A stretch of 34,324 bases of DNA, from IMG/VR virus record IMGVR_UViG_3300042896_000405, positions 1 through 34,324 of that record; one strand, written 5' to 3'. The translations under genes were made by a program, and so were the position numbers. A model generated the notes under the pieces. The model made no database searches. It saw nothing but the letters and a program-made list of their open reading frames with translations, and had not been told where the DNA came from. The stretch comes from a virus. This document shows positions 1-34,324 of the stretch, piece by piece (position 1 is the stretch's first letter; every line of letters begins with the position of its first letter).

Positions 1-1059
1 ATAGTTTGACCATAAGATACCATATCTGGGATGTAAATAGCATCTCCACGGTCTTGAACACTAGATATTAAATCATTAATAACACCAGCATGATCTGTAA
101 GATTATTACATAATCCAGGTGTTGTTAACACATTGAATTTATAATCATCTGTGTTAGCTAATAAATCAACCATACGATCATAACAACCAGGTGTTAAACC
201 TTGAGTATCAGTGTTGTTTATATCATTATAGAATTTAGCTCCACCTCTTATTTGTCCTGATGCTCCACCAAATGAACCACTACCATTAATTGGTAATGAA
301 CCAGTGTATAACGGATTTGGAGTACCACTATTTAAGAAATAATTAGGAGTAGTTATGTTAACACTTTTAACTCTTACATAAGCAGATACATTACCGTAAC
401 TTCCAGTTTCTTGTAAATAAGCTACACCACCATCAGTTCTATATGTTAATTTTTTGTCACCTATTCTTCTTGATATAAAATCAGGTGAATATGGATCTAA
501 TGATAAATTAGTATATTGTTCTAAAATAGTTGGTTCATTATTAGTATCATTTCCTTGTCTGATAAGTAAAGCAAATGTTCCTGAAGATGTATTAGCTGCT
601 GTTATTTGCCATCTAATATTGTCAGATGTACCATTAGCTAAAGCTCCGGTTGAATCTTCAGATCCTGAGCTGTTCATTATAATACCTTCAGAAATTGTTT
701 CTAAAACAAATACTGAGCTAGTAGCTCCACTAGAACTTACAATTAAACTACTTGTAGCAGAAGTATAAGATCCTGTTACAACACGAGCTACTAATAATGA
801 AGTACCTCCATTATTAAAATAATTTCTAGCTGCTATAGATGTAAAATAAGTATAAGTTAAAGCTGGGCTTCCACTTTGAAAAACATCTCCAAATTTTTGT
901 TGATATTGAGCATATGAAGTGACTACTGTAGGTATTTCTACTGGTCCTTTTACTGTCGGACCGATGATAGCCGCTCCAGCAGTTATTGGGCCTTGAGTTA
1001 CAAATGATGTGTCTACTTCATTTGCTGATACACCAGGGGATAATAATATTTCTGCCATG
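1..1059 (-). CDS. 18: Tail sheath protein, gp18-like (C-terminus beyond window)
   Basis: This is the contractile tail sheath subunit, which polymerises around the tail tube and contracts on infection. The reading frame is open from the ATG at 1059 to the left edge, giving 353 residues without a stop. The N-terminus MAEILLSPGVSANEVDTS carries the LSPGV strand typical of myovirus sheath proteins. An early GPITAGAAIIGPTVKGP stretch and FGDVFQSGSP follow, as in the sheath N-terminal domain. The visible end, with DAIYIPDMV, belongs to the conserved domain that forms the sheath wall. An ATATTTATAA element lies 24 nt upstream. Position after gp13/14/15-like genes matches T4 order. The C-terminal domain cannot be seen. 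Confidence 0.9.
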
Positions 1060-1083
1060 TTTTAGTTATTGTGTTTAGTTTTG

Positions 1084-1093
1084 TTATAAATAT
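1084..1093 (-). promoter_or_regulatory. Promoter-like ATATTTATAA element before sheath gene
   Basis: The coding strand reads ATATTTATAA, 24 nt before the sheath ATG, the longest spacing in the set. It is one of 16 copies in this window. A promoter role is inferred. Confidence 0.6.
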
Positions 1094-1110
1094 CTTAAAG
1101 AGTATCAAAA

Positions 1111-1362
1111 TTATGGTAATATAATAATTTCTCCTTTTTCTAGGTCTATATTTCCTTCACCATATTTCTTTGATAACTCTTCACTAGTTTTAGTTTCTTC
1201 TTCTAATTGTTTTTGTAATTCAATTTTAAGATTTTGTTTTTGTAATGTTAAAACTTCTAATTGATATTCTACACTACCTAAAGCTGTTATTATATTAGCT
1301 TGATTTGCTTGTAATTTCTTTAATGATTGAATTTCTTCTTGTGTTAAAACTTTTTTTTCCAT
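1111..1362 (-). CDS. Small coiled-coil protein, unknown function
   Basis: This 83-residue protein is predicted from composition to be almost wholly helical. From about residue 7 to 67 it has leucine, isoleucine and valine spaced as in a coiled coil (LTQEEIQSLKKLQANQANI, then LEVLTLQKQNLKIELQKQL). A charged stretch and a short hydrophobic end, IIILP, follow. No enzyme motif is visible. It lies between the gp15-like and sheath genes and has its own promoter-like element, so it is probably expressed with tail genes. A virion or tail-assembly role is inferred from position only. Confidence 0.65.
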   Translation of the reverse strand: MEKKVLTQEEIQSLKKLQANQANIITALGSVEYQLEVLTLQKQNLKIELQKQLEEETKTSEELSKKYGEGNIDLEKGEIIILP

Positions 1363-1373
1363 AATCTATTTTG

Positions 1374-1383
1374 TCATAAATAT
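1374..1383 (-). promoter_or_regulatory. Promoter-like ATATTTATGA element before coiled-coil gene
   Basis: The coding strand reads ATATTTATGA, 11 nt before the ATG at 1362. Its first base is the last base of the TAA stop of the gp15-like gene. Confidence 0.55.
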
Positions 1384-2270
1384 TATGAAGTAGGTGGTAA
1401 ATTATTAATATTTGAAACTGTTTCTAACCCAAATGTTAATTTATTACGGTTTGAGAACTTAGGTATAAATGTTGTATCTTTTTGTATTGTATCAGGTATG
1501 ATATAACCAAACATTTTAAGGGTAAAAGTACTTCTAACTGCCCTTTCAGCATTATCAGATAATTCTACTGTTGTCGCAAATGAATCAATATTTGTTTTAA
1601 ATTTAAAACGTTCAGGATCACCCCAATAAGCATCAGAAGCATATTCTACTGCTTCAATGATTTTGTTTAATTGATCATTATAATAAGTAAATATAACACA
1701 ATCATAAGTCACTGTCACATAATCTGGGACTACAGTGGCGTATAATGTTTGTTCTGGTTTTATTCCATTTAGTATATTAAAGCTACTATAAGCATTTTGT
1801 TTACTGTATTTTTTACCAGTAACAGCTACATTATGGGGATTATTAGCGTCTAATTTGTTAGTAAGAGATCTATTTTTTTCAACATTATTTCTTTTAAACA
1901 TTAATAATGGAGCCATTATTTTACCATTTAGATCTCTATAGTATCCATCCTTTTGATATGATTTCCATTTTTCAGGTGAACCATATATTACAGGAACATT
2001 TATTAATTCTCCATTTTGTTTAACTGTAGGACGGATAACATTTTGAAAGTAATACATTACAGCCCAGTCTAAATCTTCTAAACCAATAGTTAATGGTTTA
2101 ACAGTGTCATCCTTAAATGAAGTTTGATTTGCTCTATTAATATTATTAGCATCATTAGGATTACCTGTAGGAGAAAAACCAGGAGCATCAACAGGTGGAA
2201 CATATGGTTCCTGCAGTTGTTTGCTTATCTCTTTTTGAGTTTTAGGTATTGGTTTTCTTTGCTTAGCCAT
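1383..2270 (-). CDS. 15: Tail sheath stabiliser / tail completion protein, gp15-like
   Basis: This 295-residue protein resembles T4 gp15 (272 residues), which caps the finished tail and joins it to the head. After a basic, Pro-rich N-terminus the gp15 landmarks appear in order. LDWAVMYYFQNVIRPTV is near residue 70. NVPVIYGSPEKW matches the T4 VPITYAS strand. MAPLLMFKRN follows. YDCVIFTYYNDQLNKIIEAV corresponds to the T4 IFTRYEDDMFQIVEQ helix. The TFTLKMFGYIIPD strand matches the T4 SLTFEVNGWMYPP region. The match was made by eye from remembered T4 sequence. Its first 8 nt overlap the end of a homing endonuclease gene, which separates it from a promoter-like element. Confidence 0.75.
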   Translation of the reverse strand: MAKQRKPIPKTQKEISKQLQEPYVPPVDAPGFSPTGNPNDANNINRANQTSFKDDTVKPLTIGLEDLDWAVMYYFQNVIRPTVKQNGELINVPVIYGSPEKWKSYQKDGYYRDLNGKIMAPLLMFKRNNVEKNRSLTNKLDANNPHNVAVTGKKYSKQNAYSSFNILNGIKPEQTLYATVVPDYVTVTYDCVIFTYYNDQLNKIIEAVEYASDAYWGDPERFKFKTNIDSFATTVELSDNAERAVRSTFTLKMFGYIIPDTIQKDTTFIPKFSNRNKLTFGLETVSNINNLPPTS

Positions 2271-2964
2271 TATAATCTTTGTATTTAAAAATAAATCCTT
2301 TACATGTCTTATATTTTCCTCCTAAATGTAGTCTCATATTAACATCATGTACTCCAACATAAATAGCAGCATGCTTAGCTGATTCGTGTTCTTTAATGAA
2401 ATTACCTTTTAAATCATATTGGATAGTAGGTTTATTTCTTGCTTTTATCCCAGCATCAATTTGATGTTGAGGTATACTCCAATTTCCTTTTCTTTGTGAT
2501 GATATATTTTTACCAAATTCTTCAGGTTTAGGTTTACCTTTTAATTTTAAACTATGAGTTTTACCAAATCCTTCAGGTTTAGGTTTACCTTTTAAAGAAT
2601 TAGATTTTTTTATTTTAGTAGAGTTAGTATCTTTTTTTCCTAAACGAGCATTACTCATCTTTTGTTTAGTTTCTTTACTACATGCTCCTCTACCTTCTCC
2701 TAATTTGCAATTTAGTCCTTCTACTAATACATCATAATGCTTACCCCAATATATTTCTCTATCATCTAATTGCTCTACAAGACATTCTTCTATGATTTCA
2801 AATTTATGTTGTTCAAAACCGTATTTTTTAAATGAGTTATATAATTTAGGTTGATTTTTACATTTTAATGTTTTGTAAAAATATTTCCATCTATTTTCTA
2901 TATTAGTTGACTGTCCTATGTATATTTTATTTGTTGGGCTTGTTATTTTATAGACTCCTATCAT
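2263..2964 (-). CDS. GIY-YIG homing endonuclease with NUMOD motifs
   Basis: This 233-residue free-standing homing endonuclease is a selfish gene that cuts cognate alleles lacking it. The GIY-YIG nuclease fold is at residues 3-90: GVYKI at 3-7, KIYIGQST at 13-20, Arg25 as the likely catalytic arginine, and Glu70 (DDREIYWG) as the likely metal ligand. Lys/Gly-rich NUMOD3-like repeats containing KGKPKPE and FGK follow at about 95-160. A NUMOD1-like DNA-binding region with IQYDLKGNFIKEHESAKHAA is at 181-230. It sits between the gp14-like and gp15-like genes and overlaps gp15 by 8 nt. The start is fixed because GVY begins at residue 3. Confidence 0.93.
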   Translation of the reverse strand: MIGVYKITSPTNKIYIGQSTNIENRWKYFYKTLKCKNQPKLYNSFKKYGFEQHKFEIIEECLVEQLDDREIYWGKHYDVLVEGLNCKLGEGRGACSKETKQKMSNARLGKKDTNSTKIKKSNSLKGKPKPEGFGKTHSLKLKGKPKPEEFGKNISSQRKGNWSIPQHQIDAGIKARNKPTIQYDLKGNFIKEHESAKHAAIYVGVHDVNMRLHLGGKYKTCKGFIFKYKDYNG

Positions 2965-2967
2965 TTA

Positions 2968-2977
2968 TTATAAATAT
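2968..2977 (-). promoter_or_regulatory. Promoter-like ATATTTATAA element before homing endonuclease
   Basis: The coding strand reads ATATTTATAA, only 3 nt before the endonuclease ATG, far closer than elsewhere. Its first base is shared with the TAA of the gp14-like gene. It may originally have served the gp15-like gene. Confidence 0.55.
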
Positions 2978-3486
2978 TAAAGCCTTTGGCGAAGTATATT
3001 TACTCTATCTGCTGGTATGTAATGTGCTTCACATATTAATGATACATTATATCCAAAATTTTCTAACCCTGGGTTTAATGGGTTAGTATTATATGGGTAT
3101 TGAGGGTCCTTACCTACAAAATATTGGGTATCTGTGGCTACATCTACTTCAAAATAAGATTCTTGGTATAGTAAAACATCTCCTATTTCTACTACTAGGT
3201 TAGCATCTAATAAATCATCTTTTAAGAATGCTATTTTGATACTCCAATTAAAGTCAACTCCTAAATCACTTGTACCATCAGTTTTATTTTCAATAGTAAT
3301 TAAAGCATTTAATAAAGTAGGTCCATTAAACCATCTACCATCTGATGCTTCTCCATACATGTTTACTTTAGTTTTATCTAAAGCATATTTGTAAACTGCA
3401 AGTTGTTGGGTGATAATATCTCCTAGCAACTCACGGTTGATTTTTCTAAACATTGAAATATCTCGAGATGATCCAAATAAAGCCAT
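2977..3486 (-). CDS. 14: Neck / head completion protein, gp14-like
   Basis: This 169-residue protein is probably the counterpart of T4 gp14, a neck protein that completes the head-tail joint. The central VNMYGEASDGRWFNGPTLLN and the later GDVLLYQESYFEVDVATDTQ run parallel to the T4 gp14 regions with VAESIQMRGVECYY and GDLIYFPMDNSLFEI. It is shorter than T4 gp14 (256 residues), mainly at the C-terminus. It starts on the same codon region where the gp13-like gene ends (1-nt overlap at 3486) and needs no promoter of its own. The order gp13, gp14, gp15 supports the call; the similarity is judged by eye. Confidence 0.6.
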   Translation of the reverse strand: MALFGSSRDISMFRKINRELLGDIITQQLAVYKYALDKTKVNMYGEASDGRWFNGPTLLNALITIENKTDGTSDLGVDFNWSIKIAFLKDDLLDANLVVEIGDVLLYQESYFEVDVATDTQYFVGKDPQYPYNTNPLNPGLENFGYNVSLICEAHYIPADRVNILRQRL

Positions 3487-4655
3487 TATCCGATATAGAT
3501 TGTCATTGGTACATTACTAATTTCTTGTCTTCTAAAATCACTTTCTTGAGCTCTTCTCTCAAGCAAAGCGCGGTTTGAAGTTTCATCTAAATACATTCTT
3601 AATCTTTCAATTAATGCTGCTTTATCTGCCCCAGCAGATGCTAATAAGTCTGATTGATTTAATGTTACTGCTTGATCAGGGATAGGAACTGTTGAATATT
3701 TTCCTCTAACATACCCTAGCATTTCTTTACATAATGCTAATGTATACTCAAATATCCATTGTCTACCTATAGAGTTAATTTGACCATATATAGGATTAGT
3801 ATATGGAGCGTTTGATGGGTTTGTTATAATATCTCCATTTGGATTTTCTGTAATACTATTTGTTAATCTGTCTTCTATTTTAATATATTCAAACCAAATA
3901 AATCCTCCTCTAGTATCACTATCATTTGGTATAGGGAATATTTTTAGTTTATTATTTATAATATTAAATGTGAAAGCTGATAATCTAATAGTGTTGCTTA
4001 GTTCTATACCCTGAACTACAGCCGCATCAAATGCCGCTGGCATCATTAAGTAGCCTCCTCCATATCCACCACCATAGATACCTCCATAGATGCCCGCCGC
4101 TGGTACTCCACCTAATCCACTAAATGCTCCTAAACCATAAGGAGCATACATTTGGTTTACAGCTGGTATTTCTTGATAAAATACTCTTTTAATTTCTATT
4201 CCACCTGTGATATTGTTAGCGGTGGCCCACGCTCCTAAGTCATATTCTTGAATGCTACTTGTAAGAGCCATTGCTCCACTATAATAAGTAACATTTCCAC
4301 CTACACCTGCTTCTTCACCATATTGTTGTGATAAACGAACAATAGTAGCCATATTAGGTGTGATAAGAGCATTAGTAGGATTTAATGTTGATGGTGCTCC
4401 TTCTAATGTTAACATATTATCTCTAACCTGATAAGCATATAATTCATTTCCATATGTAGTGATTGCTTCTTCAAAAGCAGCATAGAAGTTTAAATCTTGT
4501 AATTCAACTTCCATGATAGGATATCCTAGTCGACGAGCACAAAATGTTGTTACTTTGTCAGCATCTGTTTGAAATTGAGCATCATAGTCATAAAATCCAA
4601 ATGGAGTCATTCCAGGAATAAATGAACTAGAACCAGGATATATAGGGATATTCAT
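3486..4655 (-). CDS. 13: Neck protein, gp13-like
   Basis: This 389-residue virion protein heads the neck operon. Its N-terminal region, with FQTDADKVTTFCARRLGYPI and then VELQDLNFYAAFEEAITTYG, is a pattern I recognise from structural proteins of T4-like environmental phages. The middle (about residues 165-205) is an aromatic Gly/Ala/Tyr-rich loop, including GIYGGIYGGGYGGGY, probably flexible. The C-terminal third is helical and ends in ALLERRAQESDFRRQEISN. Assignment as gp13 rests mainly on position immediately before the gp14-like and gp15-like genes. A promoter-like element lies 13 nt upstream and a terminator separates it from the preceding gene. Confidence 0.55.
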   Translation of the reverse strand: MNIPIYPGSSSFIPGMTPFGFYDYDAQFQTDADKVTTFCARRLGYPIMEVELQDLNFYAAFEEAITTYGNELYAYQVRDNMLTLEGAPSTLNPTNALITPNMATIVRLSQQYGEEAGVGGNVTYYSGAMALTSSIQEYDLGAWATANNITGGIEIKRVFYQEIPAVNQMYAPYGLGAFSGLGGVPAAGIYGGIYGGGYGGGYLMMPAAFDAAVVQGIELSNTIRLSAFTFNIINNKLKIFPIPNDSDTRGGFIWFEYIKIEDRLTNSITENPNGDIITNPSNAPYTNPIYGQINSIGRQWIFEYTLALCKEMLGYVRGKYSTVPIPDQAVTLNQSDLLASAGADKAALIERLRMYLDETSNRALLERRAQESDFRRQEISNVPMTIYIG

Positions 4656-4668
4656 GTGTTAGATTTTG

Positions 4669-4678
4669 TTATAAATAT
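4669..4678 (-). promoter_or_regulatory. Promoter-like ATATTTATAA element before gp13-like gene
   Basis: The coding strand reads ATATTTATAA, 13 nt before the ATG at 4655, directly downstream of a terminator. Confidence 0.65.
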
Positions 4679-4685
4679 TAAGGGA

Positions 4686-4716
4686 AAATAAAAGACCCCA
4701 ATAATGAGGTCTTTTA
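4686..4716 (-). terminator. Intrinsic terminator after 4739-5119 gene
   Basis: On the coding strand an AAAAGACC / GGTCTTTT stem (4708-4715 with 4690-4697) closes a 10-nt loop. It runs into TTTTATTTT. It lies between a stop codon and the next promoter-like element. Confidence 0.8.
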
Positions 4717-4738
4717 AAATGTTATTAATAATTAATTT

Positions 4739-5119
4739 TTACAAATATTCAATTCCTATATCTATTTGGTATGAACCAGATTCAATAGCATTATCACTTA
4801 ATGTTTGAGTTAAAAAATTAGAAAATGTATAAACATAAAATGCATTTGGATTTATTGGAGAAGTTGAGACAAAAATACTACCTAATGAAGAAGTATTAAC
4901 TTGAGGATTAAAAAGTATATTACTAACTACACTTCCTGTAATACTTCCTGAAGCTCCTATAAACGATCCTGAGGATACAAATGTATATGATCCTGTAGCG
5001 GTGCGAGTAAATGAACCTGTTATAAGATTTAAAGATTTTCCACCTGCGCTAGCTGTTATTTGTACCATAGTGCTAGCTGATTGATAAATAGATGCTGAAT
5101 AAAGTGATAAGAACGCCAT
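4739..5119 (-). CDS. Small Ser/Thr-rich virion protein, unknown
   Basis: This 126-residue protein is rich in Ser, Thr, Gly and Ala. Alternating strands such as SYTFVSSGSFIGASGSITGS suggest a beta-structured surface or fibre-associated protein. There is no signal peptide, membrane segment or catalytic motif. It starts 7 nt after the stop of the fibre-like gene at 5127-6440, so the two are co-transcribed, and a terminator follows. By analogy with phages where a short protein follows a fibre gene, it could be a fibre cap, chaperone or small decoration. That is inference from position. Confidence 0.6.
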   Translation of the reverse strand: MAFLSLYSASIYQSASTMVQITASAGGKSLNLITGSFTRTATGSYTFVSSGSFIGASGSITGSVVSNILFNPQVNTSSLGSIFVSTSPINPNAFYVYTFSNFLTQTLSDNAIESGSYQIDIGIEYL

Positions 5120-5126
5120 TGTTTTA

Positions 5127-6440
5127 TTAGTTTAAAGTTACATTATATTGAGGTGAAATTTTTAAATCTAGGAAAGAAAGTGATGGAGAATTATGATACA
5201 TTCCAATCCCCCAGCATTTAGCACTATATGCATCTAATGTTCCTACTGGGACCCAAGATACTCCATTGTAATAGTATTGGTCAGGGGTAAAAGAACCTAT
5301 ATATCTAGCTCCAAGATCAGTATAACCAAAAAAGCTAGCTATATATTGTTGTGGAAGATTTATAGTGAATCTAGCTGTACCTGGGTCTCCAGCATTAGCT
5401 GCTAGATTTGGACTTATTCCACCTGCTGTAAATGTTCCTGGGGTAATTGAAACAGTAGATGCTACAGGACCATTTCCTGATCCACCATACCCTGTCATTG
5501 AAGGATAACCATTACCATCATTGGCTGCAGCCCATGGAGTTTGAACATTGTTATAAAAGTTTGTAAATGCAGGATCTACGTTTGGGTAACCAGTGTTATT
5601 ATCCCAGAATCCACCAACATAACGAAGAGTTGGGTTACTAGCAAAATAAAAATGAGTTTCAAATCCAAGAGTCATGTTCCATCCAATTTGGGATGTTATA
5701 GCGGTACTTCCTGTAAGGTTAGTAACTAAAGTTATACTATTAATTCTTCTCCAAGAATCAGTTGGGAATTGTCTAGTATTTAACCATTGATAAGTACCCC
5801 ATCCATTAGAATATGAATTTCCTACTTGATATTGAGGATCAGAAACTATTGGTGCTAAAAAATTCCATTGAGGTGGAAAACTTGCAATAGCACTTCCACT
5901 AGCTTTTAAAATATTATTTATAAAAACAAAATTATTTTTTGAATCTTCCCATCCCGCATTTGGGTATACTTTAGGGCCTAAAGAACCACTAATAACTTCT
6001 GAGATTAATGTTTGATTAGTACTATTTGTTGCTAATATTGACCATCCTCCAGGTAATGGATTTTCATAGCAATTAAACGCATATGATGTTCCATTAGATG
6101 GGACTGTAGCAAATCCATTTATATTTCCATTAATATCTCCCCCAGTATTGCTTGGGAAAACTTTTATATCTATGCCACTCTTATTTATTACTATAACACT
6201 TTTACCAGTAACTGGTTGAGGTAATTTAACACAATAACTTTGTGAAGTTGCATAGTTTATAAGGTTGATACCAAAATTTAAAGAAGCAGTAGTATTACTA
6301 AATCCATCATATGATGCGGTTCCATTAGCTGCAATAGTAGTTAATGTTTGGATTACACCTGAGCCAGATGTTGTGAATGATATATCTCCGCTAGATGTTA
6401 TACTACCGTTTAAAGTTAATGAGCCTGAGAGTATTGACAT
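5127..6440 (-). CDS. Tail fibre / adhesin-like virion protein
   Basis: This 437-residue protein begins with Gly/Ser strand repeats (MSILSGSLTLNGSITSSGDI) of the kind seen in phage fibre shafts. It continues into a long beta-rich region with aromatic loops, for example WGTYQWLNTRQFPTDSW and GYGGSGNGPVAS. The C-terminal third, with YYNGVSWVPVGTLDAYSA and CWGIGMYHNSPSL, looks like a globular receptor-binding or carbohydrate-binding head. I do not recognise a named family. Two neighbouring fibre-like genes share the Gly/Ser start. It has a promoter-like element 15 nt upstream and is followed after 7 nt by a small gene. Confidence 0.6.
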   Translation of the reverse strand: MSILSGSLTLNGSITSSGDISFTTSGSGVIQTLTTIAANGTASYDGFSNTTASLNFGINLINYATSQSYCVKLPQPVTGKSVIVINKSGIDIKVFPSNTGGDINGNINGFATVPSNGTSYAFNCYENPLPGGWSILATNSTNQTLISEVISGSLGPKVYPNAGWEDSKNNFVFINNILKASGSAIASFPPQWNFLAPIVSDPQYQVGNSYSNGWGTYQWLNTRQFPTDSWRRINSITLVTNLTGSTAITSQIGWNMTLGFETHFYFASNPTLRYVGGFWDNNTGYPNVDPAFTNFYNNVQTPWAAANDGNGYPSMTGYGGSGNGPVASTVSITPGTFTAGGISPNLAANAGDPGTARFTINLPQQYIASFFGYTDLGARYIGSFTPDQYYYNGVSWVPVGTLDAYSAKCWGIGMYHNSPSLSFLDLKISPQYNVTLN

Positions 6441-6455
6441 ATTATTTGTGTTTGT

Positions 6456-6465
6456 TTATAAATAT
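6456..6465 (-). promoter_or_regulatory. Promoter-like ATATTTATAA element before fibre gene
   Basis: The coding strand reads ATATTTATAA, 15 nt before the ATG at 6440, just after a terminator. Confidence 0.65.
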
Positions 6466-6467
6466 GT

Positions 6468-6494
6468 AAAAAGACCTCAAATGTGAGGCCTTCT
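6468..6494 (-). terminator. Intrinsic terminator after repeat-fibre gene
   Basis: On the coding strand AAGGCCTCA (6484-6492) pairs with TGAGGTCTT (6471-6479), with one G-T wobble and a CATT loop. A TTTTT run follows. Confidence 0.85.
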
Positions 6495-6518
6495 TACTAT
6501 AATATTTATTTTATTTTT

Positions 6519-7808
6519 TTATGCAAATGAAGATGATCTCCAAGCTGTACCAGTATAAATATATAAAAAATTATTTGATGTATTATAGTACATTGAACCA
6601 GTATATGTTACACTTGGGTTTGAAGAATATGTTGGAATTACTAATGTGGCATTAGCTGCTCCACCCCCAACAATAAGAGATCCAGTCACAGCACAAGCGT
6701 TAGCAGAAGCGTCTCCTTTTATACTTACTTTATTTTGTAAATCAAGTGATTGGGAAAGAAAATCACCCTTAATTAATGAGTAATTTTGCATTCTTACATC
6801 TAGCTTATAATTACTAGTAGCTCCAAAATCACCTCCAGAATCATTTCCTATAAATAAATTATATGATCCTGAAAAAACACCCGCACCAGCTGATTCACCT
6901 AAAAATACATTATAAGATCCTGATCTAAGATTGTAACCTGCTCTTCTACCCATAACCATATTATTGTTTATAGAGTCTGTTGAACTTAATGATGAATATA
7001 AAGCTTCACTTCCAATGGCAACATTAAGTCCACCTTTTTTAAGGTTATAGCCAGCTAAGTTTCCTATAAATGTGTTACGACTTCCACTATTAAAATAATA
7101 TCCAGTATTATCACCAATTACAACATTAAGACTACAATTGTTAGAAGCACTAAACATAGTGTTAGTACCAATACTAATATTATTAGATCCTGTTGTGAAA
7201 AATCCAGCATATTCACCTAAAAATACATTATAAGATCCAGAAGTTCCATTGCCTGCACCAAATCCAATATAAGTATTATGGTCTCCGTTTTGATAATTTC
7301 CTGCTCCTTGTCCTAATCCTGTGTTACTAAGACCATTAGGTGCGCTGTTACCAAAGCATTGGGATCCAACAAAAGTAGAACTTTGTGCTCCATAATAACC
7401 AGCGGAGTATCCTATAAATGTGTTATTAAGATTACTAGAACCAGTAGCTAAATAACCAGCCATTGTTCCTACAACTGTGTTAGCTACATGTGTATTAAAA
7501 CTACTAGTAAAAGGACCATGTCCTACTCTAACAGCGTAAAATTGATAATTTGGTGTATTAGCACCTCCTCCAACAAAAATATCTTTATCAAGTATTAATC
7601 CAGAGTCAGTAGTTGACAAAGTAGTATTAGATGGTAAAAAAGTAATTGTTCCATTAGATACATAAATATCTTTCCAAGCGGCAGTTGGAGAACCTAAATT
7701 AAATGATGATGTAGTAGACCCAGAAGCTACAAAAGGAACTAATGAACTACTAATAGTTACAGTGTCACTAGTGTAAGCTTGGATATTATTTGTTTTTAAA
7801 GTACTCAT
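6519..7808 (-). CDS. Tail fibre with YadA-like head repeats
   Basis: This 429-residue fibre has about 13 tandem repeats of roughly 16 residues from about residue 107 to 330. The pattern is N-x-(hydrophobic)3-G-x-x-AG-aromatic-x4-GS, for example NTFIGYSAGYYG, NTYIGFGAGNG, NVFLGEYAGFF and NVFLGESAGAG. Such repeats form the left-handed beta-roll of trimeric YadA-type adhesin heads, so a trimeric fibre is likely. The C-terminal end, GSMYYNTSNNFLYIYTGTAW, is a common tip motif of phage fibres. The N-terminus ITFLPSNTTLSTTDSG probably attaches to the virion. It has its own promoter-like element and terminator, so it forms an exchangeable cassette. Confidence 0.82.
   Translation of the reverse strand: MSTLKTNNIQAYTSDTVTISSSLVPFVASGSTTSSFNLGSPTAAWKDIYVSNGTITFLPSNTTLSTTDSGLILDKDIFVGGGANTPNYQFYAVRVGHGPFTSSFNTHVANTVVGTMAGYLATGSSNLNNTFIGYSAGYYGAQSSTFVGSQCFGNSAPNGLSNTGLGQGAGNYQNGDHNTYIGFGAGNGTSGSYNVFLGEYAGFFTTGSNNISIGTNTMFSASNNCSLNVVIGDNTGYYFNSGSRNTFIGNLAGYNLKKGGLNVAIGSEALYSSLSSTDSINNNMVMGRRAGYNLRSGSYNVFLGESAGAGVFSGSYNLFIGNDSGGDFGATSNYKLDVRMQNYSLIKGDFLSQSLDLQNKVSIKGDASANACAVTGSLIVGGGAANATLVIPTYSSNPSVTYTGSMYYNTSNNFLYIYTGTAWRSSSFA
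6850..7490 (-). repeat. Coding tandem repeats of YadA-like fibre
   Basis: About 13 degenerate units of roughly 48 nt encode the N-hhhG-AG beta-roll repeats. Near-identical stretches, such as the NVFLGE-coding segments near 6900 and 7215, could support recombination that changes fibre length. Confidence 0.7.
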
Positions 7809-7824
7809 GTTGTTTTAATGTTTA

Positions 7825-7834
7825 TTATAAATAT
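7825..7834 (-). promoter_or_regulatory. Promoter-like ATATTTATAA element before repeat-fibre gene
   Basis: The coding strand reads ATATTTATAA, 16 nt before the ATG at 7808. Confidence 0.65.
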
Positions 7835-7848
7835 ATGTGTTTTAATTA

Positions 7849-8784
7849 TTATGATAATCTAATTTGAATAAAGTTTCCATTTCTATATAAACCACCAACT
7901 ACAACACCAGCTGTTGCTGCTTCAGTATCATTTGTTGCTTGGACTAAAGTATTTAAATCTAATGTTATATTACTAGTAGTTACACTATTAGAAACGATAT
8001 CACTAGGGTAAGTTATATCACCTAACACAGTAAGTACTGAGTTTTCACCAATTGAAGATGTATTATTTAATGATACTGTTGGTCCTATTAAAAGAGCATT
8101 TGTATTATTTGGAACAACAATATTATTATTCACAGTTTGTGGAGTCATATAAACTCCATCTGTGATTATAGATCCTGTAATTTGTATTTGTGAACCAGAA
8201 GCAAATAATAAATTACTTCTACTTCCAGTACTTGTTCCATTACCAATTATAAAAGCATTAGCATTATTATTAACTTGATTAAAAGCACCAACAACTGTTT
8301 GATAATTACCATTAGCTTGAACAAATCTACCAAATGTAGCAGATCCTGTCCCAACAGCATATGATCCTGTTCCTACAGCGAATGAACCTCTAAGATTTTT
8401 AACTCCAGAACCTAATGGAATATTAGGCGCTATATATACCATTCCACTCCCAAATATATTTCCTGGTATATTTTCACCATATGCTTTTATAGAAGCAATT
8501 TGGTTATTTGGTGATCCCATAAAGTTAACAGAGGCTGAGCTTAAGTATAATTCACCCCAGTAATATTCAGGGCTACCTAATGCTGCTCCTCCAGCGTCTA
8601 CAGGTATTAATGTTCCTGATATTTGTAATGCTTCTGTACTTAAAATAGATCCACTAACTATTAATGATCCACTCACTGTTAATGATCCAGTTATACTATG
8701 GGAACCAGTAAAATAAGCAAAATTATTATCAATTTCTTCAATTGTTAAAGGAGATCCTTTTGTACCTCTATATGTTAATGCCAT
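7849..8784 (-). CDS. Tail fibre protein with Gly/Ser shaft start
   Basis: This 311-residue fibre-like protein begins with MALTYRGTKGSPLTIEEIDNN followed by FAYF. The PLT-x-EID-NF pattern is common at the N-terminus of phage fibre and other tail-tip proteins. Residues 33-50 are a GSLTVSGSLIVSGS strand repeat, and a later TGSYAVGTGSATFGRF region resembles short beta-roll repeats. The end, TAGVVVGGLYRNGNFIQIRLS, is a typical short C-terminal strand of such proteins. It probably forms part of the tail fibre set with 6519-7808 and 5127-6440. A promoter-like element lies 14 nt upstream. Confidence 0.75.
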   Translation of the reverse strand: MALTYRGTKGSPLTIEEIDNNFAYFTGSHSITGSLTVSGSLIVSGSILSTEALQISGTLIPVDAGGAALGSPEYYWGELYLSSASVNFMGSPNNQIASIKAYGENIPGNIFGSGMVYIAPNIPLGSGVKNLRGSFAVGTGSYAVGTGSATFGRFVQANGNYQTVVGAFNQVNNNANAFIIGNGTSTGSRSNLLFASGSQIQITGSIITDGVYMTPQTVNNNIVVPNNTNALLIGPTVSLNNTSSIGENSVLTVLGDITYPSDIVSNSVTTSNITLDLNTLVQATNDTEAATAGVVVGGLYRNGNFIQIRLS

Positions 8785-8798
8785 GTGTTAAATTTTTA

Positions 8799-8808
8799 TT
8801 ATAAATAT
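8799..8808 (-). promoter_or_regulatory. Promoter-like ATATTTATAA element before 7849-8784 gene
   Basis: The coding strand reads ATATTTATAA, 14 nt before the ATG at 8784. Confidence 0.65.
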
Positions 8809-8816
8809 GTTATATA

Positions 8817-9302
8817 TTAAGCAGAAGCGACAAAATATTCTAGCTGTATACTGGAGCTTATTGCTTTGGCTTTTATACTATTGTAATAAACAAAACTAGA
8901 ATAATAATCTGGGTCCCATACTCCTTCTACAACATAGTCATTAACACTTGTAGCATTAAAATCAGCATTACCAAACATTAAGGATTTACCAGCATCTAAT
9001 TTAAAAATAACACTTTCATCATTTGTATTAATTAAATATATTAAACCATAATTAGTAGAGTCTAAATTAGTAATTCTAACATATTTAACATCTTGTTTTA
9101 CAAATCCACCACCAGTTTGCTCAGATTCACTGTCAACAAAATGAAGAATTTCTACTCCAGAACCACTAAAAACAGTTGGTATAGTATCTATCCTTCTTAA
9201 GGTTTGATTAATACCAGAAATAACTTTAGTGTTAGATAATATTTCTTTATTCCTATTAGGAAGAGTAATTGATTCTTGTATTGTTACGAGTAAATCTGCC
9301 AT
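8817..9302 (-). CDS. Probable virion protein, unknown
   Basis: This 161-residue protein has alternating beta-strands (VKYVRITNLDSTNYGLIYLI, then SVIFKLDAGKSLMFG) and no enzyme motif. The strand pattern with VRITNLD and a later LDAGKSLMF resembles small beta-sandwich proteins that sit on virions, where the wording of such strands is common. It lies between PhoH and the fibre genes with its own promoter-like element 12 nt upstream. A structural role is inferred from neighbours and composition. I do not recognise a named family. Confidence 0.6.
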   Translation of the reverse strand: MADLLVTIQESITLPNRNKEILSNTKVISGINQTLRRIDTIPTVFSGSGVEILHFVDSESEQTGGGFVKQDVKYVRITNLDSTNYGLIYLINTNDESVIFKLDAGKSLMFGNADFNATSVNDYVVEGVWDPDYYSSFVYYNSIKAKAISSSIQLEYFVASA

Positions 9303-9314
9303 GTGTGAGTTTTG

Positions 9315-9324
9315 TTATAAATAT
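9315..9324 (-). promoter_or_regulatory. Promoter-like ATATTTATAA element before 8817-9302 gene
   Basis: The coding strand reads ATATTTATAA, 12 nt before the ATG at 9302. Its first base is the last base of the PhoH gene stop codon. Confidence 0.65.
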
Positions 9325-10019
9325 TAGTCCCTATAGTCTGAGTATAATTTTAGAATAGGTTCTACAATTTCATGTCTATGGTTAGTTTTAAGAGTAACTA
9401 CTTTAACCCCTTTAATTTCCGCTTCTAATCGAGTGAAAAATCCAATTCCAGAATCTTTCTTTTGTTTTAAGTCTGTTTGAGTTATATCTCCACAAAATAT
9501 CATTTTCCCACCTTTACCTAAACGACCTAAAATCATTTCTGTTTGTCCATGAGTAATATTTTGACATTCGTCTACTATTACTACAGCGTCTGGAAATGTT
9601 CTACCTCGCATAAATGCAAATGGTACAATTTCAATTTGTCCGTCAGCTACTAATTTTTCTATTTTAGTCTTATCATATAACATATGTAAGTTAGCATAGA
9701 TAGGAGCTAACCATGGATCCATTTTTTCTTTTAAGTCACCTGGTAGGAAACCTATTTCTTCTTTAGCAACTGTAGGTCTTGTGATAATGATTCGTTCAAT
9801 ATCTTTTCTAAACAATAAATCAAGTGCTACTTGACATGCAACTAATGTTTTACCTGATCCAGCCATACCTTTTAATAATGTAACTGGGTGGTCTAGTATT
9901 AGTTGTTTAGCTTCTTTTTGTTCTTCATTTAATGTTATTTTAAATGTGATTGGGTTTTTAGGCTTCCTCTTTTCTTTGAAGATATTTTGTGCCTCTTCAC
10001 TTCGATTAAAATCTGTCAT
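9324..10019 (-). CDS. phoH: PhoH-like ATPase
   Basis: This 231-residue PhoH-family P-loop ATPase is related to helicase cores and common in T4-like phages. The Walker A motif GMAGSGKT is at residues 51-58, Walker B VVIVDECQN at 146-154, and the sensor-like CGDITQTDL at 176-184. The C-terminal NHRHEIVEPILKLYSDY corresponds to the arginine-finger end of the family. A short N-terminal extension (about 25 residues) precedes the core ITLNEEQKEA. Phage PhoH is often proposed to act in RNA or nucleotide metabolism, but its role is not settled. It lies between capsid and fibre genes, right after the capsid terminator, with a promoter-like element 14 nt upstream. Confidence 0.93.
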   Translation of the reverse strand: MTDFNRSEEAQNIFKEKRKPKNPITFKITLNEEQKEAKQLILDHPVTLLKGMAGSGKTLVACQVALDLLFRKDIERIIITRPTVAKEEIGFLPGDLKEKMDPWLAPIYANLHMLYDKTKIEKLVADGQIEIVPFAFMRGRTFPDAVVIVDECQNITHGQTEMILGRLGKGGKMIFCGDITQTDLKQKKDSGIGFFTRLEAEIKGVKVVTLKTNHRHEIVEPILKLYSDYRD

Positions 10020-10033
10020 GACTTATTATTTGT

Positions 10034-10043
10034 ATATAAATAT
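10034..10043 (-). promoter_or_regulatory. Promoter-like ATATTTATAT element before phoH
   Basis: The coding strand reads ATATTTATAT, 14 nt before the ATG at 10019 and directly after the capsid terminator. Confidence 0.6.
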
Positions 10044-10045
10044 CA

Positions 10046-10075
10046 ACAAAAAAGCCCAGATTACTCTGGGCTCAA
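10046..10075 (-). terminator. Intrinsic terminator after major capsid gene
   Basis: On the coding strand AGCCCAGA (10065-10072) pairs perfectly with TCTGGGCT (10053-10060) around a GTAA loop. TTTTTTG follows. Confidence 0.9.
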
Positions 10076-10100
10076 TTGTTAGATATTATCTAAGGTTAGC

Positions 10101-11786
10101 TTATAGGGTGTTTAAACCACTAACATATACTTTACCATAGAATTCAGGGCGTAACATCTTCTTAGCGAAACGAGTCAACAAACCTTTACGTGGGGTGAAA
10201 GTGTTTGGATCGTAGATAAGAGGAGTCATGATTAATGGAATGTATGGAGCAAATACAGCACCTGCTTCTAAGAATTGCTTACCACGGAAACCTACTAAGA
10301 TAGTATTTTCAGTCATGTAAGGGTTCTTATAAACAGTGTAACGGCTGTTGAATTGACCAGCTTTCTGTACACCAAACGCGTATTCCATATCTTCAGCACC
10401 GTTAGCATTAGCTGCGAATCCTGGGATAGATTCTAAGATAGTAGAGATAGTTGGAGATACTACCATGAAGTTAGCACCACCACGAAGAGTCAACTGGTGA
10501 ATCTTGTTACTAATCTTGTTAATCTTAGTACCAAGAGTTTGGAACCAAGCACCTTGAGTATTGTAGAATCCTAAAGTAGCAGCTGTAGATGTAGGAGCTG
10601 TAGGGTCTAAAGCTACGTTATTAACTGCTGACCAGTACTCAGTATTACTTGCAGGAGCATCTTCAATCAACATATCTAAGATTTCTAAATCGATCTCTAA
10701 AGAGATATACTCAGACATGATGTTTGTTAATTCAGCTTCAGCATCTAAGTTTTGGTAAGCATTCAAATCTTGTGCGAATTCAGGTGTCCAAGCAGCTTTT
10801 AACTTTTTAGTTTTAGCTGTAATAGCTTGAGATTGCATTGAGATGTTAATCTCTGGGATTTGAATTGTAGTAGCGTTAGCAGCTACAGTTTGAGCGTTAG
10901 GGTTTGAGAAAGTTCCTGCAGCAGTATCTTCAAAATCACCGCGGTAACGATCAACAGTAGCTTTATTGTAATAAAGAGTAGGACCAGCACTAGTATATGG
11001 AGTAGCAGATGCGCTAACTACAAAAGTGATTTGACCTGTAGATGAGTCATATGTTGTGAAAGCTGGTAAGAATTCAACGAAAGCTGTACCACCAGTTATT
11101 ACAAATCCACGTACAGCATCAGTATCCATATAAGCATCAAAATAACTAGCAGATACTTTTGCAGTATATAATTTGCTAGCAGCAGCAGAAGCTGAATAAG
11201 CTGAGTCAAATCCTACAGTAGCCCAAGTAGCAGCTCCAATAACAGTCAAAGTTTGAGCATTTGAACCGGAAGCTCCAAGTGAAGCTGAGAATTGGTTAGT
11301 AGAGTAAGTGAAACGGCCAGCACCATATAAACCACCTGCAGCAGCTGGGGTTGAGAATGGGGTTGTGCTAGAAGCATTACGATTACCATACAAAGAGTTA
11401 CCTGAAGTGAATGGGTTCTTAGTAGTACCATATTGGAAATCTAAGAAGAATACAAGACCAGAAGGTAAGTTCATTGGTTGAACGCTAACGAATTCTTTCG
11501 CAGCGATTTGACCAAATACCTTACGTACTAATGGTAATGCAATACCAGCCCAGTTTTCACCATTTGTTCCAGAAGTGAAATAAGAGTTAGTTCCAGTAGC
11601 AGAAGATTCTACTACTAATTGCTTTGCTTGGTTTTCCAACATCAAAGCCATGTTGTTACGGTTGACATCCTCACCCAAACCTTCCAAAAGGCCGGTTTTA
11701 ACCCACTTGTTAGCTAAACGCGCAGCGTCGCTTTGAAGTGATTTCCATGGGTTTGCAGATTCAACTAATGATTGAATTGTTTCCAT
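10101..11786 (-). CDS. 23: Major capsid protein, gp23-like
   Basis: This 561-residue protein (T4 gp23 has 521) builds the icosahedral head. The gp23 landmark VSVQPMNLPSGLVFFLDFQY is at about residues 99-118, matching T4 VQPMNSPTGQVFAL. MLENQAKQLVVESSATGT at 49-66 corresponds to the end of the T4 N-terminal delta domain, so gp21-type cleavage near Glu60 is predicted (T4 cuts after Glu65). The C-terminal MLRPEFYGKVYVSGLNTL also fits the family. Ala/Ser/Thr-rich stretches in the middle are probably the insertion domain. It lies 46 nt downstream of the scaffold gene in one unit and ends at a strong terminator. No Shine-Dalgarno is present; the leader is A/T only. Confidence 0.96.
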   Translation of the reverse strand: METIQSLVESANPWKSLQSDAARLANKWVKTGLLEGLGEDVNRNNMALMLENQAKQLVVESSATGTNSYFTSGTNGENWAGIALPLVRKVFGQIAAKEFVSVQPMNLPSGLVFFLDFQYGTTKNPFTSGNSLYGNRNASSTTPFSTPAAAGGLYGAGRFTYSTNQFSASLGASGSNAQTLTVIGAATWATVGFDSAYSASAAASKLYTAKVSASYFDAYMDTDAVRGFVITGGTAFVEFLPAFTTYDSSTGQITFVVSASATPYTSAGPTLYYNKATVDRYRGDFEDTAAGTFSNPNAQTVAANATTIQIPEINISMQSQAITAKTKKLKAAWTPEFAQDLNAYQNLDAEAELTNIMSEYISLEIDLEILDMLIEDAPASNTEYWSAVNNVALDPTAPTSTAATLGFYNTQGAWFQTLGTKINKISNKIHQLTLRGGANFMVVSPTISTILESIPGFAANANGAEDMEYAFGVQKAGQFNSRYTVYKNPYMTENTILVGFRGKQFLEAGAVFAPYIPLIMTPLIYDPNTFTPRKGLLTRFAKKMLRPEFYGKVYVSGLNTL

Positions 11787-11832
11787 TTTTTTAAAATTGA
11801 TTTTTTAAGTTTAATTTAAATTTTAGTTTTAA

Positions 11833-12960
11833 TTATTTAAGTCCGGCTAATATTCTCATACGAGCAAAAGCATCATTTACTTCAATAATTGGTTGTTTTG
11901 TTTCAACAGGAGCACTAATAGTTTTAGAAGCTGATCCTAATGATTCTTTAATAGTGTTCTTTTTAGCAATACTTAATGCTTTTAAAGACTCAGTTAAAGT
12001 TTCAAATACTAATTTCACTTCTTTTACTGTTTCTGCTTTGTCAAATGTGTTTAAAACCTTTACTTTTTCAGATTCTGTAAGGTTTTTAGCTTTGAAAATC
12101 TTGTTAGTGTAAAGAAGTTTAGCGTTTAAAAGATTTACTTCGTTAAGTTCAGAACGTAATTCAGCAATTGTTTCTTCCATTTCAGTAGTATCAGCTGTTT
12201 CAGCTACTTTTTTATCACCAATTTTAGCTTTAAGTTTTTGGAAAAGTTCCTTAACTTTAGGTGCTAAAAACATTCCTCCAATTGCAGCAACAGGAAGAGC
12301 AGCAGCTATCATGTTTACTTGTTCTGGGGAGATATTCAACATATCGGCGATTTTAAGAGCTATATCAACTCCTGTTCCTGCTTCATATCCTTCTTCTACT
12401 TCTTTTTCTTTTTCCATCTCTTCAATTTCTGCTAAAAGTTCATCTAATTCAACTTCTTCATCTTCAACTTCTTCTTCATCTTCCATATCACCCATGTCAT
12501 CCATGTCTTCTATGTCAGTTTCTTCTTCTTCAAAATTTTCACCGGCTTCAACATTACCAGCTTCAATTTCTTGACGTAATACTTTTAGAATAAGGTCTTC
12601 AAGTTCTTCATCAGACATTTCTTCAAGCATTAAATCTTCTTTCATCATCTTAACATCATCAGCGTCTACATCACCATCACCATCTATATCACGGTTTGGT
12701 TGTTCTTCAGCGTATTCGTCAACTTTGTCAAGTTCAGCTAGGATTTCTTCAAGATTAAAATCTTCATCCACGCCGTAGTTTTCGTCATACATCTCTTCTT
12801 TAACATCATCTCCCTCTTCTAACTCGTTTAGCTTTTCAGCAAACATAGCGGTAAGTTGTGGAGTGAATGCTTCTTCAAGAGCTGCTTTTGCATTCGCGAT
12901 AGCTGTTTCTTTGATAGTTTTAGCCTCAGCGATTGCTTCTTTGAGCATTTCTCTGTTCAT
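11833..12960 (-). CDS. 22: Prohead core scaffolding protein, gp22-like
   Basis: This 375-residue protein is very acidic and helical, and precedes the capsid gene as T4 gene 22 does. Residues 1-50 form an Ala/Glu helix. An EF-hand-like calcium loop, DIDGDGDVDADD, is at 91-102, and a Glu/Asp tract at 141-190. A short hydrophobic segment, VNMIAAALPVAAIGG, is at 215-229. The helical C-terminal region NLLNAKLLYTNKIFKAKNL and FDKAETVKEVKLVFETLTE is typical of gp22-like scaffolds. It ends in DAFARMRILAGLK, echoed in the 27282-28181 protein. A GAGGA sequence 8 nt before the ATG is one of the few Shine-Dalgarno-like sites in the window. It would form the core and be degraded by gp21. Confidence 0.82.
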   Translation of the reverse strand: MNREMLKEAIAEAKTIKETAIANAKAALEEAFTPQLTAMFAEKLNELEEGDDVKEEMYDENYGVDEDFNLEEILAELDKVDEYAEEQPNRDIDGDGDVDADDVKMMKEDLMLEEMSDEELEDLILKVLRQEIEAGNVEAGENFEEEETDIEDMDDMGDMEDEEEVEDEEVELDELLAEIEEMEKEKEVEEGYEAGTGVDIALKIADMLNISPEQVNMIAAALPVAAIGGMFLAPKVKELFQKLKAKIGDKKVAETADTTEMEETIAELRSELNEVNLLNAKLLYTNKIFKAKNLTESEKVKVLNTFDKAETVKEVKLVFETLTESLKALSIAKKNTIKESLGSASKTISAPVETKQPIIEVNDAFARMRILAGLK

Positions 12961-12991
12961 TTTTTGTCCTCAATTAAATTGTTTTGGAAAT

Positions 12992-13009
12992 ACGTTTATT
13001 AAGAAACGT
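12992..13009 (-). repeat. Inverted repeat in scaffold/capsid leader
   Basis: The 6-bp arms ACGTTT and AAACGT (12992-12997, 13004-13009) are perfect and enclose a 6-nt loop, about 32 nt before the scaffold ATG. No T-run follows, so it is not a terminator. It could shape the leader or bind a regulator. Confidence 0.4.
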
Positions 13010-13029
13010 AATAGATTTTTTACTAATTC

Positions 13030-13056
13030 ATGCTACATAGTAGATTGGGGTAGCAT
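13030..13056 (-). repeat. Second inverted repeat in scaffold/capsid leader
   Basis: Perfect 7-bp arms ATGCTAC and GTAGCAT enclose 13 nt. With the repeat at 12992-13009 it fills much of the gap 12961-13111, the only sizeable gap in the head genes. None of the ATATTTATAA elements is present there, so scaffold and capsid may use another promoter. Confidence 0.4.
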
Positions 13057-13101
13057 ATTTGAGCATACATATATATGGAGATATGTAAAGTCACCTTTTT
13101 A

Positions 13102-13134
13102 CAAAAAAGAAATGCCTTTCTTTCGAAAGGCATC
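13102..13134 (-). terminator. Intrinsic terminator after prohead protease gene
   Basis: On the coding strand ATGCCTTTC (13125-13133) pairs with GAAAGGCAT (13112-13120) around a GAAA tetraloop. TTCTTTTTTG follows. It ends the terminase-to-protease unit. Confidence 0.9.
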
Positions 13135-13161
13135 AATCCTAAAATACTATTCTAGGAGGGG

Positions 13162-13773
13162 TTAAAATATTGGGCAAGTTCCATTAGCACATAATATATC
13201 TGTGATAACAGAATTTACTTTTATATACTTATTAGTTTGTTGAGGTAATTTAGATTCATTCATCATACCTACTTCTTTCATATATGAACCTGGGTTTGAA
13301 GGAGTTGAGACAAAGTCCCAACATAATAATTCAAAGTCATCTTGTACTTCCATTAAATCACCCATTTGTTTTAATGAGCCCATACCACGAGATGAAACAC
13401 CTACTGGTATATTATTTTGAAATAATGCTGATAAGATATTGCCTGATGGTGTGGGTAATATTTCAATTGCTCCCATTACATGGTCTCCATCCCACCAAAT
13501 CTTTTTAATATTATGAGATACATTTTTTAAATTAATAATAGATGAATCTGGGTGGTCTAATTCACCTAATGCTCTATTAGCATTGACACTATCCATGTAT
13601 TTTTTGATCTCACGTTCCCACAATTCTCTTGAATAGTAACGACCGTTACCATTTTTTACTTCACAAGTAGCTAAAATACCTTCAACAAGTGGATTACCTG
13701 TTGATGATTTTCCTTCAATTAATTTTGAAGGTTTAGCTGTGAAATATTGAGTTTCAATTAATACTTGTTTCAT
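13162..13773 (-). CDS. 21: Prohead protease, gp21-like
   Basis: This 203-residue serine protease of the phage prohead (U9/S78-like) class would cleave scaffold, capsid delta domain and core proteins during maturation. The substrate-pocket strand NGRYYSRELWEREI is at 43-56. The catalytic His lies in GELDHPD at 70-76 (His74), and the catalytic Ser in GVSSRGMGS at 125-133 (Ser127 or Ser128). LLCWDFVSTPSNPGSY follows, as in related proteases. It lies 1 nt after the preceding core-type gene and before a terminator, in the T4 order portal, core, protease, scaffold, capsid. Its size is close to T4 gp21 (212 residues). Confidence 0.93.
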   Translation of the reverse strand: MKQVLIETQYFTAKPSKLIEGKSSTGNPLVEGILATCEVKNGNGRYYSRELWEREIKKYMDSVNANRALGELDHPDSSIINLKNVSHNIKKIWWDGDHVMGAIEILPTPSGNILSALFQNNIPVGVSSRGMGSLKQMGDLMEVQDDFELLCWDFVSTPSNPGSYMKEVGMMNESKLPQQTNKYIKVNSVITDILCANGTCPIF

Positions 13774-13774
13774 A

Positions 13775-15115
13775 TTATTTTCCCGCTGGTGTTACATCTT
13801 CTGATCCAGGTCTAGGTTGAAAACCTGCTCCTTTAAGAGTTGCTATAGATTGAGGATTAGTAGCTACTACTGTTGCTTTAGTTTTAGTATTTTGAAGAAT
13901 CATTTCATCTACCTCTTTTTCTTTCTTTTTCTTACCATTTAACTTAGCTTTAGCACCTTCTAATTTCTTAATCTCAGATTGAAGTTCTTTAACTTTTTTA
14001 ATATTATCTTCGTTACCTTCTAATTCAGTTAAAGTTTCTAATGCTTTGATTTGTTTTTTACGTTTTACAATTTCATTTGTAATACGTCTTTCCATTACTT
14101 TTTTCTTAGCATCTTCACCTTCATTCTTAATAGAATCCATATCTAATGCTTCAGATACAGGTTTTTTAGTTTCATCTACACTATCTACATCACCTGTTTT
14201 TAATTTTTTCTTCCACTCTTTATCTAATTTTTTAAGTTCTTCTTTTTTCTTTTTAGCTTCTTCTTTTTCTTTATCTTTATCTTTAGTTTCAGATAATGAT
14301 GGTTTAACAGCACTAATAGGAACTTCTTTATATATTTTACCATCTTCTGTTTTAATAGTATATGAAAATGGTTGAGATTCATCTTTATCTGTTTTAGCAT
14401 GCATTGACACAGCTATAATAAATACTGGTTTGCCCTCATATGTTCCCATTTCACCTGCTTTTAAAGGTGGTGTTTCAGATAATACTTCTTTAATTAAAAG
14501 ATGAATTTGAGAACGTAATACTGATTCTTTTAAATCACCATATCCTGATGATTTATATTTACCTTTAGGTTCTTTCGGTTCACCTAATCCAGGTGCTTCA
14601 GTTGTGTATCCTACACCTTTAACTCCAAATTGACCATTTTTAACATAATAAGAAATATCTTTAGCTAAATTTTTAGCTACAATGGCTCTTAATTCTTCAA
14701 CATGTTTGTCAGCGTTTTTAGGATCTCTTAGTTCAGTGTAGTATCCTTTTAAGAATTCTTCACCAAAAACATTATCATAATTTTTCTCGTCTTTATAATC
14801 ATAACCACGAGTAGCCATATCAGTAACTTCTTTAGTAGTTTCTTTTTCTTCAGCTTTAGCTTCTTTTTCTTCTTTAAGAGTATTCATATTCTCTTTAAAG
14901 ATAGAATGCCAATCTTGTTTTTTACCTGATGTCACTAAACCACCTATACCTTCACTGATGATGCTTCTATTTTTAAGAATAGTTACAGTATCTTCAAATG
15001 TGTTAACAGGTGATAACATATCTGGGAATAAGCGAAATGCTGATTTTAAGAAATATGCTTTATTTCCTTTACCTTCTTTAATAAGGTTATACTGTTCTTG
15101 TAGTGTTTTTTCCAT
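13775..15115 (-). CDS. Charged, helical core-type protein, unknown
   Basis: This 446-residue protein is strongly charged (Lys/Glu), with long helical stretches at about 270-310 and 335-400 that include KDKEKEEAKKKKEELKKLDK. An internal peptide, LRSQIHLLIKEVLSE at 200-214, resembles the N-terminal peptide of several neighbours. A small globular region, MGTYEGKPVFIIAVSMHAKT, follows at about 222-241. No enzyme motif is seen. It lies between portal and protease, where T4 encodes the core proteins gp67 and gp68, with 1-2 nt gaps on both sides. A prohead-core role is inferred from position and composition. Confidence 0.6.
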   Translation of the reverse strand: MEKTLQEQYNLIKEGKGNKAYFLKSAFRLFPDMLSPVNTFEDTVTILKNRSIISEGIGGLVTSGKKQDWHSIFKENMNTLKEEKEAKAEEKETTKEVTDMATRGYDYKDEKNYDNVFGEEFLKGYYTELRDPKNADKHVEELRAIVAKNLAKDISYYVKNGQFGVKGVGYTTEAPGLGEPKEPKGKYKSSGYGDLKESVLRSQIHLLIKEVLSETPPLKAGEMGTYEGKPVFIIAVSMHAKTDKDESQPFSYTIKTEDGKIYKEVPISAVKPSLSETKDKDKEKEEAKKKKEELKKLDKEWKKKLKTGDVDSVDETKKPVSEALDMDSIKNEGEDAKKKVMERRITNEIVKRKKQIKALETLTELEGNEDNIKKVKELQSEIKKLEGAKAKLNGKKKKEKEVDEMILQNTKTKATVVATNPQSIATLKGAGFQPRPGSEDVTPAGK

Positions 15116-15117
15116 TT

Positions 15118-15621
15118 TTAATCTTTAAATAATTCAATTACATCATCTAATAAAGAACTAGCTAAATCTGTTCCATATAATGATTTCATTTCTGGGTTAT
15201 CTCTATATGAATTTATAGTCTTTAGTTTAGCGTTTCTAATTAGCTCAATAAGTTCTTTTAGTTTAGCTGCTAATGTGTTAAAATCACCTACTTTATCAGC
15301 TATATATTTTTTAGTCTCGTCATCAGTTTGTAACGACGATAAATATGATTCTATATCAAAGCTAGGTGTATCTTCTTCCCACAATTGTTTTACTTCAATA
15401 CCTTTAGCAGCTTTATTTAATTTCTTTTTATTAACAGGTTTATATCCTAATTTGTAATAATAAATATGTTCAGCTCCTTTAGCTCCTTTTTTAGGATTAA
15501 AAGCAAATGGAGTAGCATAGTTAGCACCTGAGCCAGCTGTGAAGCCAGAACCTGTTCCAGTAGCACTCATTTCATCTAAGTGCTTTTTAACTATCTCTCT
15601 TATTCTATCCTTTAAGTTCAT
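15118..15621 (-). CDS. Core-type protein with capsid-like cleavage site, unknown
   Basis: This 167-residue protein starts with an amphipathic helix, NLKDRIREIVKKHLDEM. It continues with SATGTGSGFTAG at 19-30. The capsid protein has SATGTNSYFTSG at 62-73, right after its predicted gp21 cleavage point, so 9 of 12 positions agree. The rest is helical and charged (KVGDFNTLAAKLKELIELI). It overlaps the gene before by 4 nt (ATGA) and leads the next by 2 nt. I infer that it is packaged in the prohead and cut after Glu17. The biochemical role of the mature part is unknown. Confidence 0.62.
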   Translation of the reverse strand: MNLKDRIREIVKKHLDEMSATGTGSGFTAGSGANYATPFAFNPKKGAKGAEHIYYYKLGYKPVNKKKLNKAAKGIEVKQLWEEDTPSFDIESYLSSLQTDDETKKYIADKVGDFNTLAAKLKELIELIRNAKLKTINSYRDNPEMKSLYGTDLASSLLDDVIELFKD

Positions 15622-16475
15622 TTCGCTGATTCTAATTCTTCTAACAATTGATAATATTGAAGAAGATTTACTAAGTTATCATCATTTACTTTATCAGTTT
15701 TACCTAATGAAGGTAAAATATTTATAACTTCTTGGATTTTAATTTGAATAGCTTTGTCAGTTACTTTTTTATTTAAAGCAACTAATGCTTCTTTAATTTC
15801 GTTTACTTTAGTATTATAGAATTCTTTTAATTTAGGAGTACTATCAATACTATTAATAAATTCTTTTAGTACTGATTTTTGGTTTTCATTCAAATCAGCA
15901 TACTTGTCATTGAATTTTTCAAGTAATACTCTATAAGTTAAAACACGAATATCTTTATCTTGATGTTTGAATTCCTCTAAGATAGTTTCTTTAACTTCTT
16001 TTTTATCAATAGTAGTTTTAGTTAAATACTCTAAAAGAACTGTTTTATTTTCTATAATCTGATTAGGATCAGCTAAGTTTTCACTGTTGTATACCTCTAA
16101 TAATGTAAATAAAGCCGCTTGTGCTTTATAGTTAGGTAGTTTAGTTTTAAAAAACTCTTCAAGATTATAATTAGACTTAATTTCTTTAATTAAATTATAT
16201 TTTTGTCTCTTAAGAGCTGATCTGTTTAAATGTTTAGAACTTTCAACTAATGTTGATACAACCATGTCTGCTTTAGCTTCACTAATGTTTCCTACATGTT
16301 TAAAGAAGCTTTCATATAGTCTATATTCTTTACCTAATTCAGATTTAGTAAAATATTTCTTTAAGATAGTAGAAGCTGGGGAGTCTTTACCTGATAAAGT
16401 GTCTGCTGTTATTTGTCTAACAAGCAATTCAAAGAGTATTCCCGGATTTTTGTACTTCGAGTGTTTAATATTCAC
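15618..16475 (-). CDS. Conserved core-type helical protein, GTG start
   Basis: This 285-residue protein probably starts at GTG 16475 (NIKHSKYKNPGILFELLVRQ follows the initiator). The frame is open to an ATG at 16535, but that start would place the promoter-like element at 16492-16501 inside the gene, so GTG is preferred. The N-terminal KNPGILFELLVRQITADTL is a pattern I recognise from proteins next to the portal in environmental T4-like phages. The rest is Lys/Glu/Leu-rich helices with repeat-like spacing (FKHQDKDIRVLTYRVLLEKF). It sits between portal and core-type genes. A head-assembly or core role is inferred. Confidence 0.65.
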   Translation of the reverse strand: MNIKHSKYKNPGILFELLVRQITADTLSGKDSPASTILKKYFTKSELGKEYRLYESFFKHVGNISEAKADMVVSTLVESSKHLNRSALKRQKYNLIKEIKSNYNLEEFFKTKLPNYKAQAALFTLLEVYNSENLADPNQIIENKTVLLEYLTKTTIDKKEVKETILEEFKHQDKDIRVLTYRVLLEKFNDKYADLNENQKSVLKEFINSIDSTPKLKEFYNTKVNEIKEALVALNKKVTDKAIQIKIQEVINILPSLGKTDKVNDDNLVNLLQYYQLLEELESAK

Positions 16476-16491
16476 TTTGGTATAATTTTTA

Positions 16492-16501
16492 TTATAAATA
16501 T
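16492..16501 (-). promoter_or_regulatory. Promoter-like ATATTTATAA element before 15618-16475 gene
   Basis: The coding strand reads ATATTTATAA, 16 nt before the GTG at 16475, the normal spacing. This is the main reason for preferring the GTG. Confidence 0.62.
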
Positions 16502-16512
16502 ATGAAAAGTTT

Positions 16513-18396
16513 TTATTCTCGTATTTGAGACTCATCTAATAACGAGGAATTGTCTTTCTTTACTGATATTTTTTTATCTAGATTTTCAAATAATGGTTTA
16601 TTTTTAAGCATATTTTCTAAAGCTAATGGTGAACCACCTTTAAAATTATTTCTAAGTGATTTATCTTCACCAGTATTATCTCCATTTTTCATACCTTTGT
16701 TACCTAATCTATCAGTACCAAATGCATTCTTTTGAGTTCCAATATTTGATGCTTTTTCTTCAGGACGACCTAATTTTAAATCTTCATCATATCCATCTGG
16801 TAGTGAGCCCATTCTGCTAGCTCCATATAATGTTGCTAAGTCGTGAGGTGTACCATATGATTTACCTGTTTCTAATGGATCATTACCTTCATTTTCAATT
16901 TGTTTCATTCTAAAGATACGCTTTTGATCTTCAGCTATTAAATCTCTATATTCATCAAATTGATCTTCACTTAAGTGGAATATATTATCATAAATCCAGT
17001 CTGTAGGTAAAATTTTAGTTTCAATAATACTACGAGCTAAGTCTACTTTTTCTTTCATTAAAGCAATTCTTTCTTGATCATAAATGATAGAAGGAGTAGT
17101 TAATGATAATTCAAAGTTAGTTAATGCTTCATTTCTATATCCTTGTGTATATAAATGCACTAACGCGATTTTATACAACTCAGATAATATAATACGTTGA
17201 ATACGATCAATTGTACGAGCGAATCGAATATCCTCAGCGGCTAATGTTGCTTTACCAGTTAAATCTTTTTCATATCCCATGAATGCTTTAGGTACTTTTA
17301 AAGCAGCAAATAATTTATCTCTTAAATAAACTACATCTTCAATTGCTGTATAATCCATACCTTTAGTAGGTTCAATCTTAGTAGCACTATCATTACCTCT
17401 TACTGGTATATAGAAGTCTTCTAAAATATTTTGTTGGTTATACTTCATGTTATACTCACCACTTTGAGGATCAATAAATGGAGTTTTCTTCATTGTATTG
17501 ATAGTCTTCTGCATAAAGTTTTCTACCTCATTTGGTGGAATAGAACCAACGTTAATATAGAAAATACGTTTTTCTGGGGCGCGAACAATACGGTGGATCA
17601 ACATTGCGTCTTCCATTAAGATGTATTGTTTGTATAATTTACGAGCAGGCTCTAAATATGATCTTCCATATGGTAAATAGTTCACATCAGTAATTAATCT
17701 GAAGTGAGCCATTTCATAGTTGTCAAAATAAATATTTTTGTCTTCTTTTCTAGATGATTGAGTACCTTGACCTCCAATACCGTAATAACCTGATCCACCC
17801 GCATAACCATCAGGAGAGAAAGCAAATCTTATTTCAGCTGGTTTTTTAGGATCGTAGTTTTCTTGTCTTTCAATGTGGTAGGCAGTGTAAGGTATAACAT
17901 TATATACACCAAATTTTTCAGCAATTTCTAATTTTAAGAAGAAATCACCATACTTACACATTTGACGAATCCAAGACCATAGATTAAACTCAATGTTTAA
18001 TACATCATAGAATAAATTATATAAAATCTTTTGTGTATCTTCATCACTACTTCTAATTTGGAGTACTTCTCCCATATCATTTTTAAGAGTGCTCTCATCA
18101 GCTATAATATCTAAAGCAGAAGAAATGATTGCATCTGTATCCATAGCATCATAATCAGAATAAATCTGAGTGCGAAGATATTTCCAGTTAATGTTTAGTT
18201 GAGCACCATAAAGTGAGGTACTATTACTTGAATATATACGATTGTATCTGTCAACTAAAGAGTTTGTTTGATATTCACCTGTCATCTGGATGCTGTTAAC
18301 ATCCATTACTTTTAATTCATTTCCTCCAGCATTTCTGATTATTACATCAGTTGCAAATAATCGCTGTAGACGTGAAAATACACTAGTATCTGCCAT
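16513..18396 (-). CDS. 20: Portal protein, gp20-like
   Basis: This 627-residue portal forms the dodecameric ring through which DNA is packaged. Family landmarks are DYDAMDTDAIISSALDIIAD at about residue 77-96, EFNLWSWIRQMCKYGDFFLK at about 136-155, and IHRIVRAPEKRIFYINVGSI near 260. VPKAFMGYEKDLTGKATLA appears near 360-380. These match T4 gp20 in order. It is longer than T4 gp20 (524 residues). The extra length is a low-complexity C-terminal tail after about residue 520, rich in Gly, Asn and Lys. It lies directly after the terminase gene with its own promoter-like element. Confidence 0.95.
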   Translation of the reverse strand: MADTSVFSRLQRLFATDVIIRNAGGNELKVMDVNSIQMTGEYQTNSLVDRYNRIYSSNSTSLYGAQLNINWKYLRTQIYSDYDAMDTDAIISSALDIIADESTLKNDMGEVLQIRSSDEDTQKILYNLFYDVLNIEFNLWSWIRQMCKYGDFFLKLEIAEKFGVYNVIPYTAYHIERQENYDPKKPAEIRFAFSPDGYAGGSGYYGIGGQGTQSSRKEDKNIYFDNYEMAHFRLITDVNYLPYGRSYLEPARKLYKQYILMEDAMLIHRIVRAPEKRIFYINVGSIPPNEVENFMQKTINTMKKTPFIDPQSGEYNMKYNQQNILEDFYIPVRGNDSATKIEPTKGMDYTAIEDVVYLRDKLFAALKVPKAFMGYEKDLTGKATLAAEDIRFARTIDRIQRIILSELYKIALVHLYTQGYRNEALTNFELSLTTPSIIYDQERIALMKEKVDLARSIIETKILPTDWIYDNIFHLSEDQFDEYRDLIAEDQKRIFRMKQIENEGNDPLETGKSYGTPHDLATLYGASRMGSLPDGYDEDLKLGRPEEKASNIGTQKNAFGTDRLGNKGMKNGDNTGEDKSLRNNFKGGSPLALENMLKNKPLFENLDKKISVKKDNSSLLDESQIRE

Positions 18397-18413
18397 TTTA
18401 TATTAAATTATAC

Positions 18414-18423
18414 CAATAAATAT
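18414..18423 (-). promoter_or_regulatory. Promoter-like ATATTTATTG element before portal gene
   Basis: The coding strand reads ATATTTATTG, 17 nt before the ATG at 18396. Its first base is the last base of the terminase TAA. It is the weakest match in the main class. Confidence 0.5.
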
Positions 18424-19994
18424 TATAGTAACCAGCTAATGTCCTCATCGCCGTGACCATAGTTTATTTTGTATGGGTTATTATATGTATTTGGGCTATA
18501 AACCCCTTGAGAATTTGGTTTTACATTTGATATATTTGCTAACATAGCGCGAGCTAAATCAACTCCTTGTGATTTAAATTTAAGAGCTGTGTCTCTTATA
18601 TACATTGCTGTTCCAAAACTCATAACTAAATCATCATTGTATCCGGATTGTGCTTCTGCTTTACCATTTTTCCAAATAAATACTTTCATTTCTTCAACTA
18701 ATCGTTTAGATTGTATGATAACACTTTTATCTCCAATATATTCTCTAAATTTATTAATAACTAGTGGTCTAGTTCTTAAATTCATTGTAAAACCAGGTAC
18801 CATTTTTGATGGATCATCTAGTTTTTCTAAATAAGATTCAGCATTTATTGCTTCAGTTTTAGGAGAGAAATATAAATTTTTATATCCTCTTTCTTGAATT
18901 GCATCTAAAGTTGCCCATCCTATATTATTATTTTCAACAACTAACAATGCTTCATTGTATTCTGTTGCTATACCAACTAATAGATAACCAAATTCTTTTG
19001 GTGATAATTGACCTTTATACTCAGCTACCTGTGTGTTAGTATCAATATCTATTATATGGAATGCTGAAAAGTCTTTACTGTCTCCTCGAGCAACGTCAGC
19101 TACAACCATATAACTACGGCTATAATCTGCTGGTTCCCATATCCATAAGTTACGGTCTACTCCTCGTCTCTCCAAAGGATCTTTAACATAAGTTGACATT
19201 ATAAAGTCAATATATTCAGGATAAAATACAACATCACCTGATGTATTAAAGTCACAGTCACATTCTTGAGCAGCTAATCTTGGGTCACCTAGTAATTCGT
19301 CTTGTTTTTTTCTCCAGTTTTCATCTCGTTCAGGATGAACATACCAAGGTAATTTAATTGGTAGGAACTGATTTTCACCTGCTTCTGCTCTAACCCAGGT
19401 TTGATGGAACCAGTTACCAGTACCATATGGGGTAGATAATACAATTGCTCCTCCTCCAGTAGCTAAGGTTTGTTGAGCAGAAGCCCATATTTCACCAATA
19501 CCATCAATAAATGCTGCCTCATCTATAATAAGAAGTGAAACAGCTTCAGATCGTCCTGCGTCACCTGCTGCTGATACTGCTTTAACTTGCGAACCATTAC
19601 TTAATCGTAATGTTAGTTTATTATTTTCTTCAGCTGGTATTTTTAGCCATGATGGTAGATTTTCAAACATGAATTTAACTTTCGTTACCATGTTTTTAGC
19701 TGTTTCTTGTTTAGTAGCTATACATAAAATATTTTTATCTTTATGGAATAACATTAACCATAATGAATAACCTGCTACTAAAGTTGAGATACCTAACTGT
19801 CTTGATTTAAGTATTATATCATATGGATTGTCTTTCCATAAATTAAGTACTTTATCTTGGAATGGGTATAGATTAAATAATACTCTACCACGTTGTGGAT
19901 GTTGGATATAACAGTATTTACGCATAAAGTGCGCCGGGTCTTGAGCGCACTTTAAGTATTCTTCTCTAATAATTTGTTTTAAATCTTGACTCAT
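18423..19994 (-). CDS. 17: Terminase large subunit, gp17-like
   Basis: This 523-residue packaging motor and nuclease pumps DNA into the prohead and cuts it. The ATPase domain carries a Walker A variant, KSRQLGIST, at 63-71. Walker B LLIIDEAAF is at 154-162 with Glu159 as catalytic Glu, and the coupling motif STPYGTGN at 187-194. The nuclease domain has VVADVARGDSKDFSAF at 297-312 (Asp300). It also has VVENNNIGW at 352-360 (Glu354) and GYNDDLVMSF at 451-460 (Asp454/455), a triad like T4 D401, E458 and D542. It is shorter than T4 gp17 (610 residues). A promoter-like element lies 17 nt upstream. No small terminase is seen in the window. Confidence 0.96.
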   Translation of the reverse strand: MSQDLKQIIREEYLKCAQDPAHFMRKYCYIQHPQRGRVLFNLYPFQDKVLNLWKDNPYDIILKSRQLGISTLVAGYSLWLMLFHKDKNILCIATKQETAKNMVTKVKFMFENLPSWLKIPAEENNKLTLRLSNGSQVKAVSAAGDAGRSEAVSLLIIDEAAFIDGIGEIWASAQQTLATGGGAIVLSTPYGTGNWFHQTWVRAEAGENQFLPIKLPWYVHPERDENWRKKQDELLGDPRLAAQECDCDFNTSGDVVFYPEYIDFIMSTYVKDPLERRGVDRNLWIWEPADYSRSYMVVADVARGDSKDFSAFHIIDIDTNTQVAEYKGQLSPKEFGYLLVGIATEYNEALLVVENNNIGWATLDAIQERGYKNLYFSPKTEAINAESYLEKLDDPSKMVPGFTMNLRTRPLVINKFREYIGDKSVIIQSKRLVEEMKVFIWKNGKAEAQSGYNDDLVMSFGTAMYIRDTALKFKSQGVDLARAMLANISNVKPNSQGVYSPNTYNNPYKINYGHGDEDISWLL

Positions 19995-20011
19995 AAAACC
20001 TTAAGTTTTGT

Positions 20012-20021
20012 ATATAAATAT
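20012..20021 (-). promoter_or_regulatory. Promoter-like ATATTTATAT element before terminase gene
   Basis: The coding strand reads ATATTTATAT, 17 nt before the ATG at 19994. Confidence 0.6.
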
Positions 20022-20022
20022 A

Positions 20023-20553
20023 TCAAAAACCTAGGTAATGTTTAATCTGATCAATACGTTGTTCAGTAGTGCCTGATATGATACCAAAGTTTTGAATATG
20101 GTTTAAATTGTCAGTAATAGTACTTTTAATTGTTAAATCAATTAACTCACGATATTCAGCATTAGTTTCTCTAACTCCATTATCTTCAATATCTACTCCA
20201 ATAGGAGATACATAAAATATATAATCATATTCCCAAATAAATGGAGCAGCATACTCAACAAATGATGTTTTATCTTCATTATGAATTGATTGAGCACATT
20301 TAGCAAATGAAATAACATCAATCACTGTTCTATCAGTAATAACGTTTTCTCTCATCAATTCAGAACAACGTTCAGCTAAGAATATTGTTTGACCTTTTAA
20401 TGTACTATCAGTATTTAATGGAATACCTAAATCACGTAAATATTTACTACGTTCAGTAGCAAAATAATAATCTTTAAATTCAGGTAATTCTTTTAAAGCA
20501 TGTACGAGTGTACTTTTTCCAACACTCATTGTTCCTGTTAATCCTATCTTCAT
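20023..20553 (-). CDS. P-loop ATPase/kinase, AAA_28 / NadR-like
   Basis: This 176-residue protein has a P-loop, GTMSVGKS, at 7-14 and a lid region typical of small-molecule kinases. ENVITDRTVIDVISFAKCA near 70-88 resembles the DR motif with the conserved Asp-Arg of AAA_28/NadR-type kinases, and YDYIFYVSP follows as a strand. It might phosphorylate a nucleoside, nucleotide or nicotinamide riboside, but the substrate cannot be read from sequence. The gene lies between a terminator (upstream in transcription) and the terminase gene, and no ATATTTATAA element precedes it. Its promoter is not recognised. Confidence 0.75.
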   Translation of the reverse strand: MKIGLTGTMSVGKSTLVHALKELPEFKDYYFATERSKYLRDLGIPLNTDSTLKGQTIFLAERCSELMRENVITDRTVIDVISFAKCAQSIHNEDKTSFVEYAAPFIWEYDYIFYVSPIGVDIEDNGVRETNAEYRELIDLTIKSTITDNLNHIQNFGIISGTTEQRIDQIKHYLGF

Positions 20554-20567
20554 ACTTATAATGTAAT

Positions 20568-20590
20568 AAAAAAGCTTGCATTTGCAAGCC
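20568..20590 (-). terminator. Intrinsic terminator after MORN-like gene
   Basis: On the coding strand GCTTGC (20584-20589) pairs with GCAAGC (20574-20579) around AAAT. TTTTTTATT follows. Confidence 0.85.
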
Positions 20591-20594
20591 TAAT

Positions 20595-20831
20595 TTAAAA
20601 TCTTTGTTTTGCAACACCACTTTTATACCATGGTAAGCCATCACCTGATCTTTTAGCTTTTTTCCAGCTGTCTTTAGTGTGCTCAAAACCATTAATAAAA
20701 TACTCTTCTTTACCATCTGGGTGGATCACAGCTGGTCCTTCCCAGTTATGTAATTTGCCGTCTTTCATGTAACGTACTGTACCATCTGTTGATGTATACT
20801 TTTTAACTTGTAATGTTGGATCTACTCCCAT
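20595..20831 (-). CDS. Small MORN-like repeat protein
   Basis: This 78-residue protein has the pattern RYMKDGKLHNWEGPAVIHPD and then GKEEYFINGFEHT. It matches the GxLHRxDGPAV-xxDG-xxYYINGxxH repeats of phage and bacterial MORN-like proteins. Such repeats form small beta-hairpins, and their function in phages is unknown. It is short enough to hold one to two repeats. The end, GLPWYKSGVAKQRF, is not recognised. It is preceded by the second promoter-like form at 20 nt and followed by a strong terminator, so it is a single-gene unit. Confidence 0.7.
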   Translation of the reverse strand: MGVDPTLQVKKYTSTDGTVRYMKDGKLHNWEGPAVIHPDGKEEYFINGFEHTKDSWKKAKRSGDGLPWYKSGVAKQRF

Positions 20832-20851
20832 ATGTTTTATTTTTTATATAC

Positions 20852-20861
20852 TAAATATAAC
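20852..20861 (-). promoter_or_regulatory. Variant promoter-like GTTATATTTA element (MORN-like gene)
   Basis: The coding strand reads GTTATATTTA, 20 nt before the ATG at 20831. Two further copies precede the MoxR and VWA genes at nearly the same distance. Confidence 0.5.
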
Positions 20862-20890
20862 ATCAAAATCCTGGGTAGCCAAACATTAGG

Positions 20891-21130
20891 TTATATATTT
20901 TCTAGGTATTTTAGGAAATCTTTGTACACAACTCGATAAGCGGGTCGTGGATCTTTTTTAGCCTCACGTAATAATTGTATTACATCTTGTTCTGATTCAG
21001 TTAATAATGTTTTAAATTCAGATAAAGCTATTTCGCTAATAACTAAATTATCACCCTCACCACCATAATCTTCTAAATCATTAAGATATAACTGTATATA
21101 TTCGTTTAGTTTATTTTTTGAATGCTTCAT
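20891..21130 (-). CDS. Small acidic protein, unknown
   Basis: This 79-residue protein is helical and acidic (LNEYIQLYLNDLEDYGGEGD) and ends in a Lys/Arg/Tyr-rich segment, AYRVVYKDFLKYLENI. No motif is recognised. It overlaps the 3' end of the DUF6884-like gene by 20 nt, so the two are probably translated from one mRNA. The overlap and the absence of a better frame support it as a real gene, but with modest confidence. Confidence 0.5.
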   Translation of the reverse strand: MKHSKNKLNEYIQLYLNDLEDYGGEGDNLVISEIALSEFKTLLTESEQDVIQLLREAKKDPRPAYRVVYKDFLKYLENI

Positions 21131-21593
21131 AAATAAGTTTCTTAAATTTAGATACTACTTCTTTTATTTTCTTGATTTGACTGTTTAGCCACTGTAAACG
21201 TTCTCCCATTCTACGTCCATCCATTGGTTTTTCAATGTTATCTTCGGGAATATACTTAGTTAATGGCTTCATATATTCACTTCCGGTTAAGAATATGAAA
21301 CGGTCTTTATCCACATTTATACCATGAGATTTCATCTGCTTAATTGTTTCTTCACCCCATTTTTCTTTTTCATCTTTAGGCATTTCCTTTAATGTTTTAT
21401 CATATGGTGCTAATTCTTTAGTTAAAGGAACTAAATGATGTTTAGCAGATAATATAAACATTTTATCTGGTTTGAGTGATTTACCGTATTCTAATGTTTT
21501 TTGAAACATTGGAGAAGCGGAATACAGCTCCTGAGCAGGAGCCGTATGGTCTAATTTTGATTTTGTACAACTTAAAAGTACTACTTTAGCCAT
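21111..21593 (-). CDS. DUF6884 / YaaA-like protein
   Basis: This 160-residue protein has the N-terminal motif VVLLSCTKSKLDH (residues 4-16), then AQELYSASPMFQKTLEYGK and MFILSAKHHLVPL. These features resemble phage DUF6884 proteins and the related YaaA/TGT-associated families, where a Cys near the N-terminus and the SAKHHLV strand are conserved. The fold probably binds a nucleobase or nucleic acid, but the activity is unknown. The C-terminal 40 residues are Lys-rich helix. A promoter-like element lies 13 nt upstream, sharing its first base with the stop of the 21616-22725 gene. Confidence 0.75.
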   Translation of the reverse strand: MAKVVLLSCTKSKLDHTAPAQELYSASPMFQKTLEYGKSLKPDKMFILSAKHHLVPLTKELAPYDKTLKEMPKDEKEKWGEETIKQMKSHGINVDKDRFIFLTGSEYMKPLTKYIPEDNIEKPMDGRRMGERLQWLNSQIKKIKEVVSKFKKLIYEAFKK

Positions 21594-21606
21594 TAATATC
21601 GTTTAT

Positions 21607-21616
21607 GTATAAATAT
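21607..21616 (-). promoter_or_regulatory. Promoter-like ATATTTATAC element before DUF6884-like gene
   Basis: The coding strand reads ATATTTATAC, 13 nt before the ATG at 21593. Its first base overlaps the preceding TAA. Confidence 0.55.
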
Positions 21617-22725
21617 TAAGCTAAGATTATCTCTTTAATTACTTCTTTTTTAGCTAAGTCATTTATGCGATAAATTAAACAAGGCATTAATTGTGGAATT
21701 AATTCAGGACATTTAGCACTAAAATGTGTTAATAATGACTCAAATGCTGGGACGTATCCTCTATATTGGATATTCATCCCTAATTTCTTGTTGTCTAATG
21801 CTTTTTTAACTAAGTTGTAGTTTTTATTACCACTTGTTTTACGTAAATCAGGAAACATATTATATAAAGCTATAATATAGGCTTTTGAGGCTTCAAACTC
21901 ACAGTTAGCAATAATTTCTTTCGCTACTTCCCAATTACCAATATCAGAACTTTTTAACATCCCATATAAATTTTGGAACACATCAAAGTCAATAACTAAT
22001 CCTTTATTAATATCTTCATTTACATTTGAATCAAGAACAACTTTTAAATTATGTTTCTCAACATTGTCTAATAGATTAATATAAAACTCTAAACTATCAA
22101 ATGCTTTTTTAGAACCATGTGATCCTTCAAGTCTAATTCCTCTATGTATTGTAGCTTTATCTTTAACAGTTTGGAAATGTGGAATTTTAGCACATATATC
22201 TTTATATTCATCTATTGATACACAATAATGAGTAATATGTTTTTTTCCTTTTATAGTTATATCATTCCATCTATTTCCCATTGGATTGATATGTTTTTTA
22301 AATTTAGGATCTTTTACTAAAACATCTATTGGAAATATTAAATAATCAGTTATATGATTAATTTTATTTGTTCTTGTTTTATAATCCCATACTGTAATAT
22401 TATGGTAATGATTTTCAATAAATTCTTTATTAATAATTAGAGTATCTAATTTTTCAAGTTTACGAGCAGTAGTTATATTTAATTTATTTTCTTCAATATA
22501 ATTTTTAAGTTTATACGCAGGTAATTCAGATAATGGAGTAACATAGACTGTACTATTATCAGTTAGTTTATTGTCTTTTATTTCGTTTAAGAAATTTTTA
22601 ATTTTAGTTTGATAATCTTCAGGTATAATACCCCCTATTAAATTGTAACCTACATTAAATATTTCGATACGGTGAGGGTGACCAGAATTAACAGTTGTTA
22701 AATGTCCTATATTTTGATTTTTCAT
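21616..22725 (-). CDS. Unknown protein linked to MoxR/VWA pair
   Basis: This 369-residue protein is not recognised. It has a beta-rich N-terminal half (IEIFNVGYNLIGGIIPED, then STVYVTPLSELPAYKL). A Lys-rich central region follows, and then a helical C-terminal half with DIGNWEVAKEIIANCEFEAS and LKSSDIGNW that looks like repeat-type helices. There is no signal peptide, membrane segment, Walker or metal motif. It starts 2 nt after the MoxR gene, so its translation is probably coupled to that gene, and I infer that it works with the MoxR/VWA pair as a substrate adaptor or target. Confidence 0.6.
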   Translation of the reverse strand: MKNQNIGHLTTVNSGHPHRIEIFNVGYNLIGGIIPEDYQTKIKNFLNEIKDNKLTDNSTVYVTPLSELPAYKLKNYIEENKLNITTARKLEKLDTLIINKEFIENHYHNITVWDYKTRTNKINHITDYLIFPIDVLVKDPKFKKHINPMGNRWNDITIKGKKHITHYCVSIDEYKDICAKIPHFQTVKDKATIHRGIRLEGSHGSKKAFDSLEFYINLLDNVEKHNLKVVLDSNVNEDINKGLVIDFDVFQNLYGMLKSSDIGNWEVAKEIIANCEFEASKAYIIALYNMFPDLRKTSGNKNYNLVKKALDNKKLGMNIQYRGYVPAFESLLTHFSAKCPELIPQLMPCLIYRINDLAKKEVIKEIILA

Positions 22726-22727
22726 AA

Positions 22728-23921
22728 TTACTTAGTTAAAAATTGAATTAAAGTTTTATTTAACATTAATGATTTGAATTTGCTTGGTTCACCATTATAG
22801 ATTGATTTTACAATTTTATATTTTAAATCCATAGCAAACAAATCTTCATTCATTAAAAACGCTAAACGATCAATATATGGTTTTTCAACCTTATTATTTT
22901 TAGCATAATATGAGCTAAAGTTAATAATACGAGTTGATAATATTGATGCTAAATCTGCTCTGTATTTATCACCCTTACCAACAATACCTTTTAAAGTATT
23001 TAAAACATACTCTTCACTATCATGAGTCATAATAGTTTCTGGTGAGATAATCTTATCTAATTTATTATTGATAAACATTGTGAACATAGTTGTGAATTCA
23101 CTACCAACACTACCCTCACCAATCATTTGAATTAAACCTAACTCACTATCAAATGAATTTAATGATGAGATTGAATTAAAGAATGTTGTAATACTTCTTG
23201 AGTTAGTATTTGTTGATACTAGTTCTGGGTGTTTGAGTAAGAAGTTAATACATCTACTATCTATTGTAGCATCTTCAGCCCACTCACTCCAACAATTAAT
23301 ATCAAATTTAAGATTAACTGTGATGAATCGTGTTTTTTGAGCGTTATCAATACTATTAACTAAATAGTCTCCATTATCAGGATTACTTGTTAATATGATA
23401 TGCCAATCTTTAGGTAATGTCCAACTAATATATTGTTGTCTATCAATTAACTCCATAACAGCTTGAATAAACCTAACGTCAGCGCGATTCCAGTCATCTA
23501 ATAATAAGATACCTCCATTAGTTTTACCACTAATCCATTCAGGTGGACAATAACTCATACGATTTAGACCTGTAAATTTGTAACCTTGTTTAGTGTACTC
23601 TTCTACTGCGTGTTCATCAATCCATAAACAGTCATTATCAGTTTTACATACTTCAAATTGACGAATTGGAAAACCTACTAAGTCACCTAACTCCTCAATT
23701 TGAGCTAAGTTCAACTTAACAAAGTTTAGATCCGTTTCTTTGGCTAATTGTAAAATTGTTGATGTTTTACCAATACCAGAGTCACCAACTACCTCAACGG
23801 CTACAGGTAACTTACCATTTGATTGTAAATAACGATTGTTATTTATAATGTGTTTTAAAAATTGTTTTGCCTCTTTAATGTTTAGAGACACTTCAGTGTG
23901 TTTTGTTTTTTGTTTTGCCAT
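22728..23921 (-). CDS. MoxR-family AAA+ ATPase
   Basis: This 397-residue AAA+ ATPase of the MoxR group is a chaperone-like enzyme that usually pairs with a VWA protein. The Walker A motif GDSGIGKT is at 46-53, Walker B GGILLLDDWNRA at 136-147, and the sensor-1 strand WHIILTSNPDNGDY at 173-186. NAQKTRFITV follows and may hold the arginine-finger region. An unusual feature is DDW in place of the common DEIN of the Walker B. The C-terminal half is helical lid sequence. It is preceded by a variant promoter-like element 20 nt upstream and by the VWA gene, and it leads the 21616-22725 gene by 2 nt. Confidence 0.9.
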   Translation of the reverse strand: MAKQKTKHTEVSLNIKEAKQFLKHIINNNRYLQSNGKLPVAVEVVGDSGIGKTSTILQLAKETDLNFVKLNLAQIEELGDLVGFPIRQFEVCKTDNDCLWIDEHAVEEYTKQGYKFTGLNRMSYCPPEWISGKTNGGILLLDDWNRADVRFIQAVMELIDRQQYISWTLPKDWHIILTSNPDNGDYLVNSIDNAQKTRFITVNLKFDINCWSEWAEDATIDSRCINFLLKHPELVSTNTNSRSITTFFNSISSLNSFDSELGLIQMIGEGSVGSEFTTMFTMFINNKLDKIISPETIMTHDSEEYVLNTLKGIVGKGDKYRADLASILSTRIINFSSYYAKNNKVEKPYIDRLAFLMNEDLFAMDLKYKIVKSIYNGEPSKFKSLMLNKTLIQFLTK

Positions 23922-23941
23922 AACCTTTATTTTATTTTAAT

Positions 23942-23951
23942 TAAATATAAC
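23942..23951 (-). promoter_or_regulatory. Variant promoter-like GTTATATTTA element (MoxR gene)
   Basis: The coding strand reads GTTATATTTA, 20 nt before the ATG at 23921. Confidence 0.5.
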
Positions 23952-23960
23952 ATTCATATC

Positions 23961-25154
23961 TTAAGAAGCCAAACTTATCTTAATTGTATGGCCCCATCCA
24001 TTTTCTTTTACTGTTTCTATATCATCACCATTTGAACATATAACCATCATCATTGGTTTAAGTGTCTTAACTTCATTTTCACCAATATATCCATCAGTTA
24101 ATATGATTAGACTGTTAAACTCTCTATGCTCGTTAAAATATGTAATAAATGGATTCATATCAGTACCACCTCTACCTGTTATTTTGTCAGGTACATCACC
24201 TTTATACTCATATACATTATGGATATCAGCATCACCTTCAGCTACAGTAATTGATACACCAGTTTTATACATGTGATTAATTTCATTAAAGAACTCAATT
24301 AAATCTTTTTCACCAACTGAACCTGATGTGTCGACTCCTACTAATATTTTCTTTTTAGTTTTAATTTTTAATGCTGGGTTTTCTTGGAAGCGTTTATTTA
24401 GTTTACGTCTTGTTTTTTTAGTATATGTTTTTGATGATGTACCACAGAATCGTCTAAAATATGACTTCCAATCATATGAAGGTTCTGTTTCTTCAAACAT
24501 ATTATCAATCCAACTTTGTAATTCTGATGGTATAAATCCTCTACCTTGATTATGTTGTGAATTAACAATTTCTTTAATTTGATGTTCAATTTGTGCTTTA
24601 GCTAATTTAGCGTCAGCTTCACTCATCCCATCAAATTCTTTCCATGTTGGATGTAAACCACCATCCATTCCTGTTAAGCTATCCATTAATGCTTGTAATG
24701 ATGGGCTTGTACCTGCGTCTAAAGCTTGCTGTAGCAACCCATAATATATTTTAGTACCAGCTTTTTCAGGTAGATTTAATTCGGGAAATGACGATAATAA
24801 TATAATATTAGGAGTTGGATAATACTCTGGTGTTAGATATTGATTAATTTCTAAATCCGCAGCTATATTATGTAATTCTTGATTGGGAAACCAGTCTCTA
24901 TCTTCTAAGTGGTTAAAACATATGTGAAGTAGTTCATGTTTTAATAAACCTATCTTCTTTTTGTCATTGTCTAATGAGTTCCAAAATTCCTCATTGATAG
25001 CTAGTTGATAATTAATGTTATTTTTAGAAACTCCAGCAGTAGGTAAATCTTTTCTTACAACTTTATTAAGAGTTGACATGAATATACCGTAGAATGGTTC
25101 ACTAAACATTAATTGCTTGCCTATTCTTGATAGGTCTTCTTGTAAATTCGCCAT
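23961..25154 (-). CDS. DUF2201-type metallopeptidase with VWA domain
   Basis: This 397-residue protein joins two parts. The N-terminal metallopeptidase-like domain has HELLHICFNH at 73-82, with His73, Glu74, His77 and His82. It is followed by LHNIAADLEINQYL, the usual third-ligand region of these proteins. The C-terminal VWA-like domain has the MIDAS motif DTSGS at 275-279, GRGGTDMNP further on, and LIILTDGYIGE. In the established DUF2201/VWA family the protein partners a MoxR ATPase, and here the MoxR gene follows after 39 nt. A variant promoter-like element lies 19 nt upstream. Whether the peptidase is active is unknown, but the HExxH is intact. Confidence 0.92.
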   Translation of the reverse strand: MANLQEDLSRIGKQLMFSEPFYGIFMSTLNKVVRKDLPTAGVSKNNINYQLAINEEFWNSLDNDKKKIGLLKHELLHICFNHLEDRDWFPNQELHNIAADLEINQYLTPEYYPTPNIILLSSFPELNLPEKAGTKIYYGLLQQALDAGTSPSLQALMDSLTGMDGGLHPTWKEFDGMSEADAKLAKAQIEHQIKEIVNSQHNQGRGFIPSELQSWIDNMFEETEPSYDWKSYFRRFCGTSSKTYTKKTRRKLNKRFQENPALKIKTKKKILVGVDTSGSVGEKDLIEFFNEINHMYKTGVSITVAEGDADIHNVYEYKGDVPDKITGRGGTDMNPFITYFNEHREFNSLIILTDGYIGENEVKTLKPMMMVICSNGDDIETVKENGWGHTIKISLAS

Positions 25155-25173
25155 AAGTATTTGTAATTATGGT

Positions 25174-25183
25174 TAAATATAAC
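25174..25183 (-). promoter_or_regulatory. Variant promoter-like GTTATATTTA element (VWA gene)
   Basis: The coding strand reads GTTATATTTA, 19 nt before the ATG at 25154, directly after a terminator. Confidence 0.5.
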
Positions 25184-25212
25184 AAAAGGGTTCGGCAAAG
25201 CCAAACCCTTCA
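25180..25212 (-). terminator. Intrinsic terminator after flavoprotein gene
   Basis: On the coding strand AAGGGTTTGGC pairs with GCCGAACCCTT (25186-25196 and 25200-25210, one G-T wobble) around a 3-nt loop. TTGTT follows, overlapping the variant promoter-like element. Confidence 0.85.
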
Positions 25213-25234
25213 TGTCAAATGTTATGTATAGTCT

Positions 25235-26545
25235 TTATAAAAGCGATTCAGCTACATATATTCCTTGCGCTCCACTCACAGTAATTCCACGAGCAGATAA
25301 CGCATCTCCTACAAAATGTACATTAGGATATTCAGTTAAAGCTAAGTTAGTATAATCAACTAGTGGCTCAGGACTCAAATATTTTACTTCAGGGATATAC
25401 ATTCCCCAATCATCGCCAAATTCAAATACTTCGTTCATATTATCAATAAAGTTTTCAATATGTTCAAAATATCCTCCAAATATTTCTCTAACTTTATTTA
25501 ATTCTGCTGTTACTATCTGGTAGCTACTAACTTTGTTTCCTTCAGATGTTTTGGAAGCACTATTTTTTATGTTAGGAGAATAATATAAACCTGTGTTCAT
25601 CATTTGTAATTTAGATACTACATCTCTACTCCATTCAAACGGATTTTCAATACCTTTGATTTCCATCAAAATACCAAAATTAGTCATATCATTACGATAT
25701 TGTTCTCCTTTTTTAGCATGGCCATTGTAGCTAATATCACCATATGTTTCTTCTACTGCTACATAAGCTGCGTTATTGTTAGTACAAAATGAACGTAATG
25801 ATACATTATTAAACTTTTGATATAGTTTAAAATCATAACTAATATCAATTAATTTTTGGAAGTATTTTTGTGGTACTTCAAAACGAACTCCTATTTGCAC
25901 TGATTTTGGTTCTGTTGGTAAGTTATAATTGTTTGATAATGATTGAGCAAAATCAATACCTGATTTACCTACTGCGAAAATAAGCTCATCATATGATATG
26001 CTTGCTTGTAGTTCAGTATGGACTACATTTATAATTTTAATTACATTGTTATTAAAATCTATATTTTTAACTTCTGCTCTCCATTCAAATTTAACACCTT
26101 TATCAACTAAATATGAGTACCATGTTTTAGCAATTTCATGTAAGTAATTTGAACCAATATGCCATACTGGGAATAAACGTAATCCAAAATATGGTTTAAT
26201 AAAATCTGGTTCTTCTTGTGGGTCAGAGCAAAATATTTCTTCTGGTTTAGGATGGAAACGTCTAAAGTTACTAATAACTTGATCCATTAATTCCATTGCT
26301 TTCTCTTCACCACAATACTTTGATAGTACACCTCCGATTGCTGTGTGATATGTGAGTTTGCCATCACTCCACCCTCCACATCCGAGCATACCAGTCATCA
26401 CTTCCTCTGGTTTTCTATTAAAAGGATCATTGCCCTTATCAATTATAGTAATTAAATGTCCTGGGTATCCGTTGTCTACAAGTTTAGTTGCGAAGTTAAT
26501 ACCAGCTACTCCTGCTCCTATTACTACTATTTTTTTCTCTTCCAT
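25235..26545 (-). CDS. FAD-dependent dehydrogenase, COG2509-like
   Basis: This 436-residue flavoprotein (from ATG 26545) has the FAD dinucleotide motif VVIGAGVAGINFATKL at 7-22 and GGWSDGKLTYH at 57-67. The latter corresponds to the G-G-SDGKL motif of COG2509 dehydrogenases. FAVGKSGIDFAQ follows in the middle, and VHFVGDALSARGITVSGAQG near the end gives the second FAD-binding GD motif. Family members are oxidoreductases of unknown substrate. The frame extends to an ATG at 26572 inside the homing endonuclease gene; 26545, overlapping that stop region, is preferred as the older start. It is unusual for a phage to carry this enzyme. Confidence 0.85.
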   Translation of the reverse strand: MEEKKIVVIGAGVAGINFATKLVDNGYPGHLITIIDKGNDPFNRKPEEVMTGMLGCGGWSDGKLTYHTAIGGVLSKYCGEEKAMELMDQVISNFRRFHPKPEEIFCSDPQEEPDFIKPYFGLRLFPVWHIGSNYLHEIAKTWYSYLVDKGVKFEWRAEVKNIDFNNNVIKIINVVHTELQASISYDELIFAVGKSGIDFAQSLSNNYNLPTEPKSVQIGVRFEVPQKYFQKLIDISYDFKLYQKFNNVSLRSFCTNNNAAYVAVEETYGDISYNGHAKKGEQYRNDMTNFGILMEIKGIENPFEWSRDVVSKLQMMNTGLYYSPNIKNSASKTSEGNKVSSYQIVTAELNKVREIFGGYFEHIENFIDNMNEVFEFGDDWGMYIPEVKYLSPEPLVDYTNLALTEYPNVHFVGDALSARGITVSGAQGIYVAESLL

Positions 26546-26546
26546 A

Positions 26547-27140
26547 TTATTTATATTTCCATTTATATCCAAAAGCTGTTTTTTGCCTACCTAATATAGC
26601 ATCTTTTATCTGGGAGGTCAAATTTCCTTGCCTTTTCTTTGTTTCTTTTATCCATTCTGCCGCTTGTCCTTTACTTTCCCATTCTCTAATCAAATTGTTG
26701 TTTAAATCATACATTAACAGTGGTTTAGCTTGCTTACGTTTAGCTATTAACATATTTTGTTGATGTTCTTTAGTGAATGGTTTTAACTTACCTTTATTAC
26801 TATTACTTATTTTTTCTCTAACTTCATCTGTATAATACTGGGAGTGGTTCTGTAATGATGCTTTTATTTTAGCATTTCTTTCAGGAGATGATACCCATCC
26901 TGGGCCTCTACCCCCACCACCACTATTTTTATTTTCTAATTCAAATCCCCAAGATTTAAATAATTCAATATACCATGATTCCCAAAATTTCCACTCATTG
27001 TCATCTACACAATCTATTTCAATTATCTCACTATCTATTCTTTTATCTTTATGAGTATAAAAACGTTCTTTTATTTTTTGTAATGTTTTACCAACATAAA
27101 ATGGAACTCCATTTCTTTCTAATATATAAATTTTAGTCAT
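26547..27140 (-). CDS. GIY-YIG homing endonuclease with NUMOD motifs
   Basis: This 197-residue free-standing homing endonuclease has a divergent GIY-YIG core. KIYILERNGVPFYVGKT is at 3-19, Arg26 is the likely catalytic residue, and WESWYIELFKSWG at 53-65 holds the likely catalytic Glu. NUMOD3-like GKLKPFTKEHQQNM follows at about 116-129. The C-terminal NUMOD1-like region has LLMYDLNNNLIREWESKGQA at 140-159. It differs clearly from the endonuclease at 2263-2964. A promoter-like element is 9 nt upstream, and its stop lies at the start of the flavoprotein gene. Confidence 0.92.
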   Translation of the reverse strand: MTKIYILERNGVPFYVGKTLQKIKERFYTHKDKRIDSEIIEIDCVDDNEWKFWESWYIELFKSWGFELENKNSGGGGRGPGWVSSPERNAKIKASLQNHSQYYTDEVREKISNSNKGKLKPFTKEHQQNMLIAKRKQAKPLLMYDLNNNLIREWESKGQAAEWIKETKKRQGNLTSQIKDAILGRQKTAFGYKWKYK

Positions 27141-27149
27141 ATTATTTTA

Positions 27150-27159
27150 TTATAAATAT
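27150..27159 (-). promoter_or_regulatory. Promoter-like ATATTTATAA element before second endonuclease
   Basis: The coding strand reads ATATTTATAA, 9 nt before the ATG at 27140. It may have served the flavoprotein gene before insertion of the endonuclease. Confidence 0.6.
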
Positions 27160-27202
27160 CCCTAAATTCCGTCAGACCAACACCCATAGTATATTTAGCA
27201 TA

Positions 27203-27231
27203 GAGAAGGCCCAATCTAATGATTGGGCCAC
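27203..27231 (-). terminator. Intrinsic terminator after 27282-28181 gene
   Basis: On the coding strand GGCCCAATC and GATTGGGCC pair perfectly (27221-27229 with 27208-27216) around ATTA, followed by TTCTCT. It is a strong hairpin with a weak T-run. The rest of the gap 27160-27281 holds no recognisable gene. Confidence 0.75.
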
Positions 27232-27281
27232 AGCTCCATTTAGTTTTGTTTAAGTCGACAGGCTATGAATCTGTCTATAAA

Positions 27282-28181
27282 TTATGCTTGAGTTGTTTTT
27301 ACTTTAGTATCTACCTTTGCTAGTCTATAAAAATACCATACTCCTTTATTTTTATCATTATCTTGTTTAACAATATCTCCAGGATTTATAGCTCCTTGAA
27401 CTTGTTTAACAGTCCAATCTTTTTTAAGGACAGGCCCATTATAATCAGATAATTGAAATTTGTTTATAATAGATTCTGCTTTTTGAATTTGCTTTGGATT
27501 TACATATACTGTTAAAGTTTGAGTTTCAGGATTTTGAAAAACTTCAAATGCAACCGCTTTTGGATTAGTTTTAATAGTATTTAATTGCTCTGGGGTGAGA
27601 TTTTGGAATGTAATTAATGTATCAAATCCAGCTGCTTTAAAATTTTTATCTAGATCTTGTCCAAACGCTTTAATATCTTTATTTAAAGCTTCATTTAATT
27701 GATTCTCAATTAAACTTTTTTTTTGACGATATTGAGCTTCAGTAATTACTCCAGCCAATTTTTGCATTTTTAAGAATGACTCATTTAATGCTTCTTCAGT
27801 ATTTTCTTTTTCTAAATCCATTTCAGCCATTACATCTGTTTCATCAATAGGAGCATCAGTAGTTACTTCTTTTTCATCCTTAGGAGCAGATTTTTTAGCT
27901 TTTTTAGCTGCTTTCTTTTCAGCTATTCTTTCAAATTTAAGTTTAGCTTTCTTTAATTCTTTAATTTCGTTTTGAATTTCTTTAATTTTAGCTCCATCAA
28001 CCATTTCTTTCAATTCATCATTTTCATCAATGCGAGCTAATTTAGCTTCACGAGTGGCGATAGCTTCATCACATTTAGCAATACGAGCTTCCATAGCTGC
28101 ATTTTCAGCTGCGTCATCTATTTCTTTAATATACTCATTAATTGATTCACGAATAAGAGTACGTAAATTTTCTAATTTCAT
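27282..28181 (-). CDS. Putative head-internal protein with tag-like peptides, unknown
   Basis: This 299-residue protein begins with KLENLRTLIRESINEYIKEI, one of the shared amphipathic N-terminal peptides. A Lys/Ala/Glu helix follows to about residue 100 and an acidic linker to 130. NESFLKMQKLAGVITE at 133-148 resembles the last residues of the scaffold (DAFARMRILAGLK). The C-terminal half, with FDTLITFQNLTPEQLNTI and ETQTLTVYVNPKQIQKAESI, looks like a compact alpha/beta domain, not recognised. A promoter-like element lies 16 nt upstream and a terminator downstream. I infer that it is packaged in the prohead. Confidence 0.6.
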   Translation of the reverse strand: MKLENLRTLIRESINEYIKEIDDAAENAAMEARIAKCDEAIATREAKLARIDENDELKEMVDGAKIKEIQNEIKELKKAKLKFERIAEKKAAKKAKKSAPKDEKEVTTDAPIDETDVMAEMDLEKENTEEALNESFLKMQKLAGVITEAQYRQKKSLIENQLNEALNKDIKAFGQDLDKNFKAAGFDTLITFQNLTPEQLNTIKTNPKAVAFEVFQNPETQTLTVYVNPKQIQKAESIINKFQLSDYNGPVLKKDWTVKQVQGAINPGDIVKQDNDKNKGVWYFYRLAKVDTKVKTTQA

Positions 28182-28197
28182 TTTTGTTTGGTTTTTA

Positions 28198-28207
28198 TTA
28201 TAAATAT
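28198..28207 (-). promoter_or_regulatory. Promoter-like ATATTTATAA element before 27282-28181 gene
   Basis: The coding strand reads ATATTTATAA, 16 nt before the ATG at 28181. Confidence 0.65.
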
Positions 28208-28217
28208 ATGTGTTTTA

Positions 28218-28592
28218 TTAAACAGTTTTTTTCTCTATAGATTTATTTAATTTAAAGTTTCTAACACCTTTAATTGCTCTAATATCAGTAAATAGTTGTT
28301 GTAAATCTTCATCAGTAAACCCATTAGGATAAGGATGTGGATCTACTTTAATCTTAATTATTGTATAATAGTTAGGATTACTAAATGCTGATGTTTCACC
28401 TGATAAATCATAATCCTTACTTGATACAATTGTTACACCAGGTAATGATCTAATATCAGATAATATATCTTTTTGAGGACGTTCTTCAGTGTTAGTAAGA
28501 AGTAGCCCCTCAATATTATATTGAGTGGACTCTTCTTTTAAGATAAGTTGAAGTTCTTCTCTAATTATTTCTATTAAACGAGATCGTTTCAT
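28218..28592 (-). CDS. Small protein with tag-like N-terminus, unknown
   Basis: This 124-residue protein starts with KRSRLIEIIREELQLILKEE, the clearest copy of the shared peptide. The following domain alternates strands and helices (DIRSLPGVTIVSSKDYD, YYTIIKIKVDPHPYPNG, LFTDIRAIKGVRNFKL), which suggests a ferredoxin-like alpha/beta fold. Its two GV-ending helix/strand turns, LPGVTIV and IKGVRNF, look like an internal repeat. No active site is visible. It overlaps the preceding gene by 4 nt (ATGA), so it is part of the unit that begins at 32998. Confidence 0.6.
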   Translation of the reverse strand: MKRSRLIEIIREELQLILKEESTQYNIEGLLLTNTEERPQKDILSDIRSLPGVTIVSSKDYDLSGETSAFSNPNYYTIIKIKVDPHPYPNGFTDEDLQQLFTDIRAIKGVRNFKLNKSIEKKTV

Positions 28593-29953
28593 TTTTTGTT
28601 TATCTTCAATGTCAATGTACCATTACCTTTAATAACACGATGCCATTGTCCTTTTGGTATAAATATTGACTCATTTATAGAAGTTGGTAGTTGATCTTCT
28701 AATTGTATCTTCCAATCAGTTTCACCTATGATTTCAACAACACGATCTTCTCTGTCACGGTGCCATTTTAATTCAATTGGATCAATATTTTCATTAAACT
28801 CACGAATAATATATTCATCTGTGACTTCAAGATCTTTATATGGTTTAGATTCATTTAAACCAAAATCAGGTAAGTTGATATTATCTATATCATCATCATC
28901 TTCATCTTCAATATCAGGAGTTGGTTCCATATGATCTTCAGCCCAACGTTTTTGTGCTGGTGTTACTCTATTATTTAGTAGGTTTTCAATGAATTCAACA
29001 AACGCTTTAGCGTCATCTTCTCGATACACATTAGCTAAAAATAACTCAAATGATATTTTATTACGAACATTAGCATTATTATATAATGCTCTTAAATCAC
29101 TTAATATATGAGTACCTGTACCAAAGTCTTCTGGTTCATGTTCTAATTTATCTGTTGCCGCTACTGTGGCTTGGTTAGTAGAAATATCTTTAGTAAATCC
29201 TTGAAGTGAAACTATTTCGTATAATCCTTTAATAATTTCATGGACTAAAAATGGGAATACTAAACCTGTTGCTCTAATTTTTAAATTACCATCATCATCA
29301 AAGCTAGCATCTGATTCTCCACCTTTACCACCTGCACCTTTTGGGTTACCAGCTAACATAGCTAATAACATTGCTACAGCTTCTTTATCATAAAATATTC
29401 CAAATACTTTCTTTAATGTATCCCCATATTTAGAAACTGAGTCATCAAGATTTGTAACTACAGCACTATATCTTTGTAATAGATTATCATCTACATCATC
29501 TAAAAAATCCACAAATGGTTTTTCTAATGAACCATAGATTGATGCTCCTTGAGTAATAGCGTTAATAAGACGTCTTTTAGCTACTTCATCATTTTTAAGA
29601 TCAGGTTGATCTTCAGAAGGCATAGGTGTTTCTTCTTCCTCTTCTTTTCCTTTAGGGGGAGGAGGAGGTAATTGATCTTGCCCTAATGTAGCTTCAATCT
29701 CGATATTATATTCATCAATAATTGGATACATTTTTTTAACCATTTCTACAGCTAATTCTTCTAGTTGAGTCTTATATGGTGCTTCAGCTGACATTAATTG
29801 ACTAAGTAATACTTGAGATTTTTGCATTATCTTCATTAAAGAATCATTACCTAGTAATTTAGCTCTAGTTTCAGCGTTTCTTCTTTCAACACCAGACATT
29901 GTAGCTGGGTCTTTGAATATATCGCTATATTTCATTTCATGGAGTTTTTTCAT
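28589..29953 (-). CDS. Virion-associated protein with cupin-like C-terminus
   Basis: This 454-residue protein is not recognised as a whole. It has a helical N-terminal part and a Pro/Glu linker (PPPPPKGKEEEEE) at about 96-108. A helical middle follows, then an acidic linker, DIEDEDDDDIDN, near 345-356. Residues 391-454 form a small beta domain with KWHRDREDRVVEI at 396-408 and FIPKGQWHRVIKGNGTL at 431-447. That pattern resembles small cupins with HRD and HR pairs, seen in other T4-like phage proteins. His398, His438 and Glu/Asp could bind a metal. It overlaps both neighbours by 4 nt. Confidence 0.6.
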   Translation of the reverse strand: MKKLHEMKYSDIFKDPATMSGVERRNAETRAKLLGNDSLMKIMQKSQVLLSQLMSAEAPYKTQLEELAVEMVKKMYPIIDEYNIEIEATLGQDQLPPPPPKGKEEEEETPMPSEDQPDLKNDEVAKRRLINAITQGASIYGSLEKPFVDFLDDVDDNLLQRYSAVVTNLDDSVSKYGDTLKKVFGIFYDKEAVAMLLAMLAGNPKGAGGKGGESDASFDDDGNLKIRATGLVFPFLVHEIIKGLYEIVSLQGFTKDISTNQATVAATDKLEHEPEDFGTGTHILSDLRALYNNANVRNKISFELFLANVYREDDAKAFVEFIENLLNNRVTPAQKRWAEDHMEPTPDIEDEDDDDIDNINLPDFGLNESKPYKDLEVTDEYIIREFNENIDPIELKWHRDREDRVVEIIGETDWKIQLEDQLPTSINESIFIPKGQWHRVIKGNGTLTLKINKK

Positions 29954-30321
29954 TTCTTTAGTTTTTTATACTTATTCATGATTCCCTTTACTAAAGTAGC
30001 TGCTTTATCTTCATTTGTTTTAGCTTTAGCTGGTCTTTCTTTAGGAGTTTTACCGGGTGTTGGAGTTAAACCTGGGTTACCTGGTTTTGTTTTAGGTGTA
30101 GTTTTAGGTGGTGCTTCTTTTGTTTCTGACTCAGAAACAGTTTCAGCATCTTTAAATCCTCTATCATATCCATCTCTTAAACCATCAGTATACCCACGAC
30201 GGTAATCTTCAGATTCTTGATCTAAATCTAATGACTTAGTCTTACCAGGATAATCAAATCCTAATTCTTTAATAGAGGCTAACTCTTCACGAATAATTTC
30301 TTTTAATTTATTGATTTTCAT
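29950..30321 (-). CDS. Low-complexity protein with tag-like N-terminus, unknown
   Basis: This 123-residue protein begins with KINKLKEIIREELASIKEL, the shared peptide. YRRGYTDGLRDGYDRGFKDA follows at about residues 40-59, a Gly/Tyr/Arg-rich repeat often seen in phage and membrane proteins. A Pro/Thr/Lys-rich disordered stretch comes next, and the protein ends in a basic helix (GIMNKYKKLKK). A compact fold is unlikely. It overlaps its upstream neighbour by 14 nt and its downstream neighbour by 4 nt. Packaging into the head is inferred from the N-terminal peptide. Confidence 0.55.
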   Translation of the reverse strand: MKINKLKEIIREELASIKELGFDYPGKTKSLDLDQESEDYRRGYTDGLRDGYDRGFKDAETVSESETKEAPPKTTPKTKPGNPGLTPTPGKTPKERPAKAKTNEDKAATLVKGIMNKYKKLKK

Positions 30322-32998
30322 TTTTTATATTTTTTAATTTTATTTCTTCTAACTCTTCTTTAGTAGCTGCTCCTAGAGCTATTCTTTTTAAAATATTTTT
30401 TTCGTTTTCTCTTAAGTTACGAGCATCTAATGCATTTATAAAGTTACCTACTCTACCCATATTAAACGCAGTATTAGAGGTTATAATAAAGTGTCTTGCT
30501 TCAGGTTGGAATGAGGCTTGAGCTATCATAGTACCGCTAGCTGATAATCGAATGAGATACATTTTACTTTGACCAGCAGATATAATTCTCATAACTCGTC
30601 CTCTATCTCCTAATGCTCTATTACGACTTGTTGCCCCACTGTCATTATCTACTACTGTACCTGATAATATTCTATTTTTAAGCGGTGTAGGTAAAGCATT
30701 AAATCCAGTGGTTAAACCTGCAGCATCAATTGCTTGTCGTACAGCGTCATTTACTTGGCCAGCAGCTGCAGGTGGTGTAGCCGCTGCCGCAGCTGCTCCT
30801 GGTTGTCTACCTCTTCTAGTAGCCGCTGGGACTGGTTGTCCTGTAATCGCCGCTACCTCTCTAGGTGAGAATGATTTATTAAGTACTCTACCAGTAGTTC
30901 CTAATCTATAACTTTCTCTTGGGTTTTGAGTGTTAAGTAAGTATGGACTATCTTCATACATTATAGGTCTTAAAGTATTAGCATTATCTAATGGTGGGTT
31001 ATTATCAATAAAGTTTTTAAAACTACGTGGACTTCTACCTATATTACTACCAAATATCCCCATAAGATCTCTGTTAGTATAGGTCATATTTTGACTTCTA
31101 AGATAATTAAAAATTAATTGACAATACTCAGGTGTAAGGATAGAAGTATCATAACTAGCTCGTCTCCAATATTCATCATTTCTATTTACCCATATTCTAA
31201 AAGCTGTTACTCCATCTTTAAGAGTTGGAATAAGAGTAAATAATTTATTATCATTATCATCTGCGGCTGGTTTTAAAATATACGGAGTACCTGATAATGT
31301 AACAACTCTATTTTGAGGTGGGATGCTGTTAACAAGAGTTAAAAGAGCATCTTTAGAAATATTACTAGGAATATTACCCGTTTCATTGGTAAATACACTT
31401 AATATATTATTTGTTATTTTTTCATTTTCTCCTGCGTCAGTTAAGGAATTTTGAACTTCTTCACTAGAAAATGGTAATGATGTTACTTTATTATTTACTA
31501 TTTTATAAGCGGTAAAGGCGTTAGTATCTATAAGTAAAGTTGAACCATCTTCTAATTGTTTAGCGAGTAAAGCTGATTCTTCATCAGTTTTAGCTTTGTC
31601 AATAACTTTTTTAATTAAATCTGGTGTAGCTGCATCTGATGATACTAATTTTAATATAACACTAAATGGAAGTGTGTCTATATCAGGGTAAACAGATAAA
31701 TATTTGGAAGCTATTGTTGATGAGACCTTATCAAATACTTTTGAAACAGTTGTACCATTAGGTTTAAGTTTAAATACTCTAATAGCAACATCTTGAAATC
31801 TGTTTTCAAACATTAATTCAATAATGTCATTTCCATTAGATGACACAAAAAATCTTCGATCATCATTTTTAGTTATCTTATCATTATTAACTATATCTTT
31901 TTTTAGTTCAAATGGAACAGTTGTTTTAGCTAATAATTCTTCAGCTTGTTTTATTGATAATCTACCTTCTTGAAGGTAAAATCTTAATATTAATTTTTTA
32001 TCTGAGTCAGTAAAATTAGGATTATCATAGTTATCTACTAGATACTTCATTTCAACTAGTTGATTTCTAATGATACTTTCCTTTAAATTTTTATCTAATT
32101 TTGGGAGATAGTCAGAGACAAATTTCTCTTGGGACATATCATCAAAAAGTTTTACAGGATTATTACCTGTACTTCTAATATTAAAATATCTTAGTTTTTG
32201 TGTTGGTGTAAAATATAAATTCCAAGTAGAGTATGAGACTGGGGTATTTTTATATTCTTGTTCTTCTCTTTCAGTATCTGTAATATCAACCCAAGGCATT
32301 TTAGATTTAACATTAGGAATCTCAGATAACCATGGAACTTCTCTTAATAATTCATCAAAAGTCATTACACGAGACTCATATGGGCTGTTTTTTCTATTAG
32401 TATAAACCCAGTTATCATTAGCTCTAGATTGTATAGCTACAAAACTTAACGCGTTATCATCTGGTAAGTTAGAGTTTTTAACTAAATAGAATGTTGGATA
32501 ACCATTTCGTGAGCTATATCTATATCCTGCCCAACTTCCTTTAGTTATACACCATGGAACTTCTCCTTTAAATCGAGTACATAAATCTTCTCTATTACCA
32601 TTAAATAATTTTATGTTACCATCTTCACTAGAGTATATTAAATCTGGTATCTCTAGTTCTTTTTCTTTTTCTGTAGTGGTTTTATCTTTATTAGCTAAAA
32701 GTGAAAAGAAATCATCTAGTTCAAATTCATCCTTTAATGTTGTATAATTGTATATATCATTTTGAGGAGAAGGTAAATTGCTTCTTAATTTATCAAAAGC
32801 ACTAATAAATTGATCTAATTGAGCATCAGTAAATGGTTTTTTAGTGATTGGATCAGAAAATCCTGGGACTCCAGGATTGTCTTCCATTTGTTTCTTAAAG
32901 TCAGCCTTTATAGTATCTATAACCTTTTGACCATATACCTCTGCTAAGATATCATAGTTTTCATTAATATATTCTAGTAATATAGCAATTTTTTTCAT
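30308..32998 (-). CDS. Large virion-type protein, unknown
   Basis: This 896-residue protein is the largest in the window. A conserved-looking module is at 118-225, containing CTRFKGEVPWCITKGSWAGY, YPTFYLVKNSNLPDDNALSF and NWVYTNRKNS. A similar W-C / FYLVK pattern occurs in unknown proteins of other large phages. The middle is helical (residues about 300-500). An Ala/Pro-rich linker, GAAAAAATPPAAAG, lies at about 733-746 in an otherwise AT-rich gene. A C-terminal domain follows with RVMRIISAGQSKMYLIRLSA. Its position at the head of the 32998-28218 unit with a promoter-like element suggests a virion or injected protein, by inference. Confidence 0.6.
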   Translation of the reverse strand: MKKIAILLEYINENYDILAEVYGQKVIDTIKADFKKQMEDNPGVPGFSDPITKKPFTDAQLDQFISAFDKLRSNLPSPQNDIYNYTTLKDEFELDDFFSLLANKDKTTTEKEKELEIPDLIYSSEDGNIKLFNGNREDLCTRFKGEVPWCITKGSWAGYRYSSRNGYPTFYLVKNSNLPDDNALSFVAIQSRANDNWVYTNRKNSPYESRVMTFDELLREVPWLSEIPNVKSKMPWVDITDTEREEQEYKNTPVSYSTWNLYFTPTQKLRYFNIRSTGNNPVKLFDDMSQEKFVSDYLPKLDKNLKESIIRNQLVEMKYLVDNYDNPNFTDSDKKLILRFYLQEGRLSIKQAEELLAKTTVPFELKKDIVNNDKITKNDDRRFFVSSNGNDIIELMFENRFQDVAIRVFKLKPNGTTVSKVFDKVSSTIASKYLSVYPDIDTLPFSVILKLVSSDAATPDLIKKVIDKAKTDEESALLAKQLEDGSTLLIDTNAFTAYKIVNNKVTSLPFSSEEVQNSLTDAGENEKITNNILSVFTNETGNIPSNISKDALLTLVNSIPPQNRVVTLSGTPYILKPAADDNDNKLFTLIPTLKDGVTAFRIWVNRNDEYWRRASYDTSILTPEYCQLIFNYLRSQNMTYTNRDLMGIFGSNIGRSPRSFKNFIDNNPPLDNANTLRPIMYEDSPYLLNTQNPRESYRLGTTGRVLNKSFSPREVAAITGQPVPAATRRGRQPGAAAAAATPPAAAGQVNDAVRQAIDAAGLTTGFNALPTPLKNRILSGTVVDNDSGATSRNRALGDRGRVMRIISAGQSKMYLIRLSASGTMIAQASFQPEARHFIITSNTAFNMGRVGNFINALDARNLRENEKNILKRIALGAATKEELEEIKLKNIKNENQ

Positions 32999-33010
32999 GA
33001 AAATAATTTG

Positions 33011-33020
33011 TTATAAATAT
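33011..33020 (-). promoter_or_regulatory. Promoter-like ATATTTATAA element before 896-residue protein gene
   Basis: The coding strand reads ATATTTATAA, 12 nt before the ATG at 32998. It would start the four-gene overlapping unit ending at 28218. Confidence 0.65.
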
Positions 33021-33026
33021 GGACAA

Positions 33027-33275
33027 TTATTCTTCAGTTTTAGGATGAAACCAATTAGAGCACCATTTACTTGGGTCTTTTATTTGATTACCATTATCAT
33101 CTACTAACTCATTAGTACCCTTATATTTTTGATATTCTTTATTATTACAGTAATGTTTATCATCTTCCATATAATAATATTCACAGACATGACATCCAAA
33201 TCCTACTGGGGAGTACATGTAAGGAGGATATTTTTCCTCTTGTTTACCTTCTAGTAAGTCTATTAATTTAATCAT
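33027..33275 (-). CDS. Small four-Cys protein, unknown
   Basis: This 82-residue protein starts at ATG 33275, which overlaps the previous stop as ATGA. An in-frame ATG at 33290 is less likely. MIKLIDLLEGKQEEK precedes GFGCHVCEYYYMEDDKHYC and WCSNWFHPK. Cys28, Cys31, Cys43 and Cys72 could bind zinc or an iron-sulfur cluster, and the spacing recalls small HiPIP-like proteins. The first ten residues again resemble a short amphipathic start. The role is unknown. Confidence 0.6.
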   Translation of the reverse strand: MIKLIDLLEGKQEEKYPPYMYSPVGFGCHVCEYYYMEDDKHYCNNKEYQKYKGTNELVDDNGNQIKDPSKWCSNWFHPKTEE

Positions 33276-33727
33276 TTTGTTTTCCCCCACTTTTTACCTT
33301 TACCTTTGGTTTTACATTGAGCAGGTGTAGGACGACATGATGGATATTTAGCTCGTTTTTCACCTTTTTTTCTACCACATGATTTACATTTACCATTACG
33401 GCATGTATTACAGTCTACCCATCCACCTTCTTTACCAGGTGCTCCTTTACGTTTGAACCATTTACGTAATGATTCATCTTCATTTAATATTTTTTGGATT
33501 GTTTCTTTTAGTCTAGTATATTCTGATCCGTAAGGAGCAGCTTTACCTGACTGTGGGTCATCTGTTTCTTTTAGATCTTTCCAAATTTCACCTTGGCGAC
33601 ATCTAACAATTGCTCCTGATCTGTAAGCTGAAGATTTTTTGAATTTTCTTCTAGCTATACGAAGGCAACGATCTGCTTTTTTCTTTTGCTCTTCAAGGAG
33701 TTGTCTTAGTATGTGTGTTAGTTTCAT
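33272..33727 (-). CDS. Basic Cys-rich protein (DUF5872-like end)
   Basis: This 151-residue protein is very basic. The start is taken at ATG 33727, 4 nt after the endonuclease stop; an in-frame ATG at 33784 lies inside that gene. It begins KLTHILRQLLEEQKKKADR. RKFKKSSAYRSGAIVRCRQG at 27-46 is similar to SAYASG-x-VRCR motifs of other phage proteins. A second helix, LKETIQKILNEDESLRKW, is at 73-90. CNTCRNGKCKSCGRKKGE at 106-123 gives a CxxC-x4-CxxC zinc-ribbon-like site (Cys106, 109, 114, 117), and YPSCRPTPAQC follows. DNA or RNA binding is plausible. Confidence 0.6.
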   Translation of the reverse strand: MKLTHILRQLLEEQKKKADRCLRIARRKFKKSSAYRSGAIVRCRQGEIWKDLKETDDPQSGKAAPYGSEYTRLKETIQKILNEDESLRKWFKRKGAPGKEGGWVDCNTCRNGKCKSCGRKKGEKRAKYPSCRPTPAQCKTKGKGKKWGKTK

Positions 33728-33731
33728 ATGA

Positions 33732-34324
33732 TTATACATATTGAGCCCTATATTGCTTATTCTTAATAGTTTGAGCTTTCCCAATAAGTTGACATCTTAC
33801 TGTTTCTGGGTTAATTTGAAGATCAAGAGCTAAATCATGATAGCTAGGATATGTTTGGATGTATTCACCTGATATTTTATATAAAGCCACAGGATTACCC
33901 TTTCCTTTATTAGGACTTACTCTACCCTTATGAGCTTTAGATACATTAGGTTTAGGGCCATCAGATTTACCTTTTTTAGATGTTGTTGAACCTGTTTTAG
34001 CTTTAGATATTTTTTCACAAATTTCTTTTGAAAATTTACGTCCTGTTAGTTTTTCACTAACTGTCTTTTTAGTTTCTTCTTTATGAAGATTATTTCCTCT
34101 AGCATCATTAGTCATATTATAAAACATTGAATTCCCAGCCGCGTTAAATTTTGTCAAATAATATGTTTCCATAACTCGAGCATCTCCCTCACCTTCCCAT
34201 AATATTTCTCTAATAAAATTTTCTTTACCATGTTTTTTTAAAGCATTTTTTAATGCTTTTCCACTACCATAATAGTTTTCATCAACTTGAGTCTTTCTAG
34301 AAGATCCAATATATTTTTTATTAT
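33732..34324 (-). CDS. GIY-YIG-like homing endonuclease, N-terminus beyond window
   Basis: The frame is open from the stop at 33732 to the right edge. The edge segment reads KKYIGSSRKTQVDENYYGSG, which is the YIG half of a GIY-YIG core, then FIREILWEGEGDARVMETYY with the likely catalytic Glu. NUMOD3-like KAHKGRVSPNKGKGN follows, and ALYKISGEYIQTYPSYHDL begins a NUMOD1-like region at the C-terminus. An internal ATG at 34172 is not the start. The gene lies 4 nt upstream of the Cys-rich gene. Confidence 0.85.
   Translation of the reverse strand, partial: NKKYIGSSRKTQVDENYYGSGKALKNALKKHGKENFIREILWEGEGDARVMETYYLTKFNAAGNSMFYNMTNDARGNNLHKEETKKTVSEKLTGRKFSKEICEKISKAKTGSTTSKKGKSDGPKPNVSKAHKGRVSPNKGKGNPVALYKISGEYIQTYPSYHDLALDLQINPETVRCQLIGKAQTIKNKQYRAQYV

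Follow-up and report, generated by a model that had tools for sequence, protein, structure and literature searches.

A prohead-core-type protein in a clade of T4-like phages repeats the capsid segment behind the predicted maturation cut

Head maturation in T4 and the corresponding gene cluster

The head genes of phage T4 lie in the order gp20, gp67, gp68, gp21, gp22, gp23. Gp22 is a substrate of the gp21 protease, and the capsid targeting sequences of the internal proteins IPII and IPIII, about 10 residues long, are likewise cut by gp21. The protease is reported to need only L/I-x-E in its substrates (PMC9026906), and small peptides are reported as the degradation products of gp67 and gp68 (PMC9958956). 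Residues 66-91 of gp23* constitute the "N-fist", which makes inter-capsomer contacts; it becomes ordered only upon expansion, and it is disordered in the five gp23* subunits that face the portal (PMC7136217, PMC9958956). In SPN3US the prohead protease gp245 cuts capsid and internal head proteins after x-x-E, as defined by mass spectrometry, and its cleavage-site logo has preferences only at P4-P1 and P1' (PMC10052503). How certain proteins localise in the scaffolding core of T4 is, in the words of a review, still mysterious (PMC9958956).

The window, that is, the whole stretch of 34,324 nucleotides analysed here, is a 34-kb virus fragment. Its minus strand encodes, in order, the portal gp20 (16513-18396; phrog_213, E=4e-58), a conserved 305-aa protein (p305, 15618-16535), a 167-aa prohead-core-type protein (p167, 15118-15621), a 446-aa core-region protein (p446, 13775-15115), the gp21 prohead protease (13162-13773), an acidic scaffold in the gp22 position (11833-12960, assigned by position and composition), the major capsid protein of the gp23 family (10101-11786) and PhoH. 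The capsid and p167 ORFs are both on this strand; the plus strand at their coordinates has many stops. The protease is a Peptidase_S77 (PF03420, E=7e-28; phrog_207, E=4e-55) that keeps the ELDHP and GVSSRG motifs in a by-eye comparison with T4 gp21, and with an S77 protease gene in the head cluster the prohead protease system is of the T4 type. The capsid matches PF07068 (E=8e-72) as well as T4 gp23 structures. The window also has GIY-YIG/NUMOD-type homing endonuclease-like ORFs at 2263-2964 and 26547-27140, of which the former lies within the structural region.

Comparing the two gene orders puts p167, between p305 and p446 and upstream of gp21, in the place of two T4 prohead core proteins, and related phages have it at the same gene position. 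Like gp67 and gp68, it is a small protein encoded between the portal and gp21 genes; no sequence or profile homology to either is found (Pfam, PHROG), and gene position is what is held in common. It resembles gp68, which has such sites, in carrying an [LIVM]xE near its N-terminus. Unlike gp67 and gp68, with their small peptides, p167 has one conserved predicted site that would leave a larger product. P167 itself has no match in Pfam or PHROG, no confident fold match (Foldseek) and no tblastn match in 50,697 phage records; a structure search with a longer member of its family returned uncharacterised viral proteins only (one hit at E=3e-5) and no PDB match.

The predicted junction and the segment behind it

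The capsid reads ...ENQAKQLVVE60|S61-SATGTNSYFTSG-TNGENWAGIALPLVRK, the bar marking the predicted scissile bond and SATGTNSYFTSG occupying residues 62-73; p167 reads MNLKDRIREIVKKHLDE, ending in E17, then M18-SATGTGSGFTAG-SGANYATPFAF, with SATGTGSGFTAG at residues 19-30. Nine of these 12 positions are identical, and in capsid and p167 alike the identity starts one residue past the predicted scissile bond. Coordinates, residue numbers, sequences and the count of nine had been given in a preliminary description of this DNA, and all were correct on recheck; translated in six frames, the window contains the SATGT-S-FT-G pattern that it had drawn from them at two places. The first 17 residues of p167 (15571-15621) form a predicted helix, a putative targeting propeptide that ends in LDE. 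There follow the N-fist-like segment MSATGTGSGFTAGSGAN (residues 18-34, 15520-15570), predicted to be disordered; the conserved anchor YATPFAF (residues 35-41, 15499-15519), in the position of WAGIALP in the capsid; and a mostly helical C-terminal part (residues 42-167, 15121-15498). In the capsid, residues 1-60 (11607-11786) are the predicted propeptide, ending in VVE, and residues 61-78, SSATGTNSYFTSGTNGEN (11553-11606), the predicted mature N-terminus.

Relatives came from two viral scans that yielded 94 loci, two of which (L001 and L002) are fragments of the window; since resemblance to its capsid and core protein was the basis of selection, the loci describe one clade and say little about others. 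The predicted P1 is E in 51 of 51 p167 homologues and the predicted P3 is L, I, V or M in 48 of them (L or I in 38), against a background rate for [LIVM]xE of 2.3% per tripeptide. What lies upstream of this site differs widely, from the short helix of the window to a domain of about 100-160 residues in many other members. A small internal protein with a short N-terminal peptide ending in hydrophobic-x-E recalls IPII and IPIII, but this is resemblance only: the sequence is different, and so is the long upstream domain of those other members. Among the capsids, [VIL]xE stands at the junction in 81 of 81 distinct sequences, with E invariant at P1 and P3 mostly V, which is a relaxed form of the T4 (L/I)-x-E motif. 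Judged by these alignments, the conserved (L/I)-x-E to be expected of a T4-type gp21 substrate is present.

Structural models are compatible with a cut at this point. In that of the window's p167 (without Met1, its numbering thus one lower), a helix at about residues 3-18 ends at LDE, the repeat has a pLDDT below 50, and a long helix spans about residues 101-141; in the AlphaFold model of the L034 homologue, a confident domain covers residues ~10-135, residue 136 is the last of LDE and disorder sets in at 138. The modelled linker at the LDE junction is what a protease site would need.

One invariant E column aligns the capsids with those of immuto, Mel-JY01 and RM378, with E65 of T4 gp23 and with E10 of T4 gp24, and E60 is well placed in it as the capsid cut point; homology and the position of this maturation Glu together mark the capsid as a member of the gp23 family. 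The alignment also pairs capsid residues 61-78 with T4 gp23 66-90, which makes the segment after the cleavage Glu the likely equivalent of T4 residues 66-91. The capsid thus resembles gp23/gp23* in its PF07068 domain, in the column of its cleavage Glu and, by alignment, in its N-fist segment; it differs in that the segment has 18 residues, of different sequence, rather than the 25 of the T4 N-fist. It differs further in that a non-capsid protein repeats the segment here, while T4 gp67, gp68 and gp22 have no comparable match to it; we found no report of a capsid-mimicking mature N-terminus for T4 internal proteins.

The preliminary description had proposed that both proteins are matured at hydrophobic-x-E. 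This part of its reading holds up: an S77 protease is encoded in the cluster, the [LIVM]-x-E junction is kept in nearly all homologues, and the predicted processing of capsid and p167 is well supported by that conservation. For dozens of uncultured phages, predicted maturation cleavage sites can in this way be placed in the capsid and in a head gene that lacks annotation. The other part, that the repeat is a shared maturation site, does not suffice as the full story: the similarity lies on the prime side, spans about 20 residues and, as described below, varies along with the capsid body but not with gp21.

The repeat's extent is best seen in the consensus sequences, xSxTGxGxxFTxGxGxxYATPxAF for the core segment and xSxTGxGxxFTxGxGE(Q/N)WAGxALP for the capsid segment. 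Profiles of the two find each other with best cross scores of 27-29 bits, against 5-7 bits for the best unrelated ORF, and no other motif-bearing protein in the loci exceeds about 7 bits; in the window, neither the scaffold nor p446 has the repeat. A joint profile, built from both families, was searched in 14 larger records (12 uncultured ones, immuto and Mel-JY01). Core and capsid genes were both found in nine of the 12, records of 163 and 170 kb included; the capsid alone scored in the uncultured records of L052, L061 and L084, and neither gene scored in immuto or Mel-JY01. Two weak extra hits (10 and 4 bits) turned up in one 54-kb record, and no convincing third motif-bearing gene in any of the 14. 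In the core proteins of T4, KVP40 and two cyanophages the repeat was not seen.

Nor is the match conserved in every homologue; the preliminary description had named such a loss as evidence against its reading, and in part it is seen. The segment is short or degenerate in 7 of the 51 homologues, in Flavobacterium phage immuto (Flavobacterium sp. LMO8; remnant LEE|MSTTGAVGG) and in Mel-JY01 (MNE|ENVTGNVDG), the similarity not being significant in either of these two phages; carrying the mimic is therefore not obligatory. Immuto is the closest isolate found, and the search turned up no isolate with the long repeat. As far as sampled, the repeat is a feature of one T4-like phage clade that is not strictly required there.

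Co-variation of the two segments

A phage's capsid segment resembles the core segment of the same phage more than it resembles those of other phages: similarity is 0.477 for own pairs against 0.302±0.018 after permutation, and none of 20,000 permutations was as high. The core segments in that test were trimmed by hand; repeated on untrimmed core proteins, with capsid windows fixed at 24 residues, it gave 53.6 against 37.6±1.6, and two other capsid windows gave no signal in this form of the test (p=0.17 and 0.89). The core and capsid segments are, for example, STIASNSGFTSGGEGEN and NEIASNSYYTSGGQGEN in L039, SGGTATFNPGTGAN and DGGTASFTPGTGNN in L065, and in L079 SSNVGTGAQ and SANVGTGEQ, with a shared insertion.

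Relatedness was controlled in three ways, by partial Mantel tests, by permutation within clusters and by tree-node contrasts. The partial correlation of the two segments is r=0.294 (p=0.0002) beyond capsid body, gp21 and p305, r=0.507 in the 44 long-arm phages and r=0.491 beyond six proteins, with p<=0.0003 in all such tests. Permuting within 20 close clusters leaves 0.477 against 0.438±0.010, with 0 of 5,000 permutations as high. Tree-node contrasts are positive at 36 nodes and negative at 6; those for control segments are not significant. The closest sister pairs ("cherries") taken alone are evenly split (6 positive, 6 negative, 2 ties), so the signal stems from deeper splits in the tree. 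That the two copies change in parallel from phage to phage suggests a common fitting site for them on the capsid shell.

Could two low-complexity linkers simply have come to look alike? The segments are indeed rich in Gly, Ser and Thr, and that of the core protein is predicted to be disordered. When capsid and p167 are shuffled, however, their best ungapped 12-mer match reaches nine in 0 of 300 shuffles (the maximum is 8), and permutations, tree contrasts, negative controls and the two-place hits in large genomes speak in the same sense. Coincidence is scarcely credible on this evidence, and chance or low complexity as the source of the match is ruled out by the shuffles, the permutation, the controls and the co-variation tests. 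Among the 36 window proteins, 4 of 630 pairs reach 9/12; the three besides capsid and p167 read as homing-endonuclease-type, as a shared N-terminal IREEL peptide and as Gly/Ser-rich sequence.

Within-phage resemblance might also arise if gene conversion or recurrent duplication copied the segment from one gene to the other, with no binding function attached. This would account for shared insertions such as that in L079 and for a small excess in the use of the same codon at identical residues (0.495 in own pairs, 0.435 in cross pairs). Yet at identical residues 246 of 499 codons agree where 226.5 are expected from codon usage alone, and the similarity is confined to the segment and its anchor. 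The within-phage resemblance is mostly at the protein level and leaves room for rare old conversion; copying of this kind is a quite improbable account of the repeat, and as main cause it is rejected, codon identity being near expectation.

With five other proteins controlled, the core arm follows the capsid body (r=0.232, p=0.0025). It has no significant residual signal with gp21, the gp22 scaffold, p446 or p305, others controlled; its trends with gp20 (p=0.086) and gp22 (p=0.15) are weak and fall short of significance. The capsid arm, other proteins controlled, co-varies with p305 and gp20. Under the same control, gp21 distance predicts neither arm (r=-0.217 and -0.045), and co-evolution with the protease is rejected as the source of the co-variation, gp21 leaving no residual correlation.

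What the new N-termini may bind

The main rival explanation takes the repeat to be an extended protease site: the gp21 of this clade would read the prime side of its substrates, and both would retain the post-cleavage sequence on that account, which widens the reading of the preliminary description. In both families the repeat does start at the predicted scissile bond, and S at P2', T at P4' and G at P5' are common to them past the cut (P2' and P4'-P5' being strongly shared), and the SPN3US protease prefers Ser at P1' (PMC10052503). Its logo has no extended prime-side similarity beyond that Ser, however, and T4 gp21 reportedly makes do with the short motif. The shared stretch of about 20 residues is long for such a site; the window's scaffold and gp21 itself are without the repeat, even though the scaffold's T4 counterpart is cut; and gp21 distance is uninformative for both arms, although a binding patch on gp21 may escape a whole-protein distance. 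We regard an extended site as rather unlikely.

Next in line is a shared prohead partner (scaffold, portal or another core protein) bound before or during maturation, the two segments being two copies of one docking peptide. Such a partner would explain the co-variation and the position of p167 in the core, and the capsid arm's correlation with p305 and gp20 is of the kind it predicts. The core arm, for its part, lacks significant co-variation with gp22, p446, p305 or gp20, and with both segments beginning at the predicted cleavage point, a function after the cut is the better fit. This explanation seems to us unlikely, and more so than an extended site.

A cleavage site alone is insufficient for a co-varying repeat of about 20 residues, which is better explained, as we read the sequences, by something that both new N-termini bind. 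A similarity on the prime side, in two gene families only, that follows the capsid body and not gp21 looks like a shared structural segment exposed by the cut, the N-fist equivalent, more than a mere shared cut site. The core segment tracks significantly only the capsid body, and the segment is the N-fist equivalent; we therefore prefer to regard it as an N-fist mimic. That both proteins undergo a gp21-type cut, and that the processed core protein thereby shows a mimic that docks on the capsid lattice, is quite possible, though put forward tentatively. A bolder version, in which the protease unmasks a mimic that plugs N-fist sites of the lattice, for example those unfilled around the portal, and that co-evolves with the capsid throughout a large clade, is also possible and is offered with a little more reserve.

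The proposed course of events is as follows. Inside the prohead a gp21-type protease would cut the capsid after VVE60 and p167 after LDE17; the N-terminal helix of p167, as long as it is uncut, would serve as a core-targeting peptide. Both proteins would gain a like new N-terminus, xSxTGxGxxFTxGxGE(N/Q)(W/Y)A. The capsid's would dock, as the equivalent of the gp23* N-fist, across subunits of neighbouring capsomers; that of the core protein would sit in N-fist-type docking sites on capsid subunits and tether the processed protein to the shell, perhaps at places without a natural N-fist, such as subunits corresponding to the five portal-facing ones of T4 may be. The computed support consists of the conserved junction, the equivalence by alignment to the T4 cut site and N-fist, the restriction of the repeat to two families in the searched records, and the co-variation with the capsid; that the cut takes place, and that the processed protein stays in the virion and docks, we infer. 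The weak point of the mimic is topology: by analogy with T4, the N-fist site would be present solely on the outer face of the expanded shell, and p167 would be internal.

A core protein with a hidden copy of the mature capsid N-terminus would explain, for one clade and in concrete terms that can be tested, how such proteins are localised. It would also furnish a sequence rule for spotting them: a co-varying N-fist segment after hydrophobic-x-E.

Some lesser observations concern the p167 family and its N-terminal peptides. The core segments of L003 and L012 differ, yet their capsid arms are one residue apart, which counts against the mimic; the two core proteins have near-identical C-terminal parts and differ at about residues 25-80, and the L012 version carries NGEN like its own capsid, a pattern suggestive of a module swap. 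L037, L039, L055, L066 and other p167 homologues contain a second module, (G/A/D)PGATLGPGPKAGPxGVKDNxYVKxFxYKLV, that often comes after hydrophobic-x-E and may serve as another place of cleavage. In L055, L056, L058, L065, L071, L076, L079, L087 and L090 two separate adjoining ORFs take the place of the p167 gene, one with the motif and one with the helical C-terminal part. In T4 gp21 (L101), residues 117-138, IEGDHGPGDKLAANIRAGWIPG, give a local match to the gp23* N-terminus (score 40, with 0 of 200 shuffles as high); it is absent in KVP40 and is taken as probable chance. Finally, an N-terminal peptide of the kind MKxxxLxxIIREExxxx(L/I)xE is common to unrelated minus-strand ORFs of the window (27282-28181, 28218-28592 and 29950-30321), and peptides like it occur in the L102 ORFs starting at 10966 and 11615 and in L005, L006 and L010. 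Internally it appears 0 times in 9588 aa of window proteins and 5 times in 424,372 aa of other loci, and it resembles a capsid-targeting propeptide.
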